DNA from: Cellulosilyticum sp.
Lineage (GTDB): Bacteria > Bacillota > Clostridia > Lachnospirales > Cellulosilyticaceae
Reading direction: 5' to 3'
DNA: 53,217 nucleotides
Assembly: GCA_017421915.1 (NCBI GenBank)
Contig: JAFOHG010000065.1
Span: forward strand, 1 to 53,217
In this document: positions 1 to 53,217 of the stretch, piece after piece
Numbering within the stretch: position 1 is the first letter of the stretch
How the letters are laid out: the number at the start of each line of letters is the position of its first letter
Program-made: the position numbers and the translations under genes
The notes under the pieces: model-generated
What the model saw: only the letters and a program-made list of their open reading frames with translations
Databases searched by the model: none
What the model was told of the DNA's origin: nothing

Positions 1-1
1 G

Positions 2-1750
2 GTAACGCATCCAAAACGTATGCTTTCTTTAGATAAAACAAAAGAAGTAGAACGCTTAAAATCTTTTTTAGGGAATCAAGAAGGACTTCTTTCATGGAAG
101 TTAGATGGTTTAACCATTGTATGTACTTATGAAGAAGGTAAACTGGTAAGTGCTGTAACCAGAGGGAATGGACAAGTTGGAGAAGAGGTTACGAATAACG
201 CACGTACCTTTAAGAATTTACCACTGACAATAGATACAAAAGAGCGATTAGTCCTTCGTGGGGAAGCTATCATTACTTATGATGACTTTAATCAAATTAA
301 CGAAAGCCTAGGTGAAGGGGAAGAGAAATACAAAAACCCACGTAACTTATGTAGTGGAAGTGTAAGACAACTCAATCCAGCCATTACAGCAAAACGTAAT
401 GTAAGACTTTATGCTTTTACATTAGTAGAAGGTGGACCTAACTTTGAAAATAAATCAGAGCAAATGGACTGGTTAAGAGAAAAAGGCTTTAAAGTAGTTG
501 AGTATAAAAAAGTAACTGCTGAAAATATAGAAGAATCTGTAGCCTACTTTGCAGAGCAAATTAGCAAACAAGAATTTGCATCAGATGGCTTGGTACTCAC
601 TTATAATAATAGACCATATTCTGCCTCATTAGGTGAAACAGCAAAATTCCCTAAAGACTCTATTGCCTTTAAATGGAAAGATGAGCTTGTAGAAACAACA
701 TTATTAAATATTGAATGGAACACTTCTCGTACAGGGCTGATTAATCCAGTTGCTATTTTTGAACCAGTAGAAATAGAAGGAACTACAGTTGAACGTGCTA
801 GTGTGCATAACCTAAGCATTTTAGAAGAGCTTGAGTTAGGCATTGGGGATAAAATTACAGTTTATAAGGCAAATATGATTATTCCGCAAATTTCAGAAAA
901 TCTAACGAGAAGCAATCATATTGACATACCTGAGCATTGCCCAGTATGTGGTGCACAAACAGAAATCAAAAAAGAAAAAGAAACCAAGACCCTTATTTGT
1001 CCAAACAGTAATTGTAAGGCACAAAGATTACGTGCCTTTGTTCACTTTACAACAAGAGATGCCATGAATATTGAAGGACTTTCAGAAGCAACCATAGAAA
1101 AATTCCTTGAAAAAGATTATTTAGAGGATTTCACTTCCTTATATCATTTAGAACAATATGAAGCAGAGATTATTGAGATGGAGGGCTTTGGTAAGAGATC
1201 ATATACAAAGCTTATAAACTCTATTGAAAAATCTAAAGATATTGCACTGGCAAACTTTATTTATGCACTAGGAATTGCGCAAGTAGGTCTTGGGACAGCT
1301 AAGTTAATTTGTAAGCATTTTGAAAACAATCTAGAAGCTATGATGAATGCCAAAATAACAGAACTTACAGCTATTGATGGGGTTGGACCTGTTATTGCAG
1401 AGGAATTTGCAGCCTACTTTGCATTAGAAGCCAATAGAAATATGGTTAAAACTTTAGCTAATCAAGAATTACGTATTAAAGTAGAACAAATGCTACCTGT
1501 TTCAAGTGATTCCCAAATTGCAGGTAAAACGTTTGTTATTACAGGGGATGTTCATCATTTTAAAAATAGAAAAGAACTTCAAGCTAAAATTGAAGAATTA
1601 GGTGGAAAAGTCACAGGTTCTGTAAGTAAAAATACAGATTACCTCATCAATAATGATAGTGAATCTAGCTCAAGTAAAAATAAAAAAGCAAAAGAGTTAG
1701 GGGTACCTATTTTAACAGAGGAAGTATTTTTAGCACTAATTGAAGGTTAA
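2..1750 (+). CDS. ligA: NAD-dependent DNA ligase LigA (5' end outside window)
   Basis: Seals nicks in duplex DNA using NAD+ during replication and repair. The frame is open to the left edge (codons from base 2 read VTHPKR before the first ATG at 20), and the usual family length is about 670 residues, so roughly 100 N-terminal residues, including the NMN-binding domain Ia, are missing. Counting from that ATG, the adenylation lysine is K27 in a KLDG motif. RGNG and LRGE nucleotide-binding motifs, an OB domain, a four-cysteine zinc finger (C307, C310, C327, C332), helix-hairpin-helix repeats and a C-terminal BRCT domain (about 500-576) follow. The residue two before the lysine is Ser, where E. 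coli LigA has Glu113. The assignment is secure; the divergent active-site flanks resemble LigA proteins I recall from Lachnospiraceae. Confidence 0.95.
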   Translation, partial: VTHPKRMLSLDKTKEVERLKSFLGNQEGLLSWKLDGLTIVCTYEEGKLVSAVTRGNGQVGEEVTNNARTFKNLPLTIDTKERLVLRGEAIITYDDFNQINESLGEGEEKYKNPRNLCSGSVRQLNPAITAKRNVRLYAFTLVEGGPNFENKSEQMDWLREKGFKVVEYKKVTAENIEESVAYFAEQISKQEFASDGLVLTYNNRPYSASLGETAKFPKDSIAFKWKDELVETTLLNIEWNTSRTGLINPVAIFEPVEIEGTTVERASVHNLSILEELELGIGDKITVYKANMIIPQISENLTRSNHIDIPEHCPVCGAQTEIKKEKETKTLICPNSNCKAQRLRAFVHFTTRDAMNIEGLSEATIEKFLEKDYLEDFTSLYHLEQYEAEIIEMEGFGKRSYTKLINSIEKSKDIALANFIYALGIAQVGLGTAKLICKHFENNLEAMMNAKITELTAIDGVGPVIAEEFAAYFALEANRNMVKTLANQELRIKVEQMLPVSSDSQIAGKTFVITGDVHHFKNRKELQAKIEELGGKVTGSVSKNTDYLINNDSESSSSKNKKAKELGVPILTEEVFLALIEG

Positions 1751-1758
1751 GAAAAGTA

Positions 1759-1850
1759 AAAGGGGTACTATCACATGTCTATTTTAGTAAACATTTTTTT
1801 TAATTTATATTAGAAAAATGCAATTAGAATTGATAAGATAGTACCTTTTA
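1759..1850 (+). terminator. possible hairpin after ligA
   Basis: An imperfect inverted repeat pairs 1760-1772 (AAGGGGTACTATC) with 1835-1848 (AGATAGTACCTTTT). The loop of about 60 bases is long for an intrinsic terminator, so this is tentative. Confidence 0.3.
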
Positions 1851-1957
1851 TGTATGATATAAGTTAACATATAAATTTTACAAATAAGCATGATAGTGAT
1901 TCATTCCTTTTAAGAATGTGAAATTCATTAGAGAAAAACATATGGTGGCACATTTAA

Positions 1958-1986
1958 TTGACAGAATAATTTGTATATAATAAACT
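1958..1986 (+). promoter_or_regulatory. candidate proA promoter
   Basis: TTGACA (1958-1963) is followed after 17 bases by TAAACT (1981-1986), a 4/6 match to the -10 consensus. A better TATAAT lies at 1976-1981, but only 12 bases after the -35 element. Confidence 0.35.
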
Positions 1987-2017
1987 ATAAGAACACAAAA
2001 AATAGGAGGTACGCGAG

Positions 2018-3298
2018 ATGAGTATGATTGAAGCAGCTAAAAAAGCGAGAGAAGCTTCTATTCAATTAGCAGCTATGTCTGCTGAAAGTAAAAATCAAGC
2101 ATTAGAAGCGATTAAGGAGGCATTAGCAGCAAATGTAGAAGCTATTAAAGCAGCTAATGTGATAGATGTAGAAAATAGTAAGAAAGAACAAGTTGCAGAG
2201 CCTATTTTAAAGAGACTTAAATTTGAAGAAGAAAAAGTACAAGATGTATGTGCAGGAATTAAAAGTTTAGTTGGTTTAGAAGACCCAGTAGGTAAAGTAC
2301 AACTTCAAACAGAATTAGATGATGAATTAACCTTGACACGTATTGCTTGGCCAATTGGTGTAATTGGTGTCATCTTTGAATCTAGGCCAGATGCGCTTGT
2401 TCAAATTTCTACACTATGCTTAAAGAGTGGAAATGCAGTCCTTCTTAAGGGTGGTTCTGAAGCAAAAGAAACCAATCGTATTTTATTTAACATTATTAAT
2501 GAAGCATCTATTAAAGCAGGTATGCCAGAAGGATGGATTGCTTTAATGGAAAGTAGAGAAGATGTTAATAGTATTTTAGCAATGGATGAGTATATTGATT
2601 TACTTGTACCAAGAGGTTCTAATGCGTTTGTACAATACATTATGAAAAATACCAATATCCCAGTTATTGGTCATGCAGATGGTATTTGTCATACTTTTGT
2701 AGATGAGTCTGCTAATATAGAGATGGCGATAGATTTAGTTGTTGACTCAAAGACACAGTATGTAGTGGTATGTAATGCTTTAGAAACATTACTTGTACAT
2801 GAAAATATTGCAAAAGCATTTTTACCAAAACTAAAACAAGCTTTAAGTGAAAAAGGGGCTGTGATTAAAGGCTGTGAAAAAACAAGAAAGATTATCGAGT
2901 GTGAAGTTGCAACTGAAGAAGACTGGAAGACAGAGTACTTAGATTATATTCTTTCTATAAAAATAGTAAGTGATGTAGAAGAAGCTATTGCCCATATTAA
3001 TAAGTACGGTTCAGGGCATACAGATTCAATTATTACAGAAAACAATGTGAATACTAAAATTTTTATGAACTTAGTAGATTCAGCTAATGTTTTCCATAAT
3101 GCCTCTACGCGTTTTAGTGATGGTTTTAGATATGGCTTTGGGGCAGAGGTAGGCGTAAGCACATCTAAAATTCATGCAAGAGGGCCAGTTGGATTAGAGG
3201 GATTACTTATTTATAAATATCAGCTTGAAGGAAAAGGGCAAATTGTAGCAGACTACGCTTCAGGTAAGAAGTGTTTTAAACATAGACGCATTATCTAA
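2018..3298 (+). CDS. proA: Glutamate-5-semialdehyde dehydrogenase (gamma-glutamyl phosphate reductase)
   Basis: Reduces gamma-glutamyl phosphate to glutamate-5-semialdehyde with NADPH, the second step of proline synthesis; cytosolic. At 426 residues it has the normal family length. The aldehyde-dehydrogenase-type catalytic cysteine is C252, in the segment KTQYVVVCNA. The cofactor-domain segment IGVIFESRPD and the C-terminal HARGPVGLEGL are characteristic of ProA. The start is the ATG at 2018, behind a strong AGGAGGT. proB is not adjacent, so the glutamate kinase must be encoded elsewhere. The gene stands alone between ligA and a small membrane-protein gene. No T-box or other leader structure is visible in the 267-base gap upstream. 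Confidence 0.95.
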   Translation: MSMIEAAKKAREASIQLAAMSAESKNQALEAIKEALAANVEAIKAANVIDVENSKKEQVAEPILKRLKFEEEKVQDVCAGIKSLVGLEDPVGKVQLQTELDDELTLTRIAWPIGVIGVIFESRPDALVQISTLCLKSGNAVLLKGGSEAKETNRILFNIINEASIKAGMPEGWIALMESREDVNSILAMDEYIDLLVPRGSNAFVQYIMKNTNIPVIGHADGICHTFVDESANIEMAIDLVVDSKTQYVVVCNALETLLVHENIAKAFLPKLKQALSEKGAVIKGCEKTRKIIECEVATEEDWKTEYLDYILSIKIVSDVEEAIAHINKYGSGHTDSIITENNVNTKIFMNLVDSANVFHNASTRFSDGFRYGFGAEVGVSTSKIHARGPVGLEGLLIYKYQLEGKGQIVADYASGKKCFKHRRII

Positions 3299-3358
3299 TT
3301 AAATCTAATTAAAATGAATTTAATCAAAAAAAAATTAAGAAAGTTAATTTAAAATATA

Positions 3359-3387
3359 GTGAAAATTTATCTTAAATATGCTATAAT
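3359..3387 (+). promoter_or_regulatory. candidate promoter, extended -10
   Basis: TATAAT at 3382-3387 is preceded by TG (TGC TATAAT), giving an extended -10. GTGAAA at 3359-3364 is a weak -35 at 17-base spacing. It would drive the small membrane-protein gene at 3426. Confidence 0.45.
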
Positions 3388-3425
3388 ACACATTACGTTA
3401 AAAGATATAGCGGGAGGAGATTTAT

Positions 3426-3620
3426 TTGCTGGAGCAAGTTTTAATGGGGAACAAAGAAGATCTGCTCAAGTTCTTTAAGAGAATGTTCATTGTAATGGTA
3501 ACTTTAGCTGTTATTAGTATAATTTTAATTAATACATTATTTGTATACTATGAACATTATGTATACAAGGAAGATGCAAGAGTTATTTATAACATTCAGC
3601 ATACAAGTTCACATACCTAG
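3426..3620 (+). CDS. small single-span membrane protein, unknown function
   Basis: 64 residues; I do not recognise a family. The start is a TTG at 3426, five bases after a strong GGGAGGAGA, which is far better than any internal ATG. A short charged N-terminus (NKEDLLKFFKRM) leads into one hydrophobic helix at about residues 19-41, then a tail with two tyrosine pairs and a His/Ser end. By topology it should sit in the cytoplasmic membrane. It has its own extended -10 promoter and a strong terminator, so it looks like a real monocistronic gene. It could be a small regulatory or stress membrane peptide, but nothing in the sequence says which. Confidence 0.6.
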   Translation: MLEQVLMGNKEDLLKFFKRMFIVMVTLAVISIILINTLFVYYEHYVYKEDARVIYNIQHTSSHT

Positions 3621-3651
3621 ATATTTAAAGCTTATTTTAAATGAGATAAAT

Positions 3652-3696
3652 AAAAAGGTACTTACTGAGAGTAACAAATCAGTAAGTACCTTTTTT
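3652..3696. terminator. bidirectional intrinsic terminator
   Basis: AAAAGGTACTTACTGA pairs with TCAGTAAGTACCTTTT and is followed by a T run on the plus strand. The A run at the 5' side becomes a T run on the minus strand, so it can also end the convergent permease transcript. Confidence 0.85.
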
Positions 3697-3701
3697 ATTA
3701 T

Positions 3702-3735
3702 TTAAATAGATTTAAATTTATTTAAATCTATTTAA
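3702..3735. repeat. 15-bp perfect inverted repeat
   Basis: TTAAATAGATTTAAA (3702-3716) and TTTAAATCTATTTAA (3721-3735) form a perfect AT-only hairpin with a 4-base loop. It overlaps the permease stop codon and may assist the terminator next to it. Confidence 0.55.
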
Positions 3736-5224
3736 GATAATTATTTTCATAGCGCCAATAAAGGATATAGGCAATAATAGCAAATAAAATAGGACCTCCA
3801 CCTGCGAAGAGTGTATTAGACCAATTACCATCAATAGCAGGTTCAATAATAGAAAATACATTAGCTATACCAACAACAAATGTAACAATAATAGTTGCTA
3901 TAAGGGCAGAGGTATAAGTTTTATAAATTTCAAAAGGCTTATGAATTTTAGAATTCTTTTTAAAGAAGATAAAAGCAATAGATAAAAACATATAAGGAAT
4001 AGTCATTGCAACATTAGTCATGATGATAAGTTTATTAAAGAAAGCAGAAGCATTATCCCCACCAAATGAAACAAGTAAGATTAAGATACATACAATAATA
4101 CCTTGTACAATCATAGCGTTAAATGGCATTTCTTTAGAATCTAAACTACAAAGTTTATTTGGAAAGAGATGCTCAGGTATTCCTTCAATAAGTTGTTTAA
4201 GAGGCGCATAAATTAAAGTAAAAGATGCACCACTTAAAGCTAAAAACATAGCTAGACCTGTAATTCTAGCAAAAATATTACCAATAGTCTGTGCAACAGA
4301 AGTTGAAGTACCAAAAGATAGACCAAGTTGATAGCCTAAATGATTCATTAATACATAAGTAACATTAGCAGTATTTACATCAGGAGAAGAAAGGATATCA
4401 TTCCAGTTTGTAAAACATCCAACGGAAAAAATACCTACAGAATAACCAATAGAAATAACAATAGCAGCAATAGCAACACCTTTTGGGAAGGTAACTTCTG
4501 CTTTTTCAGTTTGGTCTACTAAACCACCTACAGCTTCAATACCACCATAAGCAAAAATAGCATAAGTGAAGAAAGATAAAATAGAAATGGTGGATTGATA
4601 ACTTGGATTAGGAGAGACAAGTATATTGACATTTTCTCCTGAAATAGGTTGTGAAAAATTACCACCGCTTAAAAATAGAATGAGTAATCCCCCGCCAATT
4701 AAGAGAATATTAAGGAGAGTGATTGCACTACCACCTACAGAAGTTATCTTCTTTATAGCATTAATTCCTTGCGAAGAAATCAGTGTAACAACAATAATCC
4801 AAATGAGACCTAAAATACCAATGACTTGAGTACTATTTAATCCCCATAAGGAAAGAGAGCCTGTACGATCTTCTCCAAAAATAGCATTGGATAAAGGAAT
4901 CCATATAGATGAAGAAACATTAACTTGCCAGATAAGATAAGAAGCATACCACATAAAGGTACCTATAAAAGCATATTTAGGGCCAACAGAAGAATTCATC
5001 CATGAATAAATCCCACCTTTTTCGTTCTTATAAGCTGCCCCGTATTCTGCCATCATAAAAGCATAAGGTAGAAAGAAAGTAATAGCCCCTAATATATACC
5101 AAGGAATTGCACCGTATCCCATAAGAAAGAAAGCTCTAGGCATATTGGCAAACCCGTATACTGATGTGAAAATCATAAGAACAAGTGACGTTAAAGTTAA
5201 TTTTTTTGCAATTTGATTAGACAT
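3728..5224 (-). CDS. yjeM: APC-family amino acid permease, YjeM type
   Basis: An integral membrane transporter of the amino acid-polyamine-organocation superfamily, probably moving an amino acid or amine across the cytoplasmic membrane; the substrate is not known. It has 498 residues and about 12 hydrophobic segments. It follows E. coli YjeM, as I recall that sequence, almost end to end: an N-terminal LMIFTSVYGFANMPRAF segment, GGIYSWMNSSVGPKYAFIGT, FAIFAYGGIEAVGGLVDQTE and LVSFGGDNASAFFNKL. The start is ATG, seven bases after AGGAGG. It is a lone minus-strand gene, convergent with the small membrane-protein gene and divergent from rubrerythrin. The family call is firm; any substrate would be a guess. 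Confidence 0.85.
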   Translation of the reverse strand: MSNQIAKKLTLTSLVLMIFTSVYGFANMPRAFFLMGYGAIPWYILGAITFFLPYAFMMAEYGAAYKNEKGGIYSWMNSSVGPKYAFIGTFMWYASYLIWQVNVSSSIWIPLSNAIFGEDRTGSLSLWGLNSTQVIGILGLIWIIVVTLISSQGINAIKKITSVGGSAITLLNILLIGGGLLILFLSGGNFSQPISGENVNILVSPNPSYQSTISILSFFTYAIFAYGGIEAVGGLVDQTEKAEVTFPKGVAIAAIVISIGYSVGIFSVGCFTNWNDILSSPDVNTANVTYVLMNHLGYQLGLSFGTSTSVAQTIGNIFARITGLAMFLALSGASFTLIYAPLKQLIEGIPEHLFPNKLCSLDSKEMPFNAMIVQGIIVCILILLVSFGGDNASAFFNKLIIMTNVAMTIPYMFLSIAFIFFKKNSKIHKPFEIYKTYTSALIATIIVTFVVGIANVFSIIEPAIDGNWSNTLFAGGGPILFAIIAYILYWRYENNYLK

Positions 5225-5353
5225 ATAATCCTCCTAAATCATTACTACTTTTTAGCTAAAATTAAATAGTAAATAAATGGAATTAAGTAGCATATAGATG
5301 ACATGTAGACTCATAATGAGATTAGAGTGTGCATTTTTGTAAAAAAAATGCTA

Positions 5354-5391
5354 TTCTCTCTAAAAAAAATATGACCTTCTCTAAAAAAATT
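5354..5391. repeat. two copies of TTCTCT-A7 motif
   Basis: TCTCTCTAAAAAAAAT (about 5354-5370) and TTCTCTAAAAAAATT (about 5377-5391) are near-identical tracts a little over 20 bases apart, roughly two helical turns. They lie in the 305-base gap between the divergent permease and rubrerythrin genes. Apart from these and the rubrerythrin promoter and operator, I see nothing in that gap. Confidence 0.3.
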
Positions 5392-5422
5392 AAAACTTAA
5401 TCTAAAATTTAAGAAATACTAA

Positions 5423-5450
5423 TTGACAAAAATAAAAAATATGATATGAT
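5423..5450 (+). promoter_or_regulatory. rubrerythrin promoter
   Basis: TTGACA (5423-5428), 16-base spacer, TATGAT (5445-5450). Confidence 0.65.
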
Positions 5451-5464
5451 AAATATATGCAACG

Positions 5465-5480
5465 GATAATTATTATTATC
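5465..5480 (+). promoter_or_regulatory. Fur/PerR-like operator
   Basis: The palindrome GATAAT-TATT-ATTATC is perfect in its 6-bp arms and resembles Fur-family boxes. It begins 15 bases after the -10 element, over the start or early transcribed region, which suits repression. Reverse rubrerythrins of clostridia are known PerR targets; binding here is inferred. Confidence 0.5.
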
Positions 5481-5529
5481 TAATAAATAAAGAGTTAATA
5501 AATGATTTATATAAATGGAGGGAATTAAT

Positions 5530-6075
5530 ATGAAAAAATATGTATGTACAATTTGTGGTTATGTTTATGAAGGTGAAGTAGCACCAGAAGTATGTCCAAT
5601 TTGCCAAGCTGGTGCAGACAAATTCATCGAACAAACAGGAGAAAGAGTATACGCTGACGAACACAGAATTGGTGTAGCTCAAGGTGTAGATGAAAGAATT
5701 ATCGAAGGTCTTCGTCAAAACTTTGTAGGTGAATGTACAGAAGTAGGTATGTACCTTGCAATGAGCCGTCAAGCTGATAGAGAAGGTTACCCAGAAGTAG
5801 CTGAAGCATACAAAAGAATTGCTTTCGAAGAAGCAGAACATGCTGCTAAATTCGCTGAGTTATTAGGTGAAGTAGTAGTTGCTGATACAGCTAAAAACCT
5901 TGAAATGCGTGTAGAAGCAGAACACGGTGCAACACAAGGTAAAAAAGATATCGCTACACTTGCTAAAGAATTAGGATTAGATGCAATTCACGATACAGTA
6001 CACGAAATGTGTAAAGACGAAGCTCGTCACGGTAAAGCATTCGAAGGTCTTTTAAACAGATACTTTGGTAAATAA
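5530..6075 (+). CDS. rbr: Reverse rubrerythrin (peroxide-reducing non-haem iron protein)
   Basis: Reduces hydrogen peroxide (and supports oxygen reduction) in anaerobes with electrons from NAD(P)H via redox partners; cytosolic. The rubredoxin domain comes first: CTICGY and CPICQ supply the four Fe-binding cysteines within residues 6-28. The ferritin-like diiron domain follows, with EEAEH and DEARH motifs. This order is the reverse of classical rubrerythrin and matches the reverse rubrerythrins of Clostridium acetobutylicum. The start is taken as the ATG at 5530, because the in-frame ATG at 5515 lies in the ribosome-binding site (GGAGGG, 5517-5522); that gives 181 residues. Codon use is strongly biased (GAA, GGT, GTA), suggesting high expression. 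Confidence 0.93.
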
Positions 6076-6100
6076 TAAATAGAGTTTAGATAAAATATTA

Positions 6101-6143
6101 AAAGGTGGTATTACAAATTAAATTGTATAATACCACCTTTTTT
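6101..6143 (+). terminator. intrinsic terminator after rubrerythrin
   Basis: AAAGGTGGTATTA (6101-6113) pairs with TAATACCACCTTT (6128-6140), followed by T residues. The remaining roughly 220 bases before the methyltransferase gene show no convincing feature. Confidence 0.85.
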
Positions 6144-6363
6144 GCGTATATAAAAATTAGGAAATGTTCAGACATAGGATTTATAGAGTATTGATGTGAT
6201 GGTAGGATGTGGAATCTCTTGATGGGGATTGTATTTGAATAATTTGTTACTTTAGATGAGCAGATTATATTTTATTAATAAGTCTTTGCAGAAAGTTAGA
6301 TAAAGCGATAGGATAATAGGAGCATTTTAAAGAAGAATAATTAAGATGTAGAGAAGGAGCGTT

Positions 6364-7245
6364 ATGAAACAAGAAATATACTTTAAGCAAATAGATGGAA
6401 ATATAGAGATAATACAAAATGAAAGTACTATGCTGCTATTAGGAGATAGTCTTCACATTCTTAAACAGATGAAGGAAAAGACTATAGATTTAATTTTTGC
6501 AGATCCTCCTTATAATATTGGAAAAGATTTTGGAAATAATAAAGATATTTGGGAAAGTACAAAAGCCTATATAGAATGGTGCAAAAAGTGGCTGGATGAA
6601 TGTATGCGTGTACTAAAAGATGAGGGGACAATGTACTTTATGACAGCAACTCAATTTATGCCTTATTTAGATGTATATATGTCAGAAAAATATAATGTAC
6701 TCTCGAGAATTGTATGGACATATGATAGTTCTGGGATGCAATCTAAGAAAATTTTTGGTTCTTTATATGAACCTATTTTAATGGTAAATAAATCTCCTAA
6801 AAGCAACTATATTTTTAATAGTGAAGCTATATTAGTGGAAGCTAAAACTGGGGCACAAAGGAAGTTGATAGATTATAGAAAAACACCACCTATGCCTTAC
6901 AATACGCACAAAGTTCCAGGCAATGTATGGGAGTTTTCGAGGGTACGTTATAGGATGGCGGAGTATGAAAATCATCCAACTCAAAAACCAGAAGCACTTT
7001 TGGAAAGAATTATATTAGCCTCTAGTAATGAGGGAGATGTGGTACTAGATCCGTTTAGTGGAAGCTTTACTACAGCTAGTGTGGCATTAAAGTTAAAGAG
7101 GAAAGCTATCGGCATTGAATTAAATGAAGAATTTTATAAGATAGGTATTAGAAGGACAAATTTGGCGAATGAATATAAAGATGAGCAACTTGTGAAAAAT
7201 AAGATAAGGAAAACGAATCATAAGAGTAAGAAAGATCATCAGTAA
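6364..7245 (+). CDS. yhdJ: Orphan DNA adenine-N6 methyltransferase, YhdJ type
   Basis: Transfers a methyl group from S-adenosylmethionine to adenine in DNA. Catalytic motif IV (DPPYNIG, about residue 47) comes before the recognition region and the SAM-binding motif I (DPFSGSFTT, about residue 226), the order of the beta class. Long matches to E. coli YhdJ as I recall it (LVEAKTGAQR, KVPGNVWEF, ENHPTQKPEALL) suggest the same ATGCAT target, but that is inference. No restriction endonuclease gene lies beside it: the neighbours are rubrerythrin and ptsH. It therefore looks like a solitary, possibly regulatory methyltransferase. The C-terminus is a lysine-rich tail. The start ATG follows GAAGGAG. 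Confidence 0.9.
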   Translation: MKQEIYFKQIDGNIEIIQNESTMLLLGDSLHILKQMKEKTIDLIFADPPYNIGKDFGNNKDIWESTKAYIEWCKKWLDECMRVLKDEGTMYFMTATQFMPYLDVYMSEKYNVLSRIVWTYDSSGMQSKKIFGSLYEPILMVNKSPKSNYIFNSEAILVEAKTGAQRKLIDYRKTPPMPYNTHKVPGNVWEFSRVRYRMAEYENHPTQKPEALLERIILASSNEGDVVLDPFSGSFTTASVALKLKRKAIGIELNEEFYKIGIRRTNLANEYKDEQLVKNKIRKTNHKSKKDHQ

Positions 7246-7301
7246 ACTTAAATGTTAAAAATTAGTTAACATAAATTTAAAGCATTATTTACTTTTAAGT
7301 A

Positions 7302-7329
7302 TTGACAGAATGTTATAATTAAATATAAT
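7302..7329 (+). promoter_or_regulatory. ptsHI promoter
   Basis: TTGACA (7302-7307), 16-base spacer, TATAAT (7324-7329), about 65 bases before the ptsH start. Confidence 0.6.
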
Positions 7330-7394
7330 TTAGGATAGAATATATTGAAAAAGTAAAACAAAACAAAATAACATATCGAAATAGAGGAGAAATT

Positions 7395-7655
7395 ATGATT
7401 ACATTAACTACAAAACTTAACAATGCACAGGGATTACATGCTAGACCAGCAACCTTATTTTGTAAAGAAGCTGGACAATTTAAGTCAGAGGTTAAACTTG
7501 TTTGTGGAGATAAAGAAGGAAATGCAAAAAGCTTAATTGCGCTTTTAGCAATGGGATTGACAGCAGGTTCTGAAATTCAAGTTGTAGCAGATGGAGAGGA
7601 TGAAGAAGCTGCAGCAACACATATGGCAGAATTCATTCAAACTTTTCAAGAATAA
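7395..7655 (+). CDS. ptsH: Phosphocarrier protein HPr
   Basis: Carries phosphate from Enzyme I to the sugar-specific EII permeases of the phosphotransferase system. The active-site histidine is H15 in GLHARPAT. The regulatory serine for HPr kinase is S46 in NAKSLIALLAMG, so the protein can also act as a CcpA co-repressor in Gram-positive fashion. At 86 residues it is the normal length. It begins at ATG 7395 after AGAGGAG and is followed 23 bases later by ptsI, the standard operon. A second HPr-like gene (crh) lies at 49514 in this window. Confidence 0.96.
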   Translation: MITLTTKLNNAQGLHARPATLFCKEAGQFKSEVKLVCGDKEGNAKSLIALLAMGLTAGSEIQVVADGEDEEAAATHMAEFIQTFQE

Positions 7656-7678
7656 TTCATAGCTTAGGAGGAGAACAG

Positions 7679-9292
7679 ATGAAAAAGGGAATTGCAGCTT
7701 CTAAGGGCTATGCTATTGGAAAAGTCTTTATTTATGAAGAGAAAGAAATTATTATTAACGATGAAAAAGTAACTGATACTTCTAATGAAATTAATAAACT
7801 TCAAGAGGCAGTAAATCTTTGTAGAGAGCAGCTTGAGAAAATCAAATTAAAAACGATTGAGAATGTTGGAGAAGATGAAGCGGCTGTATTTGAAGCACAT
7901 ATGCTTATTTTAGATGATCCTGAATTTTTAGGTGCAGTGGAAACTGAAATAAAAAATAATCATACTAATGCTATGAAAGCTGTAGAGGTTGTATCAAAAC
8001 AACTTATTATGATGTTTGAGGCAATTGATGATGCGTACTTAAGGGAGCGTGCTGCAGATATTAGAGATATTTCTAAACGAATGATTGCTAATCTTGCAGG
8101 ACATACAATTGGTTTAGAGGTTGAAGAAGACAATACAATTATTGTAGCACATGATTTGACGCCATCAGATACAGCACAGTTAGACCGTTCTAAAGTGAAG
8201 GGTTTTATTACCAATATTGGTGGTAGGACTTCTCACTCGGCTATTATGGCAAGGACACTTGAGATTCCAGCCGTAGTAGGTCTAGGCGATATTACTACAT
8301 ATGTAAAAGATGGAGATATAGTCATTGTAGATGGTATAGAAGGAATTGCAATTATTAATCCTGATGAACAAACAAAGAAATTATACATAGAAAAGATTGC
8401 AACTTATGAGGAAGAGAAAGAACAGCTTAAACGACTAATTGACGTTTCAATAGTCACCAAAGAAGGAAGAGAAATTGAAGTAAGTGGTAATATTGGTAAG
8501 CCAGAAGATGTAGCTCAGGTTATTGCAAATGGTGGAGACGGAATTGGCTTATTTAGAACTGAATTTTTATATATGGATAGAGAATCAGCACCAACAGAAG
8601 AAGAGCAATTTGAAGCCTATAAATATGTTCTTGAGGAAATGAAAGGTAAAAGAGTTGTTATTAGAACATTAGATATAGGAGGAGATAAGACACTTCCTTA
8701 CTTACCATTGCCAAAAGAGATGAATCCTTTCTTAGGTTATAGAGCAATACGTCTATGTTTAGAGCAAAAAGAGTTATTTAAGGTGCAACTTAGAGCACTT
8801 CTTAGAGCATCTGTTTATGGACGACTTGCAGTTATGTTTCCTATGATTTCTGGAATTGAAGAATTTAATCAAGCTAAAGCAATAGTAGAAGAATGTAAAC
8901 GTGAGCTAGAAATAGAAGGTCTAGCTTATTCAAATGCTATTGAATGGGGGATAATGATTGAGATTCCAGCAGCAGCAGTGATGGCAGAGGAGCTGGCTAA
9001 AGAAGTTGATTTCTTCTCAATAGGGACAAATGATCTTATTCAATATACATTAGCAGCAGATCGAATGAGTGAAAAAGTATCATATCTTTACAACCCAATG
9101 CACCCTGCTGTTTTAAAACTTATTAAGATGACTATTGATGGTGCACATAAACATGGAAAATGGGTAGGTATGTGTGGAGAGATGGCAGGAGACGAAATGG
9201 CTATCCCAACACTTTTTGAATATGGTTTAGATGAATTCTCAATGAGTGCAACTTCCATTTTAAGTGCTAAAAAGATTTTGTTAAATCAATAA
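7679..9292 (+). CDS. ptsI: PTS Enzyme I (phosphoenolpyruvate-protein phosphotransferase)
   Basis: Autophosphorylates from phosphoenolpyruvate and passes the phosphate to HPr; cytosolic. It has 537 residues, slightly short of the usual 570. The phosphorylated histidine is H186 in GGRTSHSAIMAR. The C-terminal PEP-binding TIM barrel carries IGLFRTEFLYM, IGTNDLIQYTLAADR and the catalytic-cysteine motif GMCGEMAGD. The N-terminal part is the HPr-binding helical domain. The start ATG follows TAGGAGGAG. It is cotranscribed with ptsH and ends at a strong terminator. Confidence 0.96.
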   Translation: MKKGIAASKGYAIGKVFIYEEKEIIINDEKVTDTSNEINKLQEAVNLCREQLEKIKLKTIENVGEDEAAVFEAHMLILDDPEFLGAVETEIKNNHTNAMKAVEVVSKQLIMMFEAIDDAYLRERAADIRDISKRMIANLAGHTIGLEVEEDNTIIVAHDLTPSDTAQLDRSKVKGFITNIGGRTSHSAIMARTLEIPAVVGLGDITTYVKDGDIVIVDGIEGIAIINPDEQTKKLYIEKIATYEEEKEQLKRLIDVSIVTKEGREIEVSGNIGKPEDVAQVIANGGDGIGLFRTEFLYMDRESAPTEEEQFEAYKYVLEEMKGKRVVIRTLDIGGDKTLPYLPLPKEMNPFLGYRAIRLCLEQKELFKVQLRALLRASVYGRLAVMFPMISGIEEFNQAKAIVEECKRELEIEGLAYSNAIEWGIMIEIPAAAVMAEELAKEVDFFSIGTNDLIQYTLAADRMSEKVSYLYNPMHPAVLKLIKMTIDGAHKHGKWVGMCGEMAGDEMAIPTLFEYGLDEFSMSATSILSAKKILLNQ

Positions 9293-9298
9293 TAGGAT

Positions 9299-9344
9299 AA
9301 AAGGAGCAATAAAACTTATTAAATTTTAGTTTTATTGCTCTTTT
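9299..9344 (+). terminator. intrinsic terminator after ptsI
   Basis: AAAAGGAGCAATAAAACT pairs with AGTTTTATTGCTCTTTT; the T run follows directly. Confidence 0.85.
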
Positions 9345-9509
9345 GTATTGAGATAAAAAGGGAATATGTTAAAATATTCTTATAATTAAAATATAAGATT
9401 GACTTTTAGATGGAAATCTAAGAGGAAATTATCATAGGACCTGCTCAGTAGGAATATGGTAAAGAGAATAAAAATTTAATAGAATAAAGGTTTGAAGGGG
9501 GAGAGAGAG

Positions 9510-10892
9510 ATGTCAGATTGGATAAGTAAAGCAATTATTTATCATATATTTACATTAGGGTTTTGTGGTGCACCGGATGAAAATCATAAAGAATTAGTGT
9601 GTGAAAATCGTATTTTGAAAGTTTTGGAATGGACAGAGCATTTAAAAGCATTAGGGGCTAATACTATTTTATTTGGACCACTATTTGAATCTGTTAGTCA
9701 TGGATATGATACAGCAGATTACTATCAGTTAGATAAAAGACTAGGCACAAATGAGGATTTTAAAGTAGTATGCAAAAAGCTTCATGAAGAAGGCTTTAAA
9801 GTTGTATTAGATGGTGTGTTTAATCATGTAGGAAGAGACTTTTTTGCATTTAAAGATTTACAAGAAAAACAGCATCAATCTAAGTATAAAGATTGGTTTT
9901 GTAATGTGAATTTTGGGGGTTCTAGCCCATATGGAGATCCTTTTAGCTATGAAGGCTGGGAAGGACATTATAATTTAGTTAAACTTAACTTGTGGAATCA
10001 AGAAGTAAAGGATTATTTATTAAATGCCGTAAAAATGTGGATTGATGAATTTGATATTGATGGCCTAAGATTGGATGTGGCATATTGTATAGATGAAGGT
10101 TTTTTAAGGGCATTAAGAGAATTTGTAGATGCTCAAAAAGCAGATTTTTGGTTAATGGGAGAAATGATTCATGGTGATTACAGTAGATTAACTAAACCAG
10201 GGCTACTACATTCTACAACCAATTATGAATGTTACAAAGGAATTTACTCTAGTCATAATGATAAGAATTATTTTGAGATTAATCATTCTCTAAATAGACT
10301 GTTTGGAAAAGGGGGGTTATGCGAACATAGTAGATTATATAATTTTGTAGATAATCATGATGTAGAGCGTATTGGAACTATTCTAAAAGAGAAAAAACAT
10401 CTTAAAAATGTCTATACCTTACTTTTTACTATGCCTGGCATACCAAGTATCTATTATGGAAGTGAATGGGGAATTGAGGGTAAGAAGGAAAAAGGATCAG
10501 ATAAAAGTTTACGCCCGACCATTAATTTAAAAGAAATGTTAAAACAAGATCAAGACATTAAAGAGGAACCAACTGAACAAACACTAACATTTGTGGAGCA
10601 TATAGGAAAGCTTGCAAAAATTTATGAACAATATAAAGTGTTGCAGGAGGGTGGTTTTGAGCAAGTTGTAGTACGAAATCAGCAACTTATTTTTGCAAGA
10701 AACCTAGGAGAAGAGAGGATTTATATAGCACTCAATTTGGCAGATACACCGATTGAACTAGAGTTTAAAGCTAATAGTACATGGACGCTTACAGATGTAT
10801 TAGGTGAGCAAGAAAAAATACAATGTCAAAATGGTCAGTATAAAGTGCAACTAGAAGCGTTTAGTGGTAAGATATTGGTACCAAGTAAATAA
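9510..10892 (+). CDS. GH13 alpha-amylase-family glycoside hydrolase
   Basis: A cytosolic (no signal peptide) alpha-glucan-active enzyme of family GH13, probably cleaving short maltodextrins or cyclodextrins; substrate and exact activity are not readable from the sequence. The barrel motifs are in order: DGVFNHVG, GLRLDVAYC with nucleophile D189, LMGEMIHG with acid/base E218, and FVDNHDVERI with D284. A C-terminal beta-sandwich domain (about 370-460) ends the 460-residue protein. The TTG at 9492 lies just before the GGGGGAGAG ribosome site, so the ATG at 9510 is taken as the start. Its neighbours are PTS and transporter genes, which fits intracellular sugar use. Confidence 0.88.
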   Translation: MSDWISKAIIYHIFTLGFCGAPDENHKELVCENRILKVLEWTEHLKALGANTILFGPLFESVSHGYDTADYYQLDKRLGTNEDFKVVCKKLHEEGFKVVLDGVFNHVGRDFFAFKDLQEKQHQSKYKDWFCNVNFGGSSPYGDPFSYEGWEGHYNLVKLNLWNQEVKDYLLNAVKMWIDEFDIDGLRLDVAYCIDEGFLRALREFVDAQKADFWLMGEMIHGDYSRLTKPGLLHSTTNYECYKGIYSSHNDKNYFEINHSLNRLFGKGGLCEHSRLYNFVDNHDVERIGTILKEKKHLKNVYTLLFTMPGIPSIYYGSEWGIEGKKEKGSDKSLRPTINLKEMLKQDQDIKEEPTEQTLTFVEHIGKLAKIYEQYKVLQEGGFEQVVVRNQQLIFARNLGEERIYIALNLADTPIELEFKANSTWTLTDVLGEQEKIQCQNGQYKVQLEAFSGKILVPSK

Positions 10893-10940
10893 AGAAACCT
10901 AAGACAACTTTTGAGGACAGCTAGTTAGGAGGAGATTTAA

Positions 10941-11363
10941 ATGGAAAATGCTTGGATATTATATGCAGTTTTATCAGCGGTATTTGCAAGCTTGACTTCA
11001 ATTTTAGCTAAGGTAGGTATTGGTGATATTAATTCAAACTTAGCAACGGCTATTCGGACTATTGTAGTACTTGTTATGGCATGGGGAATGGTATTTGTAG
11101 TGGGAGCGCAAAAAGAGATTTCTCACATTACAACAAAAAATCTATTCTTTTTAATCATTTCAGGTGTAGCAACAGGTCTTTCTTGGCTATTTTATTATAA
11201 GGCTATTCAAATGGGGCCAGTATCTAAAGTGGCACCTATTGACAAATTAAGTATCGTTTTAACAATGATTCTTGCCTTTATATTTTTACATGAACAACTT
11301 ACAGTAAAAGGGATTATTGGAGGACTACTTATTGTAGTAGGCACATTTGTACTTATTTTATAA
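10941..11363 (+). CDS. EamA-family transporter, single-repeat form
   Basis: A small membrane protein of the drug/metabolite transporter superfamily with 140 residues and five predicted hydrophobic helices, carrying one EamA repeat. Most family members have two repeats and ten helices, so this one would have to dimerise. Characteristic segments are ALSWLF-like GLSWLFYYKAIQMG and the final FLHEQLTVKGIIGGLLIVVG. The ATG follows TTAGGAGGAG. It lies 48 bases after the GH13 gene and may be cotranscribed. The substrate is unknown. Confidence 0.82.
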   Translation: MENAWILYAVLSAVFASLTSILAKVGIGDINSNLATAIRTIVVLVMAWGMVFVVGAQKEISHITTKNLFFLIISGVATGLSWLFYYKAIQMGPVSKVAPIDKLSIVLTMILAFIFLHEQLTVKGIIGGLLIVVGTFVLIL

Positions 11364-11373
11364 ATGAGAAAAG

Positions 11374-11430
11374 AGGAGTGTTATGAAATGCGTTGACTTA
11401 GATAGAGGCATTTTATAGCACTCCTTATTG
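11374..11430 (+). terminator. hairpin terminator after EamA gene
   Basis: AGGAGTGTTATGAAATGC (11374-11391) pairs, with one internal mismatch, with GCATTTTATAGCACTCCT (11408-11425). The T run is weak. Confidence 0.6.
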
Positions 11431-11539
11431 CATAAGATGTGAGAATAGAATAGGACTAATTGAAAAGATGTTTTATAATCTATAAAAGAGTGATTTTATA
11501 AAATAATTTTATAAAGCTATTAGAATGGGGAGATTAGAG

Positions 11540-12331
11540 ATGGAGCAAAAGATTAAGAGGGATGGGCATATACATACACCATTTTGTCCGCATGGTTCAA
11601 AAGATTCTTTAGAAGCATATGTAGAAGAAGCTATTTGTTTAGGGAGAGAAGAAATCAGCTTTACAGAACATTTTCCATTACCTAAACATATTATAGACCC
11701 TATTTTTGCAGAAGAATGTGCCTTAGATGAAAGTGTTATACCTGAGTATTTTAAGGCAATAGAATCTGTTAAAGAAAAATATAAAGGAAGAATAAAAATT
11801 AATAAAGGGTTTGAAGTAGATTATATTGAAGGAAAAGAAGAAGAAATTAAAGCATTACTCAATCAGTATGGTAAAGACATTGAGGATAGTATTTTATCGG
11901 TACATTTTGTATACTACGAAGGAGTATATTACGCGATAGATTATAAAAGTGATGTGGAAAGGCTTCTAGAAAGGTTGCCTAGTGTAGAAATGATGTATGA
12001 TTTATATTTTAAAACGCTTATAAAGTCTATAGAAGCAGATTTGGGTAAATATAAACCTAAGCGTATAGGGCATCCTAGTCTGGTGCGTATATTTCAAAAA
12101 AAATGGTCACTGGAATATGAAAATGATAAGTTATATGAAATAATAGCACAGAAAATGAAAAAGGGTTGTTATGAAATAGATTTTAATGTAGCTGGATTAA
12201 GAAAAGAACTTTGTGGTGAAACTTATCCAGTGGGTAAGTTGTTAGAAATTTTAAAACAATATGAGATACCTTATATTTATGGTTCAGATGCCCATGAAGT
12301 AAGCCAGATGGCTTTATTGGACAAGTTATAG
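11540..12331 (+). CDS. hisJ: PHP-family histidinol-phosphatase
   Basis: Dephosphorylates L-histidinol phosphate, the penultimate step of histidine synthesis. It has 263 residues. The N-terminal metal-binding PHP motif is DGHIHTPFCPHG, followed by FTEHFP, SILSVHF and the C-terminal YGSDAHE metal site. This layout is that of the B. subtilis HisJ/HisK-type phosphatase rather than the HAD-type HisB. The ATG at 11525 overlaps the GGGGAG ribosome site, so the ATG at 11540 (MEQKIKRDGH) is preferred. No other his genes are adjacent. Related PHP phosphoesterases with other substrates cannot be excluded. Confidence 0.85.
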   Translation: MEQKIKRDGHIHTPFCPHGSKDSLEAYVEEAICLGREEISFTEHFPLPKHIIDPIFAEECALDESVIPEYFKAIESVKEKYKGRIKINKGFEVDYIEGKEEEIKALLNQYGKDIEDSILSVHFVYYEGVYYAIDYKSDVERLLERLPSVEMMYDLYFKTLIKSIEADLGKYKPKRIGHPSLVRIFQKKWSLEYENDKLYEIIAQKMKKGCYEIDFNVAGLRKELCGETYPVGKLLEILKQYEIPYIYGSDAHEVSQMALLDKL

Positions 12332-12365
12332 AAAAATAGAAGTATAGAAAAGTGATTAAAATTAT

Positions 12366-12407
12366 AAAAGACAAGTTCGGTGTATTAGGCATCGGACTTG
12401 TCTTTTA
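12366..12407. terminator. bidirectional terminator between hisJ and galE
   Basis: A 16-bp stem (AAAGACAAGTTCGGTG with CATCGGACTTGTCTTT, two G-U pairs) has A and T tracts on both sides, serving the two convergent genes. Confidence 0.85.
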
Positions 12408-12436
12408 TTGGATAAAAATAGTTTGTAGTATAATTA

Positions 12437-13423
12437 TTATTTATAACCATTTGGATGATTACTATGCCATTTCCAAGCAGAAGCAATAATACCTTCGATA
12501 TCTGTAAATTGAGGGTTCCATCCAAGTACTTTTTTTGCTTTATCAGATGAAGCAACTAAAAGTGCAGGGTCTCCAGCACGTCTGTTACCAAGTTCTACAG
12601 GAATAGGATGGCCGGTTACTTTTCTTGCGGCTTCAATTATTTCTAAAACAGAGTAGCCTGTGCTACTTCCTAAGTTAAATACATCACTTTGCCCACCATT
12701 CATAAGGTAACGAAGAGCAAGAATATGGGCATCTACTAGGTCGGTAATATGAATATAATCTCTAATGCAAGTACCATCAGGTGTAGGATAATCTGTTCCA
12801 AAGACAGTAATATGAGGTCTTTGGTCAAGTGGTACCTGAAGAACGAGAGGAATAAGATGTGTTTCTGTTGTATGCGCTTCACCTATTAGACCACTTGCAT
12901 CAGCGCCAGCTACATTAAAGTATCTTAAGCATACATAATTTAAATCATGAGCCTGGTGTGTCCATTTAAGCATTTTTTCAATGGCTAGTTTAGTCTCTCC
13001 ATATGTATTTGTTGGGATAGTTGGTGTTGTTTCCAGAATTGGCATTTCACTAGCTTCACCATAAGTAGCAGCAGTTGAAGAAAAGACAATATTTTTAACG
13101 CCAGTTTCAACAAGTACTTCAAGAAGTGTTTCTGTACCATTTACATTATTATTATAGTATTTAAGTGGTAAAGTCATAGATTCTCCAACAAGAGAGTTGG
13201 CAGCAAAGTGCATGACACCATCTGGTCGTTCTTTTTCAAAAACAGCTTTTAACTTTTCTTTATTACGGATATCTACTTGATAAAAAGGAATTTTGCTAGG
13301 AATACTTTCACGATGTCCAGTTTGTAAACTATCAATTACAACAACTTCATTTCCAGTGTCTAAAAGTTGTTTTACAGCATGAGAACCGATATAACCAGCT
13401 CCACCGATAACGATAATCTTCAT
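12437..13423 (-). CDS. galE: UDP-glucose 4-epimerase
   Basis: Interconverts UDP-galactose and UDP-glucose (Leloir pathway) and supplies UDP-galactose for cell-surface glycans; NAD+-bound and cytosolic. The Rossmann nucleotide motif is GGAGYIG (residues 7-13). The catalytic tyrosine and lysine are Y141 and K145 in TYGETK. The Leloir-type segment ILALRYL and the C-terminal NPQFTDIEGI are also present. A TTG at 13429 is possible, but the ATG at 13423 is better placed, seven bases after AGGAGGT, giving 328 residues. It is divergent from galM, so the two form a galactose gene pair. Confidence 0.95.
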   Translation of the reverse strand: MKIIVIGGAGYIGSHAVKQLLDTGNEVVVIDSLQTGHRESIPSKIPFYQVDIRNKEKLKAVFEKERPDGVMHFAANSLVGESMTLPLKYYNNNVNGTETLLEVLVETGVKNIVFSSTAATYGEASEMPILETTPTIPTNTYGETKLAIEKMLKWTHQAHDLNYVCLRYFNVAGADASGLIGEAHTTETHLIPLVLQVPLDQRPHITVFGTDYPTPDGTCIRDYIHITDLVDAHILALRYLMNGGQSDVFNLGSSTGYSVLEIIEAARKVTGHPIPVELGNRRAGDPALLVASSDKAKKVLGWNPQFTDIEGIIASAWKWHSNHPNGYK

Positions 13424-13626
13424 AATCAATACCTCCTATATTATTAATATACTTATAACTTCATAATCTTCTTTAAGAGATTGATGAGAAGTATTAAGTA
13501 TCTTATCAAAACCTATTTATATCATTATGAGCAAGATATTTAGTTGTTATATTTAACCTAACATTTTCTGTAAGTAAAGACAAGATGTTTAAGTAAATAA
13601 ATTAGTGATTTTAAAAAAGTTTATAA

Positions 13627-13655
13627 TTGATATAGTTTTTTGTGCAAATTATAAT
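13627..13655 (+). promoter_or_regulatory. galM promoter
   Basis: TTGATA (13627-13632), 17-base spacer, TATAAT (13650-13655). It lies in the roughly 295-base gap between the divergent galE and galM; nothing else is evident there. Confidence 0.6.
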
Positions 13656-13718
13656 AAAGATAAAAAAGATTTCATGATTTTAGTTCGTTAAAGTATTATT
13701 TTTATTGGAGGGAAAATG

Positions 13719-14765
13719 ATGCAAGCTACAAGTGAAAAAATAATTTTAAATTCAGGAAGAAATGTAACAAAGTATATTCTTAAAAATCATAAGGGAATGG
13801 AAGTAGAAGTTATTAGTATAGGTGCAACATTAACTAAAATTACCGCACCAGATAAAGATGGGAATTATGAAAATGTTATCTTAGGATGGCAAGATTTAAA
13901 TGTTTATGAACAAAATCCAGGTAACTTTGGTGCAATTATTGGGCGTATAGCAGGACGTGTTTTTAAAGGAACTGTAACCATTGCGGATAAAGAATATCAT
14001 TTACCAGTTAATAATTTTAGAAGTACTTTACATGGAGGAAACAAAGGATTTCATGTAAGAGATTGGCAAGGGGAAATGAATATTAAAGAAGATTCAGTAA
14101 GCCTAGTAATGTATTATTTAAGTAAAGATGGGGAAGAAGGTTTTCCAGGAAATTTAAAAGTAAAAGTTACCTATACTTTAAAAGACGATAATAGTTTAAC
14201 ATTAGATTATGAAGCTGAGACAGACCAAGAAACAATCGTTAATTTAACAAATCATGCATATTTTAACTTATCTGGTGAAGCAAAAAGAGATATATTAGGT
14301 CATGAACTTTGTATTAAGAGTGATGAGATTTATGATTTAGATGAAGAATTAATTCCAACAGGTAAACTTATTAAGTTAGACCAAGAGCCAATTTTTGATT
14401 TTAGAGAGCCAAAATGTATTGGTCAAGATATTAATAAGGAAAATAGACATTTAAAAAATGGATCAGGTTATGACCACTTGTGGAAACTTAATACAAATGA
14501 AAATGCAATTAATCTTTATGATTCTATTTCAAAAAGAAACATGTTTATTACAACTTCTGAACCAGGTGTTGTGGTCTATACAATGAATCATGCAGATAAT
14601 CCAATGTTATTATCTAATGGAAAACTACAAGAAATACATTATGCGGTGTGTTTAGAAACACAAAAGCCTGCAATAGGTTATAATGAACAAGGTAGACAAG
14701 CAGTTATACTAAAACCTGGTGAGATTTATACACAACATACAATGTTTAAATTTACAGTTAAATAA
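13719..14765 (+). CDS. galM: Aldose 1-epimerase (mutarotase)
   Basis: Interconverts the alpha and beta anomers of galactose and glucose, the first step of the Leloir pathway. It has 348 residues. The family motifs are in order: GAIIGRIAGRV, the LHGGNKGFH histidine loop, LTNHAYFNLSG with the second catalytic histidine, and LETQKPAIGYNEQG with the catalytic glutamate. Two tandem ATGs occur at 13716 and 13719; the second is six bases after GGAGGG and is preferred. It is divergently arranged with galE and ends at a strong terminator. Confidence 0.95.
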   Translation: MQATSEKIILNSGRNVTKYILKNHKGMEVEVISIGATLTKITAPDKDGNYENVILGWQDLNVYEQNPGNFGAIIGRIAGRVFKGTVTIADKEYHLPVNNFRSTLHGGNKGFHVRDWQGEMNIKEDSVSLVMYYLSKDGEEGFPGNLKVKVTYTLKDDNSLTLDYEAETDQETIVNLTNHAYFNLSGEAKRDILGHELCIKSDEIYDLDEELIPTGKLIKLDQEPIFDFREPKCIGQDINKENRHLKNGSGYDHLWKLNTNENAINLYDSISKRNMFITTSEPGVVVYTMNHADNPMLLSNGKLQEIHYAVCLETQKPAIGYNEQGRQAVILKPGEIYTQHTMFKFTVK

Positions 14766-14772
14766 AATTAGT

Positions 14773-14815
14773 AAAAAAGACCTAAAGGTTAAAACAACCT
14801 TTAGGTCTTTTTTTG
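14773..14815 (+). terminator. intrinsic terminator after galM
   Basis: AAAAGACCTAAAGGTT pairs with AACCTTTAGGTCTTTT, with a run of seven T residues. Confidence 0.88.
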
Positions 14816-14835
14816 ATTTTTTAATAAATTTTAAG

Positions 14836-14864
14836 TTGACAGACATAATTTATAAATATATAAT
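14836..14864 (+). promoter_or_regulatory. consensus promoter for the NlpC/P60 pair
   Basis: TTGACA (14836-14841), 17-base spacer, TATAAT (14859-14864): a perfect sigma-A consensus, predicting strong expression, with a leader of about 90 bases. Confidence 0.75.
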
Positions 14865-14963
14865 AAAATTGTAATAATTAGTTAACAATTATAATAAACG
14901 TATTAACAAATGTAACGACTTAGAAATAGAAATACAAGTCATAACTAGATTAGGAGGGAAGGC

Positions 14964-15776
14964 ATGAAATGTCATAAGCTTTTTTTAATAGGGGCATTTA
15001 TTATGGGGATGGTGATACCAACACAGGCAGCAGTTTATGGGACATTAAAACAAGATATGTATTTTGATGTAGATGGTAATCAAGTTGTGAAAGAGTCAGG
15101 AGCCGGTGTTAGTATTATTGATGAAGATGGACTGAACTATTTAATTTGTATAGATGGGGCAAAAAATGATTTAGTATCTAAGCATTTTGTGAAGTTACAA
15201 GGAACGATTACAAAAGCTACTAATAAAGCAGCTATTATAGCTAAAGTAAGTCAGAATGCACAGGTTTTAGGGACTGTAAATGAAGGCGATATGGTTATGG
15301 TATTAGCTAAAGAAAGTGGTTTTTATAAGGTAAAGGTAAATGATACAGTTGGATATATCTATAGTGCTAATGTAGATACTTCAAAACTTTCTAGTGTAGA
15401 GGCAGAAGGTAGTAGTAAAGGTGAAGAAATTGTTCATTATGCAAAGAAATTTCTAGGTGGAAGATATGTCTATGGTGGCAATAATTTAGCTACAGGTGTG
15501 GATTGCTCAGGTTTTACACAACAAATTATGAAACATTTTAATATTTCTATTGCAAGAAGTTCTAGAGAACAATATGCAAGTAGTGGTTATGCAATAAGTG
15601 AAGCTAATATTGCGCCAGGAGATTTAGTTTTTTATGGACATGGTAGTGTAGATCATGTGGCTATTTATGCGGGTAATGGACAGATTATACATGCTAATAA
15701 TGAAAGAACAGGAATTGTGATGAGTAATTTACACTATGGTAAACCAGTGATTGGGATAAAGAGAGTTATTAAATAA
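14964..15776 (+). CDS. Secreted SH3b-NlpC/P60 peptidoglycan endopeptidase
   Basis: Cleaves peptide stems in peptidoglycan outside the membrane. It has 270 residues: a signal peptide (1-22, cleavage after TQA), an SH3b-like wall-binding domain (about 84-137) and an NlpC/P60 domain (about 153-270). The catalytic triad is visible as C181 (GVDCSGF), H231 (VDHVAIY) and H243 (IIHAN). The ATG follows TTAGGAGGGAAGGC. A paralogue starts 17 bases downstream, so the two are cotranscribed. The strong promoter fits a housekeeping cell-separation or wall-growth enzyme. Confidence 0.9.
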   Translation: MKCHKLFLIGAFIMGMVIPTQAAVYGTLKQDMYFDVDGNQVVKESGAGVSIIDEDGLNYLICIDGAKNDLVSKHFVKLQGTITKATNKAAIIAKVSQNAQVLGTVNEGDMVMVLAKESGFYKVKVNDTVGYIYSANVDTSKLSSVEAEGSSKGEEIVHYAKKFLGGRYVYGGNNLATGVDCSGFTQQIMKHFNISIARSSREQYASSGYAISEANIAPGDLVFYGHGSVDHVAIYAGNGQIIHANNERTGIVMSNLHYGKPVIGIKRVIK

Positions 15777-15793
15777 AAACAAGGGGGAAGAAT

Positions 15794-16366
15794 ATGAAGA
15801 AAAAGCTTTTACATATGTTATTAGGTGCAGTAACAATTATAGGATGTTATAGTAGTGTTATAGCAACAGAAATAAATATGGTTGAAGATGATGCGATGAT
15901 TTATGCTACATCAGAAGAAATACAACCACTAGAAAATATGGATACATATATAGAAGAAGATACTGTAGTAATAGCACCTGTAGAAGTAGAGGTTTCAATG
16001 GGAAAGAAAGTTGTAGATTATGCAAAACAATTTATTGGAACACCTTATGTAAGTGGTGGAAACAATCTTTATACAGGTGTAGACTGTTCAGGATTTACAA
16101 AGCAAGTCTATAAGAATTTTGGAGTAAATTTAGAAAGATCTTCTCGCAGTCAATATGCAAGCAATGGTTATGAAGTGTCTAGGGAGCAATTAAAAGAAGG
16201 CGATCTTGTTTTTTATGGTTATAGTAACGTGTGTCATGTAGCCATTTATGTGGGGAATGACCAAGTTATTCATGCGCCTGTTCCAGGTAAAAGTGTTTGT
16301 ATTGTGCCAGTATGGCAAAGAGGGGATGCACCTATTGTTGGTTATAAAAGAATTTTTAATGATTAA
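15794..16366 (+). CDS. Secreted NlpC/P60 endopeptidase, short paralogue
   Basis: 190 residues: a signal peptide (about 1-25), an acidic linker of about 40 residues where the neighbour has its SH3b domain, and an NlpC/P60 domain. Catalytic residues are C98 (VDCSGF), H148 (VCHVAIY) and H160 (VIHAP). The catalytic domain is closely similar to that of the gene upstream (GGNNL-TGVDCSGFT and ERSSRSQYASNGY), so the pair arose by tandem duplication. Loss of the binding domain suggests a different location or substrate access. The ATG follows AAGGGGGAAG. Confidence 0.88.
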   Translation: MKKKLLHMLLGAVTIIGCYSSVIATEINMVEDDAMIYATSEEIQPLENMDTYIEEDTVVIAPVEVEVSMGKKVVDYAKQFIGTPYVSGGNNLYTGVDCSGFTKQVYKNFGVNLERSSRSQYASNGYEVSREQLKEGDLVFYGYSNVCHVAIYVGNDQVIHAPVPGKSVCIVPVWQRGDAPIVGYKRIFND

Positions 16367-16474
16367 ATAGTACATAAATTATTTAGTTAATAATTACAGT
16401 GAATATAAATTGTTTTACATATTTAAAATATTCAATATATTAGATATGATATATTAAAATGTTTGGCATATTTA

Positions 16475-16514
16475 AAAAGTCAGTTAAGTAGAAGATACTT
16501 AGCTGACTTTTTTA
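16475..16514 (+). terminator. intrinsic terminator after NlpC/P60 pair
   Basis: AAAAAGTCAGTTAAGTA pairs with TACTTAGCTGACTTTTTT. Confidence 0.85.
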
Positions 16515-16577
16515 CATGGAAAAAGCTGCATTGAAACATAATATAGGTAAACTAGAAGATATATAGAGAGGTATTAT

Positions 16578-17489
16578 ATGGATCAAGTGGCAGTAAGAGC
16601 AGGATATGCCTGTATTAATTTATCACTAAAAGAATCATTTAGAAATTATCGTTTAGCAACTGTAGAAAAAGAAGATGAAGAAAAGATAACAGAGGTGATT
16701 TGGCATAATGTTAGGTTATTAAGGCAGATTGTAGAGTATAACATTAAACACAATATTTATGTCTATAGAATCAGTTCAGATTTAGTGCCTTTTTGTACAC
16801 ATCCTTATGTTAAAGAAATTTATAAAGAAAAAGTACTCAATAATGAAGAAATGTATCATCATTTTACAGCTATTAGAGCAATGCGCGAAGAGTATAACTT
16901 AAGGCTTAGTATTCATCCAAGTCAGTTTAATGTTTTGTCTAGTCCTAAGAAAGAGGTGGTAAGTCGTTCCATAGAAGAAATTAATGCACAAGCCCAGTGG
17001 ATTAAAGCATTAAGGGGACAAAATGTGGTGATTCATGTAGGGGGGAGTTATGGGGATAAAAAATCTGCAATGGAGCGTTTTAAAACAAATTTAAGGTATG
17101 TAGACCAAAATCTTATTTCTATAGAAAATGATGATAAGACCTATAACGTAGAGGAAGTAGTGGAGATTTGCCAACACAAAAGTTTAAAGTGGGTATACGA
17201 CTATCATCATGATCGATGCCATCCAAGTCAAGAAAAAAGGGGAGAGCAGCTCATTAAGGCTTATCCTCCTGATAAATACCATCTATCCACTGGAACCCCA
17301 CATACTGATTCAAGGCCGCATGCTGATTATATTTCAGCTAGTGATTATAAAAATTTCACAGATTTTTTAGCGACGTGTGGGATTAAGGAAGCAGATGTAA
17401 TTTTTGAAGCTAAGAAAAAAAATAAAGCTATTTTTCATATTTTAGAAGTTTGTGGAAATGGTTACTGGAAATTAGAAGAGCATAAATAG
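16578..17489 (+). CDS. uvsE: UV damage endonuclease UvsE
   Basis: Nicks DNA 5' to UV photoproducts and other lesions to start alternative excision repair. It has 303 residues with the UVDE TIM-barrel motifs: RAGYACINLSL at the N-terminus, RISSDLVPF, LSIHPSQFNVLSS, VVIHVGGSYGDK and VYDYHHDRCHPS, which carry the histidines and acids that bind the metal cluster. In Bacillus the orthologue helps spores survive UV. Here it sits 50 bases upstream of a PdaB-like deacetylase gene, another spore-associated family. The start is ATG after AGAGAGG. Confidence 0.93.
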   Translation: MDQVAVRAGYACINLSLKESFRNYRLATVEKEDEEKITEVIWHNVRLLRQIVEYNIKHNIYVYRISSDLVPFCTHPYVKEIYKEKVLNNEEMYHHFTAIRAMREEYNLRLSIHPSQFNVLSSPKKEVVSRSIEEINAQAQWIKALRGQNVVIHVGGSYGDKKSAMERFKTNLRYVDQNLISIENDDKTYNVEEVVEICQHKSLKWVYDYHHDRCHPSQEKRGEQLIKAYPPDKYHLSTGTPHTDSRPHADYISASDYKNFTDFLATCGIKEADVIFEAKKKNKAIFHILEVCGNGYWKLEEHK

Positions 17490-17541
17490 GAAAAAAATGA
17501 AAATACTAAGTTTAATAATTTAGTAGATTGGAGGCTATATC

Positions 17542-18351
17542 TTGAAAGTAACAGGAAAACAAAAAGGAAAAATCCAAAAGGTTGTAGCATTTATACTTGC
17601 AATGATAAGTTTAGCGGGTCCTTGTATATCAGCAGCTACTTATATTAAGAGAGGTTATACAAGAAATTGTATAATGAGTATAGAAGCATCAGCAAAGCAT
17701 ACTAAAAAGTTACCAATTTATTGTGTAGATACTAAAGGACAGAAAAAGGTATCGATTACATTTGATGCTGCTTGGGGAGATGAAGATGCACAGCAAATTC
17801 TAGATACGCTTAAAACGAATAATGTAAGGGCAACTTTCTTTATGGTAGGGGATTGGATGAGAAAATATCCTGACTTAGTAAAACGTATAGCAGAAGATGG
17901 ACATGATGTGGCAAATCATTCTAATAAGCATCCACATGTTAACGAGTTAAGTAAGGAGGCTGTAAAAACAGATCTTATGGGTGCACATGAAGAGATTAAA
18001 AAGATTACAGGTAAAGAATGTTTTCTTTATAGACCACCATATGGAGAATATAATGATACGGTTTTAGATGCAGCCAAGGAATGCAATTACTATACAATCC
18101 AGTGGGATGTAGATTCTATAGATTGGAAAGGGTATGAAGCGGATGTCATTGTAAAGAAAGTATTGGAGCATAAGCATTTGGGTAACGGCTCTATTATATT
18201 ACTGCATAATGGTGCTAAGCATACAGCGCAAGCATTACCAGATATTATTAAAGGGTTAAAAGAAAAAGGGTATGAGATAGTACCTATTAGTGAATTAATT
18301 TATACAAATAACTATACATTAGACCATGAAGGAAGACAACACACGACATAG
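17542..18351 (+). CDS. Polysaccharide deacetylase (NodB domain), PdaB-like
   Basis: Removes acetyl groups from N-acetylated glycans, probably peptidoglycan, outside the membrane. It has 269 residues: a basic N-terminus, one hydrophobic segment (about 14-33) as signal or anchor, then a NodB domain. The FDAAWGDED metal motif (D75) and NHSNKHPH (H126, H130) bind the metal; RPPYGEYND and LLHNGAKHT complete the site. The FDAAWG form is typical of the sporulation-linked PdaB/YlxY group, but here the HxxxH pair is intact. The start is a TTG at 17542, eight to nine bases after GGAGG. It may share a transcript with uvsE. Confidence 0.87.
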   Translation: MKVTGKQKGKIQKVVAFILAMISLAGPCISAATYIKRGYTRNCIMSIEASAKHTKKLPIYCVDTKGQKKVSITFDAAWGDEDAQQILDTLKTNNVRATFFMVGDWMRKYPDLVKRIAEDGHDVANHSNKHPHVNELSKEAVKTDLMGAHEEIKKITGKECFLYRPPYGEYNDTVLDAAKECNYYTIQWDVDSIDWKGYEADVIVKKVLEHKHLGNGSIILLHNGAKHTAQALPDIIKGLKEKGYEIVPISELIYTNNYTLDHEGRQHTT

Positions 18352-18382
18352 AGAAATAATTTAATAGAAAATGGGCATAAAA

Positions 18383-18423
18383 AGAGGTTATAGTACATAG
18401 CTTATACTATAGCCTCTAATTTT
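18383..18423 (+). terminator. terminator after deacetylase gene
   Basis: AGAGGTTATAGTA (18383-18395) pairs with TACTATAGCCTCT (18405-18417), followed by AATTTTTA. It lies beyond the end of the minus-strand Spo0E-like gene. Confidence 0.7.
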
Positions 18424-18450
18424 TATTTAAATAAGATGGGGTTTACAATA

Positions 18451-18624
18451 TTAAATAGATAATTCATCATCTATTTGGCGTTTGAATAAGGGCAACATCA
18501 AACGATCCAATTCACTACTTAATTCTATAACTTCTGGAGAGAGAAGATTGTAATTATTAGTTTCAATAACTTTAACTAGGTCTTTTTTCAGTCTTTTAAT
18601 AAGAGTAGGGGTAGAAGTTTCCAT
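18451..18624 (-). CDS. Spo0E-like aspartyl-phosphate phosphatase
   Basis: A 57-codon gene that I translated by hand; it is shorter than usual gene-calling limits. ATG is at 18624 and TAA at 18451-18453. The family core is present: an N-terminal helix (LIKRLKKDLVKVIETNN), a short turn, then the second helix with LSSELDRLM, which corresponds to the Spo0E signature SQELD (first residues S-S instead of S-Q). Spo0E proteins dephosphorylate Spo0A-P (or similar response regulators) and delay sporulation. A GTGAGG sits 11 bases before the ATG, a weak, distant ribosome site. It is convergent with the deacetylase gene. It fills most of the 475-base gap here. Confidence 0.72.
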   Translation of the reverse strand: METSTPTLIKRLKKDLVKVIETNNYNLLSPEVIELSSELDRLMLPLFKRQIDDELSI

Positions 18625-18826
18625 AAGAATCGTAGCCTCACTTTGTGGTTAGTGATTTAAAGTCAACTTCAGTGACTACTATATATTATGAGAAGGAAAT
18701 AAAAATGGTGAGTGAAAAGAATAAAAAAATAGAGGATAGGTTGTCATATTTGAAGTAGATGTTGAATAAGCTTTAAAGGGCAGACAAATTAATGAAGAAA
18801 CAAATTAGGATAAGGAGTGGGTAGAG

Positions 18827-19525
18827 ATGATAGAACATAAAATAGAAAATAATGAGGTCATTTTAATTGGTAAAGTCATTAGTGATGTAAAATTTAGCCA
18901 TAAAGTTTATGGAGAAGGGTTTTATAGTTTTGATTTACAAATTCCCAGATTAAGTGATTCTTATGACGTTTTACCAATTACTATATCAGAGAGATTATTA
19001 CCTTCTTATGGAAATATACAAGGAAAGATATTAGAATTACATGGGCAATTACGTTCTTATAATCAGTATTCAGAGGGAAAGAATAGGCTTATATTAACAG
19101 TATTTTGCTTGGAGATGCAGGAAGTTTCAGTAGGAGAGCTTTCCAAGAGTAAAAATCATATTTATCTTAATGGATACATATGTAAGAAGCCGATTTATCG
19201 TACCACACCATTTGGAAGAGAAATTACAGATTTACATTTAGCAGTAAATCGAGCATATCATAAGTCAGATTATATTCCATGTATTACTTGGGGGCGTACA
19301 GCAAGATTTTCTGAAAGCTTATTAGTAGGAGATCATATTCAAGTATGGGGACGCATTCAAAGTAGAGTTTATCAAAAGAAATTAGAGACTGGTGAAACAG
19401 TTGTAAAAACAGCTTATGAAATTTCAATTAATAAGTTAGATGTTGTTACAGAAGATAATGAGCAAGTTGAAATGATAGAACAAGAGCAGCAAGAGATAAA
19501 AGAAGAACAAAATTACATAATTTAG
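18827..19525 (+). CDS. SSB-like protein with two OB folds
   Basis: Probably binds single-stranded DNA. It has 232 residues: an N-terminal OB-like domain (about 8-105) and a C-terminal SSB-type OB domain (about 112-208) containing LAVNRAYHKSDYIPCITWG and IQVWGRIQSR. A Glu/Gln-rich acidic tail ends in EEQNYII; housekeeping SSB tails end in an acidic stretch plus Pro-Phe. I recall similar double-OB proteins in Lachnospiraceae labelled single-stranded DNA-binding protein. The ATG follows AAGGAGTGGGTAG. It is not in an operon with ribosomal genes, so it is unlikely to be the main SSB. Confidence 0.75.
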   Translation: MIEHKIENNEVILIGKVISDVKFSHKVYGEGFYSFDLQIPRLSDSYDVLPITISERLLPSYGNIQGKILELHGQLRSYNQYSEGKNRLILTVFCLEMQEVSVGELSKSKNHIYLNGYICKKPIYRTTPFGREITDLHLAVNRAYHKSDYIPCITWGRTARFSESLLVGDHIQVWGRIQSRVYQKKLETGETVVKTAYEISINKLDVVTEDNEQVEMIEQEQQEIKEEQNYII

Positions 19526-19534
19526 TGAAATAGT

Positions 19535-19585
19535 AACAAGGAGATTGCCATATATAGTTAAGTATAGGGCAATCTCTTTGTTTTT
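19535..19585 (+). terminator. intrinsic terminator after SSB-like gene
   Basis: AACAAGGAGATTGCC (19535-19549) pairs with GGCAATCTCTTTGTT (19568-19582), one G-U pair, then T residues. Confidence 0.82.
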
Positions 19586-19696
19586 GTACTTTTATGGATG
19601 ACTATAGCATATTAATAGAGATATGATATAATAATAGAGAAATAGAATATAGATAAACAGAAATAGAAATAAAAATAAAAAGGAATCTGTGAGCAA

Positions 19697-20371
19697 ATGG
19701 GGTATACAGTTGTTAGACAGAAAAGAAAAACGGTGGCTATTGTAATTGATGAACACTTTAATGTAATTGTTAAAGCACCCAATTATGTGACCAAAAAGCA
19801 AATAGAGACTCTTATACAAAAGAATGAAATTTGGATTTTAAACACCATTGAAAAGAAAAGAAAATTGATTGAAACTAAAGATTGGTATTATACAAGGAAG
19901 CTAATGTATTTAGGGCAGTACTGGCCAGTTGAAATAGTTGAATGTAGCATAAAAAGTCATAATATACCAAAGGTTGACTTTACAGATAAAGGCTTTATAA
20001 TTATTTCAGATGGAAGTGAAATCATGTCTAGAAAACTTGTAGAAGACTTCTATAGAGTACAAGCAAAAGAAAGACTTGCTCAATTAGCAAATCGATATGC
20101 CCAAATGGTAGATGTACATTTTAAAAAAATTACAATACGTAATCAAGCTACCAGATGGGGAAGCTGCTCTTCTAAAGGGAATTTATCCTTTAATTTAAAG
20201 ATACTATGTGCACCAGTAGAAATGATTGAATATGTTGTGTTACATGAGATTATGCACCTAAAACATTTTAATCATAGTAAAGCATTTTGGAAGGATATTG
20301 AAATATTAATGCCTGACTATAAGGTGCGTATGAATTACTTTAAAGAATATGGACAAAACTTTATTATATAG
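19697..20371 (+). CDS. YgjP-like (DUF45) zinc metallopeptidase-fold protein
   Basis: 224 residues. A zincin-type HEIMH motif at 183-187 is followed by HFNHSKAFWKDIEILMPDYK, the arrangement of the YgjP/DUF45 (M48-related) family; the preceding RWGSCSSKGNLSFN segment is the other family hallmark. E. coli YgjP has been reported to act on nucleotides rather than proteins, so the substrate here is open. There is no signal peptide, so it is cytosolic. It is followed after 26 bases by the adenosyltransferase gene and may be cotranscribed. The ATG follows AAAAGGAAT, a modest ribosome site. Confidence 0.85.
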   Translation: MGYTVVRQKRKTVAIVIDEHFNVIVKAPNYVTKKQIETLIQKNEIWILNTIEKKRKLIETKDWYYTRKLMYLGQYWPVEIVECSIKSHNIPKVDFTDKGFIIISDGSEIMSRKLVEDFYRVQAKERLAQLANRYAQMVDVHFKKITIRNQATRWGSCSSKGNLSFNLKILCAPVEMIEYVVLHEIMHLKHFNHSKAFWKDIEILMPDYKVRMNYFKEYGQNFII

Positions 20372-20397
20372 GATGAAGAGCTGAGGAGGAAAGAAAG

Positions 20398-20928
20398 ATG
20401 GAAAATGGACTTGTCCAAGTATACTGTGGCAAAGGTAAAGGAAAAACAACAGCAGCCATTGGACTTGGGATTAGAGCGCTAGGTAATGGTTATAAAGTTA
20501 TTATGATACAGTTCCTAAAGCACGATACAACAAGTGAATGTAAAATGATTAAGGCTTTAGAGCCAGACTTTAAAATTTTTCATTTTGAGAAAAAAAGAGG
20601 ATTTACTTGGCAACTGAATGATGAAGAAAAGCAAGAAATTAAGAGTGAAACAAGTAATGCACTTAAATTTGCAAGTAAGGTAATGGACACAGGGCAATGT
20701 GATGTTTTAATTTTAGATGAAATATTAAATTCCCTAGAATTAGGATTTGTATCTGAAGAAGAGGTTATTACATTGATTGAAAATAAATCAGATGATGTTG
20801 AACTTGTCTTAACAGGTCGTACACTTCCAGAAAGTATTGCTAATAAAGCTGATTATATTAGTCGTATTGAAAGTATAAAGCATCCAATGGATAAAGGAAT
20901 AGATGCAAGAAAAGGAATTGAATACTAA
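20398..20928 (+). CDS. cobO: Cob(I)alamin adenosyltransferase, CobA/CobO family
   Basis: Transfers the adenosyl group from ATP to cob(I)yrinic acid diamide or cobalamin, making coenzyme B12. It has 176 residues. The P-loop is GKGKGKTTAA (11-20), followed by MIQFLKHD and a Walker-B-like DVLILDEI with the ELGFVS segment, as in the CobA/BtuR/CobO group. The C-terminus has HPMDKGIDARKGIEY, the usual family end. The ATG follows GAGGAGGAAAG. No other cobalamin genes are near, so it may serve salvage. It ends at a long palindromic terminator. Confidence 0.9.
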   Translation: MENGLVQVYCGKGKGKTTAAIGLGIRALGNGYKVIMIQFLKHDTTSECKMIKALEPDFKIFHFEKKRGFTWQLNDEEKQEIKSETSNALKFASKVMDTGQCDVLILDEILNSLELGFVSEEEVITLIENKSDDVELVLTGRTLPESIANKADYISRIESIKHPMDKGIDARKGIEY

Positions 20929-20956
20929 TTTATTTAGTAAGCAATAGAAAACTGCA

Positions 20957-21012
20957 ATTTAAGAGGGAGTGTGGCGAAATTATTTATAATTTCGCCACAC
21001 TCCCTCTTAAAT
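20957..21012. terminator. 24-bp perfect palindrome, bidirectional terminator
   Basis: Arms at 20957-20980 and 20989-21012 are perfectly complementary over 24 bases with an 8-base loop (TATTTATA). The core GAGGGAGTGTGGCG is unusually GC-rich for this window. It lies between the convergent cobO and dapB genes. Confidence 0.8.
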
Positions 21013-21023
21013 GATCTTAAAAA

Positions 21024-21782
21024 CTAAGCGTCTAATAAATGATCCATATTATATAAACCAGGGGTTTTATTAACTAAGAATTGAGCTGCTTTAATAGCAC
21101 CAGTAGCAAAAACTTCTTTAGAAGTTGCTTGATGAGATAAAGTAATAAATTCATCATTTCCTGCAAATAAAATATCATGTTCACCAACAATTGTACCACC
21201 GCGAACAGCATGAATACCAATCTCTTTTACCGGTCTCTTTTCACGTACAGTACTACGGTCATAACGGTAAGTATAGGCATGATCTAAAGTTTCGTTAATC
21301 GCATCAGCAATGGCTAAAGCAGTACCACTTGGCGCATCAATTTTTTGGTTATGATGTTTTTCGATAATTTCAATATCAAAGCCACTTGTGCCTAAAATTT
21401 CAGTAGCACGTTTGGCTAGTGCAATAAGAAGGTTTACACCAAGAGACATATTAGCAGAGAAGAAGATAGGAACAGTTTGACTAGCTTCTTTTAAATAAGC
21501 AATATCCTCTTCAGATAAACCAGTTGTACAAATAACAGCTGGCTTATGATGAGCTAGACAGTAATCAATAAGAGCTCTAACAGCAACAGCAGTAGAGAAG
21601 TCAATGATAACATCTACATCAATATTACATTCATTAATATTGGAAAATACAGGATAAGTGTTTGGAACACCTAAATAAGGATCTACTCCTGCTACAATTT
21701 CTATATTTTCTTGACTATCAATAAGACGAGTAATGGCTCTACCAATTTTTCCATTACAACCATGCATTAAAACTTTTGTCAT
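21024..21782 (-). CDS. dapB: 4-hydroxy-tetrahydrodipicolinate reductase
   Basis: Reduces hydroxy-tetrahydrodipicolinate with NAD(P)H in the lysine and diaminopimelate pathway. It has 252 residues from the preferred start. The Rossmann motif is HGCNGKIGR near residue 7, and the active site is KHHNQKIDAPSGTAL. The ATG at 21791 abuts the AAAGG ribosome site, so the ATG three codons in (21782) is the likely start. It lies 43 bases downstream of dapA and is cotranscribed under the lysine riboswitch. In spore formers the pathway also supplies dipicolinate. Confidence 0.95.
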   Translation of the reverse strand: MTKVLMHGCNGKIGRAITRLIDSQENIEIVAGVDPYLGVPNTYPVFSNINECNIDVDVIIDFSTAVAVRALIDYCLAHHKPAVICTTGLSEEDIAYLKEASQTVPIFFSANMSLGVNLLIALAKRATEILGTSGFDIEIIEKHHNQKIDAPSGTALAIADAINETLDHAYTYRYDRSTVREKRPVKEIGIHAVRGGTIVGEHDILFAGNDEFITLSHQATSKEVFATGAIKAAQFLVNKTPGLYNMDHLLDA

Positions 21783-21825
21783 GTCATTCATCCTTTCTTA
21801 AGTGTCTTTGTATTTTATGTGCCAA

Positions 21826-22710
21826 TTAACCTATGATTTTAGCATTGATTAATGCTTGTTTAAGTAATGCTACGTGATCTTCTTCAAGTGTAGTAAGAGG
21901 TAATCTACAAGGTCCAGCTTCCATACCCATTAGATTAAGTGCAGCCTTAACAGGAATAGGATTTACCTCACAGAACAATGCTTTAATAAGAGGTAAGAAA
22001 TCTAATTGGATATGTAGAGCTTCTTCTCTATGACCATCTAAATAAAGTCTAACCATATCATGAGTTTGTTTTGGAGCTACATTAGATAATACGGAAATAA
22101 CACCTTTTCCACCAAGAGAGAGAAGTGGAAGAATTTGATCATCATTTCCAGAATAGATAGCAAAGTCTTCGCCACAAAGTGCAGCAATTTCAGCAACAGT
22201 AGAGATATTACCAGTTGCCTCTTTAATACCTTGGACAAAATCATATTTAGCAAGTTCAGCTACAGTTTTTGGTTGAATGGTTACGCCTGTACGACTAGGT
22301 ACACTATAAAGAATCATTGGAAGATCTACAGCGCGGCCGATAGCAGTAAAATGTTCGATTAATCCTTTTTGAGTTGCTTTATTATAATAAGGTGTAACTT
22401 GAAGCGTTGCATCTACTCCTAAAGCTTTTGCTTTTTGAGTAAGATTAATACCATGTCTTGTATCATTGCTACCTGTACCTGCAATAACAGGAACACGGCC
22501 AGCAGTACGATCTACAGCTACTTTAATACATTCTAGATGCTCATCATCTGTCATGGTAGAAGCTTCACCAGTAGTTCCGCAAATAACAATAGCATCTGTC
22601 CCATTTTCAATTTGAAAATCAATATATTCTTCTAATTTTCCAAAATTAATATCTCCATTAGCTAAAAATGGTGTAACGATTGCAACACCCGCACCTTCAA
22701 AAATTGCCAT
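21826..22710 (-). CDS. dapA: 4-hydroxy-tetrahydrodipicolinate synthase
   Basis: Condenses pyruvate with aspartate semialdehyde, the branch-point step to lysine and diaminopimelate. It has 294 residues. The Schiff-base lysine is K163 in GIKEATGN; Y135 and R140 lie in LYSVPSRTG; GTTGEAST at 45-52 binds pyruvate. The start ATG follows GGAGGATGATATT. It is the first gene of dapA-dapB and is preceded by a lysine riboswitch, so transcription should fall when lysine is abundant. Confidence 0.96.
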   Translation of the reverse strand: MAIFEGAGVAIVTPFLANGDINFGKLEEYIDFQIENGTDAIVICGTTGEASTMTDDEHLECIKVAVDRTAGRVPVIAGTGSNDTRHGINLTQKAKALGVDATLQVTPYYNKATQKGLIEHFTAIGRAVDLPMILYSVPSRTGVTIQPKTVAELAKYDFVQGIKEATGNISTVAEIAALCGEDFAIYSGNDDQILPLLSLGGKGVISVLSNVAPKQTHDMVRLYLDGHREEALHIQLDFLPLIKALFCEVNPIPVKAALNLMGMEAGPCRLPLTTLEEDHVALLKQALINAKIIG

Positions 22711-22822
22711 AATATCATCCTCCGTTTATTCATGAAATATATTTTGGTTATTTTGAAAAGATATGGTTCTTAACATTTTATTCTGTAAATGTAAAAACGT
22801 AGCTTATTCAAAATAAACCAAT

Positions 22823-23080
22823 AAAAAAACCAGCACATAGAGGCTGGCTACTACAATCATAATAACTTAAGAATAAAAGTAAAGTGGGTATGATTATACG
22901 TAGCTCTCCATCCTTATTTTAGTATAAAGGATGACAGTTGTATAGCTATTAACTAGACAACCAGGAAAAAACATTACAAGCTATTTTTTCCTTCGGCGAA
23001 TACCCCTTTCTACTTTTCTCTATTTCTCTTGAAAGAATCAAAAAGTATACTTATAGCATTCGCGCCTCTACAATTGTATC
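22823..23080 (-). ncRNA. Lysine riboswitch (L box) with terminator
   Basis: Read on the minus strand, the order of conserved elements is AGAGGCGCG (near 23072), GCCGAAGG, CTGGTTGTC and ACAACTGTCA, then GGAGAGCTAC (near 22900). All are hallmarks of the lysine aptamer. The expression platform ends in a hairpin AGCCAGC...GCTGGTT followed by seven T residues (22823-22852). The terminator arm GCCTCT can pair with the aptamer's AGAGGC, a plausible antiterminator. It lies directly upstream of dapA; lysine should cause termination. Confidence 0.92.
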
Positions 23081-23094
23081 GATTAATTGTATAA

Positions 23095-23123
23095 AATATA
23101 ACTCTAAAAAATACAAAAGTCAA
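23095..23123 (-). promoter_or_regulatory. promoter of the lysine riboswitch-dapAB transcript
   Basis: On the minus strand, TTGACT (23123-23118), 17-base spacer, TATATT (23100-23095), starting transcription just ahead of the aptamer. Confidence 0.6.
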
Positions 23124-23205
23124 TAAAATAATTTATAATTTTGTGTTGAATAAAATGACGAATTTAAAAATTACAGTTAGGCTGTAGAGGATTTATGGAG
23201 AACAT

Positions 23206-23235
23206 GTATAAAAAATAGTAAAATGTAGCATACTC
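23206..23235 (+). promoter_or_regulatory. sigma-G-like promoter of the spore protein gene
   Basis: GTATA (23206-23210), an 18-base spacer and CATACTC (23229-23235) match the forespore sigma-G pattern (GnATR, 18, CATnnTA) at all but the last -10 base. This is inference from the motif and the gene's family. Confidence 0.45.
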
Positions 23236-23266
23236 TAAAAGATTTTAGTATTAGAGGAGACGAGTT

Positions 23267-23491
23267 ATGAAAAAAGAACAGACTACTAATAAAGCAAAAT
23301 TATTTGATGCACTATCTCCAGAAGATAAGATGAAACTTGAGATTGCTGAAGAGCTTGGGCTTTTAGATAAAATTCAAGAAGGTGGTTGGAAAGCGCTCAG
23401 TGCTAAAGAAACGGGTAAAATTGGCGGTCTTATGACTAAGAAAAAAAGAGAGCTTAATAAGTTAAAAGAGCAAGAAAATACAATTGAATAA
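23267..23491 (+). CDS. Small acid-soluble spore protein, alpha/beta type
   Basis: Coats spore DNA and protects it, then is degraded at germination. It has 74 residues. The first conserved block is KLEIAEELGLLDKI, which contains the germination-protease cleavage region around EIAEEL. The second is LSAKETGKIGGLMTKKKREL, the DNA-contact signature of the family in its clostridial form. The N-terminus is Lys/Thr-rich. The ATG follows AGAGGAGACGAGTT. It is monocistronic, divergent from dapA, with a sigma-G-like promoter and its own terminator, as expected for a forespore gene. Confidence 0.88.
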   Translation: MKKEQTTNKAKLFDALSPEDKMKLEIAEELGLLDKIQEGGWKALSAKETGKIGGLMTKKKRELNKLKEQENTIE

Positions 23492-23503
23492 AAAGGATAA
23501 AAA

Positions 23504-23556
23504 GAAAGACTGTAGCTTAGTTTATTGAATAAATAGATAGGGCTACAGTCTTTAAT
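23504..23556 (+). terminator. intrinsic terminator after spore protein gene
   Basis: GAAAGACTGTAGC pairs with GCTACAGTCTTTA (23542-23554); the loop is 25 bases and the T run is weak. Confidence 0.65.
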
Positions 23557-23619
23557 TTATATAGGTGGCTACAAAAAGAATATAGGGTTTAATATACCTT
23601 TTGTGCCTAATATATTACG

Positions 23620-24888
23620 TTAGCGCGCTTCATTAATGGTGATACGAAGCCTATTAATACGATTGTTAACAGTTTCCTCAATTTTAAAGGTCAGTTCATT
23701 AAAAGTAATTTCCTCACCTGAATCTGGGAAGCGATCAAATAGACCTATGACAAAACCACCGATAGAATCAAAATCTTCTGAAGTAATGCGAAGGTTAAGT
23801 TCCTCGTTAATATCAGGGATACGGGAGCTACCATCTACCACATACTCACCATCTTTGATTTTGATAACATCTTCAACGACTTGGTCATACTCATCATCAA
23901 TATCTCCAACGATTTCCTCAATTAAATCTTCCATGCTGACAAGTCCGGAAGTACCACCATATTCATCTAAGACAATGGCAACACCAATTTTCTGACTGCG
24001 CATTTCTTTAAAGAGTTCGTCATTATTTTTAAATTCATGAACAAAATAAGCATCTCGTAAGTAATCAGAGGTTTTAAATTGCATTTTATCAATGTTATTA
24101 AGGATTAAATCTTTAATATGCAAGATACCAATAATATGATCTAAAGAATCCTTATAAACAGGCATTCTTGAAAATTGTTCTTTTTTATACAATTCAATAA
24201 TGTCGTTATAAGTAGAGTCGATATCAATTGCAATCATATCTGTACGTGGAATCATAATATCTTTTGCACAAGATTGTCCAAAATCAAACACATTATTAAT
24301 CATTTCTTTTTCTTCTGTCTCAATAACACCTTCTTCGTGGCTGACATTTAAAATCGTTTTAAGTTCATCAGCTGTGATAAAAGGTTTACTTGCATCAGGG
24401 TTTCCACCTAATAATTTAATAAGCGTATTAGTAATAAACATCAGTATGGTTACAACTGGGCTAAAGATTTTAACGATTATTGAAATAGGTGAAACAACTA
24501 ATAATGCAATTTTTTGAGCATTTTGAGTAGATAATGATTTAGGTGTAATTTCACCAAAGATTAAAACGAGTAAGGTCATAACACCAGTAGCAATTCCTAC
24601 GCCAATTCCGCTAGAAGAACCACCAGAAAGGCCAATAGCTATCATAGTAGCTAGAGAGGAAGCCATAATATTAACAAGGTTATTACCTACTAGTATAGAA
24701 CCTAAAAGTTTATTAGGGTCTTCTAAAAGTTTATCTAGTTTATCTGCTCCTTTAATATTTTGCTCAATCATGTAACGTACGTCTAACTTACTAAGTGCCA
24801 TTAAAGCTGTTTCAGAAGCAGAGAAAAAGCCTGAAGCAAGTAGCAATAACGCTAGACAAATAATCTGTACCGATAACGATGGGTCCAA
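23620..24888 (-). CDS. CNNM/CorC (HlyC) family membrane protein with CBS pair
   Basis: Probably a cytoplasmic-membrane divalent cation (magnesium) transport or efflux factor; older annotations call it hemolysin-like. It has 422 residues: a DUF21/CNNM domain with about four hydrophobic segments (1-180), a pair of CBS domains (about 205-325; IMIPRTDMIAID and GVAIVLDEYGGTSGLVS are typical), and a C-terminal CorC/HlyC domain with SIGGFVIGLFDRFPDSGE. The start is a TTG at 24888, ten bases after AGGAGAG; no upstream ATG is better. It stands alone, divergent from a methyltransferase gene. The 272-base gap upstream shows nothing clear. Confidence 0.88.
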   Translation of the reverse strand: MDPSLSVQIICLALLLLASGFFSASETALMALSKLDVRYMIEQNIKGADKLDKLLEDPNKLLGSILVGNNLVNIMASSLATMIAIGLSGGSSSGIGVGIATGVMTLLVLIFGEITPKSLSTQNAQKIALLVVSPISIIVKIFSPVVTILMFITNTLIKLLGGNPDASKPFITADELKTILNVSHEEGVIETEEKEMINNVFDFGQSCAKDIMIPRTDMIAIDIDSTYNDIIELYKKEQFSRMPVYKDSLDHIIGILHIKDLILNNIDKMQFKTSDYLRDAYFVHEFKNNDELFKEMRSQKIGVAIVLDEYGGTSGLVSMEDLIEEIVGDIDDEYDQVVEDVIKIKDGEYVVDGSSRIPDINEELNLRITSEDFDSIGGFVIGLFDRFPDSGEEITFNELTFKIEETVNNRINRLRITINEAR

Positions 24889-25160
24889 AGTATTATCACT
24901 CTCCTAAAAATGAAATTATTATAATTCTAAATGTTACTAGAGCTTTATATGTATAATATATAATTTAAAGATAACATTTATTAATGATATCATAGCATAA
25001 GCTAAGAAAAATACAACTAAAAAATATTTTATATAAAAAAACGTTGTGTATTATCGGCTTGTATGCGAACTTTTCTAACCCAAATTATTAAAAATAAGTT
25101 ATAATAAGATGTTAAGGTTATAAGAATAGAGATAATAGTACTAAAATAGGAAGGTGTAAA

Positions 25161-25907
25161 ATGGAAGCATATAGTGAATTTGCCAATGTATATGATCTTT
25201 TTATGGAAGATACACCCTATAATGAGTGGTATCAATTTATAGAAGATTTATTAAAAGAGCAAAAGATAAATGTAACATCTGTCTGTGAGTTAGGATGTGG
25301 TACAGGTCAAATGACAATGCTTTTTGCTAAAAGTGGTAAAGAAGTTATTGGAATAGACTATTCACCAGAAATGCTTATGGTTGCACAAGATCATGCATAT
25401 GATGAAGGCGTTTCTATTTTATACTCTATGCAAAATATGGCAGAGTTTGAACTAGAAGGGGAAGTAGACCTTATTTGCAGTTGTTGTGATAGCATAAATT
25501 ATTTATTAGAAGAAGAGGATGTACTGAGCACATTTAAGCAAGTTAATCAGTATTTAGCAAAGGATGGTCTCTTTATTTTTGATATGAATACAGCGTATAA
25601 ATATAGAGAAGTACTAGGTGAACAAATTTTTGCGGATCAAACTGATGATGCAGCATATATTTGGGAAAACTTTTATGATGAAGAAGAAGAAATTAATGAG
25701 TATGAAGTAAGCTTTTTCATTAAGGGTGAAGATGGTAAATATGAAAGAACGGTTGAAAACCACTATCAAAGAGCTTATAGTATAGAGGTTATTAAAGCAA
25801 TGTTAGAAGAAGCTAAGCTGGAATTAATTGGTGCATATGACAACTATACAAAACAAGGTGTCAATGAGCAGACAGAACGTATTACCTATGTGGTAAAAAG
25901 AAAATAG
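25161..25907 (+). CDS. Class I SAM-dependent methyltransferase
   Basis: 248 residues with the Rossmann-fold motif I CELGCGTGQM (about 42-51), the acidic post-I residue in VIGIDYSPEM and motif IV-like VDLICSCCDSINYLL. It resembles the small clostridial methyltransferases (YqeM-like) found in housekeeping neighbourhoods; the substrate cannot be told. The ATG follows GGAAGGTG. It lies 34 bases before hslO and may be cotranscribed with it. Confidence 0.85.
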   Translation: MEAYSEFANVYDLFMEDTPYNEWYQFIEDLLKEQKINVTSVCELGCGTGQMTMLFAKSGKEVIGIDYSPEMLMVAQDHAYDEGVSILYSMQNMAEFELEGEVDLICSCCDSINYLLEEEDVLSTFKQVNQYLAKDGLFIFDMNTAYKYREVLGEQIFADQTDDAAYIWENFYDEEEEINEYEVSFFIKGEDGKYERTVENHYQRAYSIEVIKAMLEEAKLELIGAYDNYTKQGVNEQTERITYVVKRK

Positions 25908-25941
25908 AGACTGAATTTAAGTATAAATGAAAGGAAGAATA

Positions 25942-26826
25942 ATGATGAGTAAAGATAAAAAAGACTACTTAGTAAGAGGAATTGATAAAGGGGGAAACTT
26001 TAGATTTTTTGGTGCGAATTCTAGAAATCTTGTAAATGAAGCTTGTATGAAACATCAAACATCACCAGTGGCATCAGCTGCCCTTGGTAGAACACTTACA
26101 GCAAATGTTATGATGGGTAGTATGCTAAAAAGAGATCAAGATAGAGTAAGTATTATTATTAAAGGTGATGGGCCAATTGGAGGTATTATTACAGAATCTA
26201 ATGGTAAGGGTGAAGTAAAAGGTTATGTTTATAACCCACAAATTGAATCTCACCTTAATTATCTTGGTAAATTAGATGTTGGTGGAGCAGTAGGAAATGC
26301 TAATATGACAGTTGTAAAAGACCTAGGTATGAAAGAGCCTTATTCAGGACAAGTACCAATGCTTACAGGTGAAATCGCAGAAGACTTAACTTATTATTTT
26401 GCTGTTTCAGAACAAACAAACTCAGTTGTTATTTTAGGAGTACTTGTAGATGTAGATTACAGCATTAAACAAGCAGGTGGTATTATTATTCAAGTACTTC
26501 CAGATGCAAAAGATGAAGCAATTGATGCACTTGAAGAAAAATTAAAAGACTTTGGTAACTTAACAGATAAACTTGAAAAAGGTCAATCTATTGAGTATGT
26601 AATTGAGAAACTTTTAGGAGAAGTAGAGTATATGGGTCAAACACCTATTACTTTCCACTGTGATTGTAATAAAGACCGTATGGAAAGAGCTTTAATTAGT
26701 GTAGGTAAAAAAGACCTTAATGAAATTGCAGAGCAAGATGGACAAGCAGAGCTTGTATGTCCATTCTGTAATGATAAGTATTTATTTAATAAAGCTGAGC
26801 TTGAAGATATTATCAAAAGCATCTAG
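25942..26826 (+). CDS. hslO: Redox-regulated chaperone Hsp33
   Basis: A holdase chaperone activated when oxidants release its zinc; cytosolic. It has about 294 residues. The C-terminal redox switch has the four zinc cysteines as HCDCNKDR and CPFC, separated by about 30 residues. The N-terminal HSP33 domain shows GALxGRTL-like SAALGRTLTANVMM and a GDGPIGGI loop. The in-frame ATG at 25927 overlaps AAGGAAG, so the start is one of the tandem ATGs at 25942 or 25945. The gene joins rubrerythrin as an oxidative-stress function in this anaerobe. Confidence 0.94.
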   Translation: MMSKDKKDYLVRGIDKGGNFRFFGANSRNLVNEACMKHQTSPVASAALGRTLTANVMMGSMLKRDQDRVSIIIKGDGPIGGIITESNGKGEVKGYVYNPQIESHLNYLGKLDVGGAVGNANMTVVKDLGMKEPYSGQVPMLTGEIAEDLTYYFAVSEQTNSVVILGVLVDVDYSIKQAGGIIIQVLPDAKDEAIDALEEKLKDFGNLTDKLEKGQSIEYVIEKLLGEVEYMGQTPITFHCDCNKDRMERALISVGKKDLNEIAEQDGQAELVCPFCNDKYLFNKAELEDIIKSI

Positions 26827-26837
26827 GAATTGAATAT

Positions 26838-26888
26838 AAAAAGGGTAACATGTGTAGCTCATAAGAACTAGTATGTTACCCTTTTTAT
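26838..26888 (+). terminator. intrinsic terminator after hslO
   Basis: AAAAAGGGTAACAT (26838-26851) pairs with ATGTTACCCTTTTT (26873-26886). Confidence 0.87.
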
Positions 26889-26925
26889 ATTGGAAATGTA
26901 ATAATATATAGGATTTATATGCAAG

Positions 26926-27837
26926 GTGTCAAGCTTTCACCGATATACTATTATAGAGACTCATTTTGAGGTAGATTATATGTGCTACTATCAATTTTAT
27001 ACCCAAAACCTAAAAGATGAATTAATAAAAAGAATAGAGGAATTAGTACAAGAAAATGGGATTGGTAGCCGTTATAAAATGAGTAGTATGGATTCACCTA
27101 CTAAGGGACATATATATAAGTTAGCCTACGAATTAGAGGGAAATAAAGAAGAGTGTGATGAAAGTTTAGCCCAAGTATTAAGTGATGTCATGCAAGAGAA
27201 GGCGATTCAAAATGTATGTGATCAATTTCTAAAAAAGAGAGATGATTTGTCTAAAGAGGAGCGTACTGAAATTACACAGGCATTTATTATGAATAATTAC
27301 TTATCTAAGCAAGAGGGCGTTTCTTATGTAAGTTACTATTTTTTATACTTACCTATATATAGAGAAATTAAGGATAAGAATGGTTTGAATATAGAAGGCT
27401 GGTTACAATTTCGATTAGGAAAATATAAGGTTTTACTAACCGATGTATTAGAACAGTTTGTAGAAGATTATGTAGCTAAAAAAGATGTAGTCAACTTTAT
27501 TAGGATTATGAGAGAGGCAAGTTTATTAGCTGTTCCTCTAGAGGAAGTCATTCATATTACTTATAAAAGAGAAGGTAAGATTCAAATCTATGATAAAAAT
27601 AAGAGAAATGTGACAGGATATTATATTAAGAAGTATTGTAAAGATTTATTATTAGATAGTACGCTAACGAGAGAAGACTTACTTTTACATGTATTAATCA
27701 CTATAAGTCCTAAAAAACTTTTGGTGCATAAAAGTGAAAATATGAAGAATAGGCAGTTTATTAATACTTTAGAAATTATATTTGATGAAAATATTATGTA
27801 TTGCCAAGGATGTGATTTTTGTAAAAAAGAAGACTGA
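26926..27837 (+). CDS. ytxC: YtxC-like putative sporulation protein
   Basis: 303 residues from a GTG at 26926; the ATG at 26980, with GAGGTAG before it, is a rival start giving 285. No catalytic motif is visible. The body is mainly charged helices; ELIKRIEELVQENG, GWLQFRLGKYK and LEQFVEDYVAKKDVVNFI match my memory of the YtxC family. The C-terminus carries CQGCDFCKKED, three cysteines that could bind metal. In B. subtilis ytxC also lies directly upstream of thrS, and the same order is seen here, which supports the call. The molecular role is unknown. Confidence 0.75.
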   Translation: MSSFHRYTIIETHFEVDYMCYYQFYTQNLKDELIKRIEELVQENGIGSRYKMSSMDSPTKGHIYKLAYELEGNKEECDESLAQVLSDVMQEKAIQNVCDQFLKKRDDLSKEERTEITQAFIMNNYLSKQEGVSYVSYYFLYLPIYREIKDKNGLNIEGWLQFRLGKYKVLLTDVLEQFVEDYVAKKDVVNFIRIMREASLLAVPLEEVIHITYKREGKIQIYDKNKRNVTGYYIKKYCKDLLLDSTLTREDLLLHVLITISPKKLLVHKSENMKNRQFINTLEIIFDENIMYCQGCDFCKKED

Positions 27838-27853
27838 ATTTTTTATAAAAATA

Positions 27854-27882
27854 TTGACATATTCTAGTGTGTTTAATAAAAT
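27854..27882 (+). promoter_or_regulatory. promoter of the first thrS T-box
   Basis: TTGACA (27854-27859), 17-base spacer, TAAAAT (27877-27882). Confidence 0.65.
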
Positions 27883-27899
27883 TGTTTTAAATTAAATAA

Positions 27900-28170
27900 G
27901 ATAAGATGATGATGAGAAGAGTAGCTTAAAAGAATTTTTCAGAGAGAAGATGCATGGTGGGAGCATTTTTAAATTCGTTAAGTGAAGACCGCCTCGGAGT
28001 GATTGAAAAACAATCCGTTAACAACGTTATAGTTAAAGAATAAAGTGGTGTATTAAGTAGGAAAGTATCATGTGCTTTACTACTAAAACGCAATTAGGGT
28101 GGAACCGCGGGAAAGTACCCCGTCCCTTTTAGACAAAGAAGTATATGTTTAAAAGGGATGGGGTTTTTAT
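27900..28170 (+). ncRNA. T-box leader of thrS (first copy), specifier ACC
   Basis: The leader has a GATGATGAGA kink-turn start, an AGAGAGA loop (27941-27947), a specifier region GAAGACCGCC with ACC (threonine) at 27988-27990 followed by a purine, and the T-box AGGGTGGAACCGCGG at 28095-28109. The terminator pairs ACCCCGTCCCTTTTA (28116-28130) with TAAAAGGGATGGGGT (28150-28164), ending in T residues. Uncharged tRNA-Thr should stabilise the antiterminator and allow thrS transcription. Confidence 0.95.
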
Positions 28171-28238
28171 ATGTCCTTTTTAACATATAGCAAAATGGAA
28201 ATTGATAGATAAAACAAACAGGAAAGGATGTAAGCGCA

Positions 28239-30155
28239 ATGATTAAAATTACACTTAAAGATGGTAGTATTAAAGAATGTGAAGCAGGTATTTCAGTTAT
28301 AGAAGTGGCAGAAAGTTTAAGTAGCGGGCTAGCAAGAGTAGCTTGTGCAGGTCTTTTAAATGGGGAACGTGTAGACCTTCGTACAGAAATTAATGAAGAC
28401 TGCAATCTTGAGATTCTTACTTTTAATGATAAAGATGGAAGATGGGCATTTAGACATACTGCTTCTCATATTTTAGCTCAAGCTGTTAAAAGATTATATC
28501 CTGAAGTTAAATTAGCTATTGGACCAGCTATTGAGGATGGTTTTTATTATGATTTTGATACAGATAAGCCATTTTCTCATGATGATTTTGAGAAGATTGA
28601 AGCTGAAATGAAAAAAATTGTAAAAGAGAAATTACCAATTGAACGTTTTGAATTACCTCGTGATGAAGCGATTAAATTAATGGAGGTAGCAGGAGAACCT
28701 TATAAAATAGAGTTAATAGAGGATTTACCAGAGGGAGAAACAATTTCTTTCTACAAGCAAGGGGAATTTATAGACCTTTGTGCAGGGCCTCATCTTATGA
28801 ACACAAAATCAGTGGAAGCTTTTAAAATCATGTCTGTAGCAGGGGCATACTGGAGAGGAAATGAAAAAAATAAAATGCTTTCTCGTCTTTATGCCACAGC
28901 CTTTGCAAAAAAAGCAGAGCTGAATGATTACCTTGAAAAATTAGAAGAAGCTAAAAAACGTGACCATCGTAAATTAGGGAAAGAGCTTGAACTCTTTACC
29001 TTATTAGATGAAGGGCCAGGTTTTCCATTCTTCTTACCAAAAGGTATGGAACTTAAAAACACATTAATTGATTATTGGAGACAAATTCATAAAAAAGCAG
29101 GCTATGTGGAAGTTTCTACACCTATTATTTTAAATAAACAATTATGGCTTAGAAGTGGTCACTGGGACCATTATAGAGACAATATGTATACAACAGTGAT
29201 TGATGATGAAGATTATGCAATTAAGCCAATGAACTGTCCAGGTGGTATGCTTGTATATAAAACAAAAATGCATTCTTATAAAGATTTACCACTTAGAGTA
29301 GGTGAATTAGGACTTGTACACCGTCATGAACTTTCTGGTGCCCTTCATGGTTTAATGAGAGTACGTAACTTTACTCAAGATGATGCCCATATCTTTATGC
29401 TACCAGAACAAATTAAAGATGAGATTAAAGGAGTTGTAAGACTCATTGATGAAGTTTATAAAACATTTGGGTTTAAATATAGTATTGAACTTTCTACAAT
29501 GCCAGAAGACCATGTAGGGGAATTGGATGCTTGGGAAATGGCTACAAATGGTCTTAAAGAAGCTATTGAGGAATTAGGCTATGATTATGAGGTCAATGAA
29601 GGTGATGGTGCATTCTATGGACCAAAACTAGACTTCAAATTAGAAGATAGCTTAGGTAGAACATGGCAATGTGGTACAATCCAACTTGACTTCCAACTTC
29701 CAGAGCGTTTTGAACTAGAATATATTGGGGCTGATGGTGAAAAACATAGACCTGTTATGATTCACCGCGTTGTATTTGGTAGTATTGAACGTTTTATTGG
29801 GGTGATTACAGAACACTTTGCAGGGGCATTCCCAACATGGCTTGCACCAGTACAAGTTAAAGTATTGCCGATTTCTGATAAACATCAAGATTATGCAAGA
29901 AAAGTATATGATAAACTTGAAGAAGCTGGTGTTAAAGTAGAAATCGACGAACGTGCTGAAAAAATTGGATACAAAATTAGAGAAGCAAGAAACATGCGTA
30001 TTCCATTTATTATTGTAGTAGGGGCGCAAGAAGAAGCAGAGGGTACAGTGAATGTACGTAGCCGTAAAGGTGAAGAAGGTGCAATGAAATTAGAAGATTT
30101 TGTGGCACGTGTGCAAGATGAAATTAAAAATAAGTATAACTATTTGCTAGATTAA
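28239..30155 (+). CDS. thrS: Threonyl-tRNA synthetase 1 (Bacillus-type catalytic core)
   Basis: Charges tRNA-Thr. It has 638 residues: a TGS domain (1-62), an editing domain with H73-x3-H77 and C181/H185 (CAGPHL), a class II catalytic core with zinc ligands C333 (MNCPGG), H384 (DDAHIF) and H509 (MIHRVVFGS), and an anticodon-binding domain (about 535-638). The core contains HRHELSGALHGLMRV, the form I know from B. subtilis ThrS. Residues 1-254 are about 80% identical, without gaps, to the second ThrS at 34810, but the core is only about 40% identical. The ATG follows AGGAAAGGATGTAAGCGCA. It is controlled by its own T-box. Confidence 0.96.
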   Translation: MIKITLKDGSIKECEAGISVIEVAESLSSGLARVACAGLLNGERVDLRTEINEDCNLEILTFNDKDGRWAFRHTASHILAQAVKRLYPEVKLAIGPAIEDGFYYDFDTDKPFSHDDFEKIEAEMKKIVKEKLPIERFELPRDEAIKLMEVAGEPYKIELIEDLPEGETISFYKQGEFIDLCAGPHLMNTKSVEAFKIMSVAGAYWRGNEKNKMLSRLYATAFAKKAELNDYLEKLEEAKKRDHRKLGKELELFTLLDEGPGFPFFLPKGMELKNTLIDYWRQIHKKAGYVEVSTPIILNKQLWLRSGHWDHYRDNMYTTVIDDEDYAIKPMNCPGGMLVYKTKMHSYKDLPLRVGELGLVHRHELSGALHGLMRVRNFTQDDAHIFMLPEQIKDEIKGVVRLIDEVYKTFGFKYSIELSTMPEDHVGELDAWEMATNGLKEAIEELGYDYEVNEGDGAFYGPKLDFKLEDSLGRTWQCGTIQLDFQLPERFELEYIGADGEKHRPVMIHRVVFGSIERFIGVITEHFAGAFPTWLAPVQVKVLPISDKHQDYARKVYDKLEEAGVKVEIDERAEKIGYKIREARNMRIPFIIVVGAQEEAEGTVNVRSRKGEEGAMKLEDFVARVQDEIKNKYNYLLD

Positions 30156-30215
30156 GAATAAAACTTGATAATAGGTTACTTATTTAGTAGAGTAAGTAAG
30201 ATAGGAATATCAATG

Positions 30216-30255
30216 GCAGCAAATGATCAAAGGATGACCATTTGCTGCTTTTTTT
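30216..30255 (+). terminator. intrinsic terminator after first thrS
   Basis: GCAGCAAATG (30216) pairs with CATTTGCTGC (30239-30248), followed by seven T residues. Confidence 0.88.
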
Positions 30256-30423
30256 ATATGGAATGCTTTTTATAAAGGAAAGGATGAAAATTATAGAAGC
30301 GGTGAAGGGACAGGTCTTGGTTTAGCTATTGTGGCACAGATATGCAAGCGACATCACATGACGTATGGCGTAGAAAATATCTCAGGAGGTGTAAGATTTT
30401 GGATTGGTCATTTTAGGCGATAA
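30256..30423 (+). pseudogene. C-terminal remnant of a sensor histidine kinase
   Basis: An open frame of 55 codons with no start site reads FYKGKDENYRSGEGTGLGLA and continues IVAQICKR before a GGVRFWIGHF end and TAA at 30421. The GTGLGLAIV block is the G2 box of the HATPase_c domain, and FYKGKD just before it is the usual F box. Everything upstream (sensor, H box, N and G1 boxes) is missing. The frame starts right after the T run of the thrS terminator. It is a fragment, not a functional kinase. Confidence 0.7.
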
Positions 30424-30481
30424 GTGATGAATAATAGGATTGTTTATTTTTTGTAAAATTTTAAAATACATTTAAAAGTTG

Positions 30482-30510
30482 TAGACAAATAAATAATTTT
30501 ATATTATTAT
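30482..30510 (+). promoter_or_regulatory. candidate promoter of guanine riboswitch-pbuX
   Basis: TAGACA (30482-30487), 17-base spacer, TATTAT (30505-30510). Confidence 0.45.
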
Positions 30511-30534
30511 AGTTAACATAAATGAGAAAGCAGT

Positions 30535-30626
30535 GCATCGTATAGCGTTGAAAATATGGTTCAACAGTTTCTACCAAGTTACCTTAAATAACTTGACTAC
30601 GGTATGAAAAATTTAATATACATATC
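30535..30626 (+). ncRNA. Guanine-type purine riboswitch
   Basis: The aptamer core shows AATATGG, AGTTTCTACC and the P3 loop CCTTAAA, then the J3/1 strand TTGACTACGG. The C in GACTA (position 74 in the B. subtilis xpt numbering) marks guanine rather than adenine specificity, which would have T. P2 is GTTGAA/TTCAAC. The genes downstream are pbuX and xpt, the classical targets. No hairpin followed by T residues is evident before the start codon. GGTATG (30601-30606) at the P1 3' strand could pair with CATATC (30621-30626) as an alternative structure. Confidence 0.92.
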
Positions 30627-30643
30627 AATTTAGAGACTCATTA

Positions 30644-30670
30644 TACGGTCATGCTAGGGCAGCATGGAGG
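30644..30670 (+). promoter_or_regulatory. hairpin next to the pbuX ribosome-binding site
   Basis: CATGCT-AGGGC-AGCATG forms a 6-bp stem ending at the GGAGG of pbuX (30666-30670). It could influence ribosome access or act with the riboswitch; this is inference. Confidence 0.35.
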
Positions 30671-30675
30671 CGTAA

Positions 30676-32025
30676 GTGATGAATACTATCAAAGAAAAAA
30701 GTAAATTTAGTACCAAAGGGACAAGTGGCTATTCAAGTGTGTATGAGTTAGATGGTACAGTACCTATTGCTACAGCAATTCCCTTTGGACTTCAACACGT
30801 TTTAGCTATGTTCGTAGCAAATATTACACCTATTATTATTGTGGCTGGCACATCGGGTTTATCTAGTGAGCAAAGTGCCATGCTGATTCAATGTGCGATG
30901 ATGATTGCCGGAATTGGAACCATCATACAACTTTATCCTATATGGAAGATTGGTTCAAAGTTACCGATTGTTATGGGAATTAGTTTTACGTTTGTTTCAG
31001 TATTTTGTACTATTGGTGCACAGTACGGTTATGGGGCTATTGTAGGAGCAGTTATTGTAGGCGGATTAATGGAAGGCTTTTTAGGTTTGTTTGCAAAGTA
31101 TTGGAGAAAAATCATTACCCCTATTGTTGCAGCTAGTGTTGTAACAGCAATTGGTTTTTCACTTTTAAATGTAGGAGCAGCTTCTTTTGGAGGAGGGAAT
31201 GGAGCAAGTGATTTTGGCTCAGCATCTAATTTATTATTAGGAACGATTACATTAGTTACTTGTTTAGCTTTTAATGTTTTAGCACATAAGCATTATAAAC
31301 AGCTCTCTGTTTTAGCTGGATTAGTAGTAGGTTATATTGTGGCTATTTTTATGGGAAAAGTAGATTTTACAGCCGTTAGTCAAAGTAGCATGATTGCATT
31401 ACCACAGTTTTTACCATTTAAACCAGAGTTTCATTTAAATGCCATTATCTCAGTGGTGTTGATTTTCTTAGTTTCAGCAACAGAGACAATAGGAGATACT
31501 TCAGCTTTAACCAAATCAGGTTTAAATCGTGAAGTGAGTGATAGAGAAATTGCAGGTTCTCTTGCTTGTGATGGTTTTATTAGTAGTTTATCAGGTATGT
31601 TTGGCTGTATGCCGATTACTTCATTTAGTCAAAATGTGGGGCTTGTGGCGATGACAAAAGTGGTTAATCGTTTTACGATTTTAATGGGTGCAATTATTAT
31701 GATTTTGGCAGGATTATTCCCAGCATTTGGAGCAATTTTAGCAACACTCCCTGAGCCAGTGCTTGGAGGTTGTACACTCATTATGTTTGGTTCTATTGTT
31801 GTAAGTGGTTTACAAATGATAGGAGATTGTGGTTATAACCAAAGAAATCTCATTATTGTAGCTCTATCATTAAGCATAGGAATTGGTTTTACACAAGTAC
31901 CAGATATTTTTGCTATTTTCCCAGATATTATTAGAAGTGTATTTGCTGAAAATTGTGTAGCGGTAGTATTTTTAACCCCTATTATTTTAAGCTTAATTCT
32001 TCCAAAAAGTATGGAAGAACAGTAA
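30676..32025 (+). CDS. pbuX: NCS2-family xanthine/purine permease
   Basis: Imports xanthine (perhaps other purines) across the cytoplasmic membrane. It has 449 residues and about 13 hydrophobic segments. NCS2 hallmarks are LQHVLAMFVANITPIII near the N-terminus, the signature SATETIGDTSALTKSGLNRE, and CMPITSFSQNVGLVAMT. The start is GTG 30676 or ATG 30679; GGAGG at 30666-30670 fits either. It is the first gene after a guanine riboswitch and is followed by xpt, so guanine excess should repress import and salvage together. Confidence 0.93.
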   Translation: MMNTIKEKSKFSTKGTSGYSSVYELDGTVPIATAIPFGLQHVLAMFVANITPIIIVAGTSGLSSEQSAMLIQCAMMIAGIGTIIQLYPIWKIGSKLPIVMGISFTFVSVFCTIGAQYGYGAIVGAVIVGGLMEGFLGLFAKYWRKIITPIVAASVVTAIGFSLLNVGAASFGGGNGASDFGSASNLLLGTITLVTCLAFNVLAHKHYKQLSVLAGLVVGYIVAIFMGKVDFTAVSQSSMIALPQFLPFKPEFHLNAIISVVLIFLVSATETIGDTSALTKSGLNREVSDREIAGSLACDGFISSLSGMFGCMPITSFSQNVGLVAMTKVVNRFTILMGAIIMILAGLFPAFGAILATLPEPVLGGCTLIMFGSIVVSGLQMIGDCGYNQRNLIIVALSLSIGIGFTQVPDIFAIFPDIIRSVFAENCVAVVFLTPIILSLILPKSMEEQ

Positions 32026-32114
32026 AAATAATGGTGTACATATTATATAGAAAAGTAATAAATAAAGAAAAGATAAATAGCCAATGAATGATAACGAGGA
32101 AAAGAGGCAATAAG

Positions 32115-32687
32115 ATGGAAGCGCTTAAGCAAAGAATTATTAAAGATGGGATTATTAAAGAAGGTAATGTATTAAAGGTGGATTCTTTTTTAAATCATCA
32201 GTTAGATATTAACTTATTTGAAAAGATGGGAGAAGAATTTAAAAAAAGGTTTGAAGGACAAGAAATCAATAAGATTTTGACTATAGAAGCATCAGGAATT
32301 GCTATAGCTTGTATTGTAGCAAGACACTTTAATGTACCAGTTGTCTTTGCTAAAAAATCAAAAACGAAAAATATTGCAGGTGAAGTTTATACAAGTAAAG
32401 TGGAATCTTTCACACATGGAAGGGTATATGATATTATAGTGTCTAAAGACTTTTTAAATCCAGAGGATAAAGTACTTATCATTGATGACTTCTTAGCAAA
32501 TGGGCAAGCGTTAATTGGTTTATCAAACTTAGTTAAAGATGCAGGCGCAACCTTAGTAGGTGCAGGAATTGCTATTGAAAAAGGTTTCCAAAAAGGTGGA
32601 GATTTATTAAGGGAACAAGGTGTAAGAGTAGAATCGCTTGCTATTATTGATGAAATGGACGTAGAAAAAGGTATTAAATTTAGATAG
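32115..32687 (+). CDS. xpt: Xanthine phosphoribosyltransferase
   Basis: Converts xanthine and PRPP to XMP in purine salvage; cytosolic. It has 190 residues from ATG 32115 (MEALKQRI), which matches the B. subtilis Xpt N-terminus. The in-frame ATG at 32088 has no ribosome site, whereas GAGG precedes 32115. The PRPP-binding motif is VLIIDDFLANGQA (about 122-134), and VDSFLNHQLD near the N-terminus and TIEASGIA complete the family pattern. It is cotranscribed with pbuX under the guanine riboswitch and ends at a strong terminator. Confidence 0.95.
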   Translation: MEALKQRIIKDGIIKEGNVLKVDSFLNHQLDINLFEKMGEEFKKRFEGQEINKILTIEASGIAIACIVARHFNVPVVFAKKSKTKNIAGEVYTSKVESFTHGRVYDIIVSKDFLNPEDKVLIIDDFLANGQALIGLSNLVKDAGATLVGAGIAIEKGFQKGGDLLREQGVRVESLAIIDEMDVEKGIKFR

Positions 32688-32696
32688 ATTGAAAAC

Positions 32697-32752
32697 AAAA
32701 ACATGTCTTATATCATAGGCTTTAAAAATCTATGATATAAGGCATGTTTTTT
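32697..32752 (+). terminator. intrinsic terminator after xpt
   Basis: AAAAACATGTCTTATATCATAG pairs with CTATGATATAAGGCATGTTTTT (one mismatch pair), with a T run. Confidence 0.87.
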
Positions 32753-32957
32753 GTTATGAGAAAATTCTTATTGTCCAAAGGACCTAGGATTTCCTAATAG
32801 AATAAATGAAAACAATGAAAGCATTAAAAGAATGTATTATATCTTTTTATAATCATTTAATGAAGTTGTAATAGGGTTGTAACCTACTAAAGATAAAATA
32901 GCGTACAATTATTTAATGTATAAAATATTCTTTAAATGATATAAATAGGGAGAGAAA

Positions 32958-34277
32958 ATGAAAAATCAAAAGTTTTTAAGTATGATACTTGGTGTCAGTA
33001 TTTTATTAGGGAGCCAAACGGCTTTTGGGAAAGAAATAAGTGTTTATATTGATGGGAATCCATTAACACTAAGTCAGCCTATTATTATTGAGAATCATAT
33101 AACTTATGTTCCTATGCGTGCAATAGGGGAAGCGCTAGGGGCTGATGCTTATTGCGAGAACAATCATGTGGGCATTAATTTAGATGGGAGATTATATGCA
33201 GACTGTGAGATTGGAAGCAAAAAAGCCACAACGAGAGATGGAGAAGTACTATTAGAGGGTACAGCAAGAGTGACCAATCAGACAACTTATGTACCACTAC
33301 GCTTTATCAGTGAAGCGTTAGGGGCTACGGTAGAATATGATTTATCAACAGGTCAGATTAACGTGAGTACAGCAGGGATTCAAAACAAGTTAGAAAGTAT
33401 TGCTAAGGAAGAGCAAGCACAAAGAGAAGAATCTGACAAGGAATGGGAAGCGGCCAGTAAGTATCGTACTCAAAATGATAAGTATTATGCAGAAGGCACT
33501 TATGATGTAATGAGTAATCAGTGGATTTATGAAGTAACGGGTAAGGAAACTTCTACGTATGTAATACTCGTGTATAATATAGAAACAGGGACTTGGTCAT
33601 TGGTATCAACTGAAAAAGCAAAAGGACAGTCACAGTACAGACAGTATATCTCTAATAGTGATATTGAGTATACAAACAATTATAAGAACCATACAATAAC
33701 AGAAGATTTTCATTATATATATGAAGAAGATCTATCATCAGCATATTTTAGTATTTCTTTTAGTGAACAAAATCCTGAGTCTTATTTTATGGGTTCAGAG
33801 ATGTTTGTAAAAGATTTTGTAAACCATAAGATTGAGTGGTTGCCAAAATCGCAAGAAGAAGCTGTACTGGAAAATGGGCAGTATAGCATGCAAAATCATG
33901 ACAACACATTAGAAGTGAATGAACCTGAAATGCCAAAGTTACCTAGTGATTTAGATATTCATAAGTTGCCTGTAATCCATATGAATTTAAAAACGAATTA
34001 TCATGCAAAAATAACAATAGGAGATAAGTCTAAAGAAATTGTAGTCGCCTTTAAAAAGGAACATCAGGATTTTGTGCCACTTAAAGAAGTACAAAGTTTA
34101 ATGAGTGGTATTGTATTCAATCAAACGGCGGACGGTATCAGACAGTTAAGTTATAATGGAAAGACTGTTGAAATGGATAAAGACCAGTATAAAATCTTAT
34201 TAAGTAGTAATCGGATGATGATTAGTACACAGGTACTAGAGGGTTTGGGGATTAAAATAGTAGTAGAATATATTTAG
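32958..34277 (+). CDS. Secreted protein with copper-amine-oxidase N-terminal domain
   Basis: 439 residues with a signal peptide (1-24, cleavage after AFG). Residues about 28-137 form a copper amine oxidase N-terminal-like domain in two halves, each with the motif YVPMRAIGEALGA or YVPLRFISEALGA. This module is common on exported proteins of clostridia and probably binds the wall or other proteins; it is not the oxidase. Residues 140-330 contain a charged, Tyr-rich region of unknown fold, and 345-439 repeat a weaker copy of the module (DFVPLKEVQSLM). No catalytic residues are recognised. The ATG follows TAGGGAGAG. Confidence 0.8.
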   Translation: MKNQKFLSMILGVSILLGSQTAFGKEISVYIDGNPLTLSQPIIIENHITYVPMRAIGEALGADAYCENNHVGINLDGRLYADCEIGSKKATTRDGEVLLEGTARVTNQTTYVPLRFISEALGATVEYDLSTGQINVSTAGIQNKLESIAKEEQAQREESDKEWEAASKYRTQNDKYYAEGTYDVMSNQWIYEVTGKETSTYVILVYNIETGTWSLVSTEKAKGQSQYRQYISNSDIEYTNNYKNHTITEDFHYIYEEDLSSAYFSISFSEQNPESYFMGSEMFVKDFVNHKIEWLPKSQEEAVLENGQYSMQNHDNTLEVNEPEMPKLPSDLDIHKLPVIHMNLKTNYHAKITIGDKSKEIVVAFKKEHQDFVPLKEVQSLMSGIVFNQTADGIRQLSYNGKTVEMDKDQYKILLSSNRMMISTQVLEGLGIKIVVEYI

Positions 34278-34323
34278 ATAAATGAATGAGTTTTTTGAAA
34301 ATTATTAGTGTATAAGAAAGATA

Positions 34324-34353
34324 TTGACAACTTAGAGTACGATTGATTACAAT
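34324..34353 (+). promoter_or_regulatory. promoter of the second thrS T-box
   Basis: TTGACA (34324-34329), 18-base spacer, TACAAT (34348-34353). Confidence 0.6.
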
Positions 34354-34379
34354 AATAACATTAAGTTGAATAAACATAA

Positions 34380-34690
34380 AAACAATGATGAGACGAGTAA
34401 CTTAAAGGAAGCTTTTTCAGAGAGAAGATACCATGGCTGGGAGTATTTTTAAAGTGTTTAGGTGAAGACTACCTCGGAGTGATTGTAAAACAATCCGGTA
34501 ACGCCGTTATAGTTAATGAAGTGGTTTCTAAAGCATCAATGATGTAGTAGAATTTAGCATAACTGTTAGGGGTTATGTACTACACTAGAATAGAGAAGAA
34601 ACAACAAGGGTGGAACCGCGGGAATATAGAGATATATGCTCCCGTCCCTTTTTAAATATTTATTTAAAGAGGGACGGGAGCTTTTTATTT
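34380..34690 (+). ncRNA. T-box leader of thrS (second copy), specifier ACU
   Basis: Closely similar to the leader at 27900: the same CAGAGAGAAGAT loop, CTCGGAGTGATTG and CGTTATAGTTA segments. The aligned specifier is ACT (threonine) at 34468-34470, followed by A, instead of ACC. The T-box AGGGTGGAACCGCGG is at 34607-34621. The terminator pairs GCTCCCGTCCCTTTTTAAA (34639-34657) with TTTAAAGAGGGACGGGAGC, followed by T residues. An extra block of about 45 bases lies before the T-box compared with the first copy. Confidence 0.95.
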
Positions 34691-34809
34691 TGTCATCAAT
34701 TAGAAAGCAGGATAAAGAGGGGTTTCTTGTCTTCTTTAAATAAGAACATGAGCTCAAACTCATGCTAAATGAGTGGAGAAAGAAACAATAACAAGAAGGA
34801 GAGACAAAC

Positions 34810-36783
34810 ATGATTAAGATTACACTTAAAGATGGTAGCATTAGAGAATGTCAAAAAGGCATCACAGTTCTTGGCGTAGCAGAAGAATTAAGCAGCGGAC
34901 TTGCTAGAGCAGCATGTGCTGGTAAAGTAAATGGGGAAATGGTTGACCTTAGAACAGAACTTAATGAAGATTGTGAGCTTGAAATTTTAACTTTCAATGA
35001 TAAAGAAGGTAAATGGGCATTTAGACATACTGCAGCGCACATTATGGCTCAAGCTGTAAAAAGAGTTTTCCCAGAAGTAAAACTTGCTATTGGACCAGCT
35101 ATTGAAGATGGTTTCTACTATGACTTTGATTCAGAAAAACACTTCTCAGAAGAAGACATTGCTAAAATCGAAGCAGAAATGAAAAAAATCGTAAAAGAAA
35201 AATTACCAATCGAAAGATTTGAACTTCCAAGAGAAGAAGCTATTAAATTAATGGAAGAAGCTGGCGAGCCATACAAAGTAGAACTAATTAATGACCTTCC
35301 AGAAGATGAAGTGATTAGCTTCTACAAACAAGGGGATTTCGTAGACCTTTGTGCAGGTCCACACCTTATGAGTACAAAACCAGTTGAAGCATTTAAAATT
35401 CTTCAATCAGCAGGTGCTTACTGGAAAGGTAGCGAGAAAAATAAAATGCTTGCACGTCTTTATGCAACAGCATTCCCTAAAAAAGCAGAGCTTGCAGCTC
35501 ACTTAGAAGCTTTAGAAGAAGCTAAAAAACGTGACCACAATAAACTTGGTCGTGAACTTAAAATTTTTACAACAGATGAAAAAGTAGGTCAAGGGCTTCC
35601 ACTTCTTATGCCAAAAGGTGCAAGAATCGTTCAAACACTTCAACGTTTTGTAGAAGATGAAGAAGAAAGAAGAGGTTATGTTTTAACTAAAACACCTCTT
35701 ATGGCTAAGAGCGACCTTTACAAAATGTCAGGTCACTGGGACCACTATAAAGATGGTATGTTCGTACTTGGAGATGAAGAAACAGATAAAGAAGTATTTG
35801 CACTTCGTCCAATGACATGTCCATTCCAATTTACAGTTTATAATGCAGAACAACACAGCTACCGTGACCTTCCAATTCGTTACGGTGAAACTTCTACATT
35901 ATTTAGAAATGAGTCATCAGGGGAAATGCACGGTCTTATTCGTGTAAGACAATTCACTATTTCTGAAGGTCACCTTGTATGTACACCAGCTCAATTAGAA
36001 GATGAGTTCAGAGGTGTAATTGAGCTTATTAACTATATGATGACTACACTTGGTATCGAAAATGATATTAGCTATCGTTTCTCTAAATGGGACCCAGAAA
36101 ACACAGAAAAATACATCAATGATCCAGAAGCATGGGAAAGAACAGAAAATCTCATGAGAAACATCTTAGATCACCTTGAAATCAACTACGAAGAAGCAGT
36201 TGGTGAAGCAGCGTTCTATGGACCAAAACTTGATATCCAATTCAAAAACGTTCATGGTAAAGAAGATACAATCATCACTGTACAAATTGACTTCGCATTA
36301 GGTGAAAGATTAGGTATGACATATATTGATGAAAATGGTGATAAAAAACATCCACTTATTATCCACCGTACATCAATGGGATGTTATGAAAGAACACTTG
36401 CGATGCTTATTGAAAAATACAATGGTTGCTTCCCAACATGGCTTGCACCAGTGGCAGTTAAAGTACTTCCACTTTCTGATAAATATGCAGATTATGCAGC
36501 AGAAGTTGTACGTGAATTTAAAAACCGTGGCATCATGAAAGTTGAAGCTGACTACCGTACAGAAAAAATCGGATACAAAATCCGTGAAGCGCGTATGGAA
36601 AGAGTACCTTATATCATCGTAGTAGGGGCAGATGAAATGGAAAACAAAACAGTTTCTGTTCGTAGCCGTCAAAAAGGTGATGAAGGCGTACAAAGTCTTG
36701 AAAGCTTCGTAAATCGTGTAGACGAAGAAATCAAAACTAAATTTAACTATCTTCAACACATTGAAGTAGAAGAAAGTAAATAA
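34810..36783 (+). CDS. thrS: Threonyl-tRNA synthetase 2 (Lachnospiraceae-type catalytic core)
   Basis: 657 residues with the same architecture as the first ThrS: TGS, editing domain with H73-x3-H77 and C181/H185, catalytic core and anticodon-binding domain. Zinc ligands are C337 (MTCPFQ), H388 (ISEGHLV) and H519 (IIHRTSMG). The core has FRNESSGEMHGLIRV and an inserted WDPENTEKY segment, a lineage I associate with Lachnospiraceae. Codon use (AAA, GAA, CTT, GGT) is much more biased than in the first thrS, suggesting this is the main, highly expressed copy. The ATG follows AGAAGGAGAGACAAAC. It has its own T-box. No clear terminator precedes the infC leader. Confidence 0.95.
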   Translation: MIKITLKDGSIRECQKGITVLGVAEELSSGLARAACAGKVNGEMVDLRTELNEDCELEILTFNDKEGKWAFRHTAAHIMAQAVKRVFPEVKLAIGPAIEDGFYYDFDSEKHFSEEDIAKIEAEMKKIVKEKLPIERFELPREEAIKLMEEAGEPYKVELINDLPEDEVISFYKQGDFVDLCAGPHLMSTKPVEAFKILQSAGAYWKGSEKNKMLARLYATAFPKKAELAAHLEALEEAKKRDHNKLGRELKIFTTDEKVGQGLPLLMPKGARIVQTLQRFVEDEEERRGYVLTKTPLMAKSDLYKMSGHWDHYKDGMFVLGDEETDKEVFALRPMTCPFQFTVYNAEQHSYRDLPIRYGETSTLFRNESSGEMHGLIRVRQFTISEGHLVCTPAQLEDEFRGVIELINYMMTTLGIENDISYRFSKWDPENTEKYINDPEAWERTENLMRNILDHLEINYEEAVGEAAFYGPKLDIQFKNVHGKEDTIITVQIDFALGERLGMTYIDENGDKKHPLIIHRTSMGCYERTLAMLIEKYNGCFPTWLAPVAVKVLPLSDKYADYAAEVVREFKNRGIMKVEADYRTEKIGYKIREARMERVPYIIVVGADEMENKTVSVRSRQKGDEGVQSLESFVNRVDEEIKTKFNYLQHIEVEESK

Positions 36784-36865
36784 TCAATTTCTGGATAGAT
36801 AAACTAAGAAAAGTCAGTATTTATAACAGGCTCACATAGACGTCTAAAAAATAAAATGAAAAAAG

Positions 36866-36894
36866 TTGACAAGAGCACTAGAGTGTGTTATTCT
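36866..36894 (+). promoter_or_regulatory. promoter of the infC operon
   Basis: TTGACA (36866-36871), 17-base spacer, TATTCT (36889-36894). Confidence 0.55.
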
Positions 36895-36899
36895 AATAA

Positions 36900-37060
36900 A
36901 GGTTTTACGACACAACAAGTGTCAATGAAGTAGAAGCTATTCTTCTCACCTTACAACAAGTAAGTTCGTAAGGTCATACTAACTTAGTTTATAATACTGT
37001 ATATTTTAGTATGAGTTATAGAGAGGTGGATAGTTTCGACTATCCACCTTATTTTATTAT
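36900..37060 (+). ncRNA. infC-rpmI-rplT leader with attenuator (probable L20 leader)
   Basis: Structured leader with CCTTAC/GTAAGG (36949-36954 with 36968-36973) and CATACTAA/TTAGTATG hairpins, then a strong terminator AGGTGGATAGT-TTCG-ACTATCCACCT (37024-37049) followed by TATTTTATT. CACCT at 36947-36951 can pair with AGGTG of the terminator as an antiterminator. In Firmicutes this operon is repressed by ribosomal protein L20 binding its leader, so the same is likely here. Another 100 bases containing a CACCC/GGGTG hairpin lead to infC. Confidence 0.75.
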
Positions 37061-37149
37061 ATAGAATAGATTTTTAGGTGGTATAATATGAGTAGCGTTA
37101 CACCCATACGCATAAGGGTGATAAATAAAAGTTTTGGCAAACAAAATTT

Positions 37150-37166
37150 AGGAGGTGCCCGTTATT
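37150..37166 (+). promoter_or_regulatory. infC ribosome-binding site and AUU start codon
   Basis: AGGAGGT (37150-37156) is seven bases before ATT at 37164. The in-frame GTG at 37155 lies inside the ribosome site and the next ATG (37176) is 19 bases away, so ATT is the only well-placed start. Confidence 0.75.
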
Positions 37167-37667
37167 AACGATTTAATGATCAACGAACAAATTCGTGACA
37201 AAGAAGTGAGACTTATTGGAGCTGATGGAGAGCAAATTGGTATTGTTTCAAGTAAGGAAGCACAAAAAATGGCTTCTGAGAAAAACCTTGATTTAGTAAA
37301 AATTGCACCACAAGCAAAACCACCAGTATGTAAAATTATGGACTATGGTAAGTATAAGTTTGATGCAGCTAAGAAAGAAAAAGAAGCACGTAAGAAACAA
37401 AAAACAATCAGCGTGAAAGAAGTTAGACTTTCAGCAAGCATTGAAAAACACGACTTTGAGACGAAGATGAGAAATGCAGTGAAATTCCTTAAGTCAGGAG
37501 ACAAGGTAAAAATTTCAGTTGTATTCCGTGGGCGTGAAATGATGCATACTCATAGAGGAAATGAGCTTCTTGAACAAGCTATGGCTTTCGTAGAGGAAGT
37601 TGGTACAGTAGAAGCAAAACCTAAATTAGAAGGAAGAGCAATGGTTATCGTGGTAATACCTAAATAG
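37164..37667 (+). CDS. infC: Translation initiation factor IF-3
   Basis: Binds the 30S subunit, prevents premature 50S joining and checks the start codon. It has 167 residues. Both halves are typical: the N-terminal [14 protein letters not shown] and [15 protein letters not shown], a Lys-rich linker, and the C-terminal [14 protein letters not shown] with [15 protein letters not shown]. The start is taken as ATT, as in E. coli and Bacillus infC, where the rare codon lets IF-3 limit its own synthesis. It is the first gene of infC-rpmI-rplT. Confidence 0.95.
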
Positions 37668-37713
37668 GATACCTTTTGATAAAACAACTATATATATAAA
37701 GGAGGAAATTCTA

Positions 37714-37917
37714 ATGGCTAAATTAAAATTAAAAACAAATAGAGCAGCTGCAAAGCGTTTCAAAGTAACAGGAACAGGTAAATTAAAAAGAAGCAAAGCT
37801 TACAAAAGACATATCTTAACAAAAAAATCAACAAAAACTAAACGTAACTTAAGAAAAGCTGGTTTAGTTGACAGCACAAACGAAAAACAAATGAAGAGAA
37901 TTTTACCATATTTATAA
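37714..37917 (+). CDS. rpmI: Ribosomal protein L35 (bL35)
   Basis: A 67-residue basic protein of the large ribosomal subunit. The family core [20 protein letters not shown] and [16 protein letters not shown] is complete. The ATG follows AAAGGAGGAAATTCTA. It lies 46 bases after infC and 28 bases before rplT, the invariant order of this operon. Confidence 0.97.
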
Positions 37918-37945
37918 GATAGAATCACGATAGGAGGTTAAGACA

Positions 37946-38302
37946 ATGGCAAGAGTTAAAGGCGGAATGTCTACTAAAAAAAGACGTAATAGAGTATTAA
38001 AATTAGCTAAAGGTTACAGAGGAGCTAAATCTAAACAATTCAGAACAGCTAAACAAGCTGTAATGAAATCTTTAAACTACGCTTACGTAGGTCGTAAATT
38101 AAGAAAAAGAGAATTCAGAACACTTTGGATTGCACGTATCAACGCTGCAGCTCGTTTAAACGGATTATCATACAGCCGTTTCATGAACGGATTAAAAAAT
38201 GCTAACGTTAACATCAACAGAAAAATGTTATCAGAATTAGCAATTTCTAACCCAGCTGCTTTCACACAATTAGTTGAAACAGCTAAAGCTAACTTAAAAT
38301 AG
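37946..38302 (+). CDS. rplT: Ribosomal protein L20 (bL20)
   Basis: Early-assembly 23S rRNA-binding protein of the large subunit and probable repressor of this operon through the leader. It has 118 residues with [38 protein letters not shown] and [18 protein letters not shown], all standard. The ATG follows AGGAGGTTAAGACA. Codon use is strongly biased, as expected for ribosomal genes. Confidence 0.97.
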
Positions 38303-38312
38303 TTAATATAGT

Positions 38313-38352
38313 AAAAAAAGGATGTCATTAATATAATGGCATCCTTTTTTTA
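38313..38352. terminator. terminator of infC-rpmI-rplT
   Basis: AAAAAAAGGATGTCATTA pairs with TAATGGCATCCTTTTTT (G-U pair included). It also faces the convergent small membrane-protein gene. Confidence 0.88.
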
Positions 38353-38363
38353 CTATAAAAGCT

Positions 38364-38621
38364 TTATAAATATAAAAAAATCAGGCTACTACCTATGCTT
38401 GCAATAGTTGTACATAAAGCACTGAATAAAGAAATATGGTTTTTAGTTATTAAATAAAGGGTAAAGAAAAAAATGCCAAGAGCTAAAAAGAAGAAAGTAA
38501 TATAATTACTAAATGGTAAGAGAAAATTGATTTCTATGTATAAAAAGCAAAATGTTAAAGCAGCTAAAGCAGTATGATAGAGTCGGTCATAATCCACAAG
38601 TTTACGTTTGGTAGATTTCAT
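38364..38621 (-). CDS. small hydrophobic membrane protein, unknown function
   Basis: 85 residues from the preferred ATG at 38621, which follows AAGGAGGT by four bases; the in-frame ATG at 38639 overlaps that ribosome site. A basic N-terminus (KSTKRKLVDYDR) is followed by three hydrophobic helices at about 16-34, 37-57 and 63-84. I do not recognise the family. It is monocistronic and convergent with rplT. Conservation in related genomes would decide whether it is a true gene; the ribosome site and helix pattern argue that it is. Confidence 0.6.
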   Translation of the reverse strand: MKSTKRKLVDYDRLYHTALAALTFCFLYIEINFLLPFSNYITFFFLALGIFFFTLYLITKNHISLFSALCTTIASIGSSLIFLYL

Positions 38622-38850
38622 ACAAACCTCCTTGTACATAAGTTTATTATTATAAAATATGAAAGAGATTGTAGAATATGTATTTAAAATACTAATTTTA
38701 TTAATATAAATGATAAAAATAGTAGCGTTAAAAAGGAACTCCTTTAAATAAGGAAGTCTTGGTGAATAGAATCTCCGTTTTTTCAGATAATATAAGAAAG
38801 CTTATACTAAACAAATAATTTGGTATCTATAAATTTTTCCCTTTTTATTG

Positions 38851-38879
38851 TTGACGGATAAGGTAAAATTAAGTATAAT
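38851..38879 (+). promoter_or_regulatory. promoter of the regulator-potABC operon
   Basis: TTGACG (38851-38856), 17-base spacer, TATAAT (38874-38879). The rest of the 339-base gap shows only a short AAAGGA/TCCTTT inverted repeat near 38732. Confidence 0.7.
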
Positions 38880-38960
38880 TTTGTAGGATTAGTTTAATGA
38901 GTGTAAACAAAAAGTTTATATATAGGTAATGAAATAAAGAAAAAAAGGAGGTAGCTAAAG

Positions 38961-39500
38961 TTGGATATTGGGGCTAAAATTAATCAGCTTCGTAAAAAGA
39001 ACGGATTAACACAAGAAGAGTTAGCGGATCGTTGTGAACTTTCAAAAGGCTTTATTTCACAAGTGGAAAGAGGGCTTACTTCTCCATCCATTGCAACCTT
39101 AATTGATATATTAGAATGTTTAGGAACCAATCTTAAAGATTTCTTTAACGAAACAAGTCAGGAAAAGATTGTTTTTTCTAAGCAAGATATTTTTGAAAAA
39201 GAAGATAAAGAACATGGAAATATGATTAGTTGGCTTATTCCTAATGCACAGAAAAATGATATGGAACCGATACTTATACATTTAGAGCCAGGTGGGCAAT
39301 CTATAGTACAGGCACCACATGAAGGTGAAGAGTTTGGATATGTTCTTGCAGGGAATATTTATGTGCATTTAGGGAATAAGAAATTTAAAGCTAAAAAAGG
39401 TGACAGTTTTTATTTTAGGCCAACTGGTGACCACTATTTACAAAATACAGGTAAAACAAAAGCAACAATCCTTTGGGTTGCTACACCACCAAGTTTTTAA
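38961..39500 (+). CDS. XRE-cupin transcriptional regulator of polyamine uptake
   Basis: 179 residues: an N-terminal XRE helix-turn-helix (about 1-60; GLTQEELADRCELSKGFISQ) and a C-terminal cupin domain (about 105-177; EGEEFGYVLAGNIYVHLG) that probably senses a small ligand. Regulators of this layout (PuuR-like) are often found directly upstream of potABCD in clostridia, and here it begins that operon, so control of polyamine transport is inferred. The start is a TTG at 38961, eight bases after AAAAGGAGGT. Confidence 0.88.
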   Translation: MDIGAKINQLRKKNGLTQEELADRCELSKGFISQVERGLTSPSIATLIDILECLGTNLKDFFNETSQEKIVFSKQDIFEKEDKEHGNMISWLIPNAQKNDMEPILIHLEPGGQSIVQAPHEGEEFGYVLAGNIYVHLGNKKFKAKKGDSFYFRPTGDHYLQNTGKTKATILWVATPPSF

Positions 39501-39515
39501 AGGAGTAATGAAGTA

Positions 39516-40571
39516 ATGAATGAATTTAAAATGGGTAATGATAATATCATAGACTTAAAACATATTACAAAACAATATGGTGAAAATGTTGTTTTAGATG
39601 ACATCAATATGTACATTAGACGTAATGAATTTTTAACTTTACTTGGACCAAGTGGATGTGGTAAAACAACATTACTTAGAATTATTGGTGGATTTGAAGA
39701 ATGTAGCAATGGAGAGGTTTTATTCGAAGGAGAAAATATCGTAGGATTGCCTCCTTATAAAAGAAAGATTAATACTGTATTTCAAAAGTATGCATTATTT
39801 CCACATATGAATGTAGAAGAAAATATTGCATTTGGACTTAATATTAAAAAGATGGATAAACAAGTTATTAAAGAAAAAGTAAAAGAAATGCTTGAACTTG
39901 TTAATCTGCAAGGGTTTGAAAAACGTTCGATTGATTCATTAAGTGGTGGACAGCAACAGCGTATTGCAATTGCAAGAGCATTAGTTAATGAGCCAGAAGT
40001 TCTTTTATTAGATGAACCACTAGGAGCGCTTGACCTTAAACTTAGAAAAGGTATGCAAGCAGAATTAAAGCGTATTCAACAAAAAGTAGGGATTACATTT
40101 ATCTTTGTTACACATGACCAAGAAGAAGCTTTAACTATGTCAGATACGATTGCAGTTATGAATGGTGGTAAGATACAACAAATTGGTAGTCCGGTAGATA
40201 TTTACAATGAGCCGAAAAATGCTTTTGTAGCAGATTTCATTGGTGAAAGTAATATTCTATTAGGTCTTATGAAAAAAGATTATCTTGTAAGTTTTCATCA
40301 TGTAGATTTTCCTTGTGTAGATGCAGGATTTGGTGAGAATGTAGAGGTGGATGTTGTTGTAAGACCTGAAGATATTAAGATAGTAAAAGCAGAAGAAGGC
40401 ATGTTAAAAGGAACAGTACAATCTGTAACTTTTAAAGGGGTACACTATGAAATGATGATTCAGTCAGATGATTTTACCTGGACAGTTCATTCAACTGCTA
40501 TGGCAGGAGAAGGTGAAACAGTAGGTCTTAGTATTGCACCTGAAGACATTCATATAATGAAAAGGAGATAG
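39516..40571 (+). CDS. potA: Spermidine/putrescine ABC transporter, ATP-binding protein
   Basis: The ATPase that drives polyamine import; it acts on the inner membrane face. It has 351 residues. Walker A is GPSGCGKTT (about 45-53), the ABC signature is LSGGQQQR, Walker B is [12 protein letters not shown], and the switch histidine lies in [11 protein letters not shown]-terminal TOBE domain (about 275-345) is present. ATG 39516 is 11 bases after AAGGAG; an internal ATG seven codons in is possible. It is cotranscribed with the regulator and with potB, three bases downstream. Confidence 0.95.
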
Positions 40572-40574
40572 GAA

Positions 40575-41387
40575 ATGAATAGAAAATCATTAGCATATCC
40601 GTACATGATATGGGCAGGGATTTTCATCATTGTTCCTCTTGTACTGATTGTATACTTTAGTTTCTTTGTAGATGGGCAGTTTACCCTTGCCAATTATACA
40701 AAGTTTATTGAAGATTATTATATAGCAGCTATGGTACGTTCTATAGGATTTGCATTTGTAAGTACAGCCATTTGCTTGTTACTAGCTTATCCGTTAGCAA
40801 TGATTTTAGCGGGTAAAGAGATGTCTAATAAAAGTATTATTTTATTATTGGTTATTTTACCAATGTGGATGAATTCTTTACTTAGAACATATGCTTGGGC
40901 AAACTTACTTGAAAATAATGGGGTAATTAATAACCTATTAAATGCAATGGGATTACCATCTGTTAAGTTTTTATATGGTAATGGTGGTGTGATCTTTGGG
41001 ATGGTATATAACTTCTTCCCATTTATGGTACTACCAATCTATAATGCACTGGCTAAAATAGATCATAAGCTTATTGAGGCTTCTTATGATTTAGGAGCAA
41101 ATAAATGGACAACATTTAAAAAAGTGACACTGCCACTTAGTATGCCAGGAATTGTTACAGGAATTATTATGGTATTTATGCCATCTCTTACAACATTCCT
41201 TATTACTAGACTTTTAGGTGGTGGAAAAGTAATGCTGATTGGTAACATTATTGAGGAGCAGTTTACAAGAACAGGTGATATGGGATTTGGTTCAGCTGTT
41301 TCTATGATTTTAATGATTATCGTACTCATTACTTTAGGCATTATGTCACGTAAAGGTGCTTTAGATGAAGAAGGAGGATTATTTTAA
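40575..41387 (+). CDS. potB: Spermidine/putrescine ABC transporter, permease PotB
   Basis: An integral membrane permease subunit with 270 residues and about six hydrophobic helices. The cytoplasmic EAA loop that contacts PotA is EASYDLGANKWTTFKKVTLP. MWMNSLLRTYAWANLLENNG is the segment typical of PotB. The ATG lies three bases after potA and follows AAAAGGAGATAGGAA. Its last base overlaps the first base of potC, so expression is coupled. Confidence 0.94.
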   Translation: MNRKSLAYPYMIWAGIFIIVPLVLIVYFSFFVDGQFTLANYTKFIEDYYIAAMVRSIGFAFVSTAICLLLAYPLAMILAGKEMSNKSIILLLVILPMWMNSLLRTYAWANLLENNGVINNLLNAMGLPSVKFLYGNGGVIFGMVYNFFPFMVLPIYNALAKIDHKLIEASYDLGANKWTTFKKVTLPLSMPGIVTGIIMVFMPSLTTFLITRLLGGGKVMLIGNIIEEQFTRTGDMGFGSAVSMILMIIVLITLGIMSRKGALDEEGGLF

Positions 41388-42166
41388 TGAAATGGATTAA
41401 ACGTAGTTATGTGAGTTTAATTTTACTCATTATGTATGCTCCTGTTGCTGTTTTAATGGTATTTTCATTTAATGATTCGAAATTACCAATTTGGAAAGGT
41501 TTTACATTAGATTGGTACAGTAAAGTATTTAGTGATACAGGAATTAAGCAAGCTATACTTTATACACTGATTGTTGCACTAGTATCATCTTTAATTGCTA
41601 CCGTTATAGGAACATTAGCAGCTATGGGAATCCATCGTATGACAGGATGGCAGAAACGTTTAGCAATTAATGTAACATACATTCCAATGCTCAGTCCAGA
41701 TATTGTTATAGGGATTTCATTAATGATGTTATTTAATGTGTTGCATATTCCATTTGGCTTACCATCACTGATTATTTCACATATTACATTTAGTATACCG
41801 TATGTGATTTTTGCAGTTATGCCAAAGCTTAAACAAATGAATTATAATTTATATGAAGCAGCATTAGATTTAGGAGCAAGTCCATGGTATGCATTTAAGA
41901 AAGTTATTCTACCAGAGATTATGCCAGGGGTGCTTGCTGGAACATTTATTGCCTTTACATTATCAATTGATGATTTTGTAGTCAGCTTCTTTAATAAAGG
42001 AGCAGGGGTAGATACTCTACCTATTAAAATTTATTCTATGGCAAGAAAAGGTGTTAATCCTACAATTAATGCAGTTTCTACTTTAATGTTTGCAACAATT
42101 ATTATAGTTTTAGTAGTCAGCAATTTAAAAGCAAATCAAAAAGTAAAAGAAGCGAAAATGCAGTAA
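41387..42166 (+). CDS. potC: Spermidine/putrescine ABC transporter, permease PotC
   Basis: The second permease subunit, 259 residues, about six helices. The EAA loop reads EAALDLGASPWYAFKKVILP, and LSIDDFVVSFFNKGAG is characteristic of PotC. The ATG overlaps the potB stop by one base and follows AAGGAGG. After it comes a long hairpin and then potD, which may set a different level for the binding protein. Confidence 0.94.
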   Translation: MKWIKRSYVSLILLIMYAPVAVLMVFSFNDSKLPIWKGFTLDWYSKVFSDTGIKQAILYTLIVALVSSLIATVIGTLAAMGIHRMTGWQKRLAINVTYIPMLSPDIVIGISLMMLFNVLHIPFGLPSLIISHITFSIPYVIFAVMPKLKQMNYNLYEAALDLGASPWYAFKKVILPEIMPGVLAGTFIAFTLSIDDFVVSFFNKGAGVDTLPIKIYSMARKGVNPTINAVSTLMFATIIIVLVVSNLKANQKVKEAKMQ

Positions 42167-42174
42167 ATATTATG

Positions 42175-42210
42175 TGCAATATATCTACATTTAAATGTAG
42201 GTATATTGCA
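42175..42210. repeat. 18-bp near-perfect palindrome between potC and potD
   Basis: TGCAATATATCTACATTT (42175-42192) and AAATGTAGGTATATTGCA (42193-42210) are complementary with one G-U pair and no spacer. A weak T tract (TTATTTGTTG) follows. It may act as a partial terminator or protect the upstream mRNA from decay. Confidence 0.6.
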
Positions 42211-42319
42211 TTATTTGTTGTCATCTATAAATATTATACAAAGGCAGTATCATGATTTTTGGTACATAGGTAATAATAAGATTATATATGGTTAGAAAAT
42301 AAAGAGAGGCGATGTGAGA

Positions 42320-43378
42320 ATGAAAAGAACGGTAAAGAGATTACTTAGCTTAGTTGCAGTAGGAGCAATGGGATTTAGCATGGTAGGATGCTCCTCTGAA
42401 GGTGAAAATGGAAAAGTAGTTGTATATAACTGGGGAGATTATATTGATCCAGAAGTAAATGATTTATTTACTCAAGAAACAGGGATTAAAGTAGTTTATT
42501 CAGATTATGCCAATAATGAAGAAATGTATGCTTCAGTAGAACCAGGAAACGTAAGTTATGATGTGATTTTCCCATCAGATTATATGATTGAAAAAATGAT
42601 TAACAATGATATGCTTCAAAAGTTAGACTTTAGTAAAATTCCTAACTATGCAAACATTGATGAGCAATTTAAAAACTTACCATATGACCCTAATAACGAA
42701 TATTCTATTCCATATATGTGGGGAACAATGGGGATTGTGTATAATAAAACAATGGTAACAGAACCAGTAGATAGCTGGGATATTTTATGGGATAGCAAAT
42801 ATGATGACCAAATTTTTATGTATGATAGTGAAAGAGATTCTATCATGGTAGCATTAAAGAAACTAGGTTATTCTATGAATACAAGAGATAAAGCTCAGTT
42901 AGAAGAAGCAAAACAACTTCTTATTGAACAAGCACCACTTGTTTTAGCTTATGTAGGAGATGAAGGTAAAAATAAGATGATTAATGGGGAAGCAGCTTTA
43001 ATGTTAGCATGGTCTGGTGATGCAATGGTTATGCTACAAGAAAATCCAGATCTTGCATATGTTATTCCTAAAGAAGGTTCAAACTGGTTTGTAGATGGAA
43101 TGGTTATGTCAAAGGATGCAGCTAATGTAGAACAAGCATATCAATATATGAATTTCTTATGTAGACCAGATATTGCTGCTAAGAATGCAGAATACATTGG
43201 ATATTCTACACCAATTAGTGCAGCAAGAGAGCTTTTACCAGAAGAAATAAAAAATAGTGAAGTAGCTTATCCAGATCCTTCTATCTTAAAAAAGGATAAT
43301 ATGGAAATGTTTAATGATCCATCAGATATTATTAGCTTATATAGTTCAATTTGGACAGAAGTAAAAGCTTCTAACTAA
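42320..43378 (+). CDS. potD: Spermidine/putrescine-binding lipoprotein PotD
   Basis: The extracellular polyamine-binding protein, anchored as a lipoprotein: MKRTVKRL start, hydrophobic core and a MVGC lipobox (Cys about residue 24). It has 352 residues. VVYNWGDYIDPEV at the mature N-terminus and YDVIFPSDYMIEKM are PotD-family segments; the mature domain has a type II binding-protein fold. The GTG at 42314 is too close to GAGAGG, so ATG 42320 is preferred. It lies 153 bases after potC, beyond a hairpin. Confidence 0.94.
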   Translation: MKRTVKRLLSLVAVGAMGFSMVGCSSEGENGKVVVYNWGDYIDPEVNDLFTQETGIKVVYSDYANNEEMYASVEPGNVSYDVIFPSDYMIEKMINNDMLQKLDFSKIPNYANIDEQFKNLPYDPNNEYSIPYMWGTMGIVYNKTMVTEPVDSWDILWDSKYDDQIFMYDSERDSIMVALKKLGYSMNTRDKAQLEEAKQLLIEQAPLVLAYVGDEGKNKMINGEAALMLAWSGDAMVMLQENPDLAYVIPKEGSNWFVDGMVMSKDAANVEQAYQYMNFLCRPDIAAKNAEYIGYSTPISAARELLPEEIKNSEVAYPDPSILKKDNMEMFNDPSDIISLYSSIWTEVKASN

Positions 43379-43466
43379 AAATTCTTCATAATAAATAAGA
43401 AAAATAGAGATTTAAATTATTATTTTGGGGTATAATAAAGAAAAAATGATTGGGGGTAGTTAACAA

Positions 43467-43874
43467 ATGATAAAAGATGAATGTCAAAAAGATTTAGATG
43501 AACTTAATGCACTAGATTCAGACATCGTTTTATTTGATGACCATCAAAGCTATGAGGGCCTAGATGAAGATGGGTATGATGAATATGACTATGATGATGA
43601 CGATGTGTATGATTTTTCTATGCCAAAGGAAAGTAGCGCAGGTTCTTGGACATCATTAGTATTAGGTATTATCTCATCATTAGGATGGATTGTTCCCATT
43701 ATTGGATTACCTATAACAATAGTAGGGACAGTATTTGGCGCAATTAACATCAGAAATAAAAAATCTAGAGGCGTTGCAATTGCTGGCTTTGTAATAAATA
43801 TTGTTTTCTTGTGTGCAAGTATTGCAAAAGGAATTGTTGATATTGTTATGTATGCAAGAAAAAATAGAAAGTAA
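43467..43874 (+). CDS. DUF4190-like membrane protein with acidic N-terminus
   Basis: 135 residues. Residues 1-52 are strongly acidic, with a run of Asp and Tyr (DEYDYDDDDVYDF). Residues 55-130 hold two hydrophobic helices separated by a GAINIRNKKSRG loop, the pattern of DUF4190 membrane proteins. The acidic part would face the cytoplasm or outside depending on topology and could bind cations or basic partners. The function is unknown. The ATG follows TTGGGGGTAG. It is monocistronic with its own terminator. Confidence 0.7.
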   Translation: MIKDECQKDLDELNALDSDIVLFDDHQSYEGLDEDGYDEYDYDDDDVYDFSMPKESSAGSWTSLVLGIISSLGWIVPIIGLPITIVGTVFGAINIRNKKSRGVAIAGFVINIVFLCASIAKGIVDIVMYARKNRK

Positions 43875-43890
43875 TTAAAGAACTAATCAA

Positions 43891-43935
43891 AGAGGGTGGT
43901 ATATGTTTTAAGTAGAGCATATACTACCCTTTTTG
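43891..43935 (+). terminator. intrinsic terminator after DUF4190-like gene
   Basis: AGGGTGGTATATG (43893-43905) pairs with CATATACTACCCT (43918-43930), with a T run. Confidence 0.87.
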
Positions 43936-44046
43936 ATTTGAAAATACATCATGGAGAAGTAAAAATTTAAATATAAATCGACAAATTTCACTTTTTACTC
44001 ACATATAGCATAACATATAGTAAGGGCATAAAAAGGGGGAGTAAAG

Positions 44047-44385
44047 GTGTATAGACAGGTCATTATTATAAATAGTGATACACTTGGAAGAGGAGATGAA
44101 GGTGTTGGGCAGACACTTTTAGGTACATTTTTAAGAAAGATATTGGCACGCCCAGATAAACCCGATGCAATTGTTTTCTATAATTCAGGTGTAAAACTCT
44201 TAACAAGACAGTCTTATTATTTAGATGTATTAGATGCTTTAGAAAGAAGTGGAGTAGAACTACTAGCTTGTGGAACCTGTGTCTTTAAAGTTTGTGGTCA
44301 ACATTCATTGGCAGTAGGAAGAATTTCTAATATGGATGAGATTACAGATATTATGATAGGGGCTAGTCAAGTAATAACACTTTAA
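44047..44385 (+). CDS. DsrE/YedF-like sulfurtransferase-type protein
   Basis: 112 residues. SDTLGRGDEGVGQTLLGTFL, VFYNSGVKLLT and ELLACGTC match the C-terminal DsrE-like domain of the YedF proteins linked to selenium metabolism. Those proteins usually also carry an N-terminal TusA domain, which is absent here. The CGTC cysteines are candidate persulfide or selenium carriers. The start is a GTG at 44047, six bases after GGGGGAG. No selenium genes (selA, selB, selD) are adjacent, so the role is uncertain. Confidence 0.75.
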   Translation: MYRQVIIINSDTLGRGDEGVGQTLLGTFLRKILARPDKPDAIVFYNSGVKLLTRQSYYLDVLDALERSGVELLACGTCVFKVCGQHSLAVGRISNMDEITDIMIGASQVITL

Positions 44386-44441
44386 AAAATTCTTAGTATA
44401 GTTAGTGAAGAATAAAGCATACTAATAAAGTAGGCAGAAGA

Positions 44442-44517
44442 AAAAAATAAACGTTATGCAAAGTAGAATCGTGACCCTTTATAGGCAGGAATTCTAAGCA
44501 TAACGTTTATTTTTTAT
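44442..44517. terminator. bidirectional long hairpin terminator
   Basis: AAAAAATAAACGTTATGC (44442-44459) pairs with GCATAACGTTTATTTTTT; inner AGAAT/ATTCT pairs extend the stem. It separates the convergent YedF-like and alpha/beta-hydrolase genes. Confidence 0.8.
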
Positions 44518-44526
44518 AAGTACTTA

Positions 44527-45567
44527 TTAATAATCATCTCTTAATTCATAGATATGGTTTATTAAATCTTCAATAGTAGATAAAATAGTAGGCACATCAC
44601 TTGCATTAATAGCAGTAGTCGAGTTTTCAATAAAGGTTTGGCTGCTATCTGAAGACAGGGATAAGAGTGATTTTTGGGTACGTGACCAATTGCCATAGGC
44701 ATTATTTTGAGAAGTAATCACACGAATAGGAATATCACCTAAAGTTTGGCCTGCATCAATAGCATCTAAAATGACTTGTGCATTATTAGGTACATTAAGT
44801 TTTTCAGCAATGACATTACGATTCCAAGTTTTTTCTAAACCAATTCCTTTATTAAGTTTACGCAGGTCTTCAGAAAACTCTGGATTATTATTAAGTACAT
44901 TAGAAACATATTGAGTATTACCCATAAGACGTAATAGACCTGTATTACGAAGTGCATTAGTCATAAAAGACTCAATAATCATAATGTTATTATAATCTGC
45001 ACAGAAAGAAGGAGAAGTTCCTTCAATAAATACAATGCCAGCTACATCTTCAGGATAAAGCTGAGCATAACGAATGGCTTCTAAAGCTCCCATACCTTGT
45101 GCTACATAAATAAATGGCTCTAAATAAGTATCTTCATCACCAGGCACATCATCTGTGTGTAATAAGGTGTGAATCTCTCTGCAGATTTGATCAATATCTC
45201 TAGGTTTGTTGGTATAATCACTCCAACCATAGCCAGGTCGGTCATAAACCATTACACGATGATTTTCTGATAAAGGATGATGAAGAGGGTATAAATCAAC
45301 ATAAGGTACATTGCTTCCAATATTTCCGGTAAAAACAATTGGTAAATCACCAGTTCCTGATTCATAAAGATGCATATTCACACCTTCTATATCAATAAGA
45401 CGTCCCATACGTCCTAGATGACTTGCATTACAATAAATTGCAATTTGTTGATAAATAATACCTAAAGCAACGAGGCCTAATATAGTTAAAGGTACTAAAC
45501 GTTTTTTTAGTTTTTCTTTTCTTCTACTAGTCTTTTTGATTTTCATCTTGCGCTTTAATCCCTTCAC
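44527..45567 (-). CDS. Membrane-anchored alpha/beta-hydrolase homologue, probably inactive
   Basis: 346 residues: a Lys/Arg-rich N-terminus, one hydrophobic anchor (about 24-42), then an alpha/beta-hydrolase domain facing outside. YDRPGYGWSD and VAGIVFIEG are typical of the fold. At the nucleophile elbow, where active members have G-x-S-x-G, it reads AQGMG, with Gly at residue 158. The usual acid and histidine positions near ITSQNNAYG and STTAINASDVP also lack an obvious Asp and His. It may be a binding protein rather than an enzyme. The start is uncertain: GTG 45567, or ATG 45546 with AAGGGA 12-13 bases upstream. Confidence 0.8.
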   Translation of the reverse strand: MKGLKRKMKIKKTSRRKEKLKKRLVPLTILGLVALGIIYQQIAIYCNASHLGRMGRLIDIEGVNMHLYESGTGDLPIVFTGNIGSNVPYVDLYPLHHPLSENHRVMVYDRPGYGWSDYTNKPRDIDQICREIHTLLHTDDVPGDEDTYLEPFIYVAQGMGALEAIRYAQLYPEDVAGIVFIEGTSPSFCADYNNIMIIESFMTNALRNTGLLRLMGNTQYVSNVLNNNPEFSEDLRKLNKGIGLEKTWNRNVIAEKLNVPNNAQVILDAIDAGQTLGDIPIRVITSQNNAYGNWSRTQKSLLSLSSDSSQTFIENSTTAINASDVPTILSTIEDLINHIYELRDDY

Positions 45568-45724
45568 TCATTTCTTTAAAAATAACTATGTTTGCGTCTA
45601 CAATACATTATAGCATATTTAAAGGAAAAAGTTGAATGGGAAATACACTAATTTATAATGACCATCTATTATAATATGTGTTACAATGGGGTAAGTATCC
45701 GGTGAAATAAAAGGAGTTGATAAG

Positions 45725-46633
45725 ATGGACATAAAACAATTCGTACAGCTTTTAAAGACAAAGCTCCCTCAAAATATAATCTTTGAAAATGAACAGATGA
45801 AAAATTATACTACTTTTAAAATAGGTGGTAATGTAGATGTAATGATTAAACCTACTTCATATGAAGAAGTTTCAGAAGCAATAAAGCTATGTAGAGCACA
45901 TAAAATACCATATTACATTTTAGGAAATGGTAGTAATTTATTAGTTGCAGATGAAGGGTATAGAGGCGTGGTTATTCAGATCTATAATCAATTAGCCAAT
46001 GTACAGGTAGAAGAAAATATGATTAAGGCACAAGCTGGTGCATTACTTTCTAAAATTGCTCATAAAGCTATGGAAAATAGCTTAACAGGATTAGAGTTTG
46101 CACACGGTATTCCAGGAACTTTAGGTGGTGCTGTAGTGATGAATGCAGGTGCCTATGATGGTGAAATGAAAAATGTACTTGTAAGTTGTGATGTATTAGA
46201 TGAAGAAGGCAACATAGTGACACTTACAAATGAAGCATTAGAGTTAGGATATCGCACAAGTATTATTCAAAAAAAGAATTATGTTGTATTAGGTGCAACA
46301 ATGGTTTTAAAACAGGGGAATCAAGAAGCCATTAAAGATTATATGAAAGAATTAATGGGTAGAAGAAAAGACAAACAGCCTTTAGATAAACCGAGTGCAG
46401 GAAGTACTTTTAAGCGACCAGAAGGACATTTTGCTGGTAAGCTTATTATGGATAGTGGATTACGTGGTTATCAAATAGGTGGCGCAATGGTATCAGAAAA
46501 GCATTGTGGTTTTGTAGTCAATGCAGGTGGAGCAACTTGCAAAGATGTGGAGCAACTGATTGAACATGTTCAAAAAGTTGTTTATGAGAAATTCAATGTT
46601 CAGTTAGAAGCAGAAGTTAAGTTTTTAAAATAA
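45725..46633 (+). CDS. murB: UDP-N-acetylenolpyruvoylglucosamine reductase
   Basis: Makes UDP-N-acetylmuramate with NADPH and FAD, the second committed step of peptidoglycan synthesis; cytosolic. It has 302 residues. The FAD-binding part contains ILGNGSNLLVAD, and FAHGIPGTLGGAVVMNAG is diagnostic. KPSAGSTFKRPEGHFAGKLI carries the catalytic serine of the type II enzymes, and the C-terminus has HCGFVVNAG. The ATG follows AAAAGGAGTTGATAAG. It heads murB-rapZ-yvcK-whiA-crh. Confidence 0.96.
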   Translation: MDIKQFVQLLKTKLPQNIIFENEQMKNYTTFKIGGNVDVMIKPTSYEEVSEAIKLCRAHKIPYYILGNGSNLLVADEGYRGVVIQIYNQLANVQVEENMIKAQAGALLSKIAHKAMENSLTGLEFAHGIPGTLGGAVVMNAGAYDGEMKNVLVSCDVLDEEGNIVTLTNEALELGYRTSIIQKKNYVVLGATMVLKQGNQEAIKDYMKELMGRRKDKQPLDKPSAGSTFKRPEGHFAGKLIMDSGLRGYQIGGAMVSEKHCGFVVNAGGATCKDVEQLIEHVQKVVYEKFNVQLEAEVKFLK

Positions 46634-46678
46634 TGATATAGATATACATTATTGTGCTAATGATGAGGAGGTGCACAG

Positions 46679-47551
46679 ATGAACTTTATTATTGTAACTG
46701 GAATGTCAGGAGCAGGTAAGAGTAGTGCAATTAATTTTTTTGAGGATATGGGATATTATTGTGTAGATAATTTACCACCTACGCTAATAAAAAGTTTTGC
46801 AGATTTAATTGTATTACAAGAGAATAAAGTGAGTAAAGTAGTATTAGGAATAGATACAAGAGGAGGGGGACTATTTGCTGACCTATTTTCTAGTCTCCAA
46901 GAATTAGTAGAACTCGGGCATACTTATGAGATTATTTTCTTTGATTGTAGTGAACTAGAACTTATTAAAAGATACAAAGAAACAAGAAGATTACATCCCC
47001 TTGCACGTGAAGAAAGAGTAGAGGAAGGTATTCGTAAAGAGAGAGAAATCTTAAAAGAAATTAAGGAAAAAGCAAATCATATAATTGATACTTCTTATCT
47101 ATTACCAAAAGATACAAGAGGCGTGCTTTACAAAATTTATTGTGAAGATAAAGCCTTTGATAGTATGATGATTACAATTGTTTCCTTTGGGTTTAAATAT
47201 GGTATTCCAGTTGATGCAGATTTAGTATTTGATGTACGATTTGCACCAAATCCTTACTATATTCCTGAGATGAGACCTTGTACAGGAAATGACCAAGTAG
47301 TAAAAGATTATGTCATGCAATTTGAAGTTACACAAGAATTTTTAGCAAAACTACAAGATATGGTAAGCTTTTTGATTCCAAACTATAAAAAGGAAGGCAA
47401 AAATCAACTTGTGGTGGCGATTGGCTGTACAGGTGGAAAGCACCGTTCTGTAACTTTAGCTAATGCTTTATATGATTTCTTACAAAAAAAGGGGCATACT
47501 GTGATTAAACAGCATAGAGATATAGAGAAGGATAGTAAAAGAGGAAAATAG
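46679..47551 (+). CDS. rapZ: RapZ/YvcJ nucleotide-binding protein
   Basis: A P-loop NTPase-fold RNA- and nucleotide-binding protein. In Gram-negatives RapZ controls GlmS through small RNAs; in Bacillus the homologue YvcJ has a less clear role (competence has been reported). It has 290 residues. Walker A is GMSGAGKSS (8-16), followed by YYCVDNLPP, and the C-terminal domain carries VAIGCTGGKHRSV. The ATG follows GAGGAGGTGCACAG. It is followed three bases later by yvcK; the order rapZ-yvcK-whiA is conserved across Firmicutes. Confidence 0.94.
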   Translation: MNFIIVTGMSGAGKSSAINFFEDMGYYCVDNLPPTLIKSFADLIVLQENKVSKVVLGIDTRGGGLFADLFSSLQELVELGHTYEIIFFDCSELELIKRYKETRRLHPLAREERVEEGIRKEREILKEIKEKANHIIDTSYLLPKDTRGVLYKIYCEDKAFDSMMITIVSFGFKYGIPVDADLVFDVRFAPNPYYIPEMRPCTGNDQVVKDYVMQFEVTQEFLAKLQDMVSFLIPNYKKEGKNQLVVAIGCTGGKHRSVTLANALYDFLQKKGHTVIKQHRDIEKDSKRGK

Positions 47552-47554
47552 GCT

Positions 47555-48526
47555 ATGAAAAAAGAAGTTCAGGGCAAAAAAGTAGTTGTCATTGGTGGTG
47601 GTACAGGATTATCTACAATGCTTAAAGGAATCAAAAAGTATACATCAGACATTACTGCCGTTGTCACAGTAGCTGATAACGGGGGAAGCTCAGGAAAAAT
47701 ACGAGAAGAACTAGGAATTATGCCACCAGGCGACATTAGAAACTGCCTAGTGGCACTAGCTAATACAGAGCCTATTATGGAACAACTTTTGCAATACCGT
47801 TTCAAAGAAGGTAGCCTGGATGGACAAAATTTTGGAAACTTGCTTATTGCAACATTAGCAGAAATAACTGGGAGTTTTGAGGAAGCAGTTCATGTGACAA
47901 GTAAGGTTTTGGCTATTACAGGAAAAGTACTACCTGTAACATTAGAGGATGTTCATCTTCAAGCACAGTTTGAAGATGGCATAACTGTAATGGGGGAAAC
48001 AGAAATTGTAGAGTATGGTAAGCAAAAAGGAAGTAATATTTGTTGTATTGAATTAAATCCTAAGGAACCTAGTCCTACAAAAGAAGTTATTCAAGCTCTA
48101 CAGGAAGCAGAAATTATTATATTAGGACCAGGTAGTTTATATACAAGTATTATTCCAAACTTATTGGTAAAAGATATAAGTAAGCATATTGAAGCATCAC
48201 AGGCAAAGAAAGTTTACATTGCTAATATTATGACTCAACCAGGTGAAACCTCTAAGATTTCATTAGAAGGTCATATTGAAATTTTAGAGCATTACTTAGG
48301 AAAAAATATTTTAGATGCCGTCATTGTTAATAATGAAAAAGTGACTAAAGAACAAATGAAAGAATATGAAGAAGAGGGTGCAATGCTTTTAGGAATAGAT
48401 GAGTGTCATGATATATGGAAACGTATCAAAAGAATAGAAGTACCTCTTATAAAGATTCATAAAGATAAAAAATTTATTAGGCATGACCCAGAAAAGTTAG
48501 CTAGATGTATATTTCAAATGAAATAG
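47555..48526 (+). CDS. yvcK: YvcK/GlmR gluconeogenesis and wall-metabolism factor
   Basis: A CofD-like fold protein that in Bacillus binds UDP-GlcNAc and stimulates GlmS, directing carbon to the wall during gluconeogenic growth. It has 323 residues. The N-terminus reads VVVIGGGTGLSTMLKGIKK, then VTVADNGGSSGKIREELG and MPPGDIRNCLVALAN, which are diagnostic. The C-terminal segment IMTQPGETSKISL is also typical. The ATG is four bases after rapZ stops and follows AGAGGAAAATAGGCT, a weak site that suggests translational coupling. Confidence 0.94.
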   Translation: MKKEVQGKKVVVIGGGTGLSTMLKGIKKYTSDITAVVTVADNGGSSGKIREELGIMPPGDIRNCLVALANTEPIMEQLLQYRFKEGSLDGQNFGNLLIATLAEITGSFEEAVHVTSKVLAITGKVLPVTLEDVHLQAQFEDGITVMGETEIVEYGKQKGSNICCIELNPKEPSPTKEVIQALQEAEIIILGPGSLYTSIIPNLLVKDISKHIEASQAKKVYIANIMTQPGETSKISLEGHIEILEHYLGKNILDAVIVNNEKVTKEQMKEYEEEGAMLLGIDECHDIWKRIKRIEVPLIKIHKDKKFIRHDPEKLARCIFQMK

Positions 48527-48555
48527 TAAAAAATTACATAAGATGAGGTGAAAAA

Positions 48556-49521
48556 ATGTCCTTTTCTTTTAATGTAAAAAAAGAACTCACATGTGTACCG
48601 TTAGGAGCAAGGCATTGCATGCTAGCAGAATTAGCAGCAATGATTATAATGGCAGGTGAAGTAAAGTATGAAGAAGGAGCTTTTTCAATAAAATTCCAAA
48701 CAGAAAATGCAGCTATTGCAAGAAAATACTTTACAATAATAAAAAAAGCTTTTAATATAAATACAGAGATAGTTCTAAAAACAAGTAAAAAGTTTCATAA
48801 AAAGCAAACTTATATGCTTGTTACAAAAGATAGTAAAGAAGCATATAAGATTCTAGTTGCTACCACATTACTTAAGCAAGAAGGGACACATTCTATACTT
48901 AGAGATTATGTGGATTTAAATGTTATCCAAAGTACATGTTGTAAAAGGGCATATTTAAGAGGAGCTTTCCTTGGAGCAGGTTCTGTAAGTGACCCAGAGA
49001 AAGGATATCATTTAGAATTTGTTAATCCAACCGAGAGACATGCAATTTTTTTACAAGATATGATGCTTACTATGGAAATGGAACCTAAGGTAGTCGCTAG
49101 AAAAGGGAATTATATTCTATATCTAAAAGAAGGTACGCAGATTGTAGATTTACTTAATATTATGGGAGCACATGTAGCCCTAATGGAGCTAGAAAATGTA
49201 CGAATCGTTAAAGAGGTAAGAAATAACGTAAATCGTATTGTTAATTGTGAAACTGCTAATTTAAAGAAAACTGTTTCTGCTGCTGTAAGACAAATGCAAG
49301 ATATTGAGTATATACAAAATACAATTGGAATTTCAGCACTTCCTGAAAACTTACAACAAGTAGCAATTTATCGATTGGAATATCCGAGTAGTTCGCTGAA
49401 AGAATTAGGTGAGTTATTAACTCCACCAGTTGGAAAATCAGGAGTAAACCATAGATTAAAGAAAATTAGTGAAATTGCAGAGCATATTAGGGAAACAAGA
49501 GGAGGAAATAGAAATGGTTAA
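48556..49521 (+). CDS. whiA: Sporulation/division regulator WhiA
   Basis: A DNA-binding protein with an N-terminal LAGLIDADG-homing-endonuclease-like domain (about 1-210) and a C-terminal helix-turn-helix (about 220-310). It has 321 residues. SFSFNVKKELTCV at the start, CCKRAYLRGAFLGAGSVSDPEK in the middle and RLEYPSSSLKELGELL near the end are family hallmarks. WhiA affects cell division and sporulation in actinomycetes and chromosome segregation in Bacillus. The ATG follows GATGAGGTGAAAAA. Its last eight bases overlap the start of crh. Confidence 0.95.
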   Translation: MSFSFNVKKELTCVPLGARHCMLAELAAMIIMAGEVKYEEGAFSIKFQTENAAIARKYFTIIKKAFNINTEIVLKTSKKFHKKQTYMLVTKDSKEAYKILVATTLLKQEGTHSILRDYVDLNVIQSTCCKRAYLRGAFLGAGSVSDPEKGYHLEFVNPTERHAIFLQDMMLTMEMEPKVVARKGNYILYLKEGTQIVDLLNIMGAHVALMELENVRIVKEVRNNVNRIVNCETANLKKTVSAAVRQMQDIEYIQNTIGISALPENLQQVAIYRLEYPSSSLKELGELLTPPVGKSGVNHRLKKISEIAEHIRETRGGNRNG

Positions 49522-49780
49522 AGAAAGTATTAAATTAGAGTTAAAAAATGGGCTTGAAGCAAGACCAGCCGCACTATTTGTTCAAATTGCAAGTAAGTTT
49601 GAAAGTCATATTTCAGTAGTTGTTAATGAAAAACAGGTTAATGCAAAAAGTATTATGGGTATGATGTCTTTAGGAACAATCAAAGGAGAATTAATTGAGA
49701 TTGTTGCTGAAGGTCAAGATGAAAAAGAAGCAGTAGATGCACTTATTAAATTTTTAAAAACACAAGAAGTAAGTGAATAG
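49514..49780 (+). CDS. crh: Catabolite-repression HPr-like protein Crh
   Basis: An HPr paralogue that cannot carry phosphate for sugar uptake but can be phosphorylated on Ser46 and join CcpA in catabolite repression. It has 88 residues. Position 15, His in HPr, is Glu here (NGLEARPAAL); Bacillus Crh has Gln. S46 is intact in VNAKSIMGMMSLG. The ATG at 49514 follows AGGAGGAAATAGAA and lies inside the end of whiA, so the two are translationally coupled. The position after whiA is the same as in Bacillus. Confidence 0.9.
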   Translation: MVKESIKLELKNGLEARPAALFVQIASKFESHISVVVNEKQVNAKSIMGMMSLGTIKGELIEIVAEGQDEKEAVDALIKFLKTQEVSE

Positions 49781-49790
49781 TTGGAACCTA

Positions 49791-49840
49791 AGTCCTTAAC
49801 TAAGGTGAGAAAGAGTTACTTTAGTTAAGGACTTTTTCTG
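49791..49840 (+). terminator. terminator of murB-crh block
   Basis: AGTCCTTAACTAA (49791-49803) pairs with TTAGTTAAGGACT (49821-49833), followed by TTTTC. Confidence 0.85.
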
Positions 49841-49987
49841 TGAATTTAATTAATCTTATAGGGGTAAAAAAATGTATTGAAATATAACTTTAATCTGAAT
49901 GTAAAATTAAAGAAAGCTATTCAGGATATAATAAAAGAGTATTACCTAAATAAAAGAGAGAATGTATGAACTAGAGGAGGAAAATAA

Positions 49988-51559
49988 GTGAGTAATAAAA
50001 GGCAATATAGTTATCCTATTTTAATAATAGCATTACTTTGTTGTTGGTCTTTTAGTCTATTTGGTATGGAGAGAAGTATTATTAAAGTGGGATTAGAATC
50101 CCTTTATAGAAATGTTGGACAAATAACACTAACAAGTGATACAAATATGGAAATAGGAAGTTTTGATGAGAGTGGGTTTACACCATTTGGAACTTTAAAT
50201 AGTTCAAAGCTTTTTATAGAAAAAGCATCTAAGCAGTATTATGATTTAGGAAGCCTATATACTACATTTCAAGCAGCTTATGAAGCAGCAAGTTCTGTGC
50301 AAGGGATACCAGTTTATATAGACAAAGGGATTTTTGCAGTTTATACCACATCTCCTATGGGAAATAGTGTGATAAGTGATTCTATGCAATATGTGGTGAA
50401 GGATGAGAATAATCAAGAGATATTAGTCTTTCATAAAGCAGCAACAGAGCTTGTTTTTAGAGGATATGATGAGGAGACGAGTTTGCATCTTACAACAGTA
50501 GGCGGTAATAAAAAGTATCGTGGTGCTATTGGGGTAGGAGGGACAACAGGACTTACACCATACAATGTTGTCAATATGGAAGAATATTTATATGGGGTTA
50601 TACCTTGTGAAATGTCAGCCTCTTGGCCAGAGGAAGCTCTAAAGGCACAAGCAGTAGCAGCACGTTCCATTGCTATTTATCAGTATAACCGTTATGCAAA
50701 GTCTGGTTATAATGTAGTAGATACAACAACAACACAGGTATATGGTGGTTATAATAAAGAAGATAGTAGAACAACAGCAGCTGTTAATGCAACAAGAGGT
50801 GAAACCATTAAATATAATGGTGTAGTAGCAGAGGCACTATATTTCTCAACAAGTGGTGGTTATACTGAATCCGCAGTGAATGTATGGGGAAATAATATTG
50901 ATTATTTAGTTGGTGTAAAAGATCAGTATGAAACAGAGCCAGCACAAGGAGATTGGACAAGAACCATTACATTAGCGGAATTAAATAATTGCTTAGCAAG
51001 TAGAGGTGCTAATATAGGAACAGCACAAGGCATTGAAATTGTCTCACGAACAAGCTCAGGACGTGTTCAAGAAATGCGTATTCTTGGTTCGAGTGGAAAC
51101 TATACTGTGTCTAAAGAAGATATTAGAAGCTTCTTTAGTAGTACAAAAGGTGGCTCATTAAAAAGTAGATTATTTAGTTTAACAGGCGCAATCAATGTAG
51201 GGAGTAGTGATGTAGAGACAACAGGTGAAAGTGTAGCGGTACTTTCAGCATCTGGAATGATAGAATTACCACTTCATGAAATGATTGTTACAAATGGACA
51301 ATTAATAGAGCCTATTACATCTGAAAATGTAGCCATACAAGCTGCAAATGGCTCTACTGAAGTTTCCTTACAACAGTCAGCAGAGGCAGGAGAACAAATT
51401 GCTTCTGGAGAAACGATTTGGGGAGATATCACCATTTATGGTAAGGGCTATGGTCATGGCGTAGGCATGTCTCAAAGTGGAGCGAAAGGCATGGCTAAGG
51501 CAGGATTTAATTATGTACAAATTCTTCAGCATTATTATAATGGTGTAACTGTAGGATAA
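49988..51559 (+). CDS. SpoIID/LytB-domain exported protein
   Basis: 523 residues with an N-terminal signal anchor (about 8-26). The SpoIID domain begins near 195 with YNVVNMEEYLYGVIPCEM, continues EALKAQAVAARSIAIYQ and FSTSGGYTESAVNVWG, and ends near 515 with GYGHGVGMSQSGAKGMA. SpoIID proteins are lytic transglycosylases acting on denuded glycan strands, essential for engulfment in sporulation; related LytB-type proteins modify amidase activity in vegetative cells. The length and an inserted Ser/Glu-rich stretch (about 405-480) within the domain differ from classical SpoIID. The start is a GTG at 49988 after AGAGGAGGAAAATAA. It is monocistronic. Confidence 0.88.
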   Translation: MSNKRQYSYPILIIALLCCWSFSLFGMERSIIKVGLESLYRNVGQITLTSDTNMEIGSFDESGFTPFGTLNSSKLFIEKASKQYYDLGSLYTTFQAAYEAASSVQGIPVYIDKGIFAVYTTSPMGNSVISDSMQYVVKDENNQEILVFHKAATELVFRGYDEETSLHLTTVGGNKKYRGAIGVGGTTGLTPYNVVNMEEYLYGVIPCEMSASWPEEALKAQAVAARSIAIYQYNRYAKSGYNVVDTTTTQVYGGYNKEDSRTTAAVNATRGETIKYNGVVAEALYFSTSGGYTESAVNVWGNNIDYLVGVKDQYETEPAQGDWTRTITLAELNNCLASRGANIGTAQGIEIVSRTSSGRVQEMRILGSSGNYTVSKEDIRSFFSSTKGGSLKSRLFSLTGAINVGSSDVETTGESVAVLSASGMIELPLHEMIVTNGQLIEPITSENVAIQAANGSTEVSLQQSAEAGEQIASGETIWGDITIYGKGYGHGVGMSQSGAKGMAKAGFNYVQILQHYYNGVTVG

Positions 51560-51644
51560 AGAAGAACAATATTACTTAGTGGTAATTAAGGTTGAGAATA
51601 ATTGACCTAAAAGTATTACTATCTAGCTTAAAATCAATTATAAT

Positions 51645-51684
51645 AAAAAACTGTTCAGTGATATAACTGAACAGTTTTTTTATG
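51645..51684. terminator. bidirectional terminator
   Basis: AAAAAACTGTTCAGT (51645-51659) pairs with ACTGAACAGTTTTTT (51666-51680); it serves the SpoIID-domain gene and the convergent amidohydrolase gene. Confidence 0.88.
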
Positions 51685-51686
51685 AA

Positions 51687-52502
51687 TCATTTCTTAATCT
51701 TAAAAACTCTATTTGCATTGTTATACATCAAATCTTCATATGCTTCTTGAGTAATTAATTTAGGAAGCTTATGAAAGTAATCTTGATACATAGAACGTTC
51801 ACCTCGTAAGTTGGTTGCATAGGTATCGATGCCATCGATAGGCATATCACTTCCAAACATAATTTTTTTGCTTCCATATCTTTTGATAGCTTCTAAAGTC
51901 GTTTCCATAGGCACCCAAGTAGTATCACCATATAAATTATCTGCTTTAGCTAGAAGGTCTAAAGCCTCTTTATTATCACTGCCAAGTCCCAAATGAACCA
52001 TAACAAAGTTGACATCTGGGTATAGTTGTGCAGCTTCGTAAACGTGAATAGGAAGTGTTTCTTCTTTAGTTGAGGTATGAGAGACGACTGCTAAATTATA
52101 TTTTCTTGCTAACTCAAGATAAGGACGAACTTTTTCATCCATTGGAGAAAGCTTGGAATGATAAGGGTGTAGTTTGATTGCGTAAATAACATCCAAATGA
52201 TCCTGAATCAACTGAATAAATTCATCTGTAATTTTTTCAGTTAAAGGCTTCACCCAAAGGGCTACACCAATGCGGTCTTTATGTGCATTTGCAAAATCAA
52301 TTACCCTTTTACAAGCAGAAAGTTGAGACACCTGATCTTTTGCAGGAATAAGATTCTGGTCACCATCAACTTCCATAGCTTCGCCATTAGACACTAATGA
52401 AAAAGATATACCATATTTGTCCATAGCTTCTAGAACAGCATTTTCTGTCATAACAAATTCATCATCATTACCACCGATATGTACATGTGAATCAATTATC
52501 AT
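51687..52502 (-). CDS. Amidohydrolase-family (COG2159) TIM-barrel protein
   Basis: 271 residues. The N-terminal metal motif is DSHVHIGG (H6, H8), with further metal or catalytic positions in IKLHPYHS, VVSHTST, NFVMVHLGLGSD and FGSDMP near the C-terminus. This is the metal-dependent amidohydrolase/decarboxylase group (amidohydrolase-2); the substrate is not readable. There is no signal peptide, so it is cytosolic. The start ATG follows GAGGTGACGAA. It is monocistronic and divergent from the last gene of the window. The 204-base gap between them shows nothing clear. Confidence 0.83.
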   Translation of the reverse strand: MIIDSHVHIGGNDDEFVMTENAVLEAMDKYGISFSLVSNGEAMEVDGDQNLIPAKDQVSQLSACKRVIDFANAHKDRIGVALWVKPLTEKITDEFIQLIQDHLDVIYAIKLHPYHSKLSPMDEKVRPYLELARKYNLAVVSHTSTKEETLPIHVYEAAQLYPDVNFVMVHLGLGSDNKEALDLLAKADNLYGDTTWVPMETTLEAIKRYGSKKIMFGSDMPIDGIDTYATNLRGERSMYQDYFHKLPKLITQEAYEDLMYNNANRVFKIKK

Positions 52503-52706
52503 TTCGTCACCTCAATATGTAGATTATTTATGAATCATTCTGGTGAATCTCATAGAATTTTAATTTATTATAATTAACTTATTTTTATTTGTAAATATTT
52601 TTTTGAATAGTTATAATATTATTACGATAAAAATGTCAATAAGATAACTAATAAAGAGTTTTTTAACACATTATGAAATAATACAGAAGAATAGGGGAAT
52701 AGAAAT

Positions 52707-53217
52707 ATGAAGTTGATAGACTTATGTAATCAATTAGAGTTACCAAAAGAAGTAGTAGAGCAAGTAATGTCCTGTAGTACTAGAATAGGAGAGGGGGCTC
52801 CAGAAGAACTTTTAGTGGGACTTACTAATAAAATTCATGCTAAGGAATCATATGAAAAATTAATAGCATACACTAATCCAGAGAACTTAGGGATGGACAT
52901 GCTGACCTACATGTTATATGCAGCACTGAAGACTTATGATAAATATATTGAAAAGAATATTTCAGAAAAAGTATATATTGATACCATGAAGTGTTTTACA
53001 AGATTTATTAATGAGCACCATGCAAGTTTTGGATATTACGGATTTGATCGTGGATGGTGGACACATAGGCAGTTATCTATGGTGCTTTTTAGAATAGGTG
53101 AACTAGAATATGAATTTATAGATGATCAGAAGTGTGTCAGTCTTCATATACCATCTGGAGCCAACATTGCATTGGAAGCATGTCAAAAATCATTCAAAGC
53201 TTATCAAGACTTTGTAC
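52707..53217 (+). CDS. Acyltransferase-domain protein (DUF5596-like), 3' truncated by window
   Basis: An open frame from ATG 52707 to the right edge, 170 codons, with no stop. The start follows AGGGGAATAGAAAT, a modest ribosome site. The segment FGYYGFDRGWWTHRQLSMVL and then FRIGELEYEF is a signature I associate with clostridial acyltransferase-domain proteins (DUF5596). The N-terminus (DLCNQLELPKEVVEQV) is helical. The catalytic part, if any, lies mostly beyond the window, so the function is not certain. Confidence 0.7.
   Translation, partial: MKLIDLCNQLELPKEVVEQVMSCSTRIGEGAPEELLVGLTNKIHAKESYEKLIAYTNPENLGMDMLTYMLYAALKTYDKYIEKNISEKVYIDTMKCFTRFINEHHASFGYYGFDRGWWTHRQLSMVLFRIGELEYEFIDDQKCVSLHIPSGANIALEACQKSFKAYQDFV

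Follow-up and report, generated by a model that had tools for sequence, protein, structure and literature searches.

The well-known pseudoenzymes of the alpha/beta-hydrolase fold are mostly proteins of animals and plants, among them GID1, which is soluble, and the neuroligins, which have a larger domain and a Ser to Gly change. To our knowledge, the order in which such proteins lost their catalytic residues has usually been erased.

According to PMC3531792, GID1 is a non-catalytic receptor that has kept the fold and its lid, has lost the catalytic His, and holds its hormone with the lid, the Ser and the acid. Neuroligins and cholinesterase-like adhesion proteins display a membrane-anchored, non-catalytic alpha/beta-hydrolase ectodomain (PMC5943944). 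Triad-less bacterial families of the fold are also already in print: sections 17 and 26 of PMC11878206 present DUF3530 and DUF687, two separate families of Pseudomonas and Chlamydia, as alpha/beta-hydrolase-like proteins that are thought to be non-enzymatic and linked to the envelope or membrane.

The protein described here is encoded on a 53,217-nucleotide contig of a Cellulosilyticum sp. (JAFOHG010000065.1), the whole of which is referred to as the window. It shares with the neuroligins a membrane-anchored hydrolase domain that is non-catalytic, in its own case very probably so, whereas neuroligins are animal proteins with known protein partners. GID1, compared by features, is at the same stage as the Ser-bearing, His-less orthologues in sister genera of Cellulosilyticum, but it is a plant protein which, unlike the window protein, retains its Ser and uses it in binding. 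The window protein matches PF00561, and neither DUF3530 nor DUF687 is among its Pfam matches at E ≤ 1. What is unusual here is that the order of the losses is preserved at one locus, together with a repeated Ser to Gly change. The literature searched, with most subscription journals lying outside it, held no description of the gene in Cellulosilyticum.

The gene, its start codon and its membrane anchor

The gene had previously been annotated, from the letters of the window, as full length, membrane anchored and followed by a terminator, all of which held. It is a 346-codon reading frame on the minus strand, a detail absent from the first-pass annotation, and the frame is open in all 13 orthologues. 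The features of the locus are as follows.

44527-45567, minus strand: pseudo-alpha/beta-hydrolase gene, codons counted from GTG, stop codon at 44527-44529
45544-45546, minus strand: likelier start codon ATG (MKIKK...)
45442-45498, minus strand: transmembrane anchor, residues 24-42, LVPLTILGLVALGIIYQQI
44442-44515, both directions: bidirectional intrinsic terminator, common to the gene and the convergent yedF-like gene
44047-44385, plus strand: DsrE/YedF-like neighbour, a conserved flank
45725-46633, plus strand: murB-like gene, a conserved divergent flank

The divergent neighbour is one which we take to be murB, and the names of the other neighbours are in part presumptive in the same way. Residues are numbered from the GTG at 45567. 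This codon is not conserved, while the ATG 21 bases downstream, at 45546, and a Shine-Dalgarno-like AAGGGA stretch (45559-45564) are conserved in two orthologues, L004 and L005, with a similar arrangement in L002, so that translation probably starts at the ATG rather than the GTG and the protein would begin at residue 8. A single hydrophobic 19-mer behind a Lys/Arg-rich N-terminus was properly measured in 12 of the 13 orthologues; for L011 the automated measurement had fallen on bases lying upstream of the coding region. The anchor would place the N-terminus inside and the hydrolase domain outside the cell. Between the gene and its convergent neighbour lies a perfect 18-bp inverted repeat (arms 44442-44459 and 44498-44515) with T-runs on both strands, a folding z of -9.1 and a structured loop of 38 nt; it was absent from the output of a simple terminator scan of the window, probably owing to the length of this loop.

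Fold of the protein

The alpha/beta-hydrolase fold proposed for the protein was borne out by the match to PF00561 (Abhydrolase_1; 27.7 bits, cut-off 25.8), which was found at E ≤ 0.01 in all 16 members of alignment A1. A first AF2 model, built from the window protein and L030 (Candidatus Cellulosilyticum pullistercoris, 74% identical and in sequence the same as L004; alignment A2), was too poor to use (pLDDT 36.8, pTM 0.28). Trimming of the anchor and addition of L031 (alignment A4) gave a pLDDT of 50.7 and a pTM of 0.59, in a model that draws on three sequences and is good for topology, not for pocket geometry. In this weak model, numbered as residue minus 50, G158 lies just past beta-5 and E182 just past beta-6, while the loop between beta-8 and alpha-F contains T318. 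Despite its low confidence, the model had 1078 matches in the PDB at E ≤ 0.001 with Foldseek, and the top match with VIA was a soluble epoxide hydrolase (Z 16.1, rmsd 3.4, 202 aligned residues); among the 50 matches listed for each method, the titles look like those of alpha/beta-hydrolase-fold proteins. Searches of viral contigs for further admissible relatives found none.

Two of the three catalytic residues are gone

The three positions of the catalytic triad are:

45094-45096, minus strand: Gly158, codon GGT, where the elbow would carry its nucleophilic Ser
45022-45024, minus strand: Glu182, the acid kept at the end of beta-6
44614-44616, minus strand: Thr318, at the site of the lost catalytic His in the beta-8/alpha-F loop

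The elbow reads VAQGMGALEA, as first reported. Its nucleophile position is Gly in 7/7 genomes of Cellulosilyticum, encoded by GGT, GGA or GGC, and Ser in 6/6 syntenic orthologues of two sister genera, all with TCN. The Gly is therefore old, and no fewer than two base changes separate its codons from those of the sisters; the earlier remark that AGT would give Ser is right as codon arithmetic, but TCN, the codon of the sister orthologues, is two changes from GGN. The assembly from which the window comes is incomplete (81%), and Gly158 might have been a fault of sequencing or assembly, or a mutation that arose recently in the strain, but its presence in seven of seven species-level genomes with three codons refutes this explanation, to which we attach practically no probability. 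At position 157, next to the nucleophile, His has changed to Gln in five of the seven Gly-bearing orthologues.

The claim that a catalytic His is missing is likewise correct. At the position of the His, the residues of the 13 orthologues are T, T, T, S, K, D, D, N, N, D, N, N and E, while all 25 other Ser-bearing homologues scored have His; L023 was omitted from these counts since its open frame stops short of the column. Nor does the clade hold a replacement, the only clade-invariant His being H66, which is also present in 15 of 21 active-type homologues. Orthologues with Ser at this site, which had been named beforehand as a refutation, do occur in the sister genera, but not in the sense intended: Gly is shared by all seven congeners, and the six sisters with Ser are already His-less. 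L023 itself (G006:C220:19544-20503) is a related hydrolase of the same genus whose frame stays open for 292 residues before an internal TGA; its Ser is present and the remainder is cut off, making it a possible pseudogene or an assembly error.

The acid is a different matter, and here the first-pass annotation, which saw no candidate and considered the whole triad lost, has to be corrected. At the end of beta-6, 24 of 25 Ser- and His-bearing homologues have Asp, as do 22/22 further ones; the exception, L029, seems to carry the usual beta-7 acid. All 13 orthologues keep Glu or Asp at this site. The alternative of an acid after beta-7 was rejected, as the two adjacent candidate positions, tallied by hand over the same 25 homologues, hold an acid in 10 and 6 sequences, respectively, compared to 24 for beta-6. 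Asp at the end of beta-6 is common in the alpha/beta-hydrolase fold generally. The case for a catalytic acid therefore rests on the contrast between beta-6 and beta-7 and on PMC7034887 and PMC11878206 (section 26), in which the beta-6 acid is an established alternative (the group B acid position of the former).

With Gly158 at the nucleophile position and Thr318 at that of the base, acyl-enzyme chemistry is impossible by the known route, and the window protein is very probably non-hydrolytic, judging from its sequence. That it is still an enzyme, with another nucleophile or base or with non-covalent catalysis by Glu182, appears unlikely. Retention of Glu182, invariance of the polar lid residues N193, N194, E199, S200, E245 and K246, and the existence of lyases of this fold that need no Ser (section 26 of PMC11878206) are consistent with such rebuilt chemistry, but those lyases rely on an acid-His dyad, and in the present clade the site of the His, lost without replacement, has been free to vary.

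His was lost before Ser

Trees were computed without the three triad columns, with L029 dropped from the first and L029, L020, L025, L026, L028 and L023 from the second. The 13 syntenic orthologues form a clade (SH-aLRT 100), within which the seven Gly-bearing sequences form a nested clade (SH-aLRT 97-99). The Ser/Gly split and the loss of His each follow a supported clade, beyond what would be expected by chance. Since His is missing even in the Ser-bearing orthologues, it was lost first and Ser second, and the simplest history would be a single basal loss of His and a later, single Ser-to-Gly change. In this scenario, an active ancestor with Ser, His and the beta-6 Asp would have lost its base (His 318) before Cellulosilyticum and the two sister genera split, and the nucleophile, useless by then, would have become Gly in the ancestor of Cellulosilyticum. 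Gly would fit the strained elbow, so that the change may have kept or even improved stability.

The direct homologues of the protein are Clostridia hydrolases with Ser, His and Asp(beta-6) (L014, L017, L047 and relatives), which have the same domain, the same beta-6 acid and mostly, by eye, the same N-terminal hydrophobic segment. Unlike the window protein, they retain Ser and His, and their lids are variable.

The gene is maintained at a fixed locus

The gene is present in 7/7 Cellulosilyticum genomes, 5/5 genomes of genus g9 and the single genome of genus g2, and absent from all 11 genomes that represent six further genera of this family. All 13 orthologues sit between a yedF-like gene and murB, and 12 of the 13 loci have a potABCD block close by. 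In the genera that do not have the gene, yedF adjoins murB at 7/10 murB loci, and the other three show no yedF inside the 1.5-kb flank. A function based on an operon was considered and rejected, since the gene is solitary between convergent and divergent neighbours and murB lies about 5 kb away in three genomes. A small acidic membrane protein, encoded at 43467-43874 in the window, occupies the same place in 13/13 loci; nothing in Pfam matches it with confidence (SUR7 reaches 19.7 bits, under the cut-off).

Values of dN/dS (NG86) were 0.093-0.193 for six pairs in the subclade of the window protein, while two deeper pairs gave 0.260 and 0.318 and three pairs from a Ser-bearing genus 0.153-0.160; the corresponding range for murB was 0.097-0.177, and dS, at 0.76-1.9, is partly saturated. 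As the Ser-bearing genus gave similar values, there is no clear relaxation from the loss of Ser. The proposal that the gene is under selection therefore stands (dN/dS 0.09-0.32, open frames and a fixed locus throughout), as does that of a membrane-anchored homologue maintained without, very probably, hydrolysing anything. On these sequence data the protein is a maintained one, and the combination of an incomplete triad with purifying selection is that expected of a non-catalytic pseudoenzyme. A gene in the course of decay would also have shed catalytic residues, in this case two, and could account for a dN/dS somewhat higher than that of the flanking murB-like gene (0.09-0.32 versus 0.10-0.18) and for the absence from all 11 genomes of the six other genera. 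Decay is nevertheless very improbable and largely refuted by the 13 open frames, the fixed locus, a dN/dS far below 1 and an invariant lid motif.

Conservation of the lid and a putative ligand-binding role

The lid, lying between beta-6 and beta-7, comprises:

44743-45009, minus strand: cap/lid, residues 187-275, which equals the core in conservation across the clade
44965-44991, minus strand: lid motif NNIMIIESF, residues 193-201, clade-specific

Within the clade, 25 of the 89 lid positions are invariant. Invariant residues were counted as derived when no more than 10% of the 21 outgroup rows had them, these rows leaving out L029, L020, L023, L025, L026 and L028, and when none of the five nearest did. 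Eight of the 13 derived invariants are in the lid (N193, N194, M196, S200 and F201, all of the motif, and G241, E245 and W248); the others are A48, R53, I83, Y291 and D324.

The ratio of lid to core identity was 0.98 in the clade (78 pairs), and 0.44 (36 pairs) and 0.49 (10 pairs) among active-type homologues, most of which are non-orthologous. A search of 24 genomes for orthologues of an active-type paralogue found them in three, and these gave 0.92, a value from only 3 pairs. In the light of this control, lid conservation shows only that the lid still matters, and its use as proof of ligand binding is weakened. Orthologues whose ligand is fixed normally show such conservation; here it has outlasted the loss of the catalytic residues.

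On balance, the membrane-anchored pseudo-hydrolase most likely binds a ligand in its former active site without hydrolysing it, following the loss of His and then Ser. Selection would have been kept up on the lid and the pocket, so that a small or lipid-like molecule is most likely bound there, which may be presented or else reported to a partner, should the protein signal at all. The ligand-binding role that the first-pass annotation had tentatively raised is thus plausible. The main rival, a smaller though real possibility, is a structural or protein-partner role on the cell surface (scaffold, adhesion or foldase-like) in which the pocket is irrelevant, neuroligin-like rather than GID1-like. 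Catalytic residues would then drift freely while fold and frame persist, and the five derived invariants outside the lid could be understood; non-catalytic adhesion proteins of the fold do exist (PMC5943944). It fits less well with the majority of derived invariants falling in the lid, the usual place of ligand specificity, and with an acid retained in all 13 orthologues.

Parallel losses in other Clostridia

A second triad-less family, which contains L020, was found in genus g35, where 25 of 37 genomes have a match at E ≤ 1e-20. In the 24 members L079-L102, the nucleophile position holds Gly (23) or Lys (1), His is present in none, and the acid position holds Asn (18), Asp (3), Ser (2) or His (1); L103, from genome G314, is an active-type paralogue. 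The seven g35 stretches compared have one common locus, where the neighbours are ABC permeases, an HD-domain protein and a PpiC-type protein. The family thus resembles the window clade in its lost Ser and His and its fixed locus, but differs in having mostly lost the acid too and in its genomic context. The second tree held 11 of the 24 members plus L103, and the 11 group together, separately from the clade of the Cellulosilyticaceae, with a support of 97-100 according to which branch is taken. On the evidence of sequence and tree, g35 has lost the triad independently of that clade. A 472-residue protein (L137:7947-9362), with the ABC permeases on one side and the g35 pseudo-hydrolase on the other, and conserved in the seven loci, has no Pfam match and is possibly a binding protein.

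A survey of 29 loci, of which 5 were duplicates and 24 were scored, yielded L165 (Ala, Asp, Lys) and L166 (Gly, Asp, Asp, with a poorly aligned His region), which belong to other families of the class. As single sequences, they suggest two further losses. We tentatively consider it possible, though doubtful, that Clostridia repeatedly convert one membrane-anchored alpha/beta-hydrolase family into non-catalytic surface receptors, with loss of His and a Ser-to-Gly change; the tree supports conversion in two lineages, the Cellulosilyticaceae clade and genus g35.

Implications

The loss of catalytic residues is legible here at one locus, His having gone first and Ser second, while the acid stays. 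If the repeated conversion is real, a Ser-keeping, His-less intermediate is still alive at the same locus in Cellulosilyticaceae, and the orthologues would form a natural progression leading from an enzyme to a binding protein. With a parallel Ser-to-Gly change in another genus, the question of what follows the loss of the base becomes testable with natural orthologues, and the finding points to an unstudied family of surface proteins in Clostridia.
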